This document shows positions 1 through 64,000 of a stretch of DNA of 64,000 bases, one piece after another (the stretch's first letter is position 1; each line of letters begins with the position of its first letter). The notes under the pieces are model-generated. The model was not told the DNA's origin, searched no databases, and saw nothing but the letters and a program-made list of their open reading frames with translations. Made by a program: the position numbers and the translations under genes. This DNA is from Poriferisphaera corsica (lineage in GTDB: Bacteria; Planctomycetota; Phycisphaerae; Phycisphaerales; Phycisphaeraceae), in NCBI RefSeq assembly GCF_007747445.1, contig NZ_CP036425.1, forward strand, positions 2,774,175-2,838,174. Reading direction: 5' to 3'.

Positions 1-350
1 CGTTTGCATGCGGCGGTGGAGAGGTAATCACGGACTTCGCCGGAGGAGTAGACGATGATGATGGGGTCGCCGGTGAGGAGACGTTCACGTCGGCGGATTT
101 GTGGCATGTAGATGTTGAAGGCACCGTCGATGTGCTCTTTTTGGAACCGGTCGGGGCGGCGGACATCAAGCATGACAATGCGTTGTTCTGGCATTGCGAG
201 GAGTTCTTCAACTTTGGCGAAATCAGCAGGTTGAAGTGTTTTATCGCTGACTTTTTGATTCATCTTGCAGCCTGGAATGAGCAAGAGGATGAGCGCGAGG
301 AAGAGGGTGAGCGTGGTGAGTGATGAAGATTTTCGAATCAAAGCGGTCAT
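1..350 (-). CDS. Rhodanese-like lipoprotein, 3' end cut by the window edge
   Basis: Translating the minus strand from the ATG at 350 gives an open frame that runs off the left edge. The N-terminus is basic, then hydrophobic (about residues 11-27), and ends in a lipobox-like L-I-P-G-C, so I infer an exported lipoprotein. Residues from about 55 match the start of a rhodanese/sulfurtransferase domain: a VMLDVRRPDRF strand followed by HIDGAFNI. In active rhodaneses the next strand leads into a catalytic Cys (CxxGxR); here the loop reads V-Y-S-S-G-E-V-R, so the Cys appears to be replaced by Ser. The protein may be a non-catalytic sulfur- or ligand-binding member. The C-terminus and upstream partners lie outside the window. 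Confidence 0.65.
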   Translation of the reverse strand, partial: MTALIRKSSSLTTLTLFLALILLLIPGCKMNQKVSDKTLQPADFAKVEELLAMPEQRIVMLDVRRPDRFQKEHIDGAFNIYMPQIRRRERLLTGDPIIIVYSSGEVRDYLSTAACK

Positions 351-498
351 GAAAACACTCCGGTTAAAAGATGCCCCAGCTTGGTCGGTGTATCGGCCGA
401 AGTGTGGGGTTGAGGTCATTTTTTACCCGATTATGGGGCGTGATGGAAATAAAGGGGGTAGAGAGGGAGGTTAGGGAAGAAATAGGGGAATGGGTTGT

Positions 499-1620
499 TT
501 ATGTGAGATTGAGTTCTTCGTAGAGGGTTTTGAGGATGTTGAACATGCGGGTGCGGTGTGGGATGTCGCCGGGAGTGCCGTTGCAGACGATGGCGACGAC
601 GAGGCCGTGATGGGGGTCGGCAAAAGCAGAGGAGGATTGATAGCCGGAGTGGCCGAAGGTGTCATCGGAAGCGAGCGGGCCGTAGCCGTAGTGAAGATTG
701 GCTTCGCCGTAGCGTTTTGAATCGAGGAGGAAGCCGAGGCCCCAATCGATGGTTTGCTGGAAGGTTTTGTCGTGCAGGCCTTCACGGTGCCTGGCGGTGA
801 AGAGGCCGACGGTTTCGGGTTCGATGATGCGGGCTCCGTTGTGGTCACCGCCGTGGAGAAGTGTTTCGTAGAAGATGCCGAGCTGCTTCATAGGGCCGTA
901 GCCGTTGCCGCCGGGCCTGCCGCCTGAAACCCATGCTTTTTCGGATTCGGTGTCGGTGAGGTTGCCTTTTGTGCCGCCGTCATCGAAGTGGGACATGATG
1001 GCGATGCGGTCATGGAGTCGATCGTAGGTTTCGGGTTTCATGCCGATGTAGCAGTCGTTCATGCCGAGGGGCTTGAAGATGTGGTCGCGAACGTAGTGCC
1101 TGTAGGGTTGGCCGGTGATGGATTGAACAATGTAGGCGAGGAGGTACCAAGCGGTGTGGAGGTGATAGCCAGCGGTTTCGCCGGCGATCCAGCGGGGTTC
1201 GGGCCGCGCTTTGCAGATTTTTTGTACGACGCGTTCGATGGAATCTTTGGGATAGTGGTATGGGACGATGCGTATGCCGGCGGTGTGGGTGAGGAGGTGA
1301 CGGATGGTGATGTGCTCTTTGCCGTTTTGGGCGAATGCGGGGATGTGCTGCGCGACAGGGTCGTCGAGTTCGAGGTTGTGCTGTTCGAGTTGTTGTGCGA
1401 TGGCGATGGCGGTGACGGGCTTGGAAGATGAGAGCCAGAGGTTGAGGGTATCGGTTTGCATGGGGACGCCGGGGCGAGCTTCACCGATGGCGAAGTCAGC
1501 GACGGGGTCTTCGTTGATGGAGGCGTAGACTTGAGCGCCGGCGTGGAGGTCTTCGGCGATCCCGTCTTCGAGGAGTTTTTTGAGGCGGGGCAACACAATA
1601 TGAGGCGTTGTGGTGGTCAT
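499..1620 (-). CDS. Serine hydrolase of the beta-lactamase / class C esterase family
   Basis: A 373-residue protein with the class C beta-lactamase / DD-peptidase / EstB-like fold. The S-x-x-K nucleophile motif is S64-S-S-K67. The Tyr motif region (GYHLHTAW, from residue 151) keeps a Tyr but lacks the usual Asn of YxN. The third motif is H-S-G near the C-terminus instead of K-T-G, as in many EstB-type esterases. HIFKPLGM is also typical of the family. No signal peptide is visible, so it is probably cytoplasmic. Antibiotic resistance is not implied: most chromosomal members are esterases or peptidases of unknown substrate. The gene is separated from nuoF by a terminator and is probably transcribed alone. 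Confidence 0.8.
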   Translation of the reverse strand: MTTTTPHIVLPRLKKLLEDGIAEDLHAGAQVYASINEDPVADFAIGEARPGVPMQTDTLNLWLSSSKPVTAIAIAQQLEQHNLELDDPVAQHIPAFAQNGKEHITIRHLLTHTAGIRIVPYHYPKDSIERVVQKICKARPEPRWIAGETAGYHLHTAWYLLAYIVQSITGQPYRHYVRDHIFKPLGMNDCYIGMKPETYDRLHDRIAIMSHFDDGGTKGNLTDTESEKAWVSGGRPGGNGYGPMKQLGIFYETLLHGGDHNGARIIEPETVGLFTARHREGLHDKTFQQTIDWGLGFLLDSKRYGEANLHYGYGPLASDDTFGHSGYQSSSAFADPHHGLVVAIVCNGTPGDIPHRTRMFNILKTLYEELNLT

Positions 1621-1818
1621 ACATCTTTGTCCGGGTGACCGCTACGACAGGCAAGAGCGACCCCAGTTGAATCGAAAATACACCCAAATCAACACCTAAT
1701 TGTACCCATTAACAATGTAGAGAGTTTGAGGTGTTTTGGCGAGTATTTGTATAAGAAAGTGGGAAGCAGCGTGTGGCTTGAGGGGCTGGGGGATGTGGAG
1801 GAATGGGGATGAGGGAAT

Positions 1819-1847
1819 AAAAACGCCCCTCTAGTTGAGGGGCGTTT
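1819..1847 (-). terminator. Intrinsic terminator after nuoF
   Basis: Stem AACGCCCCTC/GAGGGGCGTT with a 5-base loop, followed on the minus strand by a run of T. It lies about 10 bases beyond the nuoF stop and ends the nuoD-E-F transcript. Confidence 0.85.
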
Positions 1848-1856
1848 GCGTGTTGT

Positions 1857-3215
1857 TTAGTTATTGGCGACTGAGAGTGAGACGAGTCTGTTTTTGGAGA
1901 CTGCTGCGTCGAACTCATCGAAGAATTTGTTGACGATGGTTCGTACGGCCCAGTTGGCGCCATCGGAGAGGCCGCAGATTGTGGTGCCGGGCATGATGCC
2001 CATGCTGGAGGCGACTTCGAGAAGCAGGTCAAGGTCTTTGGTTGTGCCTTCACCGGCTTCGATGCGTGTGAGTAGTTTGTATAGCCATTCGGTGCCTTCA
2101 CGACATGGTGTGCACTGGCCGCAAGATTCGCGTGCATAGAAACGTGCGAGGTTTCGGGCACAGGAGATCATGGAGTAGCCTTCGGGGATGACGGTGATGC
2201 ATGCGGTTCCGAGGCCGAGGATGCCGTATTTTTTGCCGATGTCGAAGTCGAGTGGTGCGTCGTATTCGTCTTTGGTGAGAACGCCCATGGAGATACCACC
2301 GGGGATGGCGGCTTTGAATTCCATACCGGGGAGCATGCCGCCGGCGAGGGTTTCGATGGCGTAGGACATTTTAACGCCGAGGTGTTCTTCGTAGACATCA
2401 GGACGGACGACGGGGCCTGAGACGCCGATGAGTTTTGTGCCGAAGGATGCGGGAACGTGTGGGGGTGTGCCTTCGGGACGACCTTTGCCGAGTGATTTAA
2501 ACCATTCGGGGCCGTTCTCCATGACGTGCGGGACGCATGCAAGGGTTTCGACGTTGTTGACAATGGTTGGTCGGGCAAATGCGCCGGCAACAGCGGGGAA
2601 TGGTGGTTTGATACGAGGCCAACCACGTTTGCCCTCAAGTGAGTTGAGGAGGCCTGTTTCTTCGCCGCAAACGTATGCGCCTGCACCGCGGTGAAGGAAG
2701 AGTTCGGGGTTACGACCGTTAATTTGGCCGAGACGAGAGTTGGGGCCAAAGATGCCGTTGTCGTAGGCTTCTTTGAAGGCGCGTTCGAGGGTTGCTCGCT
2801 GATCGTGATACTCGCCACGCATGTAGAAGTAAGCGGTGTCGAGTTGGCATGCGTACATGCAGATGGCGATACCTTCAACGACTTGATGGGGATCGTAGTC
2901 GATGAGCAGGCGATCTTTGAAGGTCGCGGGCTCGGATTCGTCGGCGTTGATGGCGAGATAACGTCGGCCACCGTCGGCTGGCGGAAGGAAAGACCACTTC
3001 ATGCCGGCGGGGAAGCCTGCGCCGCCACGGCCACGGATTTCAGCGGCTTTGATTTCGTCGATGACTGCAGAGCGATCCATTTGGAGTGACTTGTCGAGGG
3101 CTTGGTAGCCGCCGGTGTTGACGTACTCGTTGTAATCGACGTAGTGACGGTCTTCGTGCCGGCCCCAAGGCTCGGTTGGGATACGTTTTGTCAGTACTGG
3201 TTTTTCTAGAGCCAT
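1857..3215 (-). CDS. nuoF: NADH-quinone oxidoreductase subunit F
   Basis: The 452-residue NuoF is the NADH-oxidising, FMN-bearing subunit of the complex I peripheral arm. The FMN/NADH glycine-rich loop GRGGAGFPAG is at residues 62-71. The second nucleotide-binding segment (GAGAYVCGEETGLLNSLEG) and the SLBB region follow. The N3 [4Fe-4S] ligands are C365, C368 and C371 (SCGQCTPCREG) with C414. Length is normal. It is the last gene of nuoD-nuoE-small ORF-nuoF on the minus strand, ending at a strong terminator. No nuoG follows, so the hydrophilic module is split across the genome. Confidence 0.96.
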   Translation of the reverse strand: MALEKPVLTKRIPTEPWGRHEDRHYVDYNEYVNTGGYQALDKSLQMDRSAVIDEIKAAEIRGRGGAGFPAGMKWSFLPPADGGRRYLAINADESEPATFKDRLLIDYDPHQVVEGIAICMYACQLDTAYFYMRGEYHDQRATLERAFKEAYDNGIFGPNSRLGQINGRNPELFLHRGAGAYVCGEETGLLNSLEGKRGWPRIKPPFPAVAGAFARPTIVNNVETLACVPHVMENGPEWFKSLGKGRPEGTPPHVPASFGTKLIGVSGPVVRPDVYEEHLGVKMSYAIETLAGGMLPGMEFKAAIPGGISMGVLTKDEYDAPLDFDIGKKYGILGLGTACITVIPEGYSMISCARNLARFYARESCGQCTPCREGTEWLYKLLTRIEAGEGTTKDLDLLLEVASSMGIMPGTTICGLSDGANWAVRTIVNKFFDEFDAAVSKNRLVSLSVANN

Positions 3216-3284
3216 CGTATCTTCTCGTATTGGTCGGCAGAGGTTGTGCTGCCATGAAACATCAGTTGGTTGATGCGTTTTTGT

Positions 3285-3485
3285 TTATTTATCGTCAGCG
3301 TTTTTATCTTGAGGTTTTCGGATTTCTATTTCCTCAATTGTTGTGCGACGGAGTGTGAGGTCGGGGCTGACTTGTTTTTCTTCAACGGTTTTATGCGATT
3401 GCTTGTGGGATTGCGGTTTAACGGGTTTTGTGATGTGGTGAATCATGAGGCCGGTGTTACGACAGATGCGGTTGAACCATTTCAT
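3285..3485 (-). CDS. Small conserved-looking protein between nuoE and nuoF
   Basis: A 66-residue basic, hydrophilic protein. I think it is real because AAGG lies 6 bases before its ATG, it fits the intergenic space between nuoE and nuoF on the same strand, and it is probably co-transcribed. The N-terminus MKWFNRICRNTGLMIHHI could form a short amphipathic helix. The middle is Lys/Gln/His-rich and the end carries TLRRTTIEEIEI. No known domain is recognised. A role as an accessory peptide of complex I is possible from position only. Confidence 0.6.
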   Translation of the reverse strand: MKWFNRICRNTGLMIHHITKPVKPQSHKQSHKTVEEKQVSPDLTLRRTTIEEIEIRKPQDKNADDK

Positions 3486-3511
3486 GATTTACCTTTGCGT
3501 CTATGGTGAGA

Positions 3512-4033
3512 TCAGTCAAGATTCTTGATGACGTCGAGCAGATTATCAGTATTGATCTTCTGCTGAATGTCTTCATTGATGAGTCCGCAGGGTGCGTCAC
3601 CGCAGTAGCCGAGGCATTCAACTTTCATGAGTGTGAACTTGCCGTCGGGTGTGGTTTCGCCGGGCTGGATGCCAAGGAATTCGGAGACTTTCTGGGTGAG
3701 GGAAGGTTCGCCCATGATCTCACAGCTGATGGATTGACAAAGCCAGATGACATACTTGCCTTTTGGCTTGAGCCAAAATTCTTCGTAGAAGCTGGCCGTG
3801 TCCATCACTTCAGAGGCTTCGAGATCAAGGTAGTCTGCGATCTCTTCCATTGCTTGAGGTGGGAGCCAACCGACTTTTTCCTGCATCGCATGGAGGCAGG
3901 GAAGCGTGGCGGCTTGTTTACGCGGGTAGCGTGTGACGACGGAATCGAGTTCACGTTTCATGTCGTCGGTGAAGTAAGGCTCGCTTTGCGGTTTAACTTG
4001 CGCGGCGGCCGAATTTTTGGTTATCCATGCCAT
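3512..4033 (-). CDS. nuoE: NADH-quinone oxidoreductase subunit E
   Basis: The 173-residue thioredoxin-fold [2Fe-2S] subunit (24 kDa type) that partners NuoF. All four N1a cluster ligands are present: C99 and C104 (C-x4-C) and C140 and C144 (C-x3-C in CLGYC). The N-terminal helical part contains the expected LPCLHAMQEKVGWLP segment. The gene lies 82 bases downstream of nuoD and upstream of the small ORF and nuoF, in the usual D-E-F order but with nuoA, B and C missing from the front. Confidence 0.94.
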   Translation of the reverse strand: MAWITKNSAAAQVKPQSEPYFTDDMKRELDSVVTRYPRKQAATLPCLHAMQEKVGWLPPQAMEEIADYLDLEASEVMDTASFYEEFWLKPKGKYVIWLCQSISCEIMGEPSLTQKVSEFLGIQPGETTPDGKFTLMKVECLGYCGDAPCGLINEDIQQKINTDNLLDVIKNLD

Positions 4034-4115
4034 GGATATATTCCCATTACTAATTGCTGGTTAGACAACGCTGTTTGCCACGGATACAGGCGTTTCCGCG
4101 GCGGCGTTGGTGGGG

Positions 4116-5399
4116 TCAGCGGTCGAGCTGGCCTGCAATAATATTGATACTGCCGAGGATGGCAGGGATGTCAGCGATCATGTGACCTTCAGTAATTTTG
4201 CTGAAGACGGAGTAGTTGATGAAGCATGGTGGGCGAGTTGCAGCACGCCATGCTGAGGGGCCACCGTCAGAGACGATGTAGAAGCCGGTTTCGCCGTCGC
4301 CAGATTCGATGGCGGTGTAGCATTCGGCGATGGGGGCTTCCCATTTACGGTTTGTCATGATGAGTTCGAAGTGCTGGATGAGGCCTTCGATGGAGCCGTA
4401 GACGGAGGATTTGTCGGGCTTGGTCATCTTGCCTTCGTCGTCGACATTGACGGAGCCGCCGGGGATGTCGTCGATGAGTTGCTTGATGATGTGTACGGAT
4501 TGCTTGATTTCCTCGAGGCGGACGAGGTAGCGTGCGAGGCAGTCACCGGTGGTTGCGAGCGGGACTTTGAAGTCGACGGCGCGTGAGCCTTGGCCGTCCC
4601 AGTTGTCTTTGTAGCAAAGGTAGGGTGAGTCTTTGCGGACGTCACGTTTGACGTTGGCGGATCGGGCCATTGGGCCGGAGAGTGACCAGGCGATTGCGTC
4701 TTCGGTGGAGATGCGACCGATACCTTCGGTGCGGTCCCGGAAGATTTTGTTGACGTTGAGGAGTCGCTCGATGTCGTCGATGGCTGGGGGGAGTTGCTCG
4801 TTGATGAATTTTTTGACGAGCGTTTTGAACATCTTTTCGTCGGGGAGGTCTTGTGAGAGGCCGCCGACACGGGTCCAGTCGCAGTGGAAGCGCTGGCCGG
4901 AGATGTAGTCGACGAGGTCGTTGATGTGCTCGCGGACGTTGAAGCCGTAGAGGAAGCCGGTGAAAGCACCGAGGTCGAGCGCGGCGGCTGCGACGGAGAG
5001 CAGGTGCACTTGGATGCGGCCGATCTCGGACATGATGGTTCGGATGACTTTGCAGCGAGGCGTGAGGTCGATGCCGAAGAGTTTTTCGGCGGCGGTGTGC
5101 CAGGCGATGTCTTCGAGGATTGGTGAGAGATACTCCATACGGCTGACGACGGTGACGTACTGGTTGTAGTCGAGCTTTTCGCCGAGCTTTTCAAAGCCTG
5201 AGTGGAGGTATCCGATATGTGGGACGGCGCGAACGATACGTTCGCCGTCAAGTTCGAGGACGATTCGAAGCGTGGTGTGGGTGGCGGGGTGCTGGGGCCC
5301 AAAATTGAGGAGCCAGCGATCGCCATCACCAGAAGCCGTATCGTTGAGATAGGGCGTAGTTTCGACGTCAACATCAAACGGTTTTAACTCGTAGGGCAT
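4116..5399 (-). CDS. nuoD: NADH-quinone oxidoreductase subunit D
   Basis: NuoD (49 kDa type) forms the quinone site with NuoB. It shows the family signatures FGPQHPATHTTLRIVLELDGE near the N-terminus, HIGYLHSGFEKL, and the C-terminal DIPAILGSINIIAGQLDR. The frame is open upstream to 5597, but those 66 residues are low-complexity and Pro-rich and unlike NuoD; the start MPYELKPFDVD at 5399 gives 427 residues and is preferred. It is not fused to nuoC. It is the first gene of the nuoD-nuoE-(small ORF)-nuoF unit. Confidence 0.94.
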   Translation of the reverse strand: MPYELKPFDVDVETTPYLNDTASGDGDRWLLNFGPQHPATHTTLRIVLELDGERIVRAVPHIGYLHSGFEKLGEKLDYNQYVTVVSRMEYLSPILEDIAWHTAAEKLFGIDLTPRCKVIRTIMSEIGRIQVHLLSVAAAALDLGAFTGFLYGFNVREHINDLVDYISGQRFHCDWTRVGGLSQDLPDEKMFKTLVKKFINEQLPPAIDDIERLLNVNKIFRDRTEGIGRISTEDAIAWSLSGPMARSANVKRDVRKDSPYLCYKDNWDGQGSRAVDFKVPLATTGDCLARYLVRLEEIKQSVHIIKQLIDDIPGGSVNVDDEGKMTKPDKSSVYGSIEGLIQHFELIMTNRKWEAPIAECYTAIESGDGETGFYIVSDGGPSAWRAATRPPCFINYSVFSKITEGHMIADIPAILGSINIIAGQLDR

Positions 5400-5757
5400 G
5401 TTGGTTCTGCCTGTATACCGTGGGAAATTCGTGTTGCCCGTCATTGGGAGGGCAGACGGTGGGTTATGGATTGTAATGCGTCCGAAAGCACAGGCCAAAC
5501 GACGCGGTGGGGTGGGATGAGGGGATCGCTGAGGGGTTGAGTGTGCGGGTTGGGCGCGTTTGTTAGGCAGCGGAAGCGTGACAATCCGGTTGGCCACGAC
5601 AATTGTATGAATTCAGCATGTGATTTTCACATCGTGATGCGTCATAATACCTTAGATTGAAACAGCATACAGGATGTTGATAACTGTACGGGCAGGAATG
5701 ATGGGGATCTTGTAGGGCATGTGGGCCGCTGGAACATGCGCGTGAACCAATAGTAAA
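5400..5757. promoter_or_regulatory. Divergent intergenic region nuoD / queG
   Basis: The 358 bases hold no gene I can support. They must carry the promoters for the nuoD operon (minus) and for queG (plus). A TATTAT on the minus strand at 5644-5649 could be a -10 for nuoD, but no convincing -35 sits at the right distance. No operator or riboswitch was recognised. Confidence 0.4.
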
Positions 5758-6936
5758 ATGAGCAGCCAAAACGGAAAAAATGGGAAAATATCATTCGAAT
5801 CTGTTGCTGAAATGGCGGCGGAGGAGGGGTTTGTATTGGCTGGGATCACGGATGCGGCGGGAACAAAGTACGCCGAGGTACTAAATCAGTGGCTGGATGC
5901 AGGGAAACACGGGGAGATGGGGTATTTGGCGGAGCACCGCGAAGTGCGGCTTGATCCACAGAAGCTTCTAGCGGGCGCGAAGTCGGTGATTTGTGTGGCA
6001 GATGCTTATTTCCCTATCGCGGAAGTGGGGGATTTGGAGGATGGGGGAAAGTTATGTGAACGAGAGCCCCAGAGGCTGCGTGGCAAGGTGGCGCGGTATG
6101 CGTGGGGACGTGACTATCACAAGGTTCTGAAAAAGCGGTTATTCAGGGTTGCGGATCGATTGAAAGAGCAGTTGCCGAGCGAGGGGGAAATGTTTCGGGT
6201 GACGACGGATACGGCTCCGCTGCTGGAGCGGGAGTATGCGGCTAGAGCGGGTTTGGGGTGGATCGGGAAACACACACTGCTGATTCATCCCCAATTGGGC
6301 TCTTATCACTTGCTCGGTGCGATTGTGACGACAGCGGCCCTGCCCTGCACGGATGAAGCGGATGTTCACGGTGCATACGAAGGAAGATTGCTGGGCGAGA
6401 CGGATCACTGTGGGAGTTGCAGGCGGTGCATTGAGGCATGCCCGACAGGGTGTATTGATGAGGCGGGGTATGGGATGGATGGATCACGGTGCATCAGCTA
6501 TTTGTCGCTAGAGCACCGGTCGGTGATCGAAGTAGGATTGGCTGAACAGATGGGAGATTGGGTGGCGGGGTGTGATGTGTGCCAAGAAGTGTGCCCGCAT
6601 AACCGGGAGGGACAGCACTTGCCACTGGATATGATTTTCGAGGGGTATCAGCCCAAACGCCAACTTGCAGAAGGGCTGGATTTATGGGCAGTGCTGGACT
6701 GGACCGCGGAGGATCGCGCAAAGGTGTTTGAGGGATCAGCGATCAAACGAGTCAAGCTAGAGATGATCAAACGTAATGCGGTCATTGCGATGACGAATGC
6801 GGCGATGAGCGGGAAAATGAATGATGATGAGATGATGCAGTTGCGTGAGAAACTAGTTGCGATGCGTGAGGATGAGGACGAGATGATCGCGGCACAGGCG
6901 CAGCAGTCTATCGACCGATTAGATGATTCACGTTAA
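5758..6936 (+). CDS. queG: Epoxyqueuosine reductase
   Basis: The 392-residue protein has the QueG layout: an N-terminal cobalamin-binding catalytic region (with TDTAPLLEREYAARAGLGWIG), then two [4Fe-4S] motifs, CGSCRRCIEACPTGC and CDVCQEVCP. QueG carries out the last step of queuosine synthesis in tRNA, reducing epoxyqueuosine with cobalamin and iron-sulfur clusters. After the ferredoxin part the C-terminus continues with a helical extension. The gene converges with the next gene, leaving only 10 bases between the two stops. Confidence 0.93.
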   Translation: MSSQNGKNGKISFESVAEMAAEEGFVLAGITDAAGTKYAEVLNQWLDAGKHGEMGYLAEHREVRLDPQKLLAGAKSVICVADAYFPIAEVGDLEDGGKLCEREPQRLRGKVARYAWGRDYHKVLKKRLFRVADRLKEQLPSEGEMFRVTTDTAPLLEREYAARAGLGWIGKHTLLIHPQLGSYHLLGAIVTTAALPCTDEADVHGAYEGRLLGETDHCGSCRRCIEACPTGCIDEAGYGMDGSRCISYLSLEHRSVIEVGLAEQMGDWVAGCDVCQEVCPHNREGQHLPLDMIFEGYQPKRQLAEGLDLWAVLDWTAEDRAKVFEGSAIKRVKLEMIKRNAVIAMTNAAMSGKMNDDEMMQLREKLVAMREDEDEMIAAQAQQSIDRLDDSR

Positions 6937-6946
6937 TAACTGCGAT

Positions 6947-8584
6947 CTAATCCTCAAGCATTTTACGACGGAAGACTGCGGCGATTTCGCCGAGTGTGTA
7001 GACGGATGCGCAACCGGTGAGGCCGAGCAGGAACCAGAAAAGCGTGGCAGCAAGGGTGGTGTCAGAGCTAGTCAATTCGTTGGTGAGCCAAATGGAGCCA
7101 AGGATCATGGTAAAACCCATGACGCGAAGGAAGATGCTGAGCGCCCAGAGGGCGAAGTATTCTTCGGGTTTGGATTGCGATGACTTAGCGATTGCATTTT
7201 GTGCGGGCATCGAGATGGCGGAGACGGCATCTTGTTTTGATTCTGCTTGCTCTGCGGGTTCAGATATCGCTTGTTGCGCAGGTTGGATTGACTGTTTGGG
7301 CTGCGATAGATTATTAGCGATGGACGAAGGGCCGGTTTCAGCAGATGCCAACTCAGGCTCGATAGGTACTGACTGGATGGCGGTCATCGCTTGCTTGAGA
7401 TGAGCGGCGTTGGGATCTGACTCAACTTGATTGACAGGCGCGGCGATGCTCGATGGCTTATTGATGGTGGAAACGGTGACGACTTCACCAGCGGATTGCG
7501 GCTGATCCCCTGTATCGTCGATCTTGCCAGAACCATCGAGGGTGATGGAGATTCTCGGGGCGTTGGTTGAGGTTTTGCGCAAGATGAGTTTGTCTGATTC
7601 GTCTTGGGGCTGTTTCGTTGATTTTATTTTTTCTGATTCGGTGGATTCGTCTTCTACGGGCAAGTCGGCGTTAGTTTTTTTGCCTTTGAACAAATCAAGT
7701 TGATCGACATCGCTTGAGATCTGCTCATCAGTTTGATTGCTTGCAACTGTTTCGACGACTTCAGGTTCTAGTATTTGATTGTCTTTGCCTGCTATTTGTT
7801 CTTCTTGATCTGCCTGCTCGGTATTGTCTTGCTCGGAATTGCCTTCTGCTGATGTTTCGAGTGGCGACTCTTTTGTCTTCGCTGGCGATGTGATTTGCGT
7901 TCTTGAAGACGATTGAATGTCGCTTTGCTCTGGCTTCGCTTTGACTACAATCGGCTCATCAATTGCTTTTTCGGTTTGCTCGGGCTGATGAATCACTGTT
8001 TCTTCATTCGAAGATTCGGGGTTGGGATTGCTTTGAGCTGTTTCTTTGACCTGCGTTTGTTTGTCTTTGATCGCTATCGCGGGTGCTGAGGATTTCGCGT
8101 TGTTGGCTAACGGTTCAGAAGCAGTTGGCTCAACGACTGTTTTATCTGTGATTTTAGACTTACGCTTCGGTGTGGATTTAGCTTTAGGTAATTCCTTCGC
8201 CTGTTTTTCTTGCGTGTCATCTGAAGATACTGGCGGGTTTGCGGTGGCTTTGGCTTTACGTTTGTTTTTTTTAGCAGGTTTAGCTTTGGATGCTTTTGAT
8301 TTCGTCTCAGCCTTGACTGGTTCAGGAACTTCTACTTTTTTCTCTTCTGGCTTAGATTTTTTCACTGCAGGCGTAGCTTCACTGACCGAGGATTCACTTT
8401 TGACTACAGCATCCGTATTGGATTTGGTTGCTGCTGCTTTCTTCTTGGGCGGAACTTCATCGGAGGCAGCAGCGGGGACGTTTTGCATGGTATGGCACCG
8501 CGGGCACTTGACGGACTTGCCGTGCGTGTCGTTGGGGACTTTCATGATGGCGTCACATTTGTCACAGCGAAATCGAAGCGGCAT
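6947..8584 (-). CDS. MJ0042-type zinc-ribbon protein with long low-complexity region and C-terminal membrane segments
   Basis: The N-terminus carries a zinc ribbon, C7-x2-C10 ... C27-x2-C30 (FRCDKC, VKCPRC), followed by the VP typical of MJ0042-type fingers. About 400 residues of Lys/Glu/Ser/Pro/Gln-rich, probably disordered sequence follow. Two hydrophobic segments near the C-terminus (WALSIFLRVMGFTMILGSIW and LFWFLLGLTGCASVYTLG) predict membrane anchoring. I chose the ATG at 8584 because AAGG precedes it by 8 bases; the ATG at 8590 is an alternative. The ribbon spacing equals that of the three tandem paralogues at 22-25.8 kb, though the membrane part differs. Function unknown. Confidence 0.75.
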   Translation of the reverse strand: MPLRFRCDKCDAIMKVPNDTHGKSVKCPRCHTMQNVPAAASDEVPPKKKAAATKSNTDAVVKSESSVSEATPAVKKSKPEEKKVEVPEPVKAETKSKASKAKPAKKNKRKAKATANPPVSSDDTQEKQAKELPKAKSTPKRKSKITDKTVVEPTASEPLANNAKSSAPAIAIKDKQTQVKETAQSNPNPESSNEETVIHQPEQTEKAIDEPIVVKAKPEQSDIQSSSRTQITSPAKTKESPLETSAEGNSEQDNTEQADQEEQIAGKDNQILEPEVVETVASNQTDEQISSDVDQLDLFKGKKTNADLPVEDESTESEKIKSTKQPQDESDKLILRKTSTNAPRISITLDGSGKIDDTGDQPQSAGEVVTVSTINKPSSIAAPVNQVESDPNAAHLKQAMTAIQSVPIEPELASAETGPSSIANNLSQPKQSIQPAQQAISEPAEQAESKQDAVSAISMPAQNAIAKSSQSKPEEYFALWALSIFLRVMGFTMILGSIWLTNELTSSDTTLAATLFWFLLGLTGCASVYTLGEIAAVFRRKMLED

Positions 8585-8653
8585 ATCCATTACCTTTATT
8601 TCAGAAGAAAGGCTCATCCTTGAGGCAAATGACATCATACACGAAATGAATAA

Positions 8654-8683
8654 GAAAACGGAGCCTGTTCTGACAGACTCCGT
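8654..8683 (-). terminator. Intrinsic terminator after fabI
   Basis: Outer stem ACGGAG/CTCCGT with inner CTGT/ACAG, followed on the minus strand by TTTTCTT. It lies about 50 bases past the fabI stop. Confidence 0.75.
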
Positions 8684-8733
8684 GCGAGTTTCTTATATGT
8701 ATTAACGCTTAAGCAGGCATGGGTATGCGCTGA

Positions 8734-9522
8734 TTAGACGCCGAGGATGGAGAAACCGCAATCAACATGGATCGTTTCGCCGGTAACACCGGTTGAAAGA
8801 TCCGAGAGAAGATAGACAGCAGTATCGCCGACTTCATCGCCGGTGTTGGTACGTTTCATGGAGGCACGTTTGCACTGGTGCGCGATCATTTCGTCCATGC
8901 CGCCGACGCCTGCGCCAGCGAGGGTTTTGAATGGACCTGCTGAGATGCAGTTGACGCGGATGTTGCGTTCTTTGTCACCCAACTCGTAAGCGAGGTAGCG
9001 GGTTGTGTGTTCGAGGCAAGCTTTTGCAACGCCCATGACGTTGTAGCCGGGTGCAACACGCTCGCCGCCATAGTAGCTGAGGTTGATGATGGAGCCACCG
9101 TTTGGCATGAGTTCCATGCCACGATTGGCCATGCCGATGAGTGTCCAAGCGGAAGTATCCATCGCTGCGGTAAAGACGGAGCGAGGGGTTTTATGGAACA
9201 TATCGAATTTGAGGTAATCCTTGTCGGCGAAGGCGATTGAGTGGACGATGAAATCGATGGTGCCAAAATCTTCTTTGATCTTGGCGAAGACTTCGTCAAG
9301 TGATTCGTCGCTGTTTGCATCACATGGGTGCATCCAAGGCTCTTCGATGCCGAGGTTCTTTTGGATGGTTCTTTTAACGCGATGCTCCATCTTACCGATG
9401 GGGAGGAAAGTAAAGAGGCATTCAGCACCTTGTTCGATGAGTTGCTTGGCGATGTAGTAAGCGTAGCTGCGATCGTTTGCGACACCGAAGATAACGCCGC
9501 GTTTGCCTGACATTAAACCCAT
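8734..9522 (-). CDS. fabI: Enoyl-[acyl-carrier-protein] reductase (NADH)
   Basis: The 262-residue short-chain dehydrogenase of FabI type catalyses the last reduction of each fatty-acid elongation cycle. The N-terminal nucleotide loop is GVANDRSYAYYIAKQL, and the catalytic pair is Y160-x6-K167 (YNVMGVAK), the FabI spacing. NLSYYGGERVAPGYN matches the substrate-loop region. CAGGAG lies 7 bases before the ATG. The gene stands alone: a repeat element (9570-9697) is just upstream and a terminator just downstream. Confidence 0.95.
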   Translation of the reverse strand: MGLMSGKRGVIFGVANDRSYAYYIAKQLIEQGAECLFTFLPIGKMEHRVKRTIQKNLGIEEPWMHPCDANSDESLDEVFAKIKEDFGTIDFIVHSIAFADKDYLKFDMFHKTPRSVFTAAMDTSAWTLIGMANRGMELMPNGGSIINLSYYGGERVAPGYNVMGVAKACLEHTTRYLAYELGDKERNIRVNCISAGPFKTLAGAGVGGMDEMIAHQCKRASMKRTNTGDEVGDTAVYLLSDLSTGVTGETIHVDCGFSILGV

Positions 9523-9569
9523 GGGTTTACTCCTGTTTTCTTAATTCATGTTGAATGATCTCGTTCCCC

Positions 9570-9697
9570 TAGAGCGTCTTGCGTAAGTACCTGCCGCGTT
9601 GACCAGTGAGTCGATGACACGCAACGAAGGTGCGATCAAGTCATTGGCTGATATAACGCATTCGCAAGTCCTATGAGTATCCATGCAAAATGCTCTA
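9570..9697 (+). repeat. Inverted-repeat element, copy A (128 bp)
   Basis: Starts TAGAGCGTCTTGCGT and ends ATGCAAAATGCTCTA, imperfect terminal inverted repeats of 15 bases. About 28 bases inside the left end is the conserved core GCGTTGACC...GTCGATG. Related copies are at 17664-17708 (fragment), 25975-26101, 31292-31418 and 40211-40339. The outer TA on both sides may be a TA target duplication. There is no coding capacity. A and E share one orientation; B, C and D have the other. Confidence 0.8.
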
Positions 9698-9823
9698 GGA
9701 AGGATGAGAATAGTTGAAACGGTCAAAATTGCAATACAGCGTCATCAGTTACGCTGGGGTATTACGAGCGTTTCATTTGAAATTCCATTATTCAAAACCT
9801 TCTATTTTTAATGCAAATAAAAC

Positions 9824-9853
9824 AAAACCCGCAGATTTGAGCCTGCGGGTTTT
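9824..9853 (-). terminator. Intrinsic terminator after rpsD
   Basis: Stem CCCGCAG/CTGCGGG flanked by AAAA and TTTT. On the minus strand it ends the rpsD transcript. Confidence 0.85.
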
Positions 9854-9881
9854 GCAATTGTATGCGGTATGAACGGTTTGA

Positions 9882-10484
9882 TTAGCGATAGAATTCGATA
9901 ATCAGGTTCATATTAACGTCAAATGGGATCTGGTCTGAGGTTGGGACTGCGACGACCTTAGCGGTGAGGCTTGAAGGATCGAAGGTTAACCAGCCTGGGA
10001 CGTCGTGACCTGCGAGAGATTCCATGTTTTCACGGACGCGGGTCTTCATCTTGTCCTTCTTGAGGGTGATCGTGTCACCGACTTTGACTTGGTATGAAGG
10101 ACGGTCGACTTTTTTGCCATTGATGAGGATATGACCGTGAACGACAGCTTGACGTGCAGCCCAGATAGAACGTGACCAACCGAGACGGCGGACAACGTTA
10201 TCCAAACGCTGCTCAAGCAGACGCATCAGCACTTCACCGGTGTTACCCTTGGTGCGCGTTGCGGTCTTGAGATAGTTGCGGAACTGCTTTTCAAGTACGT
10301 TGAAATGGTAACGCAGCTTCTGCTTCTCGTTCAGACGAACACCGTAGTCACGCAGACGACGGCCACGGAAGCCGTGAACGCCGGGTGGGTTGAGCTGACG
10401 CTTGGTAGTGTGCTTAGGAAGGTCAGCGATCGGTACGCCGACTCGGCGAGAGAGCTTAACCTTTGGGCCTGTGTAGTTGGCCAT
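9882..10484 (-). CDS. rpsD: 30S ribosomal protein S4
   Basis: The 200-residue S4 binds 16S rRNA early in small-subunit assembly. It shows the N-terminal S4 region (NPPGVHGFRGRRLRDYG...NEKQKLRYHF) and the S4 RNA-binding domain (RLDNVVRRLGW...ARQAVVHGHILINGKKVDRPSYQVKVGD). The N-terminus lacks the Cys cluster of zinc-type S4, so this is the zinc-free form. The gene is solitary, away from the alpha ribosomal operon, and has its own terminator. Confidence 0.96.
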   Translation of the reverse strand: MANYTGPKVKLSRRVGVPIADLPKHTTKRQLNPPGVHGFRGRRLRDYGVRLNEKQKLRYHFNVLEKQFRNYLKTATRTKGNTGEVLMRLLEQRLDNVVRRLGWSRSIWAARQAVVHGHILINGKKVDRPSYQVKVGDTITLKKDKMKTRVRENMESLAGHDVPGWLTFDPSSLTAKVVAVPTSDQIPFDVNMNLIIEFYR

Positions 10485-10837
10485 AGTGATTCATCTCGTT
10501 TCCGAGACGCTCCAGTAAGAATTCAAGTGGCGCGGCCGCGGCTACGGCTTACCACAAGGGAACTTCAGGGCGACAATCGTCCTGCTGTAAGGTCAGGTAT
10601 TACACCCGAAAGTATCCAGAAGGTCAAATCGTGGGAGGTTAAAATTGTGTGTATCTGCGTGATTAATCGGGTGTTATGAGATTCAACATGGCTGAGGGGA
10701 TGTGTTGATTTTGGGCAACATCTGAGCATGAACAGGTCCAAATCACCGATTAAGCAATAATAACGTATTTCATTGATTATCAGTTGGTTACGATTTACTT
10801 ATTGGTATTTGAGCCGATCGGCATGCCATTCGCATGG
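10485..10837. other. Intergenic stretch rpsD / small lipoprotein
   Basis: The 353 bases between the divergent genes show no convincing gene. They must hold the rpsD promoter and its 5' leader. A pairing CGAGACGCTCC / GGCGCGGCCGCGG region sits close to rpsD, but I cannot assign it to a known S4-binding leader. Confidence 0.35.
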
Positions 10838-11188
10838 ATGAAAGTCATGAGAACGCAAGGAATCTATGCGCTGATGACGGCTGGCTTGATGTTTATCGCA
10901 GTAGGACTGGGCGGGTGCGCCAGCAGACAGATGGTGGTCCAGGCAGGCCCGCTATCTGGGGCGGATGGTGGGTCGAGGTCGTATGCGCTGAATTCACCGC
11001 GGATGGAGATGTTCGCGGCATCGAGTTCGCGCGGAAAGGCATACTACAACCGAAATAATCGGCAACCAACAGTGGAGGTACAAAGGCCTCAAAACGGGGA
11101 ACGGGTTTACTCACGAGACACGTACTACACCTACGGCAATCGCACATACCACCGAGGCTATCTGTCGATTGAGCGGCAATCGCGTTAG
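10838..11188 (+). CDS. Small predicted lipoprotein
   Basis: About 116 residues from the ATG at 10838; the frame is also open from 10784 and an ATG exists at 10847. A short basic N-terminus is followed by a hydrophobic segment (YALMTAGLMFIAVGLGGC) ending in a lipobox-like G-L-G-G-C, so export and lipidation are likely. The mature part is short, Arg/Tyr/Ser/Asn-rich and without a known domain (RDTYYTYGNRTYHRGY near the end). It stands alone between divergent rpsD and the convergent next gene. Function unknown. Confidence 0.55.
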   Translation: MKVMRTQGIYALMTAGLMFIAVGLGGCASRQMVVQAGPLSGADGGSRSYALNSPRMEMFAASSSRGKAYYNRNNRQPTVEVQRPQNGERVYSRDTYYTYGNRTYHRGYLSIERQSR

Positions 11189-11201
11189 TGATGCGGGTTG
11201 A

Positions 11202-12464
11202 TTATTGCTTCAGTGGCTCAATTAGAACGATCTGTGGGTCTTGACCGACCTCAGCATAGACAGTGGTTCGGACGACTTCGCCATCGGGAAGGTTGATAGT
11301 GATCTGATGGCTGCCTGCGTAGACAGAGAAAAATGCGTTGCCTAGATCGTCGGTTGCTGCCGATTCATTAGTCCACCACAGTTTGCGGATCATTTGTTCA
11401 AGGGTTTGACCGCTTGAAGATAGAGAGCCATCTATCTTGAAAAGGGAACTGTTTGGGGCCGGTGATTCATTCGGATACAGACCCGCAAAATAGATGGCAG
11501 TAATCTTCTCTTGGGCAAAAAGTAGTCGCAGCATGATTTCCATATTCAGCGCGGCGCCAGCTTCACTGTCGCCACTAATCGACAGATTGCTGATGATGGT
11601 GTTTGCATCAAGACGATCGAACCACGCGAGGTCACGCTCGATGGCAGACGGTACAAGTACACCTGTTACTTCCTGGCTTACCGCGATCCGTGTTACAGGG
11701 ATCATTGATTCACGAAGGCTGATGATTTTATCGAACATTTCGCGTCGACGTTTGCCGAGCAATGTATCGCTAAATGCAATGGCTAGATTCGCATGCGGCG
11801 CAACAGCTTTTGTTTGTAGCACAAGCTTACGGAGCATAGCGAGACCGAGTTGCTCGGTCATAAAATCACGATCTAACATGCCGCTGTATATACTGAATCC
11901 AGAAACCTGCTGCTTGTAATCAAGCAAGATCTGGGTCGAATACTGATCAAGAGATTGGGCCAAATCATTACCTTGCAGCCCCGTCAGCCATTCAGGATTC
12001 TGCCCTTCATCCGCGTTGATAAGCCGGCCCCAATGAATACGTTTACCACCCTGCCTAGCGAGATGAAGGATGGGCCCAATGTAATTGTTTTGGATCTCGG
12101 AATCCTGCTGCGGCTGCAGGTTATTCCATTGCGTGTATCGATCGAGACTGACCGCATTGAATACGCGCCAAACAGGTGCGGAACCATCAAACCACTCAGC
12201 TAGTACTTCTGTATTTTTAGGTAAAACAGCTCCCCAAGTGAACGCGTGTTTGAGTTGCGTCACATGCACATTTGCATTTTCAATGGGCTTACTATTTTCA
12301 TCAAGCACAATGACACGCAGATCACGCATGCGGTATTGCTTGATCGCGGCATCGGATTGATTCACCCAGTGGCCACGCAAAACCTGAGCTGTGAGTGAAT
12401 GCGGTATAAGCAGCGTAAAAATCGTTAATAAAACAAAGATAAATTGGCGAGTTATTTTCTGCAT
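11202..12464 (-). CDS. Secreted divergent GH10-like protein, probably non-catalytic
   Basis: A 420-residue protein with a clear signal peptide (about residues 1-26, ending SLTAQ). Segments resemble the TIM-barrel order of glycoside hydrolase family 10: FTWGAVLP and WRVFNAVSLDRYTQWNNLQP parallel the N-terminal GH10 strands, then KRIHWGRLIN for RGHxLVW, then LRKLVLQTKAVAPHANLAIA for the AxxxDPxAxL helix. Where xylanases have the acid/base WDxVNE, this protein has SGFSIYSG, and the second catalytic Glu is not evident. I infer a carbohydrate-related fold with lost or altered catalysis. Similarity is weak and the assignment tentative. Confidence 0.5.
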   Translation of the reverse strand: MQKITRQFIFVLLTIFTLLIPHSLTAQVLRGHWVNQSDAAIKQYRMRDLRVIVLDENSKPIENANVHVTQLKHAFTWGAVLPKNTEVLAEWFDGSAPVWRVFNAVSLDRYTQWNNLQPQQDSEIQNNYIGPILHLARQGGKRIHWGRLINADEGQNPEWLTGLQGNDLAQSLDQYSTQILLDYKQQVSGFSIYSGMLDRDFMTEQLGLAMLRKLVLQTKAVAPHANLAIAFSDTLLGKRRREMFDKIISLRESMIPVTRIAVSQEVTGVLVPSAIERDLAWFDRLDANTIISNLSISGDSEAGAALNMEIMLRLLFAQEKITAIYFAGLYPNESPAPNSSLFKIDGSLSSSGQTLEQMIRKLWWTNESAATDDLGNAFFSVYAGSHQITINLPDGEVVRTTVYAEVGQDPQIVLIEPLKQ

Positions 12465-12529
12465 ACGCTGCGTGTACTTGTCTTTTTCGGATTGTGCGGA
12501 TTCGTCACAATTGCGCAGCCGACGCTCGG

Positions 12530-13972
12530 CTAGCCTAATACTTCCATCGCCTCGCTGAATGTAGCGACTTGAACGAGCTTGGCATCTTTGGGCGCTTTTT
12601 CTCGGGTTTTTGGGCAGATGATGTTTTTAAAGCCGAGACGTGACGCTTCATGGATGCGCTGCGAAAGCTGCTGGACATGGCGTAGTTCGCCGCCGAGGCC
12701 GATCTCACCGACGGCACACCAACCGGCTTGTAGTGAGCGATTGGCAAATCCACCGGCAATAGCGAGGGCGATGGCCAGATCTGCCGCGGGTTCTGCGACG
12801 CGCATACCGCCAACAGAGGAAGCGAAAATATCCTGATCCGCAAGACGGAGGCCACCTCGCTTTTCAAGAACCGCGATGAGCATCGCAAGACGATTACCGT
12901 CAAGGCCGGAGACTTTTCGCTTCGCAGAGCCGAGGAAACCGGTCGCTGTGAGCGCTTGCATCTCAACCATCAAACAACGTGAGCCCTGTAAAACTGGGCA
13001 GACAACGGAGCCGGATCGTGGTTCGTATTCACCTGCAAGAAGACCGCCGCCACCATCAACTTCACGTAAGCCACGATCAGTCATTTCAAAAAGGCCGACT
13101 TCAAGGGTCGTGCCAAAACGATTTTTGATACCCCGCACAACACGGTGCGAGTGATAACGGTCGCCCTCAAAGTAAAGAACACAATCAACCATGTGTTCGA
13201 GCAGACGTGGGCCTGCTAGTTGACCTTGCTTGGTGACGTGACCGACGAGGAGTAGCGCTGTACCTGATGCTTTCGCGAAGTAGACCAATTCAAGGCAGCA
13301 AGAACGCAGTTGTGTGACTGAACCAGGTGCTGCGGAAAGATCACCTTTATAGATCATTTGGATCGAGTCAATAACACAAACACTTGGCTGCACTTTGCGT
13401 GCTTGTTCAACAACGCGAGCGAGGTTGGTGTCGGCAAGAACGAACATGTTGCCGTTGGTTTTTCCAGCATTGAGACGCTCGGCGCGGAGCTTGAGTTGCT
13501 GCACTGATTCTTCACTGGTGACATAAAGCACACGCTCGCCCTGCTCTGCTAATTTCTGAGCGGCTTGTAGTAATAATGTTGATTTACCGATCCCGGGGTC
13601 GCCGCCAACAAGCACCGCGCTACCTGGCACAAGCCCCTGCTTCACGATTACATCAGCCTGATCAGCTTGCGCGCCGCCAAGCACGCGATCAAGTTCGGAT
13701 ATGCCGGTGCTGAGTCGCTCAAGGTTGTCATCGCTATCGTCGATCTCCTCCACAAGCACAGCTTGCGGCGAAGCGCCCGTTGAAAGATCTGTACCAACAC
13801 CAGCCCCCCAAATTGCACCAGCAGTACCTCGCTGCGCATCCATCCCAGCCCCAGCATCCGCTTTAAACTCGACAAGCGCGTCCCAAGCCCCGCAATCCGG
13901 GCATTTTCCCATCCATTTCGCTTGCACCGCACCACATTCATCACACATGAACTGTTTTTTTGCTTTCGCCAT
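12530..13972 (-). CDS. radA: DNA repair protein RadA (Sms)
   Basis: The 480-residue RadA is a RecA-like ATPase and branch-migration helicase in recombination. Zinc ribbon: C10, C13, C24 and C27. Walker A is GGDPGIGKST (residues 123-132). The RadA-specific KNRFGTT motif is present about residue 285, and the C-terminal Lon-like domain follows (GGMRVAEPAADLAIALA). A roughly 50-residue Ala/Gly-rich linker after the zinc ribbon makes it slightly longer than usual. It is divergent from the CtpA-type gene. Confidence 0.95.
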   Translation of the reverse strand: MAKAKKQFMCDECGAVQAKWMGKCPDCGAWDALVEFKADAGAGMDAQRGTAGAIWGAGVGTDLSTGASPQAVLVEEIDDSDDNLERLSTGISELDRVLGGAQADQADVIVKQGLVPGSAVLVGGDPGIGKSTLLLQAAQKLAEQGERVLYVTSEESVQQLKLRAERLNAGKTNGNMFVLADTNLARVVEQARKVQPSVCVIDSIQMIYKGDLSAAPGSVTQLRSCCLELVYFAKASGTALLLVGHVTKQGQLAGPRLLEHMVDCVLYFEGDRYHSHRVVRGIKNRFGTTLEVGLFEMTDRGLREVDGGGGLLAGEYEPRSGSVVCPVLQGSRCLMVEMQALTATGFLGSAKRKVSGLDGNRLAMLIAVLEKRGGLRLADQDIFASSVGGMRVAEPAADLAIALAIAGGFANRSLQAGWCAVGEIGLGGELRHVQQLSQRIHEASRLGFKNIICPKTREKAPKDAKLVQVATFSEAMEVLG

Positions 13973-14248
13973 CTCGCCACATCCTTGAAGCCTGACTGCC
14001 GTTTTCTGCCGTCTTTGAGCAGGAACTCATGTTTTGCGGCCATCATACCCGAATATCATCCTTACAACGGGAACTTTCCACAACAATCTATGTGACTGCT
14101 CAGATCGAACCGAGAGGTATGACAGTCGTATGAATAAAAGCCGATCCAGATGGTTAATCTCATAGAATCGGCCCGCATAGCTGACAAGACATTACAATGG
14201 ATGCAACATGAATCTGGGATGGGGCGTCACTGAGGGAAATCCAAACAG

Positions 14249-15826
14249 ATGAACAACACCAAAATCGCTATCAGACTCGCCGTGATCGCTGTCATTGCTT
14301 TAACGCTGATCACGATGACCGAATTGCGTGCTCGCACAACTTACTCGCTCGACAAGATCGGCCTCCTCGCCACCGTGCGACATAACCTGATCAGCCAGTA
14401 CGTCGAAGAGCCCGACCAAGAACTCATGATCGAGAACGCGGTACGTGGCATGATCTCCGCACTTGAAGATCCGTACACATCATTTGTCTCCAAATCTGAA
14501 CTCGAATCATTCGAATCTCAGATCACAGGCAACTTTTCCGGTATCGGGGCTGAAGTCGACATCAAAGACCGCCGCTTGCGAATCGTATCACCACTTGAAG
14601 ATTCGCCGGCTTGGAAGTCGGGCATCCTCGCTGGCGATGTCGTGTTGGCAATTGAAGGCGAAGACACAATCGACATCAAACTCAATGAAGCTGTCTCAAA
14701 ACTCAAAGGTCCAGCGGGTACCGATGTCACGATTACCGTTCGCCATACGACTGGTGAAGAAAAAGACATTACCATCACCCGCGGCAAAATCAACATCCAA
14801 ACCGTTCGTGGTTTCCAACGACAAGAAGACCACTCATACGATTTCATGCTGGATGATGTCAACAAAATTGGTTACATCCGCGTCACGCAATTCAACGGCA
14901 AAACCGCAAACGATCTCAAAAATGCGATCGAAGAACTCAAATCAGCCGATTTGCAAGGGCTAATCCTCGACCTGCGTTTTGATCCAGGTGGTTTACTAAC
15001 CGCAGCGGTAACGATCTCCGATTACTTCCTTCCCGAAGGCCAGCGTATCGTTTCCACCAAGGGCCGTGTTGTGCCTGAAGTCGTACACACAGCAACCGAC
15101 AAAGGCACGCTCATTTCGGCCGACATCCCATTGGTGGTGATCGCGAACGAATCATCAGCATCTGCATCCGAAATCGTTACCGGCGCACTTTCCGACAACG
15201 AACGTGCTCTCTTCGTGGGAACGCGTACCTTCGGCAAAGGCTCGGTTCAGGAAATCCGAGAGCTGACCACAGGAGCAGAAACCGCGGGCCTTCTCAAGTT
15301 CACAAATGCTTATTATTACCTCCCCAATGGCCGCAACATTCACAAACGTGAAGGCAAAGACACATGGGGCGTCGATCCTTCACCCGGCGCCTATGTACGC
15401 ATGACACCGAAACAAATTGAGGAAATGATCAAGGTTCGCCGTGAGTCAGACATCCTGCGTCAAACCGATGGCCAGAATATTGAACAGGCAATCTCTCCAG
15501 AATGGATCAATGATACACTCAAAGATCCACAACTCGCCTCATCTTTGCAGGCGGTTCTCGGCAAGCTTGATACCGGTGAATGGCCAACCGTTGGCTCAAC
15601 CAATCCGGAGATCCTTGTCCTTGAAACCAAGCGTGACAATCTCAACCGCCGCCGATCATTGCTCGCAGATACACTGACCGAAATCGACAAAAAGATTGAA
15701 GAAGTCGAAGCTGAAATTAATGGCGAGCCGATCATTGAACCTGCTGAACAAACAGCATCAATAGATCCAACCAACCCCGAAACCGAGGCCGCCATTCCCA
15801 CGCCAACGGCTGAATTGGCCCAGTAA
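14249..15826 (+). CDS. ctpA: Carboxy-terminal processing serine protease (S41, CtpA/Prc type)
   Basis: 525 residues. An N-terminal hydrophobic segment (about 8-25) serves as signal or anchor, so the enzyme acts outside the cytoplasmic membrane. A PDZ domain spans about 90-185 (SPLEDSPAWKSGILAGDVVLAIEGED). The S41 domain holds the catalytic serine in ANESSASASE (about 303-307) and the lysine in TFGKGSVQ (K330). The C-terminal about 60 residues form a charged coiled coil with a Pro/Thr/Ala tail. The family cleaves C-terminal regions of exported proteins. It is followed by its own terminator. Confidence 0.92.
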   Translation: MNNTKIAIRLAVIAVIALTLITMTELRARTTYSLDKIGLLATVRHNLISQYVEEPDQELMIENAVRGMISALEDPYTSFVSKSELESFESQITGNFSGIGAEVDIKDRRLRIVSPLEDSPAWKSGILAGDVVLAIEGEDTIDIKLNEAVSKLKGPAGTDVTITVRHTTGEEKDITITRGKINIQTVRGFQRQEDHSYDFMLDDVNKIGYIRVTQFNGKTANDLKNAIEELKSADLQGLILDLRFDPGGLLTAAVTISDYFLPEGQRIVSTKGRVVPEVVHTATDKGTLISADIPLVVIANESSASASEIVTGALSDNERALFVGTRTFGKGSVQEIRELTTGAETAGLLKFTNAYYYLPNGRNIHKREGKDTWGVDPSPGAYVRMTPKQIEEMIKVRRESDILRQTDGQNIEQAISPEWINDTLKDPQLASSLQAVLGKLDTGEWPTVGSTNPEILVLETKRDNLNRRRSLLADTLTEIDKKIEEVEAEINGEPIIEPAEQTASIDPTNPETEAAIPTPTAELAQ

Positions 15827-15850
15827 TTCGGATACATACAGAATTCATAC

Positions 15851-15880
15851 ACCCGCAGGCGGCCGCTTGCGGGTTTTTCT
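15851..15880 (+). terminator. Intrinsic terminator after the S41 protease
   Basis: Stem ACCCGCA/TGCGGGT around a GC-rich loop, followed by TTTTTCTTT. Confidence 0.75.
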
Positions 15881-15951
15881 TTGCCGGTTGATTTCGGCTA
15901 GAATCCCTGATTCAAACCATCCCTCAAAACCCACGAATTAGCAATCCAACC

Positions 15952-17043
15952 ATGACACTCATCCTCGGCATCGAATCTTCTTGTGACGAAACCGCCGCTT
16001 CCATCGTTAAAGATGGCCGCGTTGTGCTTTCCAACATCGTCGCATCCCAACATGAACTCCATGAACGCTATCGTGGTGTTGTGCCTGAAATCGCCTCGCG
16101 CGCTCACCTCGAAAATATCCTCCCGGTAATACAGCAGTCTCTTCATGATGCCAACCTTACGCTCAACGACATCAACGCGATTGCCGTCGGCAACCGCCCC
16201 GGCCTAATCGGCTCGCTCATCGTCGGCGTTTCTGCAGCCAAAGCGCTCGCATGGTCGTCCAACAAACCGCTCATCGACATCGACCACGTCCAAGCCCATC
16301 TATATGCAGCGTCTTTAGTCGAATCCAATGATCAACTGACCTCGCAACCCGAACCACAATTCCCCGCACTCGGCCTCGTTGTTTCTGGTGGGCACACAAC
16401 GCTCTACCAAATGAACTCACCGCTTGAGATCCAGCCAATCGGACGCACGATAGATGATGCGATCGGTGAAGCCTACGACAAAGCAGCTGTTATCCTAAAA
16501 CTCGGTTATCCCGGCGGGCCACTCATCGACAAAATCGCTGCCCAAGGCGATCCCACAGCCTACGATCTGCCACGTTCCATGCTCAAACCCGGCTCACTGG
16601 ACTTCTCATTTTCAGGTCTCAAAACCGCCCTCCTCTACGCTGTCCGTGGTAAGCCTGTTGGCAAAGGTAAAAATGCAATTTTCAAAAGAGATGTCGAAGA
16701 TTTATCTAATCAACAAATAGTCGATCTTGCCGCTTCATTCCAAGCTGCTGCCATTGATGCTGTGATCCGCAAGCTCAAACGTGCGGTTAATGCAATCCGC
16801 AGCCAAACCCCAGAGCTCGCTCCAAAAAGCCTCGTCATTGGTGGCGGCGTCTCCGCTAACTCACACCTACGTGAGCGAGTCAAAGATTTCGCGAAACGAT
16901 ATCAACTACATCTCGACATCCCCGCATTCGCATTCACACAAGATAACGCTGCCATGATCGCGGGCCTCGCCCACATACACTACCACAACAACAGCTTTGC
17001 AGATCTCTCTCTTCCTGCAATCGCCACATCTAAAAACCTCTAA
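15952..17043 (+). CDS. tsaD: tRNA N6-adenosine threonylcarbamoyltransferase
   Basis: The 363-residue TsaD (Kae1/Gcp family) transfers threonylcarbamoyl to A37 of ANN-decoding tRNAs together with TsaB and TsaE. Signatures: LGIESSCDETAASIV at the N-terminus, the metal-binding HYRGVVPEIASRAHLENI-type region (here RYRGVVPEIASRAHLENI), VSGGHTTLY, and the C-terminal DNAAMIAGL. Length is normal. No tsaB or tsaE is adjacent. Confidence 0.96.
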   Translation: MTLILGIESSCDETAASIVKDGRVVLSNIVASQHELHERYRGVVPEIASRAHLENILPVIQQSLHDANLTLNDINAIAVGNRPGLIGSLIVGVSAAKALAWSSNKPLIDIDHVQAHLYAASLVESNDQLTSQPEPQFPALGLVVSGGHTTLYQMNSPLEIQPIGRTIDDAIGEAYDKAAVILKLGYPGGPLIDKIAAQGDPTAYDLPRSMLKPGSLDFSFSGLKTALLYAVRGKPVGKGKNAIFKRDVEDLSNQQIVDLAASFQAAAIDAVIRKLKRAVNAIRSQTPELAPKSLVIGGGVSANSHLRERVKDFAKRYQLHLDIPAFAFTQDNAAMIAGLAHIHYHNNSFADLSLPAIATSKNL

Positions 17044-17056
17044 CTGTCAAATAGAA

Positions 17057-17290
17057 CTAGCTTTTGCCTAGATAAGCCAATGAAGTGCTGCCCGCCACAC
17101 GCATACCGCCAATCGTCCATATCTCTGACTGCTCTTGCTCTTCCTGAACTTGTTCCGGCTTGTGAGTATCCATCACATCCATATTCTCATCAACATCATC
17201 CGCAATCGCGCTTAACTCAACAAGGCCAAGCACGATAACCATCGCGAACATCGCACCCCAACCCGCAATATTTAGCAATACTCTGATCAT
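17057..17290 (-). CDS. Small single-span membrane or secreted peptide
   Basis: 77 residues from the ATG at 17290, supported by GAGG 6 bases upstream (the frame extends to 17347 without such support). A hydrophobic helix (VLLNIAGWGAMFAMVIVLGL, residues about 4-23) is followed by an acidic Asp/Glu/Gln-rich segment and ends in SLAYLGKS. No recognised domain. It lies next to a decayed TlpA-like gene on the same strand. Confidence 0.5.
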   Translation of the reverse strand: MIRVLLNIAGWGAMFAMVIVLGLVELSAIADDVDENMDVMDTHKPEQVQEEQEQSEIWTIGGMRVAGSTSLAYLGKS

Positions 17291-17407
17291 AGAAAACCTC
17301 ACTACTGATGCTTGTTTGCCCATAGCGGGCATTAAACCAAGCAACATTAGCCAGCCATTTGCCGGTTATCTATCAATCAGATCCCCCCGTTAATCTCCAT
17401 GCAATCC

Positions 17408-17646
17408 CTACCGTTCCCCGCATTCCGCACGGAGCATTCGCTCAACAATCTCTTCGATCTTGCCATTCTTAACATCCGCAGCAAACAAATCTCCATCACG
17501 ACCAATAACAAAATAGTCTGGAAAGCCATAAACGAAATACGCATTCGCCACAATTCCAAGCACTCGGATACGTAATCCCATATGCCTCCACAACCGCCTC
17601 CACCCGCTCACCTTCGTGCTGATGACAGATCCCCAACTCACTAAAT
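17408..17646 (-). pseudogene. 3' remnant of a second TlpA-like thioredoxin gene
   Basis: On the minus strand, one frame reads LGICHQHEGERVEAVVEAYG then ITYPSAWNC, and about 20 codons later a different frame continues NAYFVYGFPDYFVIGRDGDL to a stop at 17408. The two halves together match the second half of TlpA/redoxin proteins and resemble the intact neighbour (17718-18287). A frameshift near 17550 separates them, and the 5' half with the active site is missing. Immediately upstream lies a fragment of the inverted-repeat element (17664-17708). I interpret this as a tandem duplicate destroyed by insertion or deletion plus a frameshift. Confidence 0.65.
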
Positions 17647-17663
17647 ACCTGTATTTCTTTCTA

Positions 17664-17708
17664 CTTGACCCATTGGTCAACGAGTGAGTATTTACCCAAG
17701 ATACTCTA
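17664..17708 (-). repeat. Inverted-repeat element, copy B (fragment, 45 bp)
   Basis: Contains TTGACCCATTGGTCAA, then GTGAGTATTTA and ends in CTCTA. Over its last 37 bases it matches the same end of copy D at about 30 positions. Only this end is present. It sits between the intact TlpA-like gene and the remnant. Confidence 0.65.
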
Positions 17709-17717
17709 AAATCAAAC

Positions 17718-18287
17718 TCATTCAGCAAATCGCCCTATCTGATTCAACACATTCTCAATATCCGCAATGTTCCCACTCACTGACAGCACGACACCTTCTG
17801 GATCAATGAGCACATACGTCGGCCACCAGCCAATCGTCCACGCCTTCATCGATGCCAATTGTTCATCTCTCGCCACCGGGTACTTGATCCCAAATTCCGC
17901 AACTTTTTCACCCATCTTGTCCTGTCCCTTATCCGAACTACAAACACCGACAAACAGCACACCCCAACCCTTATACCGCTCGTAAAACTCGTTATTCCCC
18001 TCAATCGAACCAATACTGTCCGAACACCATGTCGCCCAAAACTGCACCACCGTAAACTTCCCGTTCATATCCGCGTCGCTCACCTCACCATTCATCCAAC
18101 CCGTCACATCAAGCCTCGGCCGCTGCTTGCCTACCAACGCCTCACGCGTTTCTTCAAGCAGCCTTGCCTCACGAGCTTCACTGCTTTCATTACGATCACC
18201 CTCCTGAGCATCACTGACCGAAATCATCATCATCACAATCAATGACAAAAACGCTCCCCACCACACAATACTTTCGCGGTTAAACAT
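17718..18287 (-). CDS. Exported TlpA-like thioredoxin-fold protein with C-x-x-S active site
   Basis: 189 residues. A hydrophobic N-terminal segment (about 8-27, ending SVSDAQ) suggests export. The redoxin/TlpA domain starts near residue 75 with VVQFWATWC. The active site is C88-S-D-S91: the second Cys of the usual CxxC is Ser, so a simple dithiol oxidoreductase cycle is unlikely. The cis-Pro region is WWPTYVLIDPEG. Family members reduce exported proteins or cytochrome c haem sites; a monothiol form could act in isomerisation, mixed-disulfide binding or peroxidase-like chemistry. A decayed paralogue follows downstream. Confidence 0.75.
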   Translation of the reverse strand: MFNRESIVWWGAFLSLIVMMMISVSDAQEGDRNESSEAREARLLEETREALVGKQRPRLDVTGWMNGEVSDADMNGKFTVVQFWATWCSDSIGSIEGNNEFYERYKGWGVLFVGVCSSDKGQDKMGEKVAEFGIKYPVARDEQLASMKAWTIGWWPTYVLIDPEGVVLSVSGNIADIENVLNQIGRFAE

Positions 18288-18430
18288 GACGCATAGCCTT
18301 TCTCACCACATATCGCAGATTCAACAATCAACACTATGCGTCTTCCCTTGTCATTTCCCACCTTCACCCATCTCATTCCTCAATCCGCACTAAATTCCAT
18401 CACTTCCCCACTTCTCATACAATCTCATCC

Positions 18431-19240
18431 ATGTCCATCTCCATCACCTTCCTCGGCACAGGCACCTCCGCTGGCATCCCCATGATCGCCTGCGACTGCT
18501 CCGTCTGCACCTCAACCGATCCACGCGACCACCGCTCGCGTCCCTCAATTCTCATCACCTACGATTCACCAGACTCCGCACACCCTATTCAATATATCGT
18601 CGATACAGCACCCGAACTTCGCCAACAATGCATACGTGAAAACCTCACCCGCATAGATGGCGTCCTCTACACCCACGCCCACGCCGACCACATCCTCGGC
18701 CTCGACGACCTCCGACGATTCAATGCCGCCATGGACGCCCCCATCACCATCTACGCCGAATCCACCGTCCTAGAACAACTCCACCGCATCTTCCAATACG
18801 TCTTCGAATCACACCGCAACATCAACAAATCCTTCGTCGCCAACCTCATCTCACAGCCTATCGAAACCTACGAACCTCTCAACCTTCAAGGCACAACCTG
18901 GACACCCCTTCGTCTCATGCACGGCCGCCTCCCAATCCACGGCTTCCGCATCGATCATCAATCCCACTCAATCGCCTACTGCACCGATGTCTCCACCATC
19001 CCCCCCGAAACTTACCCCTACCTCTACGACCTCGACATCCTCGTCATTGATGCACTACGTTATCGCCACCACCCCACTCACCTCACCGTCAACCAAGCCC
19101 TCGAAATCATCGACCGCGTCAAACCCAAACAAGCCTATTTCACCCACATCACCCACGACATCCAACACGCCGACCTCGAACCCCAGCTCCCCGAAAACGT
19201 CTACCTCGCCTACGATGGCTTCACTCTATCACTTGATTAG
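18431..19240 (+). CDS. PhnP-like metallo-beta-lactamase-fold hydrolase
   Basis: 269 residues. The N-terminus LGTGTSAGIPMIACDCSVC resembles PhnP/RNase Z-like phosphodiesterases, including the Cys-rich zinc site of PhnP. The metal motif is T81-H-A-H-A-D-H87, with later ligands in MHGRLPIHGF, YCTDVS and YFTHITHD. The enzyme is expected to be a cytoplasmic phosphodiesterase (PhnP acts on 5-phosphoribosyl 1,2-cyclic phosphate). There are no phn genes nearby, so the substrate is open. Confidence 0.82.
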   Translation: MSISITFLGTGTSAGIPMIACDCSVCTSTDPRDHRSRPSILITYDSPDSAHPIQYIVDTAPELRQQCIRENLTRIDGVLYTHAHADHILGLDDLRRFNAAMDAPITIYAESTVLEQLHRIFQYVFESHRNINKSFVANLISQPIETYEPLNLQGTTWTPLRLMHGRLPIHGFRIDHQSHSIAYCTDVSTIPPETYPYLYDLDILVIDALRYRHHPTHLTVNQALEIIDRVKPKQAYFTHITHDIQHADLEPQLPENVYLAYDGFTLSLD

Positions 19241-19716
19241 TTATTGGTACGCTTTTACTGCATTAGTTTTTGATTCAGTCACCAGCGCATCTTTAATCAA
19301 CTGTAAATCTCGATCAAAGTGATAACCATGCGCGAAATCATGATCAGGATAATTTTTATTCCGAAGCACCCATAGATCTTGACCTTCTCGCAAAACCTCA
19401 TCGTAAGTTAGCTTGAAATTAATTTCGACATAACCACGAACATCTGCTTCATTCTCCGGCCAACCCAAATCATATTCTTTCGGAGTATATGCCTTCAAAC
19501 TTTCCCAATCTTTCGGCCAATCACCATCATTATCAATCACATACATCCGTATTAATTCACCAACCATCATTGCATGATGAGCTGTCGCGCACTCTTCACC
19601 AAAACGATTCATCGCGTACATAAAAAAATACCAAACGCAATCGCCCCAACAATCGGAGTAGCAAGAATAAATAGCCCTACCCCAATCATTACTTTCCGAA
19701 GTTGATTGCCCACCAT
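19241..19716 (-). pseudogene. Frameshifted small membrane-protein gene
   Basis: On the minus strand an ATG at 19716 has AGGGAG 5 bases upstream and encodes a basic start plus a hydrophobic helix (MIGVGLFILATPIVGAIAFG). That frame ends within ten codons after a run of seven T (19628-19622). The next frame continues open from 19621 to 19241 with a 126-residue soluble part (GELIRMYVIDNDGDWPKDW). One extra T would join both parts into one protein of about 158 residues. It could be a real frameshift, a sequencing error in the homopolymer, or slippage. No known family recognised. Confidence 0.6.
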
Positions 19717-19778
19717 TTAACTCCCTGAAAATATTGAATGTATAAGTTTATTTTCAACTTAGATATAGCCGTACAAAC

Positions 19779-20585
19779 TTAACAACCGTGTATTAGTTTT
19801 CTCAGTGCCTTTCCCTCATCCCCTTGCCGCATCAGATGTTCACCAACCAGCACCTTCGTCACTCCAGCGTTCATCAATTTCACAACATCATCATGCGTGC
19901 GAATCCCACTCTCACTCACCAAAATCTCCGGCTGCTCCACCATGTCTAATAGTCGAATAGTATGATTGATATCCGTCTTCATCTCACGCAGATTCCGGTT
20001 GTTGATTCCCAAGAGCATATACTTCTCATGCGGGAACCCAACATGCGGCCTTACCGCCAGCAAACTCTCAACATCATGCACCTCCAGCAACGTCGTCATC
20101 TTCAACTCTGTCGCCAAAATCATCAGATCAATCAGCCGCGGCACTTCCAAACATTCCGCAATCAATAAAATCGCATCCGCGCCCGCCGCACGCGCTTCCC
20201 AAACCTGATACTCGTCAATCATAAAATCTTTGCGCAAGACCGGCAGATCAACCTCCGCACGGATCCGCTGAATGTAACTCAAATCCCCTTGAAAATACTT
20301 CTCATCCGTCAGACAACTAATCGCCGCTGCACCGTTCGCCTCGTAATTCTTCGCAATCGCAGCCGGATCAAAATCCTCCCGAATCAAACCTGCCGACGGG
20401 CTCGCCTTCTTCACTTCAGCAATCACACTCACATGATCCCGCTTCGCTGTCATCGCCTTAAAGAAATTCCGCGGATGCGATTCTGCCTTCGCCCGCGCCT
20501 TCATCTCCTCCAGACTCACCACCCGCTGACGAGCTTCTACTTCAACCTTCTTATCCTCAACGATCTTCGCCAAAATATCACTCAT
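19779..20585 (-). CDS. trpC: Indole-3-glycerol phosphate synthase
   Basis: The 268-residue TIM-barrel enzyme closes the indole ring in tryptophan synthesis. Signatures: VSVIAEVKKASPSAGLI (catalytic Lys and phosphate loop), CLTDEKYFQGDL, LPVLRKDFMIDEYQV, ISESGI-type loop (here VSESGIRT), and VGEHLMR. Length is normal. It is monofunctional and solitary: no trpA, B, D, E or F is adjacent. Confidence 0.96.
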   Translation of the reverse strand: MSDILAKIVEDKKVEVEARQRVVSLEEMKARAKAESHPRNFFKAMTAKRDHVSVIAEVKKASPSAGLIREDFDPAAIAKNYEANGAAAISCLTDEKYFQGDLSYIQRIRAEVDLPVLRKDFMIDEYQVWEARAAGADAILLIAECLEVPRLIDLMILATELKMTTLLEVHDVESLLAVRPHVGFPHEKYMLLGINNRNLREMKTDINHTIRLLDMVEQPEILVSESGIRTHDDVVKLMNAGVTKVLVGEHLMRQGDEGKALRKLIHGC

Positions 20586-20768
20586 ACCGTTCTCGCATTC
20601 CTTCTATCTTCACGCCGCTCCCACAGCGTTTTGGTTCTCTTTTCAGTCACACAAGCATACCCCCACACCGACGCTTCGTCACATATTTTGCCCCCTCAGC
20701 CCCTCTATCACATACAATAGCCCCATTCCCCCGACTCCCCACTAATACCCCCTTACTGGAGCATCACA

Positions 20769-21299
20769 TTGCCCATCCTCGGCCTCCTATCCGACTCACA
20801 CGGCCAAGCCGCCCTCACGCAAACCGCCGTCAACATCCTCCTCGACAACCAAGCCGACATCCTCATCCATTGCGGCGACATCTGCACACCCGAAGTCCTT
20901 GATGCCCTCGCCGTCAACTATCCCCCATCACACCCCCAAGCCGGCACACAAGTCGAAGTCCACCTCGTCTTTGGCAACTCCGACTACAACTACCAATCAC
21001 TCGCAACCTACGCCCACTCACTTGGCCTCATCGTCGATCACCCCACCGGCTACATCACGCTCCCCGACAACCGCACACTCGCCTTCACACACGGCCACGA
21101 ACACCGCATCCTCTCCACACTCCTCACCCAACACACCCCCTTCATCATCCACGGCCACACGCACCGCCGTACCGACTTCACCGAACAATCTTCCCGCATC
21201 ATCAACCCCGGCGCCTTCACCCGTGTCTCTCAACCCACCGTTGCAACCCTCAATACACAAACCGACAAACTCGTGTTTCACCCCGTACCATCCTCATGA
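20769..21299 (+). CDS. YfcE/MJ0936-type metallophosphodiesterase
   Basis: 176 residues with the compact calcineurin-like phosphodiesterase motifs in order: DSHG, HCGDI, GNSDYN, THGHEH and IHGHTHR, then INPGA. All metal ligands are present. The start is TTG at 20769, supported by GGAG 7 bases upstream and by the immediate strand ILGLLSDSHG. Homologues hydrolyse phosphodiesters with two metal ions; the physiological substrate is unknown. Confidence 0.88.
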   Translation: MPILGLLSDSHGQAALTQTAVNILLDNQADILIHCGDICTPEVLDALAVNYPPSHPQAGTQVEVHLVFGNSDYNYQSLATYAHSLGLIVDHPTGYITLPDNRTLAFTHGHEHRILSTLLTQHTPFIIHGHTHRRTDFTEQSSRIINPGAFTRVSQPTVATLNTQTDKLVFHPVPSS

Positions 21300-21413
21300 T
21301 ACACTATCCCCAGTACACTGTACGAGCACCACTGACTCACTCAGTCAGCCTGCTAAAATCCTCAATAACAACACACGCCCACGCATAGCACATCACGCAT
21401 CACGAACCGCTTT

Positions 21414-21935
21414 ATGACCCCCAATGCACAGGACGCCTCGCGCATCATGGACGACATCACTGTCAGAACATTCCAACCCGATGACCAATCCGCCGTCATC
21501 ACCCTCTACAACCAGGGCCTTCTCGCCGGCCAAGTCACCCCCAATGATACCGGCGCCGATATCGAATACATCCATGACGCCTACTTCGACTCCGATCGCC
21601 ACCACTTCTGGGTCGCCACACAACATGACCACATCGTCGGCATGATCGGCGTAGCCTCAGACGACGACCACACCGCGGAAATCCGCCGCTTACGTGTTCA
21701 ACCCGACCTCCAATCCACACCCATCGCTGCTAAGCTCCTCGCCACCGCGCTCGAACACTGCAAAACCCACGGCTTCCTCAAGATCCGTCTCGACACTCGC
21801 TTTGAACGAGATGAAGCCGTCGGCCTATTCGACAAGCTAGGCTTCCAACACACACGCACCAAAAACGTCCAAGGCAAAGACCTCCTCGAGTTCTACCTCG
21901 ACATCTATCGTCAAGACCAATCAAACGATGATTAA
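21414..21935 (+). CDS. GNAT-family N-acetyltransferase
   Basis: 173 residues (an internal ATG at 21447 is an alternative start). The GNAT fold shows VGMIGVASDDDHTAEIRRLRVQPDLQSTPIAAKLLATALEH: the RLRV strand and the acetyl-CoA-binding turn in a degenerate form (QSTPIA replaces QxxGxG). The C-terminus has VGLFDKLGFQHTR, the usual last strand. The acceptor substrate cannot be predicted. Confidence 0.82.
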   Translation: MTPNAQDASRIMDDITVRTFQPDDQSAVITLYNQGLLAGQVTPNDTGADIEYIHDAYFDSDRHHFWVATQHDHIVGMIGVASDDDHTAEIRRLRVQPDLQSTPIAAKLLATALEHCKTHGFLKIRLDTRFERDEAVGLFDKLGFQHTRTKNVQGKDLLEFYLDIYRQDQSNDD

Positions 21936-21955
21936 TCATCACACGCAACAAAAAC

Positions 21956-21988
21956 AAAAACGCGGCGCCTTTCAGCACCGCGTTTTTT
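21956..21988 (+). terminator. Intrinsic terminator, probably bidirectional
   Basis: Stem AACGCGG/CCGCGTT with A-run before and T-run after. It lies between the convergent GNAT gene and the zinc-ribbon gene ending at 22011 and can serve both. Confidence 0.8.
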
Positions 21989-22010
21989 AATAACCCGCTT
22001 ACCTATTCGA

Positions 22011-23030
22011 TCATTCTTTTCCTTTCCCCATACCAAACGCCGTCGTCACCGCTAACAAACACCACAACCCATCCCATGCACTAAACACATCCTTCAGCCG
22101 ATCCATGATCGTCATTTCTCCAAGCATCGGATCAACCATAAACCTTCTAACCAGCGACTTCTTTTCATCCGCTCCCATCTTGCTGGCCGCCGCACCGATC
22201 TCTGCCATCATTTGTTCTTCAATCGTCGTCGGCAACGGCCTTTCCTCATCATCACCTCGCTCAGCACGTCGATTCAAAACTGTCTGCACTCGTGAACTAA
22301 AAGCCTTCTCTTCGCTCATCTTCCCCGCCATCGCAATCTCCACCATCCCCGGCATCTTCGCAAACTCACCCGCCATCAAACTCGGCACACCCCACTGCAT
22401 AATGATCAACTTTCCAACCAATAATCCCACCACCGCTAAACCCGCAGCAGCTGTCCCAACCTGCGCGCTCTGCTTCCCTGCAATCACCGTTACCGCCAAT
22501 CCCACCAAAAAGCCGATCCCAATCGCCACATATCCCACCTCATACCCCGACAAAATCACAATCCCTGCCCAGATCGCACCCGCAATCACCGCCACGAGTC
22601 CGCCCACCATCACCGCCGCACCAAACCCCATTGCCATCTTCCCAGCTACCTTCGCAAGTTCCTCACCCATCCCATGTTTCTCCCCACCTTTATGAATAAA
22701 CTCACCGCAGTTCACACACAACTTCACCCCTTCCTTCACCGCCTTCCCGCAATGCGGGCACTTAATCATTCCATGCCCGATCAATGTCGCGCTTTCCTTC
22801 TCCAAAACTGCTTCAATCTCTTCCTTCGTCTTCTTATGATCCGACTTCACCGCCCCCTCCGGCAACATCCCCAACTCATAACCCTCACTATAAGCCTTGC
22901 TCTCCATCTCATCTCCACACGCTGGCACAATATGCGCAACGCCACACCCCGTACACTTCACTTTCTTCCCTGCATACTCCGGCGACACACCCAGTTTCTG
23001 ACCACACTTATCACAGTGAAATTTAATCAT
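22011..23030 (-). CDS. Zinc-ribbon multispan membrane protein, paralogue 1
   Basis: 339 residues from the ATG at 23030, which has AAGGAG 6 bases upstream. The N-terminal MJ0042-type ribbon is C6-x2-C9...C26-x2-C29. A second ribbon follows at C91-x2-C94...C105-x2-C108 (CPHC, CVNC). Then come three to four hydrophobic helices (VMVGGLVAVIAGAIWAGIVI, YVAIGIGFLVGLAVTVIAG, and AGLAVVGLLVGKLI), a soluble stretch, and a final helix (DGLWCLLAVTTAFGMG). It shares the order ribbon, linker, GG(L/V)xWA helix, GxxxVAxxxG helix, VGK helix with the next two genes. Function unknown; a sensing or scaffold role at the membrane is a guess. Confidence 0.75.
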   Translation of the reverse strand: MIKFHCDKCGQKLGVSPEYAGKKVKCTGCGVAHIVPACGDEMESKAYSEGYELGMLPEGAVKSDHKKTKEEIEAVLEKESATLIGHGMIKCPHCGKAVKEGVKLCVNCGEFIHKGGEKHGMGEELAKVAGKMAMGFGAAVMVGGLVAVIAGAIWAGIVILSGYEVGYVAIGIGFLVGLAVTVIAGKQSAQVGTAAAGLAVVGLLVGKLIIMQWGVPSLMAGEFAKMPGMVEIAMAGKMSEEKAFSSRVQTVLNRRAERGDDEERPLPTTIEEQMMAEIGAAASKMGADEKKSLVRRFMVDPMLGEMTIMDRLKDVFSAWDGLWCLLAVTTAFGMGKGKE

Positions 23031-23278
23031 GACCAGCTCCTTCTTCATCAGGAGTGCGACATCAATCAATTAATTAAAAACAAAATTAAAAACTCACATC
23101 GCCTTCATTCAGTATTGACGCTTCAATTCACATTAAATGATTTCAACAGACATCTAAAGAAATGCTTATCTTTTATCTTAAAAATACCACATCCTTACCC
23201 CATCCGCTAGAAAATTCTCACATGTGCACCCGTTTCCAACACACCCTGAATCTGCCATGATCAATCCATTTGCGTTAT

Positions 23279-24370
23279 TCAGCCACGTTTGAATATCGAC
23301 TTCGTACTCACCACCCCAATCGCCCCTATTGCCATTAACCCCACCCAAAACCCATCACGGTAGCTCACCATTGACACCACCTTCTCCTTCGGGCTCATCT
23401 TCGCAATCCGTGGCTTCACCAAATACTCTCTTACCACCATCAACTGCTCCTCATCCGTCATCGCCATCATCACATCACTCACCTTCGCATACTGCGACGC
23501 TTTCATTTCCACCCGCTGCTTCTTCTCCCAATCAATATCCTTAAACCGCTCCGCCGTCTCCGCGTCAAACGACCCATCCGCCACCAACATCATCACGACC
23601 GCCGCCTCAACTATCCGGTCATCCCCAACGCTCACCCGCGCTTTCATTTCTTCAAGCGCCAGCAGCGCCACACCCAGCTTCCCAACACCCATCCCACCAC
23701 CTGCTAGCACCACCGCCATCACAGCCAACATCCAATGCCGTTGCCCTACCATCTTCACCAGCACCCAGCACACACCCGCTCCTAATAAAAACGCAACAAC
23801 GCCCAACTCCATCCCAAGCATCACCGAAAGCGCCGCCCACAACACACCCCCCACCACCGCAGCCATCGCGCCTCCCAATACCGCACCCATCCCCACTGTC
23901 ACCCCTGCACCAGTTGCTCCCACACCTTCATACCGACGAAGCCCTCCAGTCATCATCTCCTCACCCAACTCAGCATCCATCTCATACGCGCCGCCCGATT
24001 GGTCATGCGTTTGCCATCCCTCTCCCTCAGCCCCATCAACAACTTCACCACCACCCTGAAACGCGCGTACCGCATCACTCAAACCACTAAACCTCGCTTG
24101 CTGCTCAATCATCTCAGAATCAAACCCCATGTCCCCTAGCGTTTCACTCCCCGCCACAGCCCCTCCCATCTCAACCCGCAGCTTCTCCTGCTCTTTTTGC
24201 ATCCGCTCCGACTGCGCAGCATCATATTCTGCAACCCGCCGATCATATTCCCCATCATCCATTTTCACGTCTAACCCACCACCACATCCCCTGCATTTTA
24301 CAACCTGTCCTAAGAGCGCTTCCGGGACATGCGATCGCTTCCCACATCTTTGGCACATTATCTCAATCAT
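23279..24370 (-). CDS. Zinc-ribbon multispan membrane protein, paralogue 2
   Basis: 363 residues. Ribbon C6-x2-C9...C26-x2-C29 with the same spacing as its neighbours; no second ribbon. A charged, coiled-coil-like linker follows (AQSERMQKEQEKLRVEM). The hydrophobic block (AAVVGGVLWAALSVMLGMEL, VVAFLLGAGVCWVLVKMVG, VVLAGGGMGVGKLGVALLAL) aligns with paralogues 1 and 3. A soluble stretch containing DEEQLMVVREYLVKPR precedes a last helix. It lies between the two paralogues on the same strand, suggesting tandem duplication. Function unknown. Confidence 0.72.
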   Translation of the reverse strand: MIEIMCQRCGKRSHVPEALLGQVVKCRGCGGGLDVKMDDGEYDRRVAEYDAAQSERMQKEQEKLRVEMGGAVAGSETLGDMGFDSEMIEQQARFSGLSDAVRAFQGGGEVVDGAEGEGWQTHDQSGGAYEMDAELGEEMMTGGLRRYEGVGATGAGVTVGMGAVLGGAMAAVVGGVLWAALSVMLGMELGVVAFLLGAGVCWVLVKMVGQRHWMLAVMAVVLAGGGMGVGKLGVALLALEEMKARVSVGDDRIVEAAVVMMLVADGSFDAETAERFKDIDWEKKQRVEMKASQYAKVSDVMMAMTDEEQLMVVREYLVKPRIAKMSPKEKVVSMVSYRDGFWVGLMAIGAIGVVSTKSIFKRG

Positions 24371-24420
24371 TGCCTACCTCATATTTCCCTTCCCCCTCTT
24401 TTCGCCCGTCTATTTCATGC

Positions 24421-25806
24421 TTAGTCCACTATCTCAACTTCTTCTTCTCGTATCCTCTTTCCAGCACACAACCAATACGCCGCACCCCCGCACAGCAACA
24501 CCCACAATACATCATCCCACCATACCGTAGCCATCACCCCATCCCAAAGTTCCATTCTCGACGCCTGCTTCCCTCCCCAATGCTCCGATACCAAGCCCGC
24601 TCGCCCCTGTTCATCTAACCCCTCAACTTTCTCTCTAATCTTCGCATAGAACACATCGCTCACCCGCCCCTCAATCGGCTCACCCCACTCCAAATCACTC
24701 ACAGAATCCCAATTCGCCATATCCAGCTGATCATCGACAACCATCTGCGACACCACCGCCATCTCAACATACAGCTCATCCACCATCACGCCGCGCACCT
24801 GCCCCCCGACTAATTTCTCCAACCCAAACACCCCCACGCCAACCTTCCCCGCACCAACACCAAAAACCATCGTTAAAACCGCAGCCGACAACCCCAAATC
24901 ACGATGCCGCCCCACGCTCAGTTTCATCATCACCCACCCCACCAATAACCCAATACCGATCGCCACGAAGCCCAATCGCATTCCCAGAACCGAAACCAAT
25001 GCCGCCCAAATCAATCCCCCTACAACCGCAACCAATAACCCCGCAATGCCAGTCATCCAACCAACTCGATGCGTCACCGCATCCTCATCATCGCCCTGCC
25101 CCTCTCCCCACGGCCGCTCATGCTTCTTCATCATGTCCTTCAAACCAAGCGCTTCTCGCCTCGCAGCAACCTCACGCTTAATCATCCGTGTCACAACTTC
25201 TTCGCGCCCATCAACCCCCGTCTTCACCTGCTCCGCAGCCACCTCCTCTTCACTCAATTCACCCACCGCACCAATCCATGCCTCACCCCGGATCTGCCCA
25301 GCACCACTCTGCCCCATCGGCGTTGCACCTGACTGTTGAACCACATGACCACCATCACCCACCACCCTCACCCCATGCATTTCCGCATTCGCATCCATCC
25401 CCAGATCCAACCCTGTTTCGCCGGCACCTTGACCAACTTCGCCAACCTCAACGCCTTGCGTTTCCCGCGCCGCCAACTCGCGCACATCCCACATCCCCGT
25501 CTCCCCGCTCCCATCCACACATTTCTCTTTCAGCATCTCAACCGTGTCGCATAACCTCTTCTCATGCGCCACCCACTCATGCACACTTTCAGGTTGCCCC
25601 TCCAACAACAATTCAACACACTGCCCACCATCCACACGCTCCATCCAAGCCACACCATCGCTCATCCCACCATTGGCCTCTGCACGCGCTTCACGACTCG
25701 ACACCCGCACCTCTTCCCAACACCGCACACACTTCACCACTTGCCCACGAAACATCGCAGGTAGCCGCATCCCACAGCCACAATGCTCACATATCAACTC
25801 AATCAT
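24421..25806 (-). CDS. Zinc-ribbon multispan membrane protein, paralogue 3
   Basis: 461 residues from the ATG at 25806, with GAGG 6 bases upstream. Ribbon C6-x2-C9...C26-x2-C29 (LICEHC, VKCVRC). The linker of about 200 residues is long, acidic and Gly-rich. The membrane block (LLVAVVGGLIWAALVSVLGM, FVAIGIGLLVGWVMMKLSVG, VFGVGAGKVGVGVFGLE) closely follows paralogues 1 and 2. The gene comes 51 bases before paralogue 2 on the same strand; the three probably form one transcription unit. Function unknown. Confidence 0.72.
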   Translation of the reverse strand: MIELICEHCGCGMRLPAMFRGQVVKCVRCWEEVRVSSREARAEANGGMSDGVAWMERVDGGQCVELLLEGQPESVHEWVAHEKRLCDTVEMLKEKCVDGSGETGMWDVRELAARETQGVEVGEVGQGAGETGLDLGMDANAEMHGVRVVGDGGHVVQQSGATPMGQSGAGQIRGEAWIGAVGELSEEEVAAEQVKTGVDGREEVVTRMIKREVAARREALGLKDMMKKHERPWGEGQGDDEDAVTHRVGWMTGIAGLLVAVVGGLIWAALVSVLGMRLGFVAIGIGLLVGWVMMKLSVGRHRDLGLSAAVLTMVFGVGAGKVGVGVFGLEKLVGGQVRGVMVDELYVEMAVVSQMVVDDQLDMANWDSVSDLEWGEPIEGRVSDVFYAKIREKVEGLDEQGRAGLVSEHWGGKQASRMELWDGVMATVWWDDVLWVLLCGGAAYWLCAGKRIREEEVEIVD

Positions 25807-25927
25807 CGGTACCCTCGAAATCACTCAGGTCATGCTGTTACATCAACCAACCATCTACACTTCCACACCACAACCCATAAATCCCACACGTGCCAATTAT
25901 ACAGCACACCCTCTCCAGATGCCTCAT

Positions 25928-25958
25928 AAAAAAACCCTGCTCACTCGCAGGGTCTTTT
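25928..25958 (-). terminator. Intrinsic terminator after nuoH
   Basis: Stem ACCCTGC/GCAGGGT with A-rich sequence on one side and T-rich on the other. On the minus strand the tail is a run of T, fitting termination of nuoH after reading through copy C. Confidence 0.75.
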
Positions 25959-25974
25959 AATTCCGATATCAATC

Positions 25975-26101
25975 TAGAGCAGCTTGCGTGATAACATGCC
26001 ATCTACTTGATCACAATAATCAGCAGTAAGACGCTGCTATTCGCGATGAATACGTAACGACCCACGACTCAACGTGGCAAGTCATTACAAAAAACGCACT
26101 A
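25975..26101 (-). repeat. Inverted-repeat element, copy C (127 bp)
   Basis: Begins TAGAGCAGCTTGCGT and ends in AAACGCACTA. Read on the minus strand it has the core CGTTGAGTCGTGGGTCGTTA, a diverged form of the TTGACC...GGTC core of the other copies. The right end is one base off the GCTCTA consensus. Confidence 0.7.
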
Positions 26102-26106
26102 AAATC

Positions 26107-27402
26107 TCACTCACCTTCAACCAGCGGGCTGAATCGCGATCCCGCCAGCGGCAACTTCTCATTCGAAGTGTCCTTCGGCAAGTACATCCCCAATAGTGCC
26201 GACACCACCACAACCACAACATTCATCAACCCAAACCACCACCAGTTCCTGAAACCAAAGTAGATCATAAAACCAGTCGCCAACATCGTTGCGATCGTGA
26301 TCGGGATCAAAGCCCGCCAAGCCATCCGCATCAACTGATCAAAACGCAAGCGAGGCAGCGTCCACCTCACCCACATCATCAAGAACAGCAACGCCGTCAC
26401 CTTGCCCGCAAACACACCAAATTTCAGGAACGCAACCAGCACGCCCAGCAGCAAGCTATCGCCCACATACTCAGGGAAAATCGATGTGAACGGCAAGATA
26501 TCCCAGCCACCCAAGAACAACAGCGTGAAAAACGCACACGCCGTAATCATATTCATATACTCACCCAAGAAGAACAGCGCCCACTTCATCGAGCCATACT
26601 CCGTATGGAACCCACCCACCAATTCCTGCTCGGCCTCCGCAAGGTCAAACGGAGCACGGTTACACTCCGCCAACGTACAAGTAAAGAACAGCACCGCCAA
26701 TAACGGCTGGGCAAAGATTCCCCAAGTCATCCCTGTAAATCCGCCGATTTGACTCGATACCATCGCCGTCGTTTCCGTCGACGCGTAAAGCATAATCATC
26801 ACCAACACACACAGCCCCTGCGGGATCTCATAACTCAACATCTGAGCCGCCGCACGCACCCCGCCTAAAAACGAATACTTACTGTTTGATGCATACGCAC
26901 CCACCACAACCCCATACACCGCCAGCGAACTGATCGCCAGAATATAAACCACACCAATATTTACCGGTGCAGCCGTCGCGTAAACCATCTGTTTCGCAAT
27001 CGTCTCTCCACCGATCAACGGCAACCATTCCGGAATCACAAACTCTGGGATCGCCAACAACCCGCCCCAAGGAATCACCGCCCAGCTCAAAGTCGCCGTC
27101 AGCATCACCATCGCCGGCGCCAACCAGAACAACCACTTATCCACACGGTTCGGCGTGAAGTCCTCTTTCAACAACAACTTAATACCATCCGCCAACGCCT
27201 GCCCCAGACCCATCATGTGAATCTTCTCAGGTAAAAACCCAAACCCCAGGTTCGTACGGTTCGGCCCGATACGGTCTTGTACCCACGAAGCCACCTTTCT
27301 CTCCAAAAAGATCAGGTATGCACACGCACCTAGCGCCGCATTAAACACCACCGTGATCACTACAAAACTAACAATAAACTGAGGCAGCCAGTCAATATTC
27401 AT
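26107..27402 (-). CDS. nuoH: NADH-quinone oxidoreductase subunit H
   Basis: The 431-residue membrane subunit sits at the junction of the complex I arms and lines the quinone chamber. It has about eight to nine helices and the family signatures LERKVASWVQDRIGPNR near the N-terminus and ECNRAPFDLAEAEQELVGG in the middle loop. It is slightly longer than many NuoH proteins because of extra loops. It is an isolated gene, more than 20 kb from nuoDEF and about 13 kb from nuoB; nuoI and nuoJ are not next to it. Confidence 0.95.
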   Translation of the reverse strand: MNIDWLPQFIVSFVVITVVFNAALGACAYLIFLERKVASWVQDRIGPNRTNLGFGFLPEKIHMMGLGQALADGIKLLLKEDFTPNRVDKWLFWLAPAMVMLTATLSWAVIPWGGLLAIPEFVIPEWLPLIGGETIAKQMVYATAAPVNIGVVYILAISSLAVYGVVVGAYASNSKYSFLGGVRAAAQMLSYEIPQGLCVLVMIMLYASTETTAMVSSQIGGFTGMTWGIFAQPLLAVLFFTCTLAECNRAPFDLAEAEQELVGGFHTEYGSMKWALFFLGEYMNMITACAFFTLLFLGGWDILPFTSIFPEYVGDSLLLGVLVAFLKFGVFAGKVTALLFLMMWVRWTLPRLRFDQLMRMAWRALIPITIATMLATGFMIYFGFRNWWWFGLMNVVVVVVSALLGMYLPKDTSNEKLPLAGSRFSPLVEGE

Positions 27403-27697
27403 ATCGTGTCTCTTCGTTCCTTATCGAACCGTCAAAACAACCCCCCCACGCTTGATTACTTCCAACACCCGTCCCACTAAGCTCCCCCAACTATATCCCC
27501 AATCAATACTTATCACCCCCTATCATCCCCATTCCCCTCACAAACAACATTTTCCACCCGCCACCAGCGAATTATGGCATAAACCTCTACAATACGCCAA
27601 ATCACTCAGCCGATTACACAATAGTCGACGCCCAACGCCTCATCCCGCCTCCCCCTCACCACCAACTAGTACGAGCCACTAGCACTAGCACTTGCTT

Positions 27698-29380
27698 ATG
27701 CCCAAACCCACCAATTCCACAACCAAACCATCCCCCCACCCCCACTCCGACGAGTCCATCAAGGAAACCGTCGAGTCCATCGTCATCGCCTTCATCCTCG
27801 CCTTCATCTTCCGCGCCTACGTCGTCGAAGCCTTCATCATCCCCACCGGCTCCATGGCCCCCACACTCCTCGGCCAGCACATCCAAATCAACTGCTCGCA
27901 GTGCGGCTACTCCTTCCCCGTCGACAATACACCCGGTGCCTACACCTCACCTCCACCCGCCATACTCTGCCCCATGTGCCGCTTCCCCAACGCCTACAAC
28001 GGCCTCCCCATACGCAACGGCGACCGCATCCTCGTTCAAAAATACACCTATCTCTTCAATGAGCCCTCCCGCTGGGACGTCGTCGTCTTCAAAACCCCCA
28101 TCGCATTCAACAACGACCGCACCCCCGGCCCCACCAACAACTTCATCAAACGACTCGTCGGACTCCCCAACGAATCCATCCGCATCCTCGACGGCAACAT
28201 CTACACACAACCACTCGACCCACAAACCAATCAACCCCTCTCTCCCGATTTCAAAATCGCACGCAAATCCACCAACCCCGAAGCACAGCAAGCCGTACTC
28301 CGACCCATCTACCACGCACAGTACATCCCCCTCGATCAAGGCCGCATCTCCTCAACCCCCGGCAACATCGGCCAATCTCGCAACATCCTAATCGGCATGT
28401 CCTACCACCAGTTCCCTTGGCAAACCCCTTGGACACCCACCAACTCCACCGACGCCTTTAATTGGCAAATCGATAACCAACGCTCCTACACCTACTCACC
28501 CAAAACCTCATCTCCATCCCCCTCCACCATCACCTTCGACTTCGCACGAGGCCACGAACACAACCGCCTCGCCATGTACCCCTATAACGAACTCAAAGAC
28601 CGTTCCGACCTCGAACCCATCGAGGACATCAACCTCGCCCTCACCATCAACCCCAAAACTCCCAACACAGCCATCTCACTCTCCACCACCGCACGCTGGG
28701 ACGACCCCGACCCAGCCGCCCTTCCTTACATCCTCACCGCCACCATCACCGCCGAAGGCAACGCCCTCCTCACCGCAACCAATCAGTCCACCAACAAAAC
28801 CACAACCCTCGACGTCATCCCCTTCCCAACTCTACCACCCGACACCAACACCGAACTCCAGCTCCGCTACATCGACCAGGAACTCTCCTTCTGGGTCAAC
28901 GACTCACAAATCCTCTCGCACGCATACGACCTCCCACTCGACTTCCTCGCAAACCGGCGCGCACCCGACCCAACCCCCACCATCTCCATCACCCTCGATA
29001 AGCCTGCCACCCTGCACAACGTCAACCTTGATCGCGACCTGTACTACGCCCCGCGCCCAACCAACGGACTCCTCGGCCACGGCGCCATGATCCGCACACA
29101 AGATTTCCCCGACCAAGTCCCAACAGGCCCCGTCACCCGCGCACAACCTTTCAACATCGGCCCCGACGAATTCTTCTGCCTCGGCGACAATTCCCCCTCT
29201 TCCTCCGACTCCCGCGCCTGGCAGGACGTCGACGCATGGATCAGCAAAAACTACTTCAATAGCACCGACAAAATCGGCGTCGTCCCCGGCGAACTCATGC
29301 TCGGCCGCGCTTTCTTCGTCTACTTCCCCGCTCCCTACGGCTACATCCCCAACTTCGGCGACATGCGCTTCATCCACTAA
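27698..29380 (+). CDS. lepB: Type I signal peptidase with zinc ribbon and large insertion (first of two)
   Basis: 560 residues from the ATG at 27698. One N-terminal helix (about 25-46) is followed by the S26 box I with the catalytic Ser S52 (PTGSMAPTL). A zinc ribbon is inserted right after it: C66/C69 and C91/C94 (CSQCGYSF, CPMCRFPN). The general-base Lys is K151 (NNFIKRLVGLPNE), and GDNSPSSSDSR near the C-terminus is box E. Between them lie about 300 residues that include a beta-rich domain resembling a LamG-like sandwich. It removes signal peptides at the outer face of the membrane. A paralogue lies 2.9 kb downstream. Confidence 0.88.
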   Translation: MPKPTNSTTKPSPHPHSDESIKETVESIVIAFILAFIFRAYVVEAFIIPTGSMAPTLLGQHIQINCSQCGYSFPVDNTPGAYTSPPPAILCPMCRFPNAYNGLPIRNGDRILVQKYTYLFNEPSRWDVVVFKTPIAFNNDRTPGPTNNFIKRLVGLPNESIRILDGNIYTQPLDPQTNQPLSPDFKIARKSTNPEAQQAVLRPIYHAQYIPLDQGRISSTPGNIGQSRNILIGMSYHQFPWQTPWTPTNSTDAFNWQIDNQRSYTYSPKTSSPSPSTITFDFARGHEHNRLAMYPYNELKDRSDLEPIEDINLALTINPKTPNTAISLSTTARWDDPDPAALPYILTATITAEGNALLTATNQSTNKTTTLDVIPFPTLPPDTNTELQLRYIDQELSFWVNDSQILSHAYDLPLDFLANRRAPDPTPTISITLDKPATLHNVNLDRDLYYAPRPTNGLLGHGAMIRTQDFPDQVPTGPVTRAQPFNIGPDEFFCLGDNSPSSSDSRAWQDVDAWISKNYFNSTDKIGVVPGELMLGRAFFVYFPAPYGYIPNFGDMRFIH

Positions 29381-29551
29381 CTCAACCCCTCAATTCAATC
29401 CTACCCATCTCCACAAAACTATCACTCGATTAGTCACCTAAAACATATCTTCAACAATCACTTTTCAATTCCACACATCTGTACTATATTTGAACTACGC
29501 TCGTGTTGATGCTGACTAACACGTTCACATGTTTCAACCGGAGGCAATGGA

Positions 29552-31294
29552 ATGCACCGACTATCTCGTACCAGCGTGATGCCAATCATCGCAGCGCTAT
29601 CGATCCTTTCACCAATCTCTGCCACAACCACATTCACCGATCTCGACGGCGACAACCTGCTCGATATCAACGAACTCGATAACTTCAACGCCCTCAAAGC
29701 ACTCCAAGAAATCAAAATCAAAAACACAGCCCTTCAAGACACCACCGGCATTAACCAACTACAAAACGCAACCAGTATCGAGATCCACGACTCGCAAATC
29801 GCCTCACTCGACAATGACGATTTCTACGATCTGAACAAACTCCAAGTTTTCAGACTCTCCAACAGCAACATCACCTCACTCAAATCCGGTTCATCCCTCT
29901 TCTCACTCTCCAATCTCTACTCCCTCGTCATCGACAGCAGCAACATCACAACCATCGAAGCCAACACCTTCGACGGCCTCGCCACCCTCAGCTACCTCAA
30001 CCTCTACGGCAACAAAATCAATCGCACCTACGCACACTCTTTCCAAGGGCTATCCAACCTCTCTTATCTCAGCCTTGTCGACAACCAACTCTCCGAAAAC
30101 ACATTCGCCGTCGATACCCTATACCCACTAGCCTCACTCTTCTTTCTTGAGCTCGGCAACAACAACTTCACCACCATCAACGCCGACTACTTCCAAGGCC
30201 TCACCAACCTCACATCCATCGATTTCTCTGTCAACAAACTCTCGATATTCGATCTCAACAGCTTCATCTTCACACCCAACCTCAAATACCTCGACCTCGC
30301 TTACAACGATATCTCATCCATCAAACATCTAAGCGCCACAAGCAGCATCAACACTTTCGACAATCTCAAATTCCTCAGCCTTGTCGCCAATAAACTGACC
30401 TCAATCGACGCATCCTTCTTCCAAAACATGAAGAACATCGAAGATGTCCATCTTGCATTCAATTACGATCTCACCACGATCGCAGAAGACACATTCAAAG
30501 ATCTGAAAAAAATCAAAACCATCACCCTCACCAACTGCAACAAACTCAACCTCATCGATGGCACATTCAATAATCTCACCACACTCGAAGAACTCGATCT
30601 CAGTGATACCAACACCACACACATCACCACAAACACCTTCAAAAATCTGCCAAACCTCGAAACACTCCGCCTTGGCTCAAACAATATCCAATCCATCGAA
30701 TCAGGTGCCTTCAAAGACCTCACCGCCATCAAATACCTATCATTCATGGATGCAAACCTCGACATCCTCGATCTCACCGACGCATCACTCCGCAACCTCG
30801 AAGAGTTCCGCGAACCTGATCAAATCCACACCGCCATCCTCACCCGCCTCGATATCGACCAGGATTCCTTCGATGTCCTCATGCTCGGCGCCGGCTCATA
30901 CGCCGACCTCAACCACCCCACAAACACCGGCCTCGCAGACGCCGCAAACCTCACCACACTCATACTCAATCAAATCAACTTCGCCGACATCACCGACCTC
31001 TCATCCCTTACCTCAAACGCGTTACAAGACAACCTCACCACCCTCTCAATGCAATACATCACCAACCTCGATGAATCGCTTCTCTTAAGCCTCATCGACG
31101 CCAACAACCTCGCAGCTCTGAACACGCTCAACCTCACCGGCTCATGGAGCGCACTCTCCACTGACACACAAAACCAACTCATGAGTTGGGACGCAGTTGC
31201 AACCAACACCCTCATCATCCCCGAGCCCGCCGCCGCTTCACTCTTCCTACTCCTATCCCTCACCGCCCTCTCCTATCGATCTCGCTCCAACTAG
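29552..31294 (+). CDS. Secreted leucine-rich-repeat protein with PEP-CTERM anchor
   Basis: 580 residues. The signal peptide covers about residues 1-26. DLDGDNLLDINELDNF follows, a dockerin/EF-hand-like Asp pattern that could bind calcium. Then come roughly 15 leucine-rich repeats of about 24 residues (type LxxLxxLxLxxNxIxxIxxxxFxxL). The C-terminus is a PEP-CTERM signal: PEPAAASLFLLLSL followed by a basic tail, recognised by exosortase. The product is expected outside the cell or in the outer envelope. The TAG stop is supplied by the first bases of inverted-repeat copy D. It is flanked by the two signal peptidase genes. Confidence 0.88.
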   Translation: MHRLSRTSVMPIIAALSILSPISATTTFTDLDGDNLLDINELDNFNALKALQEIKIKNTALQDTTGINQLQNATSIEIHDSQIASLDNDDFYDLNKLQVFRLSNSNITSLKSGSSLFSLSNLYSLVIDSSNITTIEANTFDGLATLSYLNLYGNKINRTYAHSFQGLSNLSYLSLVDNQLSENTFAVDTLYPLASLFFLELGNNNFTTINADYFQGLTNLTSIDFSVNKLSIFDLNSFIFTPNLKYLDLAYNDISSIKHLSATSSINTFDNLKFLSLVANKLTSIDASFFQNMKNIEDVHLAFNYDLTTIAEDTFKDLKKIKTITLTNCNKLNLIDGTFNNLTTLEELDLSDTNTTHITTNTFKNLPNLETLRLGSNNIQSIESGAFKDLTAIKYLSFMDANLDILDLTDASLRNLEEFREPDQIHTAILTRLDIDQDSFDVLMLGAGSYADLNHPTNTGLADAANLTTLILNQINFADITDLSSLTSNALQDNLTTLSMQYITNLDESLLLSLIDANNLAALNTLNLTGSWSALSTDTQNQLMSWDAVATNTLIIPEPAAASLFLLLSLTALSYRSRSN

Positions 31295-31418
31295 AGCAAC
31301 TTGCGTGATTATTCACTGATCTAGCTAAAGCAAGTCAGTAGCAAAATAGCGAACGAGGCCTCATCAAATCGTAAACGACCTTCTGGTCAATAAGTGAGTA
31401 TTTAGGCAAAACGCTCTA
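31292..31418 (-). repeat. Inverted-repeat element, copy D (127 bp)
   Basis: Begins TAGAGCAACTTGCGT and ends GGCAAAACGCTCTA. Read on the minus strand it holds TATTGACCAGAAGGTCGT, the family core. Its first three bases are the stop codon of the LRR gene. Confidence 0.8.
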
Positions 31419-31451
31419 AAAACGATTACGAGCATCAACAACAACACACCC

Positions 31452-31481
31452 AACTGCGAGCAAACCTGCCCGCAGTTTTTT
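31452..31481 (+). terminator. Intrinsic terminator after the LRR gene
   Basis: Stem AACTGCG/CGCAGTT followed by TTTTTT. It lies past copy D, so the LRR transcript would include the element. Confidence 0.75.
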
Positions 31482-31560
31482 ACGCGCGCCCCAAACCGCC
31501 CCCCCACACACATACCATCGCTCAATTTCAAACCCACATCGATTCTTCACAATTCAAAAT

Positions 31561-31587
31561 AGCCGCCGCGACACCTCGCGGCGCGCC
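31561..31587. repeat. GC-rich palindromic repeat, copy 1
   Basis: A 27-base sequence with the perfect stem GCCGCGA/TCGCGGC and a CACC loop. It recurs with one mismatch, in opposite orientation, at 41491-41517. Both sit in non-coding DNA, as REP-type repeats do. Confidence 0.6.
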
Positions 31588-32259
31588 TCACCCTCTCCAT
31601 CATTTCCCCTTCCCTACTCCCCAACGACGCTCGACCTAACCATCGATTAGGCTTTTTTCATCACAACCTATCAAGCCTGCTACCGCCGGTGGCAGGGTGT
31701 CTGAAACGGCAACGCTCGACCACCACCAATCGCGAAACAGGAAATTCGCCTCCCTCAACGCACGTACGTACTTCGTCCACCCAACCATGCAATCTCACCC
31801 AAATCAGCCCGGATCGCACAAAATTTCGTTCCAACCTTTCTTGCGCGCGCATCTCGCTCTCAGAAATTGGCTATTTCTTGCAAAAAACGAACCAAAACGC
31901 ACGATTTTCAATCAAAATCATCCATTTTCAGATCATTTCCGCCCATTTCCGAAATTCGCAAAATCCAATGACTCACAATCCACATCCTCTGCCCCGTCAA
32001 ACACTTACAGCAATTTATGTCGATAAATCGGAATTTCTGTGCGCACATGCCCTCTCGATGGAACGCAATCACCCCAAAACTAAAACTGTCCGGCGCGCAC
32101 AAATTCTGTGCGCCGTCGTACTTTTTATATTGTTCATTATCAAAACATGAATTACCTATTTTACGCCCAAGTCGGCCACATCATCGGTTACAATCCCCCC
32201 CAGAAGTTGGATTGCTCCCAACAAAGACTTTTCCGGCCTGTACCTCCTGAGGATACCGC

Positions 32260-33897
32260 ATGAGCCTCGCGATTCTTTCTCGTAAAAACAAAGAAAAAAA
32301 CAAGCCGCAGCCCAAAGAAACAAAGCAGCAAACCGCTTTGTCACTTGTCTTTATGTTCGCCTGCGTCCTCATCTTCCACGCCATCGTCTTCCAGCCGTTC
32401 CAGATCCCGTCTGGCTCCATGGCCCCCACACTCCTCGGCAACCACCTCCGTACCACCTGTGAGCAATGTGGTTACACCTTCAAACTCGACTCACATATCA
32501 ACCCAAAACAAATCCGCTCAGAGCCACGGATCATCTGCCCCATGTGCAGTTGGCCCAACCAAGTCAAAAATGCGCAAGTCTCTGCTGGCGATCGTATTAT
32601 CGTTCAAAAATTCGCCTATGAATTCACAGATCCCAAACGCTGGGACGTCGTTGTTTTCAAAACCCCACAGTACCTCACTAACCTCGGCGGCATCGAATCA
32701 CGCGGGCCAATCAACGACTTCATCAAACGCTGCATCGGCTTGCCGAATGAAAACCTCCGCATCCTTGACGGCAATGTATACGTCCAAAAGCTAACTAAAT
32801 CAGCCGACAATACTTACACACCGGACGGCGATTACAAGATCGCCCGTAAAAATGAAAACCTAACAGCACAACGAGCCATGTTCGTCCCGATCTATTACTC
32901 GAAATACATCCCGATCGACTCGGGCAAAGTCAAAGAACGCGTGGTCAATATGGGCGGGACCCGCCAAGCATTTTATTGGTCACCGCCATGGGTACCGACC
33001 GAGGCTGATAAAGAGCAATGGGATGTAAACAAAGTTCGAAGTTACACTTACAAAGGCTCAAAACCATCGACGATCACCTTTGATTTCAAGAAATCAGGTG
33101 CGTTCAACATTTTCTCGATATACCCGTACAACCAGTTCCGTCGGCCGTTCTCCAGCCAACACCCCATCGAAGATATCCGTCTCGCCGTCACCGTTGAGCC
33201 AACCAACGGCCCAACCGAGGTGACACTCAGCACGACCGGCCGCTGGGCCGATGGGTTGAGCCAATTGTCTGCCAATATCAGCGATAAAGGGCAGATATCA
33301 CTGGTTAAGGCGAACGGTGAGACGCAGCAAATTGAAACCATTGCGTCAGCCATCACGACACCGATCAAGTCTAACACTCGATTAGAGCTATGGTTTGTCG
33401 ATCAGCAGCTCACACTCTGGCGAGATGGTGAGATCATCATCAAAGCTGAGTACGATTTACCGCTGGAAACACTTAAAAACAGGGCTGCAGCACCGTTAAC
33501 ACCCCAGGTATCGATCACGGTCAATGACGCGGTGAAGCTGCATGATGTACAGCTTGATCGTGATATTTATTACACGGACAGGCCATTGAATCGCGTGGCT
33601 AGGGGCGGGTTACATCGCGAGCGTGGTCAGGGGAACCGCGTGATAGAAGATTCTAACTTGCAGATAGGTGATGCGGAATTCTTCATGGTGGGTGACAACA
33701 CACCATGGTCAAATGATTCGCGGTTTTGGGATGACACCGAACCTTGGGTGAGCGCGAATTACATGTCCGGTGACAGGCAACGTGACCGCGGGATCGTGCC
33801 GCGTGAGCTGCTTGTGGGTAAGGCGATGGTGGTGTTTTATCCCGGCACATCCAGCATCATCAAGCCTCAGTTTGGTGACATGCGATTGATCAACTAA
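32260..33897 (+). CDS. lepB: Type I signal peptidase with zinc ribbon and large insertion (second of two)
   Basis: 545 residues; GAGG lies 7 bases before the ATG. The architecture matches the first copy: one helix (about 26-48), S53 in SGSMAPTL, zinc ribbon C67/C70 and C93/C96, Lys K156 (NDFIKRCIG), a beta-rich insertion (STITFDFKKSGAFNIFSIYP), and box E GDNTPWSNDSR. Two full-length paralogues retain all catalytic residues, so both are probably active, perhaps on different client sets. Strand composition changes from C-rich to G-rich inside this gene, near 33.24 kb. Confidence 0.88.
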   Translation: MSLAILSRKNKEKNKPQPKETKQQTALSLVFMFACVLIFHAIVFQPFQIPSGSMAPTLLGNHLRTTCEQCGYTFKLDSHINPKQIRSEPRIICPMCSWPNQVKNAQVSAGDRIIVQKFAYEFTDPKRWDVVVFKTPQYLTNLGGIESRGPINDFIKRCIGLPNENLRILDGNVYVQKLTKSADNTYTPDGDYKIARKNENLTAQRAMFVPIYYSKYIPIDSGKVKERVVNMGGTRQAFYWSPPWVPTEADKEQWDVNKVRSYTYKGSKPSTITFDFKKSGAFNIFSIYPYNQFRRPFSSQHPIEDIRLAVTVEPTNGPTEVTLSTTGRWADGLSQLSANISDKGQISLVKANGETQQIETIASAITTPIKSNTRLELWFVDQQLTLWRDGEIIIKAEYDLPLETLKNRAAAPLTPQVSITVNDAVKLHDVQLDRDIYYTDRPLNRVARGGLHRERGQGNRVIEDSNLQIGDAEFFMVGDNTPWSNDSRFWDDTEPWVSANYMSGDRQRDRGIVPRELLVGKAMVVFYPGTSSIIKPQFGDMRLIN

Positions 33898-34364
33898 ACC
33901 CTGTTCATACACAGGTTTCCAACAAGTGAAGTCTGATTTTAAATCGCTAATATTTGCGTGTTAGCCAAGACGCAAAACATAGTATTCCACGTCATTTTCC
34001 ACACGGAGCGTTGAAATTTGGGCGCGAAACCCTAATTCGTACGCACCAACAGCGCGTGGGTGTGAGGCTTGAAGGCAGATGTGCGGAATTATGATGCAAG
34101 GTGGGTTTGTGACAGTGGTTACGTGCTGGAAAGCTGGGTAAGCGTCGTTACTGAGCTGATTCGGGGTGGTATTACGGGTTATCGAGAACGAATTGAGATT
34201 AGCTCGGAATGCAACTAATCAACAGGTTTTCAACATAAACACGCATAAACCCTTTTATAACAGCACTTATGGCTAATTAACGCGGAAATGACTGTGCAAT
34301 AGGGTGTATCCACAAGTGAGAAGCGATAAGGGTTTGTAATTGCCGATGGGTAGCGGTTGGGGCT
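33898..34364. other. Non-coding stretch with DnaA-box-like motifs at a GC-skew switch (candidate replication origin)
   Basis: The 467 bases carry no acceptable gene. Three nonamers are one mismatch from TTATNCACA, all in the same orientation: TCATACACA (33905), TTTTCCACA (33995) and GTATCCACA (34306). Two further looser motifs read CAGGTTTCCAACA (33912) and CAGGTTTTCAACA (34224). An AT-rich patch (about 34233-34280) lies between. The + strand changes from C-rich to G-rich about 700 bases upstream, the direction expected at an origin. There is no dnaA, dnaN or gyrB nearby, and other skew switches exist in the window. Confidence 0.3.
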
Positions 34365-35003
34365 ATGATGCGAGTTATGTCAGAAGAAAATGCAATGCGT
34401 CACGTGATTGCTGCGCTCGTCACAAACGAGCCCGGCGTCTTGTCCCAAGTCGCGGGTATGTTCGCAGCTCGTGGTTTTAACATTGATTCACTGGTCGTAG
34501 GTCGAACAGACACGCCTGAGATTAGCCGCATGACGATTGTGGTGACGGGTGATTATTCGATCCTCGAGCAGGTACGTAAACAGTTGGGGAAACTGGTACC
34601 TGTAGTGAAGATTGTTGAGTACCACGATGTGCCGTTCGTTGAACGGGACTTACTGCTGGTACAGGTCTCGACGAAGACGGATGTTGGGCCTGCGGATAAA
34701 CGTGAAGAAATCATTACGCTGGCGAATCTGTTCCGCGCGAAGGTCGTGGATGTATCGCCTGACCAGTTGATGATTGAGATGTCTGGGCCTGAGGCGAAGA
34801 TTGAAGCGTTTATCGAACTGCTCTCGCCATACGGGCTTATTGAGCTGGCGAGGACGGGTTTGATTGCGATGCGTCGTGGGAATTTGTCACAGTTGAATCG
34901 GCCTGCGATCGCTCAGGCGATGAGCGGGTTGGGAAGCCGAAATCCTGATGCGTCGAATACGGCGAAACCTGACATTGATCCGAGTGATCTGCCTCCGGGC
35001 TAA
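34365..35003 (+). CDS. ilvH: Acetolactate synthase, small (regulatory) subunit
   Basis: Up to 212 residues (ATGs at 34368 and 34377 are alternatives). An N-terminal ACT domain (RHVIAALVTNEPGVLSQVAGMF) binds valine for feedback control, and the C-terminal domain contains REEIITLANLFRAKVVDVSPDQLMIEMSG. It activates the catalytic subunit in valine, leucine and isoleucine synthesis. The large subunit is not adjacent, which is unusual, and the gene ends at a strong terminator. The upstream 467 bases show no credible branched-chain leader peptide. Confidence 0.95.
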   Translation: MMRVMSEENAMRHVIAALVTNEPGVLSQVAGMFAARGFNIDSLVVGRTDTPEISRMTIVVTGDYSILEQVRKQLGKLVPVVKIVEYHDVPFVERDLLLVQVSTKTDVGPADKREEIITLANLFRAKVVDVSPDQLMIEMSGPEAKIEAFIELLSPYGLIELARTGLIAMRRGNLSQLNRPAIAQAMSGLGSRNPDASNTAKPDIDPSDLPPG

Positions 35004-35030
35004 TTTTGGGTTGATATAGATTAAAAGCAT

Positions 35031-35064
35031 AAAAGGCTGCAAACGTGGGTTTGCAGCCTTTTTT
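35031..35064 (+). terminator. Intrinsic terminator after ilvH
   Basis: Perfect 10-bp stem GGCTGCAAAC/GTTTGCAGCC, loop GTGG, preceded by AAAA and followed by TTTTTT. Confidence 0.92.
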
Positions 35065-35252
35065 ATGGCTGGGCTGATGATGGTGAGGTGGTAGGGCTAT
35101 GTTTTTGATGAACTACTGGGGGCGTAGAGCGTATATAATGAGGTCGATGAATTAGGGGGTTTCGACATTGCGGGGAGATTGACTAGAATGATCGGTTCGT
35201 ATGAAACAGGGGCTTGAAAGCTCCGAAGATTGAAATTCGCCTGAGGTGAAGT

Positions 35253-35657
35253 ATGCTGCGAAAAGTATTGCGATCAAAGATACACAGAGCAACGATCACA
35301 CAATGCGATCTGCATTATGTGGGATCGATCACGATCGATGCAGATTTGCTGCACGAAGTGGATATTCGGCCAAACGAAACGGTTTGGATTTACGATATTG
35401 ATAATGGGGCGAGGCTTGAAACGTATGTGATTCGCGGCAAAGCAGGCAGTGGGATCATCGGGATCAATGGTGCGGCTGCACGGTTGGTTGAGAAAGGTCA
35501 TCAGGTGATCATTGCGAGTTATGGTTTGATCAATGATGTGGCTGCGGATTTGGATAATCATGTCGCGAAGGTGGTTATCTGTGATGCTGAGAACAAGGTT
35601 GAGCAGCGACTGACTTATGATTCACTGATTGATGTTGCGGAAGATGCGGCGGTTTGA
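35253..35657 (+). CDS. panD: Aspartate 1-decarboxylase
   Basis: 134 residues. PanD makes beta-alanine for pantothenate. The self-cleavage site is G24-S25 (HYVGSITID), which gives the pyruvoyl group. INGAAARL and the C-terminal VVICDAENKV region fit the family. GAGG is 6 bases before the ATG. A good -10 (TATAAT at 35134-35139) lies upstream without a clear -35. No other pan gene is adjacent. Confidence 0.95.
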   Translation: MLRKVLRSKIHRATITQCDLHYVGSITIDADLLHEVDIRPNETVWIYDIDNGARLETYVIRGKAGSGIIGINGAAARLVEKGHQVIIASYGLINDVAADLDNHVAKVVICDAENKVEQRLTYDSLIDVAEDAAV

Positions 35658-35763
35658 TATTTACTGAGGCTGAGTGCGTGACTGAATATTACGATGGTTA
35701 TATTGCGGCTTTTCGGGTGCCGTCCGAAATAGTCGTGATATTTGCATGCGCATAGGATTGATT

Positions 35764-36225
35764 ATGAATCAGTTTGAAGAAAACGAGATCAACTTGCCGT
35801 TGACGGAACGCAAGGGCAAAGCATTACGAGCTGAGTCGATCAGCGAATCATCTATTCGCAGGTTAGTCTTTACGTTCTACGATCGGATACAGGGGCATGC
35901 GAAGTTGGGGCCTGTTTTTAGTGAACGGATTTCGGACTGGACGCCGCATTTGGAGAAGATGTGTGACTTCTGGTCGTCGGCAACGATGCGAACTGGTCGA
36001 TATTCGGGACGGCCATTACCGGTACATCGCGGTATTCCGGATTTGACCGCTGAGTTGTACCACGAGTGGTTGGCTTTGTTTTATCAAACGACATCTGAAG
36101 TGTTTACTGAGTCGGATGCGGCGATCTTTAATGCGATGGCAACGCGGATGGCTCAGAATATGGTGCATGCGTTGGATCTTGGGCAATTGTGTGTGCCAAC
36201 GGGAAGTGGTTTGGATGGCGCGTAG
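35764..36225 (+). CDS. Group III truncated haemoglobin
   Basis: 153 residues from the ATG at 35764 (AGGA 6 bases upstream). The globin part has RRLVFTFYDRIQGHAKLGPVFSERI, the typical N-terminal pattern of truncated globins, then WTPHLEKMCDFWSSATMRTGRYSGRP, characteristic of group III, and the proximal-helix His in LYHEWLALF. Such proteins bind haem and are tied to oxygen, NO or peroxide chemistry. An extension of about 25 residues precedes the globin core. It lies 45 bases upstream of a sensor kinase on the same strand. Confidence 0.88.
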   Translation: MNQFEENEINLPLTERKGKALRAESISESSIRRLVFTFYDRIQGHAKLGPVFSERISDWTPHLEKMCDFWSSATMRTGRYSGRPLPVHRGIPDLTAELYHEWLALFYQTTSEVFTESDAAIFNAMATRMAQNMVHALDLGQLCVPTGSGLDGA

Positions 36226-36270
36226 AAAAACCGATGCTAGACTTATCAATTTAATTTACAATGATTGTTA

Positions 36271-37914
36271 ATGAGCAAGTCTGTACGTCTGACTCTTGCG
36301 AATAAATGTCTACTCCTGTTTGGTGGAGCGGTTGTGCTGATTCTGGCATCGGCGCTGGTTGTGGTTGCGCTTCGTATGCAGACGTTGGTACAGCATGGGC
36401 CGAAGAAGCGGGCGCGGGATTTTGCGAATGCGTATATTGCGGATGAAATCCAGTTGGGCAGCGCACTGAAGTCAGCGAGGGATTTGCATACGGTGTTGCC
36501 GCCGGATGAGGATTTGAAGCTTGTATATCTGCCGCGGGGTGAGTTTTCATACGTTGAAGATGAGGATGAGTTTGTCGAGAGCGCGATCGAATACTTTCAG
36601 TTACGGGCGGGTTCAACAGAACGGTTTACCACGGCGGTGGATGCGGATAACGAGCGGTACTACCGGTATATCAGAGCGATCAGGCGATCGGATTTAGCGA
36701 CAATTAGAGGAGGAGCGGCGGCAGGGTTTCGGCCGATGGTTGAGGTGGGAATTGCGAACCCGCTTGATGGGATTCTATTGATTGATTTGCGCGATCCGGA
36801 TGCCCCGGTCGAGCAGGCAGTGAACATTATTTATCTGACGGCTGCGGGGATTGCGTCGGGGTTGCTGGCAATCTTTGTGTTCTGGTATATCACGACGAGG
36901 TTGATTTTGTCGCCGATCCGATTGCTGCGTGATTACGCGGGTGCGGTCTCTGAGGGGAACTTAAACATCAGGTCGGATATTAATACGGGTGATGAGTACG
37001 AGCAGTTATCAGATATGTTTAATCATATGCTGGACAATATTCGTAAATCGGATCAGGATTTGCGGTCGATTAATAAATCACTGGATTTGAAGCTTGGCGA
37101 GTTAGCAGAATCTAACATTGCGCTGTACGAGGCGAACAAGATCAAGGGTGAGTTTTTAGCGAATGTTTCACATGAGCTTAGAACGCCACTGAATTCGATT
37201 AACGGGTTCGCGGAGGTTTTAGCGGAAACGTTTGCGGAGTCGATATCGCCCGCGGATGAGAAGCGAAAACGATATATCAACAATATTATGAAATCGAGTC
37301 GGCAACTGCTTGATTTGATTAATGACTTGTTGGACTTGGCGAAGATCGAAGCGGGGCGACTGGAGCTTCATTTGTCTTCGGTATCGGTGAGTGATATGAC
37401 AGAGGGCTTGATTAACTTGATGCGGCCACAGGCGGAAAAAGCGCAGATAGGATTAGAGCTTGATGTACCGATGAACTTGCCGACGGTCCATACGGATGCG
37501 GGCAAGTTGCAGCAAATCTTGTTTAACTTTCTGTCGAATGCGATTAAGTTTTCACCTGCTGGCGGCAAGGTTACTCTAAGCGCTGGATTGGATGAGGAGG
37601 ATGGGAGTGGGCGAAAGCAGATGATGCGTTTTGCGGTCAGGGATGATGGGCCGGGGATTGCAACGGAAGATCAACTACGGATTTTTGAAAAATTTACGCA
37701 GTTGGACACGTCAACAACACGGGAATATGGGGGAACTGGATTGGGGTTGACGATATCGAAAGAACTGGCGGATATGCTTCAAGGCGAGATTACACTGGAT
37801 TCGGATACGGGGCGTGGGGCAGAGTTTGCGATAATAGTGCCGATGAACCTTGAGCGAAAGGTTGTGCCATTGATGCCTGATTTGAGGGTGGATAAACCGG
37901 TGGGTGAAGGGTAA
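36271..37914 (+). CDS. Membrane sensor histidine kinase
   Basis: 547 residues from the ATG at 36271 (an in-frame TTG lies at 36265). Two membrane helices (about 14-34 and 190-212) enclose an extracytoplasmic sensor of about 155 residues with no recognised fold. A HAMP linker and short coiled coil follow, then the HisKA domain with phospho-acceptor H301 (VSHELRTPLN) and the HATPase domain with DDGPGIA and GGTGLGLTI boxes. No response regulator is adjacent, so it is an orphan. The preceding globin gene may be co-transcribed, but a functional link is only suggested by position. Confidence 0.9.
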   Translation: MSKSVRLTLANKCLLLFGGAVVLILASALVVVALRMQTLVQHGPKKRARDFANAYIADEIQLGSALKSARDLHTVLPPDEDLKLVYLPRGEFSYVEDEDEFVESAIEYFQLRAGSTERFTTAVDADNERYYRYIRAIRRSDLATIRGGAAAGFRPMVEVGIANPLDGILLIDLRDPDAPVEQAVNIIYLTAAGIASGLLAIFVFWYITTRLILSPIRLLRDYAGAVSEGNLNIRSDINTGDEYEQLSDMFNHMLDNIRKSDQDLRSINKSLDLKLGELAESNIALYEANKIKGEFLANVSHELRTPLNSINGFAEVLAETFAESISPADEKRKRYINNIMKSSRQLLDLINDLLDLAKIEAGRLELHLSSVSVSDMTEGLINLMRPQAEKAQIGLELDVPMNLPTVHTDAGKLQQILFNFLSNAIKFSPAGGKVTLSAGLDEEDGSGRKQMMRFAVRDDGPGIATEDQLRIFEKFTQLDTSTTREYGGTGLGLTISKELADMLQGEITLDSDTGRGAEFAIIVPMNLERKVVPLMPDLRVDKPVGEG

Positions 37915-38009
37915 ATATTGAGGTCAGACGGGGATGAGGGATATGCCAGACGATCGCGTATCGCCGGTGGTTGGGGTTATGCATTTTCTCTAACTAACTT
38001 ATGGATAGA

Positions 38010-38681
38010 CTATGCGGCTGGGCGAAGGCGGAGCGATGAGGTCTGATTTTCGGATTTGGATTGACTTGAAGATGTGGGATTGGCTTTGGGTTTGGGGATG
38101 ACTTTGACGGAACGCGCGGGGACACCGACGACTTTGTCGTGAGGTTTGATGGGTTTGGTCACGACGGAGCCAGCACCGACGATTGTGCTACGTCCGACGT
38201 TGTCCATGATAACGGCATTTGCGCCGATCCATGAGCCGGAGCCGATGATGACGCGTGTGTAGCAGACTTCTTGTTCGTGTCTATCTTCGCTGGTATGTGA
38301 GCCGTGTTGATGACGGCCGGAGAGGATTTGGGAATCGTCGGAAATGTAGGAGTGGTGACCAATATCGACGAGGCCGATGGATACATGGCGGCCGATACAT
38401 ACTGCTTCACCAATGCGAGAATCGGGTTTTGAGATGATGGACATGTAACCGAAGCAGACGTCTTTGCCGCAGTGTGCGAGAGTTTGTTTGTAGAAGGCGT
38501 AGCGAGCGTAGACGCCGACGAGGCCGGGGATTGCGGCAACAGATTCGGCAGCGAGGGAGAAGGCTCGGTTTTTATCGATAATTTTTGAGGCGATACGGTA
38601 GTTAATGAGGGTAGGCGCGGCGCGAAGGAGGCCAACCATCTGGGCGGCGAGTTTCAGTTTTGGTTTGTATTTGCTGTCCAT
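38010..38681 (-). CDS. Hexapeptide-repeat acyltransferase
   Basis: 223 residues. After an N-terminal helical part the sequence runs in left-handed beta-helix repeats ([IV]Gxxxx), for example RIGEAVCIGRHVSIGLVDIG, then VIIGSGSWIGANAVIMDNVGRSTIVGAGSVVTKPI and the typical end DKVVGVPARSVK. This is the CatB/WcaF/serine O-acetyltransferase superfamily, acylating sugars or amino acids. GAGG lies 9 bases before the ATG. It is next to a glycosyltransferase on the same strand, suggesting polysaccharide modification. A Ser/Lys-rich tail follows the domain. Confidence 0.85.
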   Translation of the reverse strand: MDSKYKPKLKLAAQMVGLLRAAPTLINYRIASKIIDKNRAFSLAAESVAAIPGLVGVYARYAFYKQTLAHCGKDVCFGYMSIISKPDSRIGEAVCIGRHVSIGLVDIGHHSYISDDSQILSGRHQHGSHTSEDRHEQEVCYTRVIIGSGSWIGANAVIMDNVGRSTIVGAGSVVTKPIKPHDKVVGVPARSVKVIPKPKANPTSSSQSKSENQTSSLRLRPAA

Positions 38682-38756
38682 GGGTATGTTCCTCGCGGTG
38701 GTGAGCGGTTTGTATGTGTTATATCGGTTGTATGGAGGGAGCGTTTTAGTGCGATA

Positions 38757-40091
38757 TCATGCTGCGGCGATGAGAGAGGGTGTATGCATGGAAGAGGGGA
38801 TTTTAAAGGGCTGATTGGTGAGTAGTGAATAAAGGAGGGCGGTTTTCTCGGACCATGATTCGTTGTGAAGGCGTTGACGAGCATGGGTATGATGCGGATC
38901 TATGCCGACACGTGAGCGGAGCATGGCAATATCGGTGAAGGCGTGGGGATCTGAAGCGAGATCACAGGCATCACACCAGGCGTGTGTAGCGGGGAGGTTG
39001 CGACAGATGACGGGCTTGCCTGTGGCGAGATATTCTTTGAGCTTAAGGGGCTGCATCGCGTGTGTGACTGGAGCATCGATGTAGGGCATGACGAGGACGT
39101 CGGCGGCGTGTGCGAAGTGAGGAAGGAATTGGTATGGGATGTTGCCGGTCATAGAGAGGCCGGGAACAGCGAGGCCGGTGGGGCCTTCACCCATAAGTTG
39201 GTGAAGCCGCGGGTTGGGTTTAGCTTCGGGGCCAGTGAGGACGAGTTTACCCCCTGCTCTGCGAGCGGTGCGTGAGAGTTGATCGACAAAATCGAGGTCG
39301 AGGCGTTCATCGATGAGGCCCCAGAAAAGGAAGATCGGGCCGTTAATTGATGAGAGCCAATTGAGTTTGGCGGCGATGTTGCTGGGGAGGTTTTGAGTGT
39401 GGGTGGGTGGTTTTGACCAATGATCGAGATGTATGCCGTGGGTTAAGAGGCGGGTATCGGTGCGACCCATCGAAGCGATACGTGAACGGAGCGTTTGAGA
39501 AACGCAGATAATCTGGTCGACATCTGAGACGAGTTGACGTTCCATGGTGTCCATAACGTGCTGATCACAGCCGGGCCATTGTGAAAAGTCATCGACACAG
39601 TAGTAAACCCATTGGGCGGGAAGTTCGGGGACGAGGTCAGCAGTGATGGGAAGTGTGGTGAGGATGATGCGATGGGTGGCGGGGGATTGTGAGGGGTGTA
39701 TGCCGAGGTTTTGCCAGTTTTGATTGATGGCTTTTGTGAGACGTGATTTGTTGAAACGGCGTTGCCAATCGCTGCGGAAACCGGGATACATGAGGGGGGA
39801 AATGACCCTGGGCTGCATAAGAACTGAGGAAGATGAGGTGGGGGGGGATGTGGGCGGCTTGGAGCGATGGATTAGTTTGCGTGCGGCTTTTTTCAGGTCT
39901 TTGCTGGAGAAATTGATTGACCGCGTGCCGATGGTGTTGACCCAGAGGACGGAATGGATGTTGTGTGAAAATTGGGTATTGGTAAGCAATTCCCGGATGA
40001 GATGTTGAGAACTAGATGGATGTTGTGCCCAGTCGTCAGAGAGGACGGTGATGTGGATAGGTGCCGAGTTTTTGGGTTGATTGACGCTCAT
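38757..40091 (-). CDS. Glycosyltransferase, TuaH-like (GT4-type fold)
   Basis: 444 residues with two Rossmann-type halves. Features: HITVLSDDWAQHPSSSQHL at the start, YYCVDDFSQWPGCD (the YxxxDD pattern of TuaH-like transferases), FLFWGLIDERLDLDFVDQL, and GTGKP-type donor loop LKEYLATGKPVI. The acceptor and donor sugars are unknown. It lies just upstream of the acyltransferase on the minus strand, so a small cell-surface glycan operon is likely. Substrate-specific claims are not supported by the sequence. Confidence 0.78.
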   Translation of the reverse strand: MSVNQPKNSAPIHITVLSDDWAQHPSSSQHLIRELLTNTQFSHNIHSVLWVNTIGTRSINFSSKDLKKAARKLIHRSKPPTSPPTSSSSVLMQPRVISPLMYPGFRSDWQRRFNKSRLTKAINQNWQNLGIHPSQSPATHRIILTTLPITADLVPELPAQWVYYCVDDFSQWPGCDQHVMDTMERQLVSDVDQIICVSQTLRSRIASMGRTDTRLLTHGIHLDHWSKPPTHTQNLPSNIAAKLNWLSSINGPIFLFWGLIDERLDLDFVDQLSRTARRAGGKLVLTGPEAKPNPRLHQLMGEGPTGLAVPGLSMTGNIPYQFLPHFAHAADVLVMPYIDAPVTHAMQPLKLKEYLATGKPVICRNLPATHAWCDACDLASDPHAFTDIAMLRSRVGIDPHHTHARQRLHNESWSEKTALLYSLLTNQPFKIPSSMHTPSLIAAA

Positions 40092-40474
40092 AGTGTAAGG
40101 ATTACATCGAATGAGAGGCGGGAAGGTCTGAAGAGGGGCGGCTAAAGCCCGATAATGTGGGGTCAGGCGGGGGTGAAGGTTGCAGTTTTTTATAAGCGGT
40201 CTATGATTTTTAGAGCGTCTTGCGTCATTATTTATGCGTTGACCTGAGGGTCGATTGCGTCAGTAGAAGGTATTTTATCGATACTTTACTGCTATTATTC
40301 ACAGGCAAGACCTAATATATATTCATGCAAACTACTCTAGTTGAAAGAATTCACCCCACGGGGAGCGGATTGGGGGTTGATGAGGTGGAAGCGGCTGAAT
40401 TTTGCAGAAATTCATGGTTCGACGTAACTTATGGATGAAATTCAGCGAATGACCCTTGTAAAAAGGTATTTGAT
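40092..40474. other. Divergent intergenic region glycosyltransferase / nuoB
   Basis: 383 bases, no gene. One third of it is copy E of the inverted-repeat element (40211-40339). The nuoB promoter must lie within or to the right of the element. Confidence 0.55.
40211..40339 (+). repeat. Inverted-repeat element, copy E (129 bp)
   Basis: Begins TAGAGCGTCTTGCGT, identical to copy A over these 15 bases, and ends ATGCAAACTACTCTA. The core is GCGTTGACCTGAGGGTCGAT. Same orientation as copy A. Confidence 0.8.
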
Positions 40475-41041
40475 ATGGGCCTTGAGAATCTGATTCGTGA
40501 TGGCGGGTTTATGACGACGCAATTACAGCGTGTTGTGAACTGGTCGCGTCGCAGCTCTGTGTGGCCGATGCCGTTTGCGACGGCGTGCTGCGGTATTGAA
40601 TTGATGGCAACGGCTTCGAGTCGTTATGACTTAGCACGTTTTGGTGCTGAGGTGATGCGATTTAGCCCGCGACAGGCGGATTTGCTGATTGTGGCGGGTC
40701 GCGTGTCGATCAAGATGATGCCAGTGTTGCAGCGAATCTATGAGCAGATGACTGAGCCGAAGTGGGTTGTATCGATGGGTGCGTGTGCATCGACGGGTGG
40801 TTTGTTTGATGCTTATGCGACAGTACAGGGCGTGGATCAGTTCTTGCCGGTGGATGTGTATGTGCCGGGCTGCCCGCCTAGGCCTGAGACGCTGATTGAG
40901 GGGATCATGGCGATTCAGCGTGTGATTGATGCGGATGGTATTCGGATGGATCAAGGGAAACGCGAGCCGCTGAATATTGTGGTTGAGCCAAACTATGATG
41001 TGAAAGACCAGCCTGTGGAATTGAGTGTTGGGAACACTTAA
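40475..41041 (+). CDS. nuoB: NADH-quinone oxidoreductase subunit B
   Basis: 188 residues. NuoB carries cluster N2, the last iron-sulfur centre before quinone. Ligands are visible as the adjacent Cys pair in [10 protein letters not shown], the Cys in [10 protein letters not shown] and the Cys in [11 protein letters not shown]. Length is normal. It is a single gene with its own terminator; its structural partner nuoD lies about 35 kb away in this window, and nuoA and nuoC are not adjacent. Confidence 0.96.
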
Positions 41042-41068
41042 TTCGAAACATTGAAAGAAAAATCATGG

Positions 41069-41098
41069 AAGCTGAATGCATTGCGTTCAGCTTTTTTT
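41069..41098 (+). terminator. Intrinsic terminator after nuoB
   Basis: Stem AAGCTGAA/TTCAGCTT followed by a T-run, 28 bases past the nuoB stop. Confidence 0.85.
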
Positions 41099-41309
41099 AT
41101 GATTAATAACATGACTAAGGTGACAGGATATAGGTTTAATGATTGATAGGCGAGGTGGTAAAAATATTGCTAAATAAATGATTTGAACATTGTTGATTCG
41201 GTGGGGGGGTGGGTGCATAAGATTCTGGTGAATACGAAAGAAAGTTCGGGTCAGCCGGGCAAAACTGACTGAACCGATTCACATTTCACTACCGATGCTG
41301 AAGACCTAG

Positions 41310-41345
41310 CGTGACGCGGACCTCCACCGCGTCACGTTTTTTTTT
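41310..41345 (+). terminator. Strong orphan intrinsic terminator
   Basis: Perfect 10-bp stem CGTGACGCGG/CCGCGTCACG, 7-base loop, then nine T. No gene precedes it on this strand after the nuoB terminator. Confidence 0.85.
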
Positions 41346-41350
41346 ATCTT

Positions 41351-41370
41351 CCCCCCCTGTTTCGCAAGCG
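41351..41370. repeat. C-rich 20-base direct repeat, copy 1
   Basis: CCCCCCCTGTTTCGCAAGCG, identical to 43711-43730 inside the recN insertion. Too long to be chance. Confidence 0.7.
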
Positions 41371-41490
41371 GGAAACGTAAGCAGTTGCAGGCAATCACCA
41401 TCAAAGAACGATACCTCCTCTTGTTTCTAAAGCGAGGTTTAGAGGTGACTGCAAGCTATTGCGTGTCTTTGGATTTTGCTGATCTTGTAA

Positions 41491-41517
41491 GGCGCGCCGC
41501 GAAGTGTCGCGGCGGCT
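41491..41517. repeat. GC-rich palindromic repeat, copy 2
   Basis: Reverse complement of the 31561-31587 repeat with a single difference in the loop. Stem GCCGCGA/TCGCGGC. Confidence 0.6.
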
Positions 41518-41550
41518 ACGCTATGTATCTTTGATTATTCTAATCGCTGA

Positions 41551-43125
41551 TTAGTGAACGCGTTTGAGGGAGTTATAAGTGTTTGGGCTGGGGTAATCGG
41601 GGGTGAGGATCGCTGCGGAGTATGGGGGGAGTTTGATGTCGATGAAGCCGACATGGGTTTGATGGCGTTGGCCGGTGAGGAGGTCTTTGAGTTGGATGTT
41701 GGCGGCAATCTTGGGTGAGCGGTGAGGGACGAGTTCAGTGATGGTCTCAGAGGTTGGGTTAATAAAAATGAAGGTTTCTTCTTCGATGCGATCAGTGTAT
41801 CTGCGGAACGCAAGGGCGCGTTCGGTATCGAGGAAATTGATTTCGCCGACCCGGAGTGCGCGGCGAGATTGACGCAGATCAATGAGTTGTTTTGTGAAAT
41901 CGTAGATGGGGTTTGAGTCCGAGAGGAGATCCCATCGCATAGGTGCGCGGCAGGCGGGATCACCGCCACCAGTCATGCCGAGTTCTGTGCCGTAATAGAG
42001 ACAGACGGCTCCGGGGAGGGTGAACTGCATGATCTGGGCTAACTGTCGCTTAGCCTCATGTGGGAAGTCGTGACGGAGACGTGCGGTATCGTGGTTATCG
42101 AGGATGAGCCATGATCGGAGTGCGGCGTGCATGCCGATGTCGGCGTACATTTGATTGAGGAATCGGGCGGCTTGTTGGCCGGTGATGCGGTTTTGGAGGA
42201 GGTAGAACATGATGTGCCGGGCATGAAAGTTCATGACGCCGTCTTGTACGTCTGTCCATTGCGAGGGATAGTTCCAGAACTCGCCGACAATACAAGATTG
42301 GGGGTTGGCACGGCGTGCGGCTTCGCGGATCTCATCGATGTAGTTAAAGCCGAGGTCGTAAGCGACATCGAGTCGCCAACCGTCGATGCCGTCGCGGATG
42401 TAGGATTGAACGACGGAGGATTCGTCTTCCCAAAGGAGTTGACGGAGTTCGGGGTTTTCGAGGTTGAGTTCGGGGAGGTTTTTGGCGTTATACCAGCAGC
42501 GGAAGCCGTGCTCGTACTTATCGTCGATTAGATACCAGTCGCGGAATTCTGAGTTGGGGTTCTCGATTGCGTCTTTAAAATATGGGGAGTTGAAGCCCAT
42601 GTGATTGAAGACGCCGTCGAGCATGATTTTCATGTTGTGGTTGTGGATATCGTTGATGAGTTGTGAGAGATCTTCGCGTGAGCCGTATTCGGGACTAATC
42701 GTAAAATAGTCGGAGGCGTCGTATTTGTGGTTTGTGGCTGCGGAGAAGATGGGGTTGAGATAGAGGATGTCAGTGCCAAGCGATTGGATGTAGTCGAGTT
42801 TGGTGCGGAGTGACTGAAGGTCGCCGCCCCAAAAATCATGCTGATGCATGCGCATACCATCGGCATCATGCACGGGTTTACTGGTTGGATACTCTGTCCA
42901 TTTGCGGAGTGTACGGGGCGAGTCGTAAAGCCCTTGCGAAATTTTATCGTTGAGGTTTTTCGGGGGTACGAAGCGGTCAAGATAGACGTGATAGACGAGG
43001 GGTGCGCATCGCCAATCCTGTTCACGAACATCGAGAACAGGAGCGAGTTCGCGGTCGTTGCGATTTGAAAAATCAGGCTGAATAGGCGTATCGACGTTTA
43101 AGGGAGAGGTAGTTGGTTCGCTCAT
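41551..43125 (-). CDS. GH13 alpha-amylase / neopullulanase-like enzyme
   Basis: 524 residues from the ATG at 43125; the frame is open to 43245 but the extra 40 residues have no ribosome site. The four GH13 regions are present: LDGVFNHMG, DGWRLDVAYD (nucleophile Asp), GEFWNYP (acid/base Glu) and LDNHDTARL (transition-state Asp). There is a short N-terminal segment and a C-terminal beta domain ending LPPYSAAIL. No signal peptide, so it acts on intracellular alpha-glucans or maltodextrins. The layout resembles neopullulanase/cyclomaltodextrinase but the exact specificity is open. Confidence 0.88.
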   Translation of the reverse strand: MSEPTTSPLNVDTPIQPDFSNRNDRELAPVLDVREQDWRCAPLVYHVYLDRFVPPKNLNDKISQGLYDSPRTLRKWTEYPTSKPVHDADGMRMHQHDFWGGDLQSLRTKLDYIQSLGTDILYLNPIFSAATNHKYDASDYFTISPEYGSREDLSQLINDIHNHNMKIMLDGVFNHMGFNSPYFKDAIENPNSEFRDWYLIDDKYEHGFRCWYNAKNLPELNLENPELRQLLWEDESSVVQSYIRDGIDGWRLDVAYDLGFNYIDEIREAARRANPQSCIVGEFWNYPSQWTDVQDGVMNFHARHIMFYLLQNRITGQQAARFLNQMYADIGMHAALRSWLILDNHDTARLRHDFPHEAKRQLAQIMQFTLPGAVCLYYGTELGMTGGGDPACRAPMRWDLLSDSNPIYDFTKQLIDLRQSRRALRVGEINFLDTERALAFRRYTDRIEEETFIFINPTSETITELVPHRSPKIAANIQLKDLLTGQRHQTHVGFIDIKLPPYSAAILTPDYPSPNTYNSLKRVH

Positions 43126-43455
43126 GGTGCTACTCGGGTTTTTATCGTTTGTTGGGAATTGTATCGCGTTGACTGTTGGGTCATGATGCACAAATGGGAC
43201 AGCACAATCAGTTGCTACTGAAACTGTATGCAGGAAGCGATACATTCGTGGGTGTTTTGGTTATGGCGCAGTCGTAGAAGTCGCTGCGAGTGTTTGTAAA
43301 GGTGGGATTGCATGCCTTGGCATTGCGGTGTCACGCGTTAATCGTACCCGGTAGTGAACGATTAACAGTGATATTATCAGAAAATATGAGGAATGGAAGG
43401 GGGAATGAGTGGAATGAATGGTGAGATCGACTGATGATTTGAGAAGGGGGTGAGA

Positions 43456-45366
43456 TCAGGCTTGGGCGGTTTCGAGGAGTTCTTTGGCTTGTTTGAGGGT
43501 GGTCGGGGTGAGGACGTGGCCGGAAATCATTTCGGCGAGTTCTTCGACGCGCGGCTTGCCATCGAGATGCGTGACGGTTGTTGAGGTTTTACGGGACTTG
43601 CCACGGCCGGAGATGGACTTTTCGATGCGGAGATGGCGGTCGGCAAAAGCGGCAATCTGCGGCAGGTGCGTAATACAAAGCACCTGCTGATCCCCCATAT
43701 CCCCCACATCCCCCCCCTGTTTCGCAAGCGTCCCCCCCCCAGTTGCGCAAGCGAGGTTCGAATGCGATGGCAGACAGTTCTTTTCATTTTGTTTAGCTGA
43801 AGCTTTTTGATTTTTCTTCCGGGAGTACTTTTTCGTTTTGCGATTTTGCTTTGAGGTTGTGGGAGCCATGTTATGGGCGAGGTTGTGGAGTTTTTGGCCG
43901 ATGACGGATCCGAGACGGCCGCCGATGTTGGCGTCGATTTCATCGAAGACGAGAACGGAGATGCGATCGGAGGAGGCGAGGATGGATTTGAGTGCAAGCA
44001 TGATACGTGAGAGCTCACCGCCGGAGGCGATTTTGCGGAGTGGTCGAGAGGGTTGGCCGGGATTTGTTTTGATGAGGAAATCGACGGAGTCGAGGCCGGT
44101 GGAGTTGAAAGCATCGAGTGGGTTGTCGGGGTTGGGTTGAGCGGTATTGATCTGAATATCGAGGATTGCTTCGGACATGCCGAGGTCGATGAGCTGCGAT
44201 TCGATGAGAGGTTTTAGGTTTTGAGCGGCTTCAGATCGAGCGGCGGTGAGTTGATCGGCTATGGCTATGAGTTGATTAGACAAATCGGCAATTTGTTTGT
44301 CGATGTGGGTAAGATCTGTGTCTTGTACGTAGAGTTCTTCGAGTTGTTGGCCAAGAGTGTTGCGATGATCAATGACGGCTTGAACGGGGTCGTTGGTGAG
44401 GGTATCGGCGGATTTTGCGTATTTATGGATGAGGCGATTGAGCTGATTTAGGCGAGACTCGATATCGGTCGCTTGCTCGGGGTTGGCGTCTAAGCGCGAG
44501 ATGTAACGAGATAGTTCAAAGGAGGCTTCCTGGAGGGTGATGGTGGCAGTGCGGACTTGTTCTTCGAGTGGTTCGAGATCGGAGTCGAGTTCGGTGAGGT
44601 TACGAAGGAGGTGGGTCATGATTTCAAGGCGGGAGATGATGGCGCTATCTGATTCGTAAAGTGCGGTGTTGATATTGGACGCATCGGCGTGGATTTTTGA
44701 TGCATTTTTAAGAGTTTTATGCTGAGCTTGCAGTTCTGGGAACTCGCCGACGTGGGGATCGACGTCATCGATCTCATTGGCTTGAAATTCGTAGAGGTCG
44801 ATTTGCTGAGCGCGAAGCGATTGAGACGTGATTAGTTGCTGTTTACGGGAGAGGAGATCACGAAGGGTGTTGTAGTTTTCAGTGAATTGCTTACGAAGTG
44901 TGGTGACATCTGCGAAATTGTCGACGATGATAAGTTGATTAGCAGGCTTGAGGAGGAATTGATGATCGTGCTGGCCGTGGATGTCGACGAGGTGATGGCC
45001 GATTTGTTTGAGCATGGTTGCGGTGGCGGGTAGGCCGTTGATTGAGATGGCGGATCGGCCTGAGGGGAAGAATTTGCGTGTAATGAGAAGAGGCTCGGCC
45101 GGTTCGAGAGGTTGATCGGCCAATTGCGAGATTGATTCGAGGGTTTGAGGGTCTTTGACTTCGAAAAGGCCGGAGACGCGAGCTTCTTTGGCGTCGGGGC
45201 GAACCATGTTTTTCGTGGATTTGAGTCCAAGTAGAATCTCGAAGGCGCCAAGGACGAGGGATTTACCAGCGCCGGTTTGGCCGGTGAAGGCATTGAGACC
45301 ACGTGAAAGCTCGATACGAGCGTCTTCGATAACAGCGAGATTAGAGATGTGTAGTTCGCGAAGCAT
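43456..45366 (-). CDS. recN: DNA repair protein RecN with a 60-residue insertion
   Basis: 636 residues from the ATG at 45366 (AGAGG about 10 bases upstream; frame open to 45414). RecN is an SMC-like ATPase in double-strand-break repair. Walker A is GQTGAGKS in the N-terminal FTGQTGAGKSLVLGAFEIL; coiled-coil arms follow; the C-terminal ATPase has ASGGELSRIMLALK and VFDEIDANIGG. Between LHNLAHN and QQVLCITHLPQ, normally contiguous, lie about 60 extra residues: a Lys-rich stretch, then Gly/Asp repeats (GGDVGDMGD), encoded by 43692-43871. The reading frame is kept. The insertion contains a repeat also found at 41351. Confidence 0.93.
   Translation of the reverse strand: MLRELHISNLAVIEDARIELSRGLNAFTGQTGAGKSLVLGAFEILLGLKSTKNMVRPDAKEARVSGLFEVKDPQTLESISQLADQPLEPAEPLLITRKFFPSGRSAISINGLPATATMLKQIGHHLVDIHGQHDHQFLLKPANQLIIVDNFADVTTLRKQFTENYNTLRDLLSRKQQLITSQSLRAQQIDLYEFQANEIDDVDPHVGEFPELQAQHKTLKNASKIHADASNINTALYESDSAIISRLEIMTHLLRNLTELDSDLEPLEEQVRTATITLQEASFELSRYISRLDANPEQATDIESRLNQLNRLIHKYAKSADTLTNDPVQAVIDHRNTLGQQLEELYVQDTDLTHIDKQIADLSNQLIAIADQLTAARSEAAQNLKPLIESQLIDLGMSEAILDIQINTAQPNPDNPLDAFNSTGLDSVDFLIKTNPGQPSRPLRKIASGGELSRIMLALKSILASSDRISVLVFDEIDANIGGRLGSVIGQKLHNLAHNMAPTTSKQNRKTKKYSRKKNQKASAKQNEKNCLPSHSNLACATGGGTLAKQGGDVGDMGDQQVLCITHLPQIAAFADRHLRIEKSISGRGKSRKTSTTVTHLDGKPRVEELAEMISGHVLTPTTLKQAKELLETAQA
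43692..43871 (-). repeat. In-frame low-complexity insertion inside recN
   Basis: About 180 bases, a multiple of three. The left part is built of C-runs (CCCCCAT repeats, CCCCCCCTGTTTCGCAAGCG at 43711-43730, then a related AGTTGCGCAAGCGAGG), the right part is T/A-rich. Base composition differs sharply from flanking recN. Confidence 0.65.
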
Positions 45367-45541
45367 CCTTGCAGACCTCTGATATGGGGAGGGTGAAGCG
45401 ATCCGTCCAAACACCTAACATACGTAAGTATAGTAGGTATCGGGGCAATTGTCGATAGGTTTGTGTTAGGGTATTGCTTAAATCTGGTATGTAGATGACA
45501 GGATGGTGTCAGTGCCCTGCTCTATTGGGATTGGATATGAA

Positions 45542-45568
45542 AACGAGCCAGCGTATGGCTGGCTCGTT
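45542..45568 (-). terminator. Intrinsic terminator after the metallophosphoesterase gene
   Basis: 10-bp stem AACGAGCCAG/CTGGCTCGTT with a 7-base loop, followed by TTTTC on the minus strand. Confidence 0.75.
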
Positions 45569-45624
45569 GGGTGGATCAAATTAAATATTGAGCGTGATAT
45601 TATGCTGCGTAAAACACAGGGTGA

Positions 45625-47190
45625 TTATTCGATGACATTGAAGAGGAAATAGGCTTCGTCGGTTTGGTCGAACATGTCGGTAGTTTTGACGTGCAAGGTA
45701 TAGATGCCGGGCGTGAGGTTGGCGGGGAGGTTGATGGTAGCGAAGTGATCGGATGGGGTTTCGAGCGAGAGAGAGTTATCTTTGGGGTAGTGGCCGTCTT
45801 TGTGACGCTGAACGTTTTCGAGGTGGTAAGGGTCGATGGTTTTGGTTGGGGTCGCGAGCGTGAAATCAGATTGATTAATGACGCGTGCGTAGGTAATGTT
45901 TTTCGTTGAACCGCCGAAAATGTTGATGGTCGCGATGGCGGTGGCAAGATCGGCTTGTTTGATTTCGCGCGGGAGGTAGATTGAGAGTTGCTCGGATTCC
46001 GGACGGCGAGCGGAGATGGTGCGAAGCTTGTAGGCATTGTTTGAAATGGTCATGAGGTTGTAGGCATTAGGCGAACCATCACGTTGTGTCGCGAGGGGCG
46101 TGCCGTAGGCATCGTATTGGCCACCCCACCAAGTGCCTGAGCTTGTGGAGGCAACGAGGTGATGGTGTTCTGGTGATGCGGCTTCGGCCCAGCCTGATTG
46201 TGAGTCGAAGAAGTCATGGCGTTGGAAGTGGCGGTGGGCAGATGCAGAAAAGGTATTGGGGTAATCTTTGATTAGATCGAAAAGTGCGAGGCGAGATTCT
46301 TTATTGATGTTAACGAGTGGGATATGCATGAGCGGGACAATGAGCATGTCTTTGGGGACGTATTTGAGGTCGTTTTTGATGAATTCGCGTTGTTTTTGGT
46401 CGATGTGGCCGCTGTAACCTTTTTTGTTTTGGATGCCTTTGTATTGAACATCATCGAGGACAATGTAGTGGACGTTGCCCCAGTTGAATGAATAGTAGTT
46501 GGGGCCGAAGGCGGCGAGCCACGTTTCCATCGAATGTTTGTCGGAAGAAACGTTGAAGTTGATGTCGTGGTTCCCGGGGATTGAGTAGAAGGGGATGCCT
46601 AACTGAGAAATAGAGTCTTTGTAGTGTTTGTAGATATCGAGCGCATCTGCGGCGAGGTCACCGAGGGCAACGCCGAAGGAGGCTTCTGTGCCGATGAGTG
46701 GCTCAATGAAATCATGACGGAAGTAGGTCATGCGTTTGTAGTCACGGACTTGGGGATCGCCGAAGATGAGCATTTTGTAGTTGGCTGGTTCGTCTTGCTT
46801 GTAGAGTGGGAAGTTGAGAGATTTGGGCGCTGGGCCTGTAGGGGCAACGCCGTCGTATTTGAGTCCGTCGGGTGAGCCTTCGGGGCGGTGGATGTAGTAG
46901 AACTCGGGGAAGTTTTTGTCGGAGACTGGTGTCATGAAGCCAGAGGGCTTGATGACGAATATGGCATCTGTATCATCGGTGATGGCGAGTGTGTATTGGC
47001 CAACCGCGTTGGTTTGAACGACATCAATACCGTTGGAGACGGAGACATTAGGGATGACGGGTTCATCTGTGTCGAAGAGGCGGTTATTGTTGAGGTCTTC
47101 GAAGACGATGCCGGTGATGGATTGTGCGGTGAGGGTGGTTGCGATTGAGGTGGTGGCGATGAAGGACGATAGCAATGATGTGTATTTCAT
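45625..47190 (-). CDS. Secreted three-domain calcineurin-like phosphoesterase
   Basis: 521 residues with a signal peptide (about 1-22). The N-terminal beta domain (ITGIVFEDLNNNRLFDTDEP, an SdrD/CarboxypepD-like repeat) is followed by the metallophosphoesterase domain: FGDPQVRD, GVALGDLAAD, PGNHD, LMHIPL and SASAHRH supply the metal ligands. The C-terminal beta domain ends TPGIYTLHVKTTD. This is the MetallophosN-Metallophos-MetallophosC arrangement of exported phosphoesterases. The substrate is unknown. The preceding gene on the strand ends at its own terminator, so it is transcribed separately. Confidence 0.85.
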   Translation of the reverse strand: MKYTSLLSSFIATTSIATTLTAQSITGIVFEDLNNNRLFDTDEPVIPNVSVSNGIDVVQTNAVGQYTLAITDDTDAIFVIKPSGFMTPVSDKNFPEFYYIHRPEGSPDGLKYDGVAPTGPAPKSLNFPLYKQDEPANYKMLIFGDPQVRDYKRMTYFRHDFIEPLIGTEASFGVALGDLAADALDIYKHYKDSISQLGIPFYSIPGNHDINFNVSSDKHSMETWLAAFGPNYYSFNWGNVHYIVLDDVQYKGIQNKKGYSGHIDQKQREFIKNDLKYVPKDMLIVPLMHIPLVNINKESRLALFDLIKDYPNTFSASAHRHFQRHDFFDSQSGWAEAASPEHHHLVASTSSGTWWGGQYDAYGTPLATQRDGSPNAYNLMTISNNAYKLRTISARRPESEQLSIYLPREIKQADLATAIATINIFGGSTKNITYARVINQSDFTLATPTKTIDPYHLENVQRHKDGHYPKDNSLSLETPSDHFATINLPANLTPGIYTLHVKTTDMFDQTDEAYFLFNVIE

Positions 47191-47302
47191 GACCTGTTCT
47201 CGTGGATTGGTTGGCTGGATTGTTGGTGTTGTATGTAAGGAGGCATGATCATGATAAAGTGAATGAGTGAATTAATCATTAACAATGGTGATGGTATTTA
47301 AT

Positions 47303-47326
47303 AAAAAAACCCCGCAGAAGCGAGGT
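47303..47326 (-). terminator. Intrinsic terminator after the unknown secreted protein gene
   Basis: Stem CCTCGC/GCGGGG (one G-U pair) with TTCT loop, followed by seven T on the minus strand. Confidence 0.8.
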
Positions 47327-47350
47327 TTAGTGGTGTGTTCGGTGAATTAT

Positions 47351-48583
47351 TTATTCAACATCGAAGGGGATGAGTGCGAGCGGGACGGGAAGACATGAGG
47401 CGCCGGGGGGCGTGAAGAGAACTTCAAATTCTTGGATTTCTTTTTCGGGATCTGGTGTTAGACGCTGAATGATGGCAGCTTCGGGATAGCGTTTAAAAGT
47501 GAGGCGACCTTTTTCGGTTGGGGCGAGGACCGTGCCTGCGGGGAAATCGCCTTCGGTGACACCGGCGGCGAGGCCGACATTGCCACACCATTTTGAGTTG
47601 AGGTGTTTGTTGCAGAAAACGAGAGCCAGGCCGCGACCGTCAGTTGATTTCCACTTGACGCGGATTTTGTAAAGGGTTCCGTAGTGGCCACGGTTTTCAC
47701 CGATGGTGCGTTGAATCTGGTCGTAGCCGGTGATCCAGCGATCATATTTGCCGTCTGCAACGATGACTTCCTTGACGCCTTCGGCGGTGTCGTAGACATA
47801 GTCTGGGTCGGAAGGTGTGGAAACGAAGTTTGAATTAAGGAATGTGCCGCGACCTGAGCCGGAGTGAGACCAGCCTTTGAGCTTGCGTGGGTGCTTGGGG
47901 AGATGATCGATGATGGTGAGTGAATCGTCTTTGACATCGGTTTGAAAGACGGTGACTTCTGCGGGTTGATCGATTTCGAATTCATACCAGCCATGTACGA
48001 GCATGTCTTTTTTCGTGACGACTTTGTCCATGTTGGGGTCGATAACCATGCGCTGGCCGGGATTGAGATATCTAACTTCTGAATAGGGGTTATTGAAGTT
48101 GAGGAAGTCACGCATGGCGTTTGCGGCGATGACTTGGTAGTAGCCGCCGGGATCGGGGAATGCGTATCGACGGAATTTGAATGAAAGGACGTCGGAGCCA
48201 CGATTTTCGATCACGGCTGATATTTTTTTGACGGGGTTGTCCGGTGTCGGGACGTGATAGGTATAGAGACGGACGATGCCGGGCTGAACACGTTCTTGAA
48301 GCGCGATGCCGTCACCGGTACGGAAGTATTCGGGCATGTCGGAGAGGAGGAATTGCGTCTGGGGTGCATCGGGATCGTTGATGCGTTTCATGGGGATTGA
48401 AGGATAGATTTTGGTATCAAATGCGAGTTCATCGACACGAAGAATGCTGCCTTGATGTGCTGCACGGATTTGGTCGCCGAGCGGTGTGATGGGTTGTGGC
48501 TCGGTTTGCGCGTGTGTTATCGAAGCGGTGAGGCTGAGAAGCATCGCGGCAAGGGGCATCAATCTGGATTTTGTTTTATACAT
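47351..48583 (-). CDS. Secreted protein of unknown function
   Basis: About 410 residues from the ATG at 48583 with GAG 8 bases upstream. A signal peptide ends at THAQ (about residue 26). The mature protein is rich in beta-strand patterns with no domain I recognise: MPEYFRTGDGIALQERVQPG, VRLYTYHVP, SGSGRGTFLNSNF. Segments such as RLYTYHVPTPDNPVKKISAVIENRG look like a copper-amine or immunoglobulin-like beta-sandwich, but this is not enough for assignment. It lies upstream of the secreted phosphoesterase on the same strand, separated by a terminator. Confidence 0.65.
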   Translation of the reverse strand: MYKTKSRLMPLAAMLLSLTASITHAQTEPQPITPLGDQIRAAHQGSILRVDELAFDTKIYPSIPMKRINDPDAPQTQFLLSDMPEYFRTGDGIALQERVQPGIVRLYTYHVPTPDNPVKKISAVIENRGSDVLSFKFRRYAFPDPGGYYQVIAANAMRDFLNFNNPYSEVRYLNPGQRMVIDPNMDKVVTKKDMLVHGWYEFEIDQPAEVTVFQTDVKDDSLTIIDHLPKHPRKLKGWSHSGSGRGTFLNSNFVSTPSDPDYVYDTAEGVKEVIVADGKYDRWITGYDQIQRTIGENRGHYGTLYKIRVKWKSTDGRGLALVFCNKHLNSKWCGNVGLAAGVTEGDFPAGTVLAPTEKGRLTFKRYPEAAIIQRLTPDPEKEIQEFEVLFTPPGASCLPVPLALIPFDVE

Positions 48584-49109
48584 GGGTGTCACTCTAATAT
48601 GTATCTTTTACGATCAGAAACGGAGACTTCCTCGCATCAACAATGTGATTCGTGGAAGCATCGCGTGGCTATGGATTATTAAACCATAACCGCATGAATG
48701 TGTGACCCGACTGAGAATTGCCAACCATCTGACTTCATGATACTGAATATTGATGTTCTGAAAAACTCTAATATTCAAGTGTTTCCAAATGTTTTCATGA
48801 TTCTGTGACTAGATCAATACGAACACAAAAATGAGTCGATTATTTATTTTGAGTTGTAAACAATGCCACATGATACTTTTGTGCACAGTGTTTCTTGTAA
48901 TGTGAAGTACATGATAGATGCATTGGGGTTACATGAAATTGATTGACTATTAGTTGCGCGCATTTATGAGGTAAGATGTGACAATTACTGGAGAAGTGCT
49001 AGGCTTGTCTAAGTGAGGGAGATAGGTGGTGGTGTTTGATGAATTTTGAAAATATACGTTTGATTGAACGTGATGATGTTGAAAAGTCGCGTGCAATTGT
49101 GGAGTTATG
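48584..49109. other. Divergent intergenic region
   Basis: 526 AT-rich bases between the divergent secreted-protein and permease genes. It should contain both promoters. I found no repeat-family element, no terminator and no acceptable small gene in it. Confidence 0.4.
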
Positions 49110-50381
49110 ATGCGTGAGATCGATAAAAACCGGACGCTGACATTGTCGTTCATGATGTTTTTGCAATATGCGGTGCGTGGGGTGTGGTTGCCATTTTTAG
49201 CGAAGTATTTGGTGAGCCCGGAGCTAGAGGGAGGGCTGGGATTTAGTGGCGCGCAGGTAGGCTGGATATTGGGGATGGCGGGTGCGATGGGTGCGCTAAT
49301 CGCTCCGTTTGCTGGGCAGATCGCGGATCGATATTTGAATGCGGAAAAAACGCTGGCAGGGTTATTGATCTTCAGTGGGGTGATCAATTTTGCGACGGCT
49401 TACACGACGGATTTCTGGGTGTTCTTGGTGTTAAGTGTTTTGTTCTCTATAACGTATATGCCGACGCTGTCGCTGGCGAACTCGGTTGCATTTGCGAACC
49501 TTAGAGATACGGATCGGCAGTACCCGATGGTGCGGGCGATGGGGACGCTGGGGTGGATTATTGCGTCTGTAATGTTTTCGATGATTTGGCTGAAAACAGA
49601 CAATACGTTTTTGAATACACACCGGATTGTCGACGCACTCAAGGTGAGTGGTGTGATTGCGGTCTGCTATGGGGTATGGGCTTGGTTCAGCTTGCCGAAT
49701 TGCCCGCCGAGTCATACGAAATCGATTGCTGTGCTAAAGGCGTTGCGGCTGATGTGTAGGCCGATGATGGTGCTATTTGTGTTTGCGACGATTGTGATAT
49801 CGATGATTCACAATGCTTACTATTTTCGAGTGAGTCCGTATTTAGTGGATGCGATTGGGTTTCCGTTATCGTGGACGGGGCCGGTGATGGCGGTGGGATA
49901 TGGTGTGGAGATTTGGGCGCTTTGGATGTTGGGTAAATATGTCAATCGATTGGGTTATCGCCGAGTACTGCTGATCGGAGTGGCTTCGTATATCGTGCGA
50001 TTTGGGATTTTTGGATTAACCAGTTCATATGGTTGGGCCATTGTGGGAATGTCTTTACACGGAATCAATTTCGCTTGTTTTATAGCGGTTTCGTTTATGT
50101 TTGTGGAGAGGATTGCGCCGACAGACATACGGCATTCGGCACAGACGGTGTATTCGATGATTGGATTTGGCGTAGGGCCGATCTTAGCTGGGTTTTATAA
50201 TGGGTATTTCGATCGATTCCAAGTCGACGGTGTGCAATCGTATCGAGAGTTTTGGCTAACGGGGATGGTTCTGGCAGCTGTGGTGTTGGTGTTATTGGGG
50301 CTGTTCTTCTGGCCACGGATAGAGGCAAAGAACGAGAAACTCGATTCGGATGACCTCGAGTTAGCGGATGAGATGATGTAA
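49110..50381 (+). CDS. MFS permease, nucleoside:H+ symporter (NupG-like) family
   Basis: About 423 residues; the second of two adjacent ATGs (49110) has GGAG 5 bases upstream and is preferred over 49107. Twelve hydrophobic helices. Family signatures include SFMMFLQYAVRGVWLPFLAKYL at the start, the helix 2-3 loop GQIADRYLNAEKTLAG and VRAMGTLGWIIASVMF, which match the NupG/XapB nucleoside symporter group. Substrate is inferred from the family only. It converges with glpP. Confidence 0.8.
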   Translation: MREIDKNRTLTLSFMMFLQYAVRGVWLPFLAKYLVSPELEGGLGFSGAQVGWILGMAGAMGALIAPFAGQIADRYLNAEKTLAGLLIFSGVINFATAYTTDFWVFLVLSVLFSITYMPTLSLANSVAFANLRDTDRQYPMVRAMGTLGWIIASVMFSMIWLKTDNTFLNTHRIVDALKVSGVIAVCYGVWAWFSLPNCPPSHTKSIAVLKALRLMCRPMMVLFVFATIVISMIHNAYYFRVSPYLVDAIGFPLSWTGPVMAVGYGVEIWALWMLGKYVNRLGYRRVLLIGVASYIVRFGIFGLTSSYGWAIVGMSLHGINFACFIAVSFMFVERIAPTDIRHSAQTVYSMIGFGVGPILAGFYNGYFDRFQVDGVQSYREFWLTGMVLAAVVLVLLGLFFWPRIEAKNEKLDSDDLELADEMM

Positions 50382-50394
50382 AGCTAATGGATGA

Positions 50395-50994
50395 TTAGAT
50401 GAGATTGAGAGACCAGAGGTCTGGTTTGGATGTTGAGACAGCGGAACAGCCTGCATTGATGATGGATTCGACGGTTTGAGCGGTTTTGATGAGTCCGCCG
50501 CCAAGGATGGGGATATCGAGTGAGAGAAAATCTGAGGCAACGTGGGCGGCGGCAATGCCCGGGAGGAGTTCGAGCGCATCAGGCTTGTTGTTTTTGACGA
50601 TGTGGATGCCGCGATCGAGTGCGCGAGAATCTTGCAAAAAGACGCGGACGATTGCGGCGAGGCCGAGGCGATGAGCCACATTGGTGAGTTGATGGCGCGT
50701 GGTGATGATGCCGGTGATACGAGGGAAGGCTGAAGTGAGATAGTTGAGTGCGGCTTCATCGCTGTTGAGTCCTGCGAGCAGGTCGATATTGAGGAAAAGC
50801 GGAATTTTTTTCGCGGCGGAGGTTTCGAATGGGGCGAGGATGCGGGCAAGGTCGGAGATTGCTCCGCCTTGTAGAAAGACGGCATCTGCGGCTTGGAGGA
50901 GATTGTCGGGGATGTCATTATCCCAAAGGACGGGAATGACAGGTTTACTAAAAGTGATTGCGTGGGGTTTTGATTGCGGTTTTTTGCGAGCCAT
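50395..50994 (-). CDS. glpP: Glycerol-3-phosphate-responsive antiterminator
   Basis: 199 residues of the GlpP family, a TIM-barrel RNA-binding regulator. Signatures: FLNIDLLAGLNSDEAALNYL (HiDLixGL type), GIITTRHQL, RVFLQDSRAL, DALELLPGI, IPILGGGLI and VSTSKPDLWSL. In Bacillus, GlpP with glycerol-3-phosphate prevents termination in glp leader RNAs. Here it is divergent from the HAD-glpD operon, whose leader holds an intrinsic terminator (51101-51129), so the regulatory pair is preserved. GlpP outside Firmicutes is uncommon in my knowledge. Confidence 0.88.
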   Translation of the reverse strand: MARKKPQSKPHAITFSKPVIPVLWDNDIPDNLLQAADAVFLQGGAISDLARILAPFETSAAKKIPLFLNIDLLAGLNSDEAALNYLTSAFPRITGIITTRHQLTNVAHRLGLAAIVRVFLQDSRALDRGIHIVKNNKPDALELLPGIAAAHVASDFLSLDIPILGGGLIKTAQTVESIINAGCSAVSTSKPDLWSLNLI

Positions 50995-51006
50995 GGGGTA
51001 ACGACC

Positions 51007-51035
51007 TTGAATTTGGATGTTTAGAAGACTATCCT
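51007..51035 (+). promoter_or_regulatory. Candidate promoter of the HAD-glpD operon
   Basis: TTGAAT (51007-51012), a 17-base spacer, then TATCCT (51030-51035). Each hexamer matches the sigma-70 consensus at four of six positions. It would start transcription near 51042, about 60 bases before the leader terminator. Confidence 0.5.
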
Positions 51036-51100
51036 ATGTGTAGATAGATTAAATGCAACTGATTACTCAGATTCATTGAGCCATAGAGATATAGAGAAGG

Positions 51101-51129
51101 CTCCGCGGAATGTGATCCGTGGAGTTTTT
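51101..51129 (+). terminator. Leader terminator of the HAD-glpD operon (putative GlpP target)
   Basis: Stem CTCCGCGGA/TCCGTGGAG (one G-U pair) with a 6-base loop, followed by TTTTT. It lies between two divergent genes, so the only transcript it can stop is the plus-strand operon starting at 51196. That position fits a regulated attenuator and not an end-of-gene terminator. Confidence 0.8.
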
Positions 51130-51195
51130 GTTTGCGCGCACATATCGGGATGTGGCGTGATCTGGTAATTGAAAAAGAAACCGACGAGGTGAGAG

Positions 51196-52059
51196 TTGAA
51201 GATACAAGATGAGGTACAAGGTCGCTTGAAGGAAGTGAAGCACGTGATTCTGGATATGGACGGCACGATCTATAGGGGATCTGAGCTGTTTGATTTTACG
51301 TTGCCATTTCTTGAGGCAATGGGAGCGAATGGGATTGGGTATACGTTTTTGACGAATAATTGTTCACGTAGTGTTGAACAGTATCTGACGAAACTGGACA
51401 AGTTGGGGGTGCCGGCAAGTCGGGAAAATTTACTGACATCGATGCATTGCGCGGTGTTTTATTTGCAGAAACATATGCCGAATGCAAAGCGGGTGTATGT
51501 GCAGGGGACGAAGGGGCTGATGGATGATCTGGCTGCGGCGGGGTATGTGGTTGTGAATGCAGAGAATGATTCGGGTTGCGAGAAGCCTGATGTTGTGGTT
51601 GTTGGGTTTGATATGGGATTGGTTTACGAACGTTTGTGTCAGGCGTGTTGGTGGGTGAAGCAAGGCGTGCCTTACATCGCGACACACCCGGATGTGTTCT
51701 GCCCGACGGATGAGCCGACATGGCTGGTGGACTGCGGAGCTGTGACTAAGTGTGTTGAGGCGGCGACAGAAATTGCACCTGTCGCGGTGTTAGGTAAGCC
51801 GCATGCATACATGATCAAGCCTATTCTCGAAAAACATGGTTTGAGTGGGAATGAAGCGATCATGATTGGGGATCGGCTAGGAACGGATGTAGCGATGGGG
51901 ATTAGGGCTGGGACGCTGAGTTGCCTTGTATTAACGGGGGATTCGCAGGTTGAAGATATCGAAAAAATGGGCATTAAGCCGAGCATTGTCGCTGCGAGCT
52001 TGAAGGAATTGGGTGAAGCTATTTTAGACGCCAAGAAAAAGGAACAGTCCAATGCGTGA
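51196..52059 (+). CDS. HAD superfamily IIA phosphatase (NagD-like)
   Basis: 287 residues from TTG at 51196 with GAGG 6 bases upstream. HAD motif I is D20-M-D22-G-T (VILDMDGTIYRG), motif II is FLTNN, and motif III/IV is in GKPHAYMI and MIGDRLGTDVAMG. The cap is of IIA type (DMGLVYERLCQACWWV). The family includes phosphatases for p-nitrophenyl phosphate, phosphoglycolate and glycerol phosphate. Its stop overlaps the glpD start by 8 bases (ATGCGTGA), so the two are translationally coupled; a glycerol-phosphate substrate is a reasonable inference. Confidence 0.85.
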   Translation: MKIQDEVQGRLKEVKHVILDMDGTIYRGSELFDFTLPFLEAMGANGIGYTFLTNNCSRSVEQYLTKLDKLGVPASRENLLTSMHCAVFYLQKHMPNAKRVYVQGTKGLMDDLAAAGYVVVNAENDSGCEKPDVVVVGFDMGLVYERLCQACWWVKQGVPYIATHPDVFCPTDEPTWLVDCGAVTKCVEAATEIAPVAVLGKPHAYMIKPILEKHGLSGNEAIMIGDRLGTDVAMGIRAGTLSCLVLTGDSQVEDIEKMGIKPSIVAASLKELGEAILDAKKKEQSNA

Positions 52060-53563
52060 AAATATTGAAGTAAAACGCAAAGAAGCGATTAAAGCAGCAA
52101 GTCATGATGTGAAAGATTTGCTCGTAATAGGCGGCGGCATTGTTGGGGCTGGAGTAGCGCGTGATGCGGCTATGCGTGGATTAGATGTGGTTGTCGTTGA
52201 TAAGCATGATGTATCGTTTGGCACGTCGAGCCGATCAAGCCGATTATTGCATGGTGGTATTCGGTATTTACAACAGATGCGCGTCGGATTGGTGCGTGAA
52301 GCGAGTTTGGAAAAATGCGTGATCGGTGATATCGCTCCGCATTTAGCTCAAGGCTTGCGGTTCATTTATCCTGTTTACAAGCATCATCCGCAAAAGATGT
52401 GGCAGATGAAGATTGGCGTGAAGATTTACGATTTACTTTGCAGTGGTCGTAACTTTGGTAAATCCGAAAGTGCGAACGTTAAGGGAACACAGAAGTGGTT
52501 GCCTAAGATTAATACCGATCAACTGAGCGGATCCGTACGCTACTTTGATGGACTAACGAGCGATTCACGGCTGGTGATTGATTCACTTCGCAGTGCTGAA
52601 GCGTATGGTGCGAAGGTGATTAATTACATGCAGGTGGTGAATGCGAAACGTGCGAATGGTTTGTGGGAATGCAAGTTGATGGATCACATGACGGGGCAAT
52701 CTACGACTGTTAAAGCAAAGACAGTTGTTAATGCGACTGGGCCTTGGTCAGAACAATTCAAACAGAGCCAATTACATCTTCGTCCTTCGAAGGGCGTGCA
52801 TATCGTGGTTGATCGCGAAAAATTGCCTGTGGACGATGCGGTTGTGATCACCGAAGGGAAGCGGATCTTGTTTGTGATTCCATGGGGCGAGCGACTGATT
52901 CTTGGCACGACGGATACGGATTATCAGGATGATATTGAGAAGGTAAAAACGGATCAAGAAGATATTGATTACATTGTTGCTGCTGCGAATTCTGCATTCG
53001 ATAATCTTGGTTTGTCTCGTGATGATGTCATTAGCCATTGGGTTGGTTTGCGGCCATTGATTGCTGATCCTAACGGTACACCGTCAGATATTTCACGCAA
53101 GCACCAAATCTTGCAAACAAAAGAAGGTTGGATTGATATTGGTGGCGGTAAGCTGACGACGTATCGTTTAATGGCAGAGGAAACGGTCGACCTTGTCTTA
53201 AAGTACACAACGAAGAAAACTGAGAGATGCCGCACTGCACAGGAAAAACTGCTGGCTAAGGGGTTGGAAGATAAGTACACGGGTATTGTTCCATGTGCGG
53301 TAACACGTGAAGCGGTGAACTATTACTGTGATGCAGAATGGGCGAGAACATTAGCTGATGTGATGGTCCGCCGCTCTAGCTGGGTGCATTACTTCGCAGA
53401 CAACGATGCAATCGCCGAGAAGGTTTCAGTGTGGATGGCTGAAATACTTGGGTGGAATGAAGCGGAACGACAGATTCAGTTAGAGGCTTACCAAGAAACG
53501 AAGGAAGTTACGGGAAGCAATAAGCCAATCAATGACGATCAGAAAAGTGATCAAGCAGCATAA
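52052..53563 (+). CDS. glpD: Aerobic glycerol-3-phosphate dehydrogenase
   Basis: 503 residues. FAD-binding Rossmann motif GGGIVGAGVARDAAMRGLDV at the N-terminus, then SFGTSSRSSRLLHGGIRYLQQ, the GlpD signature, and FVIPWGERLILGTTDTDY. The C-terminal domain (about 390 on) is the usual GlpD cap. It oxidises glycerol-3-phosphate to dihydroxyacetone phosphate and passes electrons to quinone at the membrane. It overlaps the preceding HAD gene and is followed by a terminator. glpK and glpF are absent from the window. Confidence 0.94.
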   Translation: MRENIEVKRKEAIKAASHDVKDLLVIGGGIVGAGVARDAAMRGLDVVVVDKHDVSFGTSSRSSRLLHGGIRYLQQMRVGLVREASLEKCVIGDIAPHLAQGLRFIYPVYKHHPQKMWQMKIGVKIYDLLCSGRNFGKSESANVKGTQKWLPKINTDQLSGSVRYFDGLTSDSRLVIDSLRSAEAYGAKVINYMQVVNAKRANGLWECKLMDHMTGQSTTVKAKTVVNATGPWSEQFKQSQLHLRPSKGVHIVVDREKLPVDDAVVITEGKRILFVIPWGERLILGTTDTDYQDDIEKVKTDQEDIDYIVAAANSAFDNLGLSRDDVISHWVGLRPLIADPNGTPSDISRKHQILQTKEGWIDIGGGKLTTYRLMAEETVDLVLKYTTKKTERCRTAQEKLLAKGLEDKYTGIVPCAVTREAVNYYCDAEWARTLADVMVRRSSWVHYFADNDAIAEKVSVWMAEILGWNEAERQIQLEAYQETKEVTGSNKPINDDQKSDQAA

Positions 53564-53587
53564 TATGCCAATCCAATTGATGACGAT

Positions 53588-53622
53588 GAAAGCTCTACAA
53601 AGTATTTTGCAGAGCTTTTTTA
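53588..53622 (+). terminator. Intrinsic terminator after glpD
   Basis: Stem AAAGCTCT/AGAGCTTT extended inward by CAAA/TTTG, followed by TTTTTT. Confidence 0.82.
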
Positions 53623-53710
53623 GTTTTTGATACACAAGCGTACGGGTAGCGAATAAGATCAATATGAAATTTTTGCTTTAGGTTGATAGAAATTGGGTGA
53701 AGGGAAACGT

Positions 53711-55063
53711 ATGCAGGAACCATTAAATCTAAAACTATCAGAAGCATTGACTGAAGCGAATGATACAAAATCACTGAGTATTGGTCATGGTGCGATTAGC
53801 GAGTTGCCACGAATTCTCAGACGCTATTTCCGCGGCCAACGGGCTGTGATTGTTGCTGATGAAAACACGTGGCGTGCGGCTGGTGATCGGGTACACAAGA
53901 TATTACTTGATGTTGGGCTTAGTGCACACCACGATGATCATGATCGATTGATTTTAGATTCGGAAGATCTCCATGCCGAAATGCGGCATGTAGAAGCAGT
54001 ACAATCTTATCTTGAAAGTTTGACGAATCATGTCGCGATTGCGGTTGGAGGCGGCACGATCAATGATCTTGTGAAATTGGCGGTGAGTCAGCTTGGACGG
54101 AGTTATGTATGTGTCGCTACGGCAGCATCGGTTGATGGATTTGGTGCCTATAGCGCCTCAATAGAAGTGGATGGGCATAAGCAAACGATCTATTGCCCTG
54201 CCCCGCTTGCGGTCGTTGCGGATCTGGATGTGATTTGTAGAGCACCAAAAGCATTGAACGCGGCGGGATATGGTGATTTGCTCGCAAAATATGTTTCTGG
54301 CATCGATTGGATCTTCGCAGATGCGGCTGGTGTGGAGGCGATTGATGAACATGTCTGGGGTTTGACACGTGATGAGATTGATCTGTGGACGGGGAAGCCG
54401 AAGGGCGTTAATGCGGGCGACTCTGAGCCGATTCGTAATCTATTCAACGGTTTGATTATGCAAGGCATTGCGATGGATGTCTATCAAGACACACGGCCGT
54501 GCTCAGGGGCTGAACACCAGTTTAGCCATAACTTAGACATGATCGGCCATCGATATCATGGCGAGATACCCTACCACGGCATGAAGGTGGGGATTGGCAG
54601 TATCGCTATGACCAAATTGCAGGAAAAAATGCTGGCTTTCGACCCCAGCGAATTGGATATTGACAAACGATTGGCTGACTGGATGGACAAGGAAACGGCA
54701 ACACAGCGTGGGCAGGACTTATTTGAGCAACCCAAGCTCAAAGAAGTAGTCGGAAAAGAGTATCCCAAGAAGCACATGAATGCGGCTGAGGCCAGAGTGA
54801 TGATTGATAAATTGATTACACATTGGCCTGAGACCGTTTTAAGGGCAAAGCCTTGGCATTTGGGTTCTGCAGAATACCAAGCCCGATTGAAGGCGGCAGG
54901 TTGCCCGATACATCCAGAAGAGATCGGCGTATCACTCGATTTCGTGAAATCACTTTATTTCAAGGCGTACCATACGCGTGCGCGGTTCACGGCGTTAGAT
55001 GTGGCGGTACTACTGGGGAAACTGCATGATTGGGTGGATGAGATATTTAATGAGCCGTGGTAA
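53711..55063 (+). CDS. Glycerol-1-phosphate dehydrogenase, EgsA/AraM family
   Basis: 450 residues from the ATG at 53711 (AGGG 6 bases upstream). The NAD(P) part has AVGGGTINDLVKLAV, and metal ligands are expected in GYGDLLAKYVSGIDW (Asp), GAEHQFSHNLDM (His) and PYHGMKVGIGSI (His). Bacterial AraM and archaeal EgsA interconvert dihydroxyacetone phosphate and sn-glycerol-1-phosphate. It lies just after glpD but beyond its terminator, so it is linked yet separately transcribed. It could also be another polyol-phosphate dehydrogenase of the same superfamily. Confidence 0.82.
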   Translation: MQEPLNLKLSEALTEANDTKSLSIGHGAISELPRILRRYFRGQRAVIVADENTWRAAGDRVHKILLDVGLSAHHDDHDRLILDSEDLHAEMRHVEAVQSYLESLTNHVAIAVGGGTINDLVKLAVSQLGRSYVCVATAASVDGFGAYSASIEVDGHKQTIYCPAPLAVVADLDVICRAPKALNAAGYGDLLAKYVSGIDWIFADAAGVEAIDEHVWGLTRDEIDLWTGKPKGVNAGDSEPIRNLFNGLIMQGIAMDVYQDTRPCSGAEHQFSHNLDMIGHRYHGEIPYHGMKVGIGSIAMTKLQEKMLAFDPSELDIDKRLADWMDKETATQRGQDLFEQPKLKEVVGKEYPKKHMNAAEARVMIDKLITHWPETVLRAKPWHLGSAEYQARLKAAGCPIHPEEIGVSLDFVKSLYFKAYHTRARFTALDVAVLLGKLHDWVDEIFNEPW

Positions 55064-55098
55064 TGCGCGATGAGCATCAGATTCATACAATAAAAAAC

Positions 55099-55121
55099 CC
55101 ATGCGTATCGCATGGATTTTT
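55099..55121 (+). terminator. Intrinsic terminator between the G1P dehydrogenase gene and tRNA-Leu
   Basis: Perfect stem CCATGCG/CGCATGG with loop TAT, T-run after and A-run before, so it can serve both converging transcripts. Confidence 0.82.
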
Positions 55122-55125
55122 AAAG

Positions 55126-55211
55126 TGCCCAGGAGAGGATTCGAACCTCCAAGGGATGTAACTCCCACCACGACCTCAACGTGGCGCGTCTGCCAGTTCC
55201 GCCACCTGGGC
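55126..55211 (-). tRNA. tRNA-Leu (anticodon GAG)
   Basis: 86 bases on the minus strand. Acceptor stem GCCCAGG/CCTGGGC with discriminator A and no encoded CCA. The anticodon stem CCACG/CGTGG encloses the loop TTGAGGT, giving GAG. The long variable arm (class II) and the T-loop GTTCGAATC are typical for tRNA-Leu. Confidence 0.95.
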
Positions 55212-55515
55212 AGGTGGTTTGTTGGTGAGGAAACAGTATAGAGAATCGGAGATTTTTGTCGAGTTGCAACGCTTCAAATCGGGTTGAATGTGGATTTTTT
55301 GATCAAAATTGGGGTGTTAATCACCGATATCGTGTTGTTGGGACGCTATTTCTGAACGATTTGCCTGACTTTTTAGGCCTCAATGTGCATATATGGTGGG
55401 AAAACGTACAATTGCATGTCTATGAATACCTGCCTGTGACTCAAAGCGTCGCCAGATTGGGTTGGCGGACACAAGAGCAACGGTCAATATCTCCAAATGG
55501 GAAGAGATTACGAAG

Positions 55516-56841
55516 ATGGGAATTAAAGTCTGTAAGTACGGCGGCACATCACTCGCGGATGCAAAGCAAATCCTCAAAGTTAAGTCGATTATCGATGCAG
55601 ATATCGACCGTAAGTTTGTTGTGCCTAGCGCACCGGGCAAACGCCACTCTGAAGATCAGAAAGTTACAGACCTTTTGTATTTATGCCATGAGCATGCGAA
55701 ACAGGGGTTGCCGTTTAAAGAAGTATTTGGGCTGATCAGGAACCGCTTTGAAGAGATCATTAAGGATCTTGGTCTAGATTTAGATTTCACGGCAGCTTTA
55801 GATCAGGTACAGGTTGGCATCGCCAAGTATGCTGATCGCGGGCCAGATTATGCGGCAAGCCGCGGTGAATTCTTAAATGGCCAGATCATTGCTGCACTAT
55901 TGGGTTACACCTTTATTGATGCGGCTGAAGTTATTTTCTTTAACGAGAAAGGCCGCTTAGATGCTGCAAAGACGTATCACTCGGTTGCGGCTAGAACGGA
56001 AGGTGTTGATCGTGCAGTCATTCCTGGATTTTATGGCACGGATCAGGACGGCTTTGTAAAAACATTTAGCCGAGGTGGATCGGATGTCACGGGGGCGATT
56101 ATCGCTCGCGGTGTGAATGCTGATGTCTATGAAAACTGGACGGACGTTTCAGGTATTCTCGCTGCTGATCCGCGGATTGTTGAGCACCCCAAAACAATTG
56201 AATCACTCACTTACCGTGAGCTGCGAGAGCTTTCTTACATGGGTGCGAGTGTGCTGCATGACGAGGCGGTTTTCCCGGTTCGTGAAGCTGGCATTCCGGT
56301 TAATATTCGCAATACCAATCGGCCAAGTGATGACGGCACGTTGATTGTGTCGACGGAGAAAGCACCCAACACGATCGGCTCGGTGACCGGGATTGCAGGC
56401 CGCAAGGACTTTACGATCATCGCGATTGAGAAAGCGATGATGAATGCCGAGATCGGTTTTGGTCGCAAGATGCTGGGTATACTCGAGAGACATGGTGTTA
56501 GCTTTGAGCATATGCCTTCCAGTATCGATACGATGTCGATCGTCATCTCTGATGTACAACTCGACGGCAAACTCGAAACAATTCTGACCGAGATTGAATC
56601 GGAATGCGATCCAGATGCGATTGAAGCGTTGTCGAACGTAGCTCTGATTGCGACAGTTGGCCGCGGGATGTCACACACACCGGGTATGGCATCACGAATC
56701 TTTGGTGCCCTTGCAGAAAACAAGTTGAATATCCGCATGATTGACCAGGGTTCAAGTGAACTGAATATCATTGTCGGTGTTGAAGCAACAGACTTTGAGA
56801 ATGCGGTGAAAGCGATCTATAGCCGCGTGATCGGCGTGTAA
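55516..56841 (+). CDS. lysC: Aspartate kinase
   Basis: 441 residues from the ATG at 55516 (MGIKVCKYGGTSLADA); the frame is open to 55462 but the extra 18 residues do not look like the family start. The KxGGTS motif begins the kinase domain, followed by SRGGSDVTGAIIARGV and NWTDVSGILAADPR. Two C-terminal ACT domains (about 300-441, with FTIIAIEKAMM and IRMIDQGSSELNIIVGVE) bind amino-acid effectors. It starts the lysine, threonine and methionine branch. No asd or dap gene is adjacent, and I see no lysine riboswitch. Confidence 0.95.
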   Translation: MGIKVCKYGGTSLADAKQILKVKSIIDADIDRKFVVPSAPGKRHSEDQKVTDLLYLCHEHAKQGLPFKEVFGLIRNRFEEIIKDLGLDLDFTAALDQVQVGIAKYADRGPDYAASRGEFLNGQIIAALLGYTFIDAAEVIFFNEKGRLDAAKTYHSVAARTEGVDRAVIPGFYGTDQDGFVKTFSRGGSDVTGAIIARGVNADVYENWTDVSGILAADPRIVEHPKTIESLTYRELRELSYMGASVLHDEAVFPVREAGIPVNIRNTNRPSDDGTLIVSTEKAPNTIGSVTGIAGRKDFTIIAIEKAMMNAEIGFGRKMLGILERHGVSFEHMPSSIDTMSIVISDVQLDGKLETILTEIESECDPDAIEALSNVALIATVGRGMSHTPGMASRIFGALAENKLNIRMIDQGSSELNIIVGVEATDFENAVKAIYSRVIGV

Positions 56842-56887
56842 TGAACATACGTTGATACGACCTCAATCCTAAAGTTCGGATGACTAC

Positions 56888-57859
56888 ATGGACGCAAAAA
56901 CCCTTGAGTTTATGGCGTTTACGCTGTTCAGTTGCTTGTGTTTACTGTCGGGTTATATCGTTCGTCGAAAAAACTGGGCCCATGAAGATCTATCTAAACG
57001 CATCCATTTTCATACGATTGTATGGGTTTGGGCATTAGCGGGTTTCTTGTCGATGTGGCGATTCCCACTGCGGCCGCAGGATTTATGGCTGCTTGTGATT
57101 GTGCCGCTATGGGTGGCTATCCCGGGATTTGGGGCCATACCGATATGCAAAAAGCTCAAATTCTCCCGGTCGCACACAGGTGTCATTGCATGCGCAGCGG
57201 GTATGGGAAATATGGGGTTTACTCTTGGCGCGTATTTGTGCTATTTAATGCTTACAGATCAGGCCGCTGCATTGGCGTACGGTATTGCGGTTGTCTCGAT
57301 CATGCAGGTAACTTCAATCGTTTTGCTCTACCCGGTTGCAAGACATTTTGGCAAACAGGATGAGGTGGATTTGCCGCTTAGCCGATTGATTCTGAGTAGT
57401 TTTGATTTACGTGCGATGCCCTTATATGCCGCCGCAACAGGACTAGCTTTGGCTGCATTTAAAGTACCTGCCCCTGTATTTCTTTGGAATTATCATCTGA
57501 TTGATGCGCTGTTTTATCTTGGTGCGTTTGGCGCATTATTTGGTATCGGTATGAAGCTGAAATTCCAGAATACAAGGCAGTATTACCAGCAACAATCATT
57601 GTTAGTCGGCTTTAAATTCATTTTTCTTCCAGCAATAACGCTCGTTATGATCTATGCTATCAATTCGACACCACTTCAAACCAACACGCTTTTCAATGAG
57701 GTGTTGTTTATTGAAAGCACAATGCCAACTGCGTTAATGACGGTGATGATGGCTAACCTGTTTCATTTAGATACACGATTGGCATGTAGCCTATGGTTCT
57801 GGAATACCGCAATATTTCTTTGCATTCCATTACCCGTTATCCTTTGGTGGTTTGGCTAA
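56888..57859 (+). CDS. AEC-family membrane transporter
   Basis: 323 residues, about ten helices, GGA 7 bases before the ATG. The two five-helix halves with a central charged loop (HFGKQDEVDLPLSR) and the end ESTMPTALMTVMMANLFHLDTRLACS match the auxin-efflux-carrier (AEC/YfdV) family. Substrates in bacteria are mostly organic anions; none can be deduced here. It lies between lysC and two unknown genes on the same strand. Confidence 0.8.
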   Translation: MDAKTLEFMAFTLFSCLCLLSGYIVRRKNWAHEDLSKRIHFHTIVWVWALAGFLSMWRFPLRPQDLWLLVIVPLWVAIPGFGAIPICKKLKFSRSHTGVIACAAGMGNMGFTLGAYLCYLMLTDQAAALAYGIAVVSIMQVTSIVLLYPVARHFGKQDEVDLPLSRLILSSFDLRAMPLYAAATGLALAAFKVPAPVFLWNYHLIDALFYLGAFGALFGIGMKLKFQNTRQYYQQQSLLVGFKFIFLPAITLVMIYAINSTPLQTNTLFNEVLFIESTMPTALMTVMMANLFHLDTRLACSLWFWNTAIFLCIPLPVILWWFG

Positions 57860-57902
57860 ATGATCGTTTATATGAGCGAACAATATTTTAGAGAGGGATT
57901 CG

Positions 57903-58598
57903 ATGAAGAAAATTGACCAGATCATGGAGCAAGCTTCACAATCGCTGGTACGGACTGCATATCTTGAAGCAGAGCAACTTTGTCTAGAAGCATTGTCATT
58001 GGCGAAAACACAAAAAGATTGGGGATACTACAGCCGCATTTTATTGCCGTTGCAAGAAACCAGGCGCCAACGCCGAATGATCGCAGCTGACGGCTTAATA
58101 CAACTCGGCACATCCGAAACGCATTTACAGATGTGGAAGGATGAAAAACCCATCGGATGTTTAGTTGTTACGACAGAAGAAGATGAAATTGAAGCTCAGA
58201 ATATGCTTCAAGATGCGCGATCTGAACAGAGACATCTTGAGATTTTATTTGCGGAAGTCAATTCTGACGCAACGACTTGGACGATAAGGATGCCAAGTCA
58301 AGCGCATATTGCAATAGCATTACCTGCCCCACCGCCGACATGGTGCGATCGAGCGTTTCCCGCTTCACAAATCCCTGAAACTGGTCACAATCCACAAGCC
58401 AACGGACCTGCAGGCTGGTTCCTGTATGCTTCTGAAAAACTTGGCGATGCCGCGATTGAACATGCTATCCAAGCTGACACACCACAGGAATCTATAGCCC
58501 TGCTTGAGCAAGCACTTGAGACGATTGGTGATCATGAATTGCTTCATCAAACGTTGATGAATACCATCCAAGAAGCGATGCGATCGCAAATTCTATAG
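57903..58598 (+). CDS. Protein of unknown function with TPR-like N-terminus
   Basis: 231 residues; AGAGGG is 5 bases before the ATG. The first 55 residues look like a helical TPR-type pair (AYLEAEQLCLEALSLAKTQKDWGYYSRIL). The middle contains ADGLIQLGTSE and short beta-like segments, and the C-terminal helix (ESIALLEQALETIGDHELLHQ) is TPR-like again. No signal peptide or membrane segment. I do not recognise a family. Confidence 0.6.
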   Translation: MKKIDQIMEQASQSLVRTAYLEAEQLCLEALSLAKTQKDWGYYSRILLPLQETRRQRRMIAADGLIQLGTSETHLQMWKDEKPIGCLVVTTEEDEIEAQNMLQDARSEQRHLEILFAEVNSDATTWTIRMPSQAHIAIALPAPPPTWCDRAFPASQIPETGHNPQANGPAGWFLYASEKLGDAAIEHAIQADTPQESIALLEQALETIGDHELLHQTLMNTIQEAMRSQIL

Positions 58599-58673
58599 GG
58601 CTAACGCTAACGCGCAAACCGTGCCAATTACTGCTATCATCCGCATGCTCAAAGAGTCCACACAATAATTAAC

Positions 58674-59468
58674 ATGATGAATAAAAACAGCCAAAATCAA
58701 AAACAAGCCAAGCCTAAAAGTATGATGCAATTGACATCACGGTTTACGCTTACCGTTTTGGCTATTCTCACAATCTTGGGCTTGTGGGGTTACTGGCAAT
58801 GGATATCCGTGCCAGAATACTGGACAGAAAACCAGGCATATCTTGCTCAAACTGATACTGTCATACTTAGCCAAAACGCAACCATACTCGAAGATAGTAT
58901 TCCTGATAAACTCACTAATCCCAATAATCTATCAGCACAATCAACTCGTAAAGTGCGCATCCCTTTAGAACTCATCAACGCATGGCTCGAAGTCAGATTA
59001 CCTCTTTGGTTACATAGCCAATACGGTTACGATTTGCCTGACAATATTAAAGGTATCATGCTTGCAACTGAAGGCGACAACCTCGTTCTTGCTTTTGAAA
59101 TTGATCAAGAGAATTTCAATCAGATTATTTCTGCTATCTTTGAGATTCAATTCAACGGTGATAATTCAGCCACACTTAAACTGATCGGTTTACGTGCTGG
59201 CACGCTACCTTTGCCTATAAACGCTTCACTCAAGCAATTCGGTGAGATCGAAAATATGACCGGCGAGGATGCAGGTATTCAGATCACAAAGCTAGGTGAT
59301 GGATTGAAATTCACCCCAACACACAGCTTAGGCAGCGACCGAGACGCCCAGATTATTGGCCTTGAAACAGAAAAAGACAGCGTCATTATTCACATCAAGC
59401 ACGCAGCTCATAAGTCACAATCCTCTAGACATGCTGCCAGCCGCCTCACACATTCGATACTCAATTGA
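58674..59468 (+). CDS. Membrane-anchored protein of unknown function
   Basis: 264 residues. A Lys/Gln/Asn-rich cytoplasmic start is followed by one helix (FTLTVLAILTILGLWGYWQW, about residues 23-42), and the rest is probably outside. The soluble part has strand-rich segments such as VRIPLELINAWLEVRLPLWL and DNLVLAFEIDQENFNQIISA. No family recognised. The tail is rich in His and Ser. Two Met codons stand at the start. Confidence 0.6.
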   Translation: MMNKNSQNQKQAKPKSMMQLTSRFTLTVLAILTILGLWGYWQWISVPEYWTENQAYLAQTDTVILSQNATILEDSIPDKLTNPNNLSAQSTRKVRIPLELINAWLEVRLPLWLHSQYGYDLPDNIKGIMLATEGDNLVLAFEIDQENFNQIISAIFEIQFNGDNSATLKLIGLRAGTLPLPINASLKQFGEIENMTGEDAGIQITKLGDGLKFTPTHSLGSDRDAQIIGLETEKDSVIIHIKHAAHKSQSSRHAASRLTHSILN

Positions 59469-59565
59469 CTCTCATGCTTCATCAACCCCAATCCCCACCA
59501 CTTTCTAGACTCTGTCCATGCCAAAATGTTACAATCGCTCTTAATAGCCTGGAGAGTGTTTGAAC

Positions 59566-60222
59566 ATGCCGCTAATCTCAAAAAATATTGTCCTCGGAAT
59601 CACCGGCGCGTCCGGCGCACCATATGCCCAACGCGCACTACATGCGCTTTTAGAGGCGGAAACAAACGTTCACCTTGTTATTTCTTCTGCAGGCCAACGA
59701 TTACTGCATGACGAACTACAGATCGTTGGAAACGATATTTCGTCATGTCTGCCCAAGCCACTAAATGAATATGCTGGTCATCTCACACTACACAATCATC
59801 GCAACATTGGCGCTAGCATCGCATCAGGTTCGTTCAAACATGATGGCATGATCATCGTTCCCTGCACATCTGGCTCGCTTGCAGCAATCGCGACGTCGCA
59901 ATCAAACAATCTAATCCAACGTGCAGCATACGTCACACTTAAGGAACGACGGCGGCTCATTCTACTTCACCGTGAGTCTCCATTAACGCTTGCGGACATC
60001 CGTAATATGGAAACACTCACACTGATGGGTGCCACGATTATGCCAGCCACGCCTGGTTTCTATACGCTCCCCAAGACAATTGATGACCTTGTTAATCATG
60101 TGACTGCTCGCCTACTAGACCAACTCGATATCCCACATCAACTTGCACCCACATGGGATCAGCAGCTCAAAAAAAACAAGGCTTCAACACACCAAGAACC
60201 TCAACCACAAGTTTTTGATTAA
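59566..60222 (+). CDS. ubiX: Flavin prenyltransferase UbiX
   Basis: 218 residues from the ATG at 59566; a TTG at 59560 has GGAG 5 bases upstream and is equally possible. UbiX signatures are the FMN loop NIVLGITGASGAPYAQR, CTSGSLAAIATSQSNNLIQRAAYVTLKERRRLILLHRE and MPATPGFYTLP. It makes prenylated FMN, the cofactor of UbiD-type decarboxylases. It is directly followed by ubiA. In a menaquinone-using planctomycete both are more likely part of a futalosine-type menaquinone route than of ubiquinone synthesis; that is inference. Confidence 0.93.
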   Translation: MPLISKNIVLGITGASGAPYAQRALHALLEAETNVHLVISSAGQRLLHDELQIVGNDISSCLPKPLNEYAGHLTLHNHRNIGASIASGSFKHDGMIIVPCTSGSLAAIATSQSNNLIQRAAYVTLKERRRLILLHRESPLTLADIRNMETLTLMGATIMPATPGFYTLPKTIDDLVNHVTARLLDQLDIPHQLAPTWDQQLKKNKASTHQEPQPQVFD

Positions 60223-60242
60223 GCTCAAAACGGATTCTCTTC

Positions 60243-61181
60243 ATGCAGGATGCAACCACCACTTCATTGCCGCACACACCGCCAAAGATCACAGATCAAC
60301 TGGCTGCAGCCGCTCGTGATATCAAACTGTCTCACACAATCTTTGCCCTGCCCTTTGCTTTACTTGCCACATTTCTTGCTGCAAATGCTCATGGCGAACA
60401 AGCAGCCCTCTCGATTTCGCAGTTCACACTCATTGTGTTATGTATGTTCTTCGCGCGCAGTGTCGCGATGCTAGCCAATCGTTTTCTTGATGCAGATATC
60501 GATGCACAAAATGATCGTACAGCCAAGCGTGCAATCCCTGCAGGTCAACTGACACGCCGATTCACACTCTCGCTCATGGTATTGTGCACATTTTCATTTA
60601 TCGCATTAACTGCAGGCTTTTATCTGCTTAATACCAACATCTACCCATTATTGCTCTCGCCGCTCATCTTGGCTTATCTGATCGGTTATTCATACACCAA
60701 ACGCTTCACATTCTTATGCCACGTATACCTCGGCACAGCATTGGCCTTAAGCCCGATCGCTGCAGCCATTGCAATTAATCCTGCATATCTCAAAGAACCC
60801 ACGACATGGCTTCTATCAGTCATGGTTGCCTCATGGGTTGCTGGTTTCGACATTATTTATGCGTTACAAGACACTGAATTCGATCGTAAAAACAAAATCT
60901 ATTCAATGCCTTCGTCACTTGGAACAAACAAGGCGATGTGGATCAGCCGATCTTTGCATCTGAACGTAATCCTCATGCTGGGTTTACTCTTTACGCTCAG
61001 TACGCAGCTAAATCAACTGTTCCTCATCGCCTCATTCTTGACGACTGCTCTATTAGTTCTGGAGCATGTGCTCGTTTGGAAAAGCAGTACAAATCACATC
61101 AATATGGCTTTTTTCACGCTCAATGGCATCATTTCATTGTTGTTAGGTTTAGCAGGCGTTCTTGATATTTTCCTTCGTTGA
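60243..61181 (+). CDS. ubiA: UbiA-family aromatic prenyltransferase
   Basis: 312 residues, about eight to nine helices. The two Asp-rich catalytic motifs are present: NRFLDADIDAQNDRTAKRAIP and YALQDTEFDRKNKIYSMPSS. Such enzymes attach a polyprenyl chain to an aromatic acid in the membrane. The match to the 4-hydroxybenzoate/MqnP group is good, but the substrate cannot be read from sequence. The gene follows ubiX by 20 bases and converges with DAHP synthase, 8 bases between the stops. Confidence 0.9.
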   Translation: MQDATTTSLPHTPPKITDQLAAAARDIKLSHTIFALPFALLATFLAANAHGEQAALSISQFTLIVLCMFFARSVAMLANRFLDADIDAQNDRTAKRAIPAGQLTRRFTLSLMVLCTFSFIALTAGFYLLNTNIYPLLLSPLILAYLIGYSYTKRFTFLCHVYLGTALALSPIAAAIAINPAYLKEPTTWLLSVMVASWVAGFDIIYALQDTEFDRKNKIYSMPSSLGTNKAMWISRSLHLNVILMLGLLFTLSTQLNQLFLIASFLTTALLVLEHVLVWKSSTNHINMAFFTLNGIISLLLGLAGVLDIFLR

Positions 61182-61189
61182 GACATGTT

Positions 61190-62239
61190 TTACACTTGGC
61201 CAAGCATCTGCTCAACTGGGATACACTCACGATCCACGGCCTCTGCAACACGCTGTAAATTCACCATCAAGCCGTCCATCTGATCGGGTGTAATTGATTG
61301 AGCACCATCTGTCATTGCGTGCTTCGGATCTTGATGTACTTCAATCGCCAAGCCATCAGCTCCCGCTGCAACAGCAGCCTTGGCCATGGATGGTACTAAT
61401 CTTGCATGCCCAGTACCATGTGATGGATCGATAATGATCGGCAAATGCGATCGCGTTTGAAGCTCTGGAACAGCCGACAAACTCAGGGTATTTCGCGTGT
61501 GATCTTCAAACGTTCGGATGCCACGTTCACACAGAATCACATTCGGATTACCTTCTGCCAAGATGTATTCAGCAGCCTGTAGGTACTCATCGATTGTCAT
61601 CGACATCCCACGCTTATACAAAACCGGTTTAGGCTGTTTCCCGCATGCTTCTAGCAACTTGAAGTTCTGACTGTTTCTCGTTCCAATCTGCAAGCAATCT
61701 GCATATTCACTCACTAATTCCACGTCACTTGGCGTTAAAACCTCGGTCACAATCGGTAGACCTGTTTCTTCACGAGCAGCAGCCAACATCTTTAAACCGT
61801 CTTCGCCAAATCCTTGGAAAGCGTATGGATTCGTTCGTGGTTTGAATGCACCACCACGAAGTGCATGCGCCCCAGATGCCTTTACTTGCCGCGCGGCTTC
61901 CATAATCTCTTGCTCACCTTCTACCGAGCAAGGTCCCGCGATCACCGGCACTTGCTTTCCGCCAAACACACACGTTTCCGACAGTTTTACCACTGTACGC
62001 TGGTTACCCGTCGTTTCAATGGCTGCCATTTTGTAAGGTGCAAGAACGCGCATTACCTTACTCACGCCCGGTGCCTGCTCCATTACTGCACAATCTTTTA
62101 ATCGTTCATCACCGATCGCAGCAACAACCGTCAAATCGGTTCCCACGATCACTTGATCCTTCAATCCTAATTCTTTAATTAGCTTTTTCACGCCGTCAAT
62201 CTCCGTTTCACTCGCCCCTGGTCTCATCACCACTATCAT
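61190..62239 (-). CDS. aroF: 3-deoxy-7-phosphoheptulonate synthase (AroAI-beta type, with N-terminal regulatory domain)
   Basis: 349 residues from the ATG at 62239, with CAGGAG 7 bases upstream. Residues 1-75 form the ferredoxin-like/ACT-like regulatory domain (MIVVMRPGASETEIDGV...APYKMAAIE) found in Thermotoga-type enzymes. The barrel follows with VIAGPCSVEGEQEIMEAA, LRGGAFKPRTNPYAFQGFG, RNSQNFKLLEACG and IIDPSHGTGH. It starts the shikimate pathway. The leader upstream carries an aromatic leader peptide and a terminator, so expression is predicted to be controlled by attenuation. Confidence 0.94.
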   Translation of the reverse strand: MIVVMRPGASETEIDGVKKLIKELGLKDQVIVGTDLTVVAAIGDERLKDCAVMEQAPGVSKVMRVLAPYKMAAIETTGNQRTVVKLSETCVFGGKQVPVIAGPCSVEGEQEIMEAARQVKASGAHALRGGAFKPRTNPYAFQGFGEDGLKMLAAAREETGLPIVTEVLTPSDVELVSEYADCLQIGTRNSQNFKLLEACGKQPKPVLYKRGMSMTIDEYLQAAEYILAEGNPNVILCERGIRTFEDHTRNTLSLSAVPELQTRSHLPIIIDPSHGTGHARLVPSMAKAAVAAGADGLAIEVHQDPKHAMTDGAQSITPDQMDGLMVNLQRVAEAVDRECIPVEQMLGQV

Positions 62240-62396
62240 GTCCAGACTCCTGTTTAGTTCTGCGTTCTTTTGAGCCAAACTTAGTAGTTTGACTTTGAAT
62301 TTAAAATCGCCAATACCATTTATGAATTCGCATCATCACGTGCTTCCTTATTTTTCTCATCGTGACTTTGCCTCAATAACACACAATTACGACCAT

Positions 62397-62430
62397 AAAA
62401 AAACCCCGCTGCGTTAGCCGCTGCGGGGTG
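62397..62430 (-). terminator. Attenuator terminator upstream of DAHP synthase
   Basis: On the minus strand: CCCCGC/GCGGGG stem, an A-A mismatch, inner GCG/CGC, then seven T. It lies 158 bases before the DAHP synthase start and 28 bases after the leader-peptide stop. It could also end the fur transcript, but the leader peptide and the promoter between fur and this hairpin make an attenuator role likely. Confidence 0.85.
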
Positions 62431-62447
62431 ATGGTGTTTTACCGTTA

Positions 62448-62472
62448 GTTCAGTCACTTATTGTGACCGAAC
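62448..62472 (-). promoter_or_regulatory. Hairpin overlapping the leader-peptide stop codon
   Basis: RNA stem of 10 pairs (GTTCGGTCAC/GTGACTGAAC, one G-U) with an AATAA loop that contains part of the stop codon. This is where a pause hairpin would lie in an attenuator. A second possible pairing joins AGCCGC (62489-62484, leader codons 19-21) with GCGGCT (62421-62416) of the terminator and would block it. Confidence 0.55.
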
Positions 62473-62544
62473 GAATACCCAGCGCGGCTGTTTGCCGGTA
62501 AACCAAAACCAAAAGAAATAAAATCGGTTAGTCGCTGAGTTCAT
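62458..62544 (-). CDS. Aromatic leader peptide of DAHP synthase
   Basis: A 28-codon frame from ATG at 62544 to TAA at 62458. Residues 8-15 are F-Y-F-F-W-F-W-F, eight aromatic codons in a row, and W22 and F24 follow; ten of 28 residues are Phe, Tyr or Trp. It is placed between a consensus-like promoter and a strong intrinsic terminator, upstream of the first enzyme of aromatic amino-acid synthesis. This is the arrangement of ribosome-mediated attenuators such as pheA and trp leaders. There is no Shine-Dalgarno at normal distance; the -10 box ends 6 bases before the ATG, so the peptide may be read from a leaderless transcript. Confidence 0.82.
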   Translation of the reverse strand: MNSATNRFYFFWFWFTGKQPRWVFVRSQ

Positions 62545-62550
62545 GTCCGA

Positions 62551-62578
62551 AGTATCGCACCTTTCCGGAGATTGTCAA
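62551..62578 (-). promoter_or_regulatory. Promoter of the DAHP synthase leader
   Basis: Perfect -35 TTGACA (62578-62573), 16-base spacer, -10 GATACT (62556-62551). Transcription would begin at or within a few bases of the leader-peptide ATG (62544). Confidence 0.7.
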
Positions 62579-62678
62579 ATCCTTTTCCCAACTCACTTCA
62601 TTTTTCTCGGCCTCACGCCTCTATTTGCATGAATTTCACGCTCAAATGGGCCGGAAATCTCTTCCCTATGCCAGCCGT

Positions 62679-63137
62679 TTACGACTCACAACCACAAGCT
62701 CGCTCTTCTTCCAAGTCCGCATCTACCGCCGCTAATCCCTTCTCAACACACTCTGGGCACAGTCCAAACAGCGTCAATTCGTGACCATCCACAACAAACC
62801 CACCCGGCAATGTTGTCCCCTCCGGCAATGAAACCGGACACATGTGCAAATCGAATACACGCCCACAGACGCGGCATCGGAAGTGATGATGATGCCCTAA
62901 ATGAGCCGCCTCATAGCGATTCTGACCATCTGGCAGAACCACACATTTGATCTGCCCACCTTCATGCAACGCCTTCACAATCCTGTAAACAGTTGCAATT
63001 CCCACCCCACACTGCGCATTCGCAATATCGTGTATCTCTTGTACAGTCAGTGGCCCCTCTGCCGTTTCAATGACCTGCTCAACACTCTTGCGTTGCACCG
63101 TATTACGCTTTGGATTATTCGTCTTTACTTCTGACAT
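62679..63137 (-). CDS. fur: Fur-family metal-dependent repressor
   Basis: 152 residues from the ATG at 63137, with GAGG 5 bases upstream; the frame is open to 63269 but the extra residues are unlike Fur. The winged helix contains LTVQEIHDIANAQCGVGIATVYRIVKALHEGG. Metal sites: LGHHHHFRCRVCGRVFDL and a C-terminal CPEC pair, plus a Cys pair near the end. Fur, Zur and PerR cannot be separated from sequence alone, though the HHHHFRC motif is standard for Fur/Zur. No iron or zinc transport gene is in the window. Confidence 0.9.
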   Translation of the reverse strand: MSEVKTNNPKRNTVQRKSVEQVIETAEGPLTVQEIHDIANAQCGVGIATVYRIVKALHEGGQIKCVVLPDGQNRYEAAHLGHHHHFRCRVCGRVFDLHMCPVSLPEGTTLPGGFVVDGHELTLFGLCPECVEKGLAAVDADLEEERACGCES

Positions 63138-64000
63138 AACATCCTCATTTATTGATTGGCCATTATGCGCCAATAATTGCTTCCAGCATGCATACTCACG
63201 CCATCTCATCATTAAGTTTGACGATGCCTCAGACACATGTTCAAACCAACGCCGAGATACCAAATCCATCGCCGCACGACGAATTAATCGAACCTAACAA
63301 GCTAAGCGAAACTCGCCATATGTTTCAAACAAAAATACATATTCAATTCAACCCGTTTTCTTCAAAGATAGAATACTAGCTGGAATGCTTCTTCAACACA
63401 TGTACTAATCACATACGTCATCCCCTAATGCTAACGTACGCTTCCCCACTTTCGTGTATTTCCCTCACTACATATCACGATTGTACAAAAATATTTGAGA
63501 TCTGTGCAGTCCTATTCCTAAACATACCAAACATCTTCTTAGTCATTACAGGAGATTCCACAGATACCTCGATACATGCGACCATGTTCTCAATACCACA
63601 CTCCATATCTCGCAATGCATCCCATCCAAAGATAATACCGGCAAGACACAAGAACGTCTTTTAATTACGCGGCATCGATTAAATATCTTATTTTATAGAG
63701 GACAATGCAGATTCATCAATCATGCAATAATTTTCATGCGATACGAAACAACAACCACTACATCATCAAACAATGCGAAACTATTCGCATTTACATGATG
63801 CATCACAATTACACTGCTGACCCACTTTTCCACGATTCACAAGATCTCTCAAGACAAGATCAGAATTTAGGGTCATAAAAAACATTTTCTTGGACTGAAT
63901 CTAACCAACTATTAGGCATCTATGTAAAACCAATGCATCACACATTAACTAGCCAACGCTACTTTACCACCCAAATCTATAATAACTCGCTCAACTAATG
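63138..64000. other. Long AT-rich non-coding stretch at the right edge
   Basis: 863 bases upstream of fur with no acceptable gene. It should contain the fur promoter. A perfect 8-bp inverted repeat AATGCGAA/TTCGCATT with a 4-base gap lies at 63772-63791 and could be an operator. At the extreme right a minus-strand frame entering from outside ends at 63945 (reads LVERVIIDLGGKVALAS then stop); it could be the tail of a neighbouring gene but is too short to assert. Confidence 0.4.
63772..63791. promoter_or_regulatory. Perfect palindrome, candidate operator
   Basis: AATGCGAA, four bases (ACTA), TTCGCATT. Perfect dyad of the size bound by a homodimeric repressor, in a long non-coding stretch. Confidence 0.4.

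Follow-up and report, generated by a model that had tools for sequence, protein, structure and literature searches.

Among described systems, the one closest to the locus discussed here is that of Bacillus subtilis, where GlpP together with glycerol-3-phosphate (G3P) acts on the leaders of glpD, glpT, and glpFK, each of which is stated to contain a GlpP binding site and a terminator (PMC9604022, in the part consulted). LicT and HutP are likewise described as proteins acting on an RNA structure that competes with a terminator, with HutP binding clusters of NAG triplets (PMC7430163, in the part consulted). Among the titles and opening parts of abstracts returned by a literature search, no description of this element in planctomycetes was found. 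We examined a stretch of 64,000 nucleotides from the genome of Poriferisphaera corsica, hereafter the window, and conclude that the leader of its HAD-glpD operon is very probably a transcription antitermination switch of the GlpP type.

The preliminary description of this DNA had placed a leader terminator between a divergent glpP and an adjoining HAD-glpD operon, an arrangement that we can confirm (Table 1). The glpP gene starts with an ATG at position 50994 on the minus strand, and a gap of 201 bases separates it from the operon. Its product belongs to the GlpP family by PF04309, and the GlpP structure 3kts is matched by the profile of our alignment A1 (E 7.3e-50); no NCBIfam match to the protein was obtained at E 0.001. 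The HAD gene overlaps by 8 bases with the glpD-like gene, which represents the G3P catabolic target; its product reaches 333 bits against NF008899, for which the cut-off is 360. The HAD-glpD transcript probably ends at the terminator-like hairpin 3' of glpD. Because this hairpin intervenes, the neighboring gene resembling glycerol-1-phosphate dehydrogenase (G1PDH-like) is probably transcribed separately, and its inclusion in the controlled transcript of the window was ruled out. The complete genome, a single contig of 4,291,168 bases, contains one GlpP, a glpK elsewhere (746.9 bits; cut-off 590.35), and three GDPD matches.

TABLE 1. Features of the glpP and HAD-glpD locus, numbered from the first base of the window.
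Feature	Position	Strand	Basis or remark
glpP, G3P-responsive antiterminator protein, 199 aa	50395-50994	-	PF04309, E 3.8e-41, 140.8 bits (cut-off 27)
Promoter-like TTGAAT-N17-TATCCT	51007-51035	+	Sequence; TTGAAT 51007-51012, 17-base spacer, TATCCT 51030-51035
Antiterminator, 5' arm GAGCC	51078-51082	+	Pairs with 51099-51103; covariation
Antiterminator, loop AUAGAGAUAUAGAGAA containing AGAGA twice; putative site of recognition by GlpP	51083-51098	+	Almost invariant between phyla, unlike the stem
Antiterminator, 3' arm GGCTC	51099-51103	+	Shares CTC (51101-51103) with the terminator, where it forms the foot of the 5' arm
Intrinsic terminator, 9-bp stem, 6-base loop, U5	51101-51129	+	Stem 51101-51124; kept in ZRK32 and orthologous leaders
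HAD-IIA phosphatase, first operon gene	51196-52059	+	TTG start at 51196; Pfam Hydrolase_6/Hydrolase_like; TIGR01460, 110 bits (cut-off 100.15)
glpD-like FAD glycerol-3-phosphate dehydrogenase	52052-53563	+	PF01266, E 1.9e-50, and DAO_C
Terminator-like hairpin 3' of glpD	53588-53619	+	-12.8 kcal/mol, z -3.4; missed by simple scan
G1PDH-like gene beside glpD	53693-55063		ATG at 53705

The intrinsic terminator reported in the preliminary description was confirmed as stated by its sequence, its folding, and its conservation in the sister species ZRK32. It consists of CTCCGCGGA (51101-51109), the loop ATGTGA, TCCGTGGAG (51116-51124), and TTTTT (51125-51129), with a fold energy of -14.7 kcal/mol for the 9-bp hairpin and -17.4 kcal/mol when an extra pair is included. 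Of 200 shuffled versions of the 194-base leader, only 1 reaches an equally stable fold (z -2.5). A simple terminator scan of the window did not list this hairpin, probably because its stem, judged from the fold, can lengthen into the T run by A-U and G-U pairing. The terminator was also said to be able to act only on the operon leader, and this reading held: on the minus strand of the window the sequence 3' of the hairpin is CCTTCTCTAT and no terminator was listed there, on which grounds the hairpin was rejected as a terminator of glpP. Minus-strand terminators were listed for three other genomes (G145, G104, and G257). The TTGAAT-N17-TATCCT sequence noted earlier upstream of the terminator is indeed present, matching the consensus at 8 out of 12 positions by hand count; the scan, with a limit of 9, did not list it, and judged by consensus this would be a weak promoter. 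It is largely kept in ZRK32, which retains the -35 hexamer, the 17-base spacing, and five of the six bases of the -10 hexamer, with 10 of the 17 spacer bases being different. In the same gap of ZRK32 the hairpin block is near-identical and the sequence 3' of the terminator differs.

Comparison of the leaders revealed a second conserved hairpin, missed in the preliminary description, directly upstream of the terminator, i.e., GAGCC-AUAGAGAUAUAGAGAA-GGCUC in the window, GGGCU-AGAGAUAAAGAGAA-AGCCC in G104 (family f10), and GGGCC-AGAGAACAAAGAGAAA-GGCCC in G364 (family f16). Since the last three bases of its 3' arm (51101-51103) double as the foot of the terminator, the two hairpins are mutually exclusive. 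In stepwise folding, with an assumed start at 51042, the energy is -5.7 for the antiterminator alone and -17.4 for the terminator alone; the growing transcript folds into the antiterminator up to 51120, retains it partially at 51124, and holds only the terminator at 51132. This competing antiterminator with its GAGA...GAGA loop, conserved, covarying, and located beside glpP, is the strongest evidence for a switch and lends support to the GlpP-type antitermination that the preliminary description had suggested. RNA polymerase would start near 51042, as we infer from the promoter-like site, and the first structure to form in the RNA would be the hairpin 51078-51103 with the two AGAGA motifs in its loop. 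If this hairpin is left unheld, the terminator arm (51101-51124) would displace it, and transcription would stop at the U run before HAD-glpD. When G3P is plentiful, GlpP expressed from the divergent gene may, by analogy with Bacillus, bind to the GAGA...GAGA loop and lock the antiterminator, which would allow the polymerase to read into HAD-glpD.

Alignment A6, with 16 rows that had been fitted to the model, served for counting covariation in the antiterminator stem, because in some rows of the MAFFT alignments A2 and A4 the 3' arm is displaced by one base. In A6, 97.5% of the 80 stem cells are paired, and the covariation score is 0.235 vs. 0.121 in shuffles, with none out of 500 shuffles scoring as high; when the partners are slid, the score drops to 0-0.125. 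Two of the five covariation measures on A6 are unexceptional: changes on both sides occur in two of the five pairs, a level reached in 101 out of 500 shuffles, and the number of further pair types is equalled in 480 out of 500. A set of 32 leaders across phyla, chosen because they pair and with downstream genes checked for part of the set, contains 16 distinct stems around the GAGA-N-GAGA loop.

Within the class, strong GlpP matches (126-214 bits) were detected in 17 out of 397 genomes, of which 14 have the planctomycete type and 3 the canonical type. The family cut-off is also passed by G228, at 29.1 bits and only with neighbors in frame; weak PF04309 matches (about 19-23 bits), which cover about 45 profile positions, were rejected as GlpP. 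In the phylum sample the cut-off is passed only by the genome of the window itself (1 out of 392). Model R2 found the element beside glpP in all 14 genomes with the planctomycete type of GlpP, 13 of whose leaders had served for its training; the G281 leader and six extra copies lie outside the training set. In the other 383 genomes it gave two weak matches (E 0.040 and 0.049, in G262 and G288), which were rejected as elements, no arm-sharing, U-tailed terminator being seen in 81 bases. All 14 elements are located at the 5' end of glpP and face the divergent genes. In G127, G355, G257, and G101 the longest listed glpP frame overruns the element, as does the HAD frame in G157, implying that the true starts lie further in. 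The HAD gene was found in 13 of these 14 loci, the exception being G281, where one long frame scores as glpD. Model R1, trained on 6 leaders and run on 47 sources (613,036 bases), all chosen as glpP loci, yielded 16 matches at E up to 1, i.e., the 6 training leaders, 8 further glpP leaders, and 2 in L053, and none elsewhere in these sources. The preliminary description had made its reading depend on the hairpin being conserved near glpP homologues, and such conservation was found in 14 out of 14 planctomycete-type genomes and in other phyla as well.

The binding of the loop by GlpP is a step that we infer, and mutually exclusive hairpins are a design common to other antiterminators. Both points would fit an antitermination switch in which the loop is read by another factor, such as an ANTAR-type protein, a riboswitch-like ligand, or a leader peptide, with GlpP being a bystander. 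However, the R2 search of the 397 genomes was not anchored on glpP and still returned the genomes with planctomycete-type GlpP plus the two weak others, and in Rfam 15 scans of the window and five related loci the hairpin matched no family at gathering scores. We therefore consider a reader other than GlpP to be extremely improbable.

The element is also present at GlpP loci of Bacillota, Atribacterota, Aerophobetes, and Streptomyces. From a genome scan that gave 223 GlpP relatives, the best 80 loci were taken for a strict scan, designed after examples had been seen, which demanded two GAGA motifs, a stem of 4 or more, and an overlapping terminator. It detected the element in 26 of the 80 loci, 11 of them planctomycete and some of them weak matches in Clostridia, vs. 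1 match in 640 shuffled loci (8 x 80); the other 54 loci were without it. Matches of a looser scan included evident chance matches, such as that at window position 7536, and were left uncounted. The element precedes glpD-type genes (DAO and DAO_C) in Sporosarcina (L093, L077) and Lederbergia (L123), and oxidoreductases with DAO and BFD domains in Atribacteria (L070), Halanaerobiales (L087), and Aerophobetes (L078). In plasmid records of Cytobacillus spongiae, inspection by eye located it upstream of glpF and of glpD, and in those of Streptomyces clavuligerus downstream of glpP. At the locus of the Escherichia coli GlpP homologue, no two GAGA motifs with such spacing occur within 4 kb. In Lederbergia citrea (L123, 5754-5820), the Rfam Bacillaceae-1 RNA (RF01690) is situated just 3' of the element, before glpD.

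A tree built from 60 GlpP proteins unites the 17 planctomycete-type rows in one clade (support 100/100), the canonical planctomycete GlpP nest among Clostridia rows, and the rows of Cytobacillus and Streptomyces are long-branched, making their placement unsure. The planctomycete GlpP is 30% identical to the Cytobacillus protein. This second, canonical lineage occurs within the same class (L031, L032, and L033), and its loci show, by eye, a related GAGA hairpin between glpP and the next gene.

Several genomes deviate from this pattern. G751, which belongs to the same family as the window genome, has kept the HAD gene and the start of glpD, at which point the contig ends (G751:C81, L183). No GlpP was found in it by PF04309, and R2 gave only matches on other contigs (E 4.6 and 7.3) and no element at the operon. 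Beside the operon lies a glpP remnant, a 23-codon tail (L183 1543-1611; 61% identity; E 2.4e-6), and in the leader only a stretch resembling the end of the terminator can be recognized by eye. The glpP gene and the hairpin thus appear to have been lost together in G751, although a misjoin is possible since this is a single fragmented assembly of 150 contigs. G771, of the same family (its contig was seen as L053), carries glpP beside HAD-glpD with no element in the gap; its two copies occur before genes for exported proteins, at a distance of about 2.7-3.4 kb from the start of HAD, and L055, in the same GlpP subclade, also has a copy before exported-protein genes. No element was seen by eye in 204 bases of L058, and the second motif of L038 is altered to AGUGCAA.

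The alternative that the window contains a plain terminator or insulator between divergent genes, the GAGA hairpin being incidental and GlpP acting elsewhere or being inactive, can be weighed against this distribution. Terminators between genes are common, the promoter is weak, and only one copy of the element was found in the genome, all of which would suit such an insulator. However, the loop motif and the covarying stem recur across phyla at glpP loci, the element accompanies planctomycete-type GlpP in every one of the 14 genomes, and it is gone along with glpP in G751. Moreover, if a plain terminator ended 66 bases ahead of the operon's first gene, downstream of the promoter, the operon would be silenced. 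A mere insulator is thus very unlikely.

Six extra copies of the element were found, all within 5 of the 14 genomes. Two precede GDPD or G1PDH-like genes: that of G157 lies before a GDPD gene (PF03009, E 2.6e-21), and that of G145 before a G1PDH-like gene, followed by an MFS transporter that by eye resembles GlpT and, further along on the opposite strand, by a GDPD gene. The remaining four (G263:C52, L154; G364:C28, L155; G104:C51, L156; G104:C8, L159) are near and precede prepilin-like genes with an N_methyl motif, and one of the G104 clusters contains a weak glycoside hydrolase match below cut-off. For the copies before prepilin-like (N_methyl) or exported-protein clusters (L154, L155, L156, L159, L053, and L055), no obvious link with glycerol is apparent. 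In families f16 and f18, the first gene behind the leader is a GDPD in L041, L043, and L046, and, by eye, in L038. In loci such as L043, the leader is followed by a GDPD gene, a G1PDH-like gene, and a GlpT-like transporter, in that order. The grouping of GDPD, G1PDH-like, and GlpT-like genes suggests a module for the salvage of glycerol-1-phosphate (G1P) and G3P. In the window genome a single element was detected (150 out of 521 first-look candidates scored) and none at its own glpK; control of other glp operons (glpFK, glpTQ) by the same element, as in B. subtilis, was looked for there and not found, despite the presence of glpK and three GDPD genes, but the mechanism does not depend on it.

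These neighborhoods raise the question of whether the signal of the GlpP switch is not, or not only, sn-glycerol-3-phosphate but, for example, sn-glycerol-1-phosphate. A G1PDH-like gene adjoins the system in the window, in ZRK32, and in 8 out of 12 other planctomycete-type loci, and one follows the extra copy in G145. In addition, the GlpP profile weakly matches the geranylgeranylglyceryl phosphate synthase 6jo3 (E 2.5e-4), an enzyme that binds G1P. On the other hand, glpD, the classic target, lies within the fetched stretch in all 14 loci, the G1PDH-like gene of the window is set apart from the operon by a terminator-like hairpin, and, with 168.6 bits, it falls below the curated G1PDH cut-off of 413. 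A signal of this kind is, therefore, unlikely, and G3P remains our preferred ligand for the GlpP switch. A broader proposal is possible, albeit rather doubtful: the GAGA-N(few)-GAGA hairpin would be the ancestral GlpP recognition element, kept by two distant GlpP lineages, the regulon in Phycisphaerae would be wider (comprising G1P dehydrogenase, glycerophosphodiesterase, a GlpT-like transporter, HAD phosphatase, and prepilin-like export clusters), and GlpP may read both enantiomers of glycerol phosphate. If both are indeed read, the turnover of foreign lipids, including those of archaeal type, would be linked to expression.

Our results place protein-controlled transcription antitermination by GlpP in the Planctomycetota. 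They provide a compact, searchable RNA element of about 26 bases plus the terminator, with which GlpP regulons might be predicted in several phyla, and they point to a candidate loop for binding by GlpP. If the assembly of G751 is right, its loss of both regulator and hairpin shows how such a switch can be dismantled.

The system of the window resembles the GlpP/glpD system of B. subtilis, as far as the latter is described in the parts of PMC9604022 and PMC7430163 consulted, in its GlpP-family regulator, the intrinsic terminator in the glpD leader, and a target in glycerol catabolism. This likeness to B. subtilis is by description; the hairpin motif itself is seen in its Bacillota relatives Lederbergia and Sporosarcina and, by eye, in the glpF and glpD leaders of Cytobacillus. 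Unlike the B. subtilis system, the planctomycete GlpP forms its own fully supported clade and diverges from the HAD-glpD operon, and the genome of the window shows one copy only, with none at glpK. The ANTAR, BglG/LicT, and HutP proteins are unrelated to GlpP. Their systems, in so far as they are covered by the partly consulted sources, resemble the present one in that a protein acts on an RNA structure competing with a terminator, whereas here a single hairpin carries the motif, GAGA-N-GAGA, in its loop. By the features tested in its sequence, the system of the window appears to belong to the GlpP antitermination systems, as a deep-branching planctomycete version of a known kind of switch.
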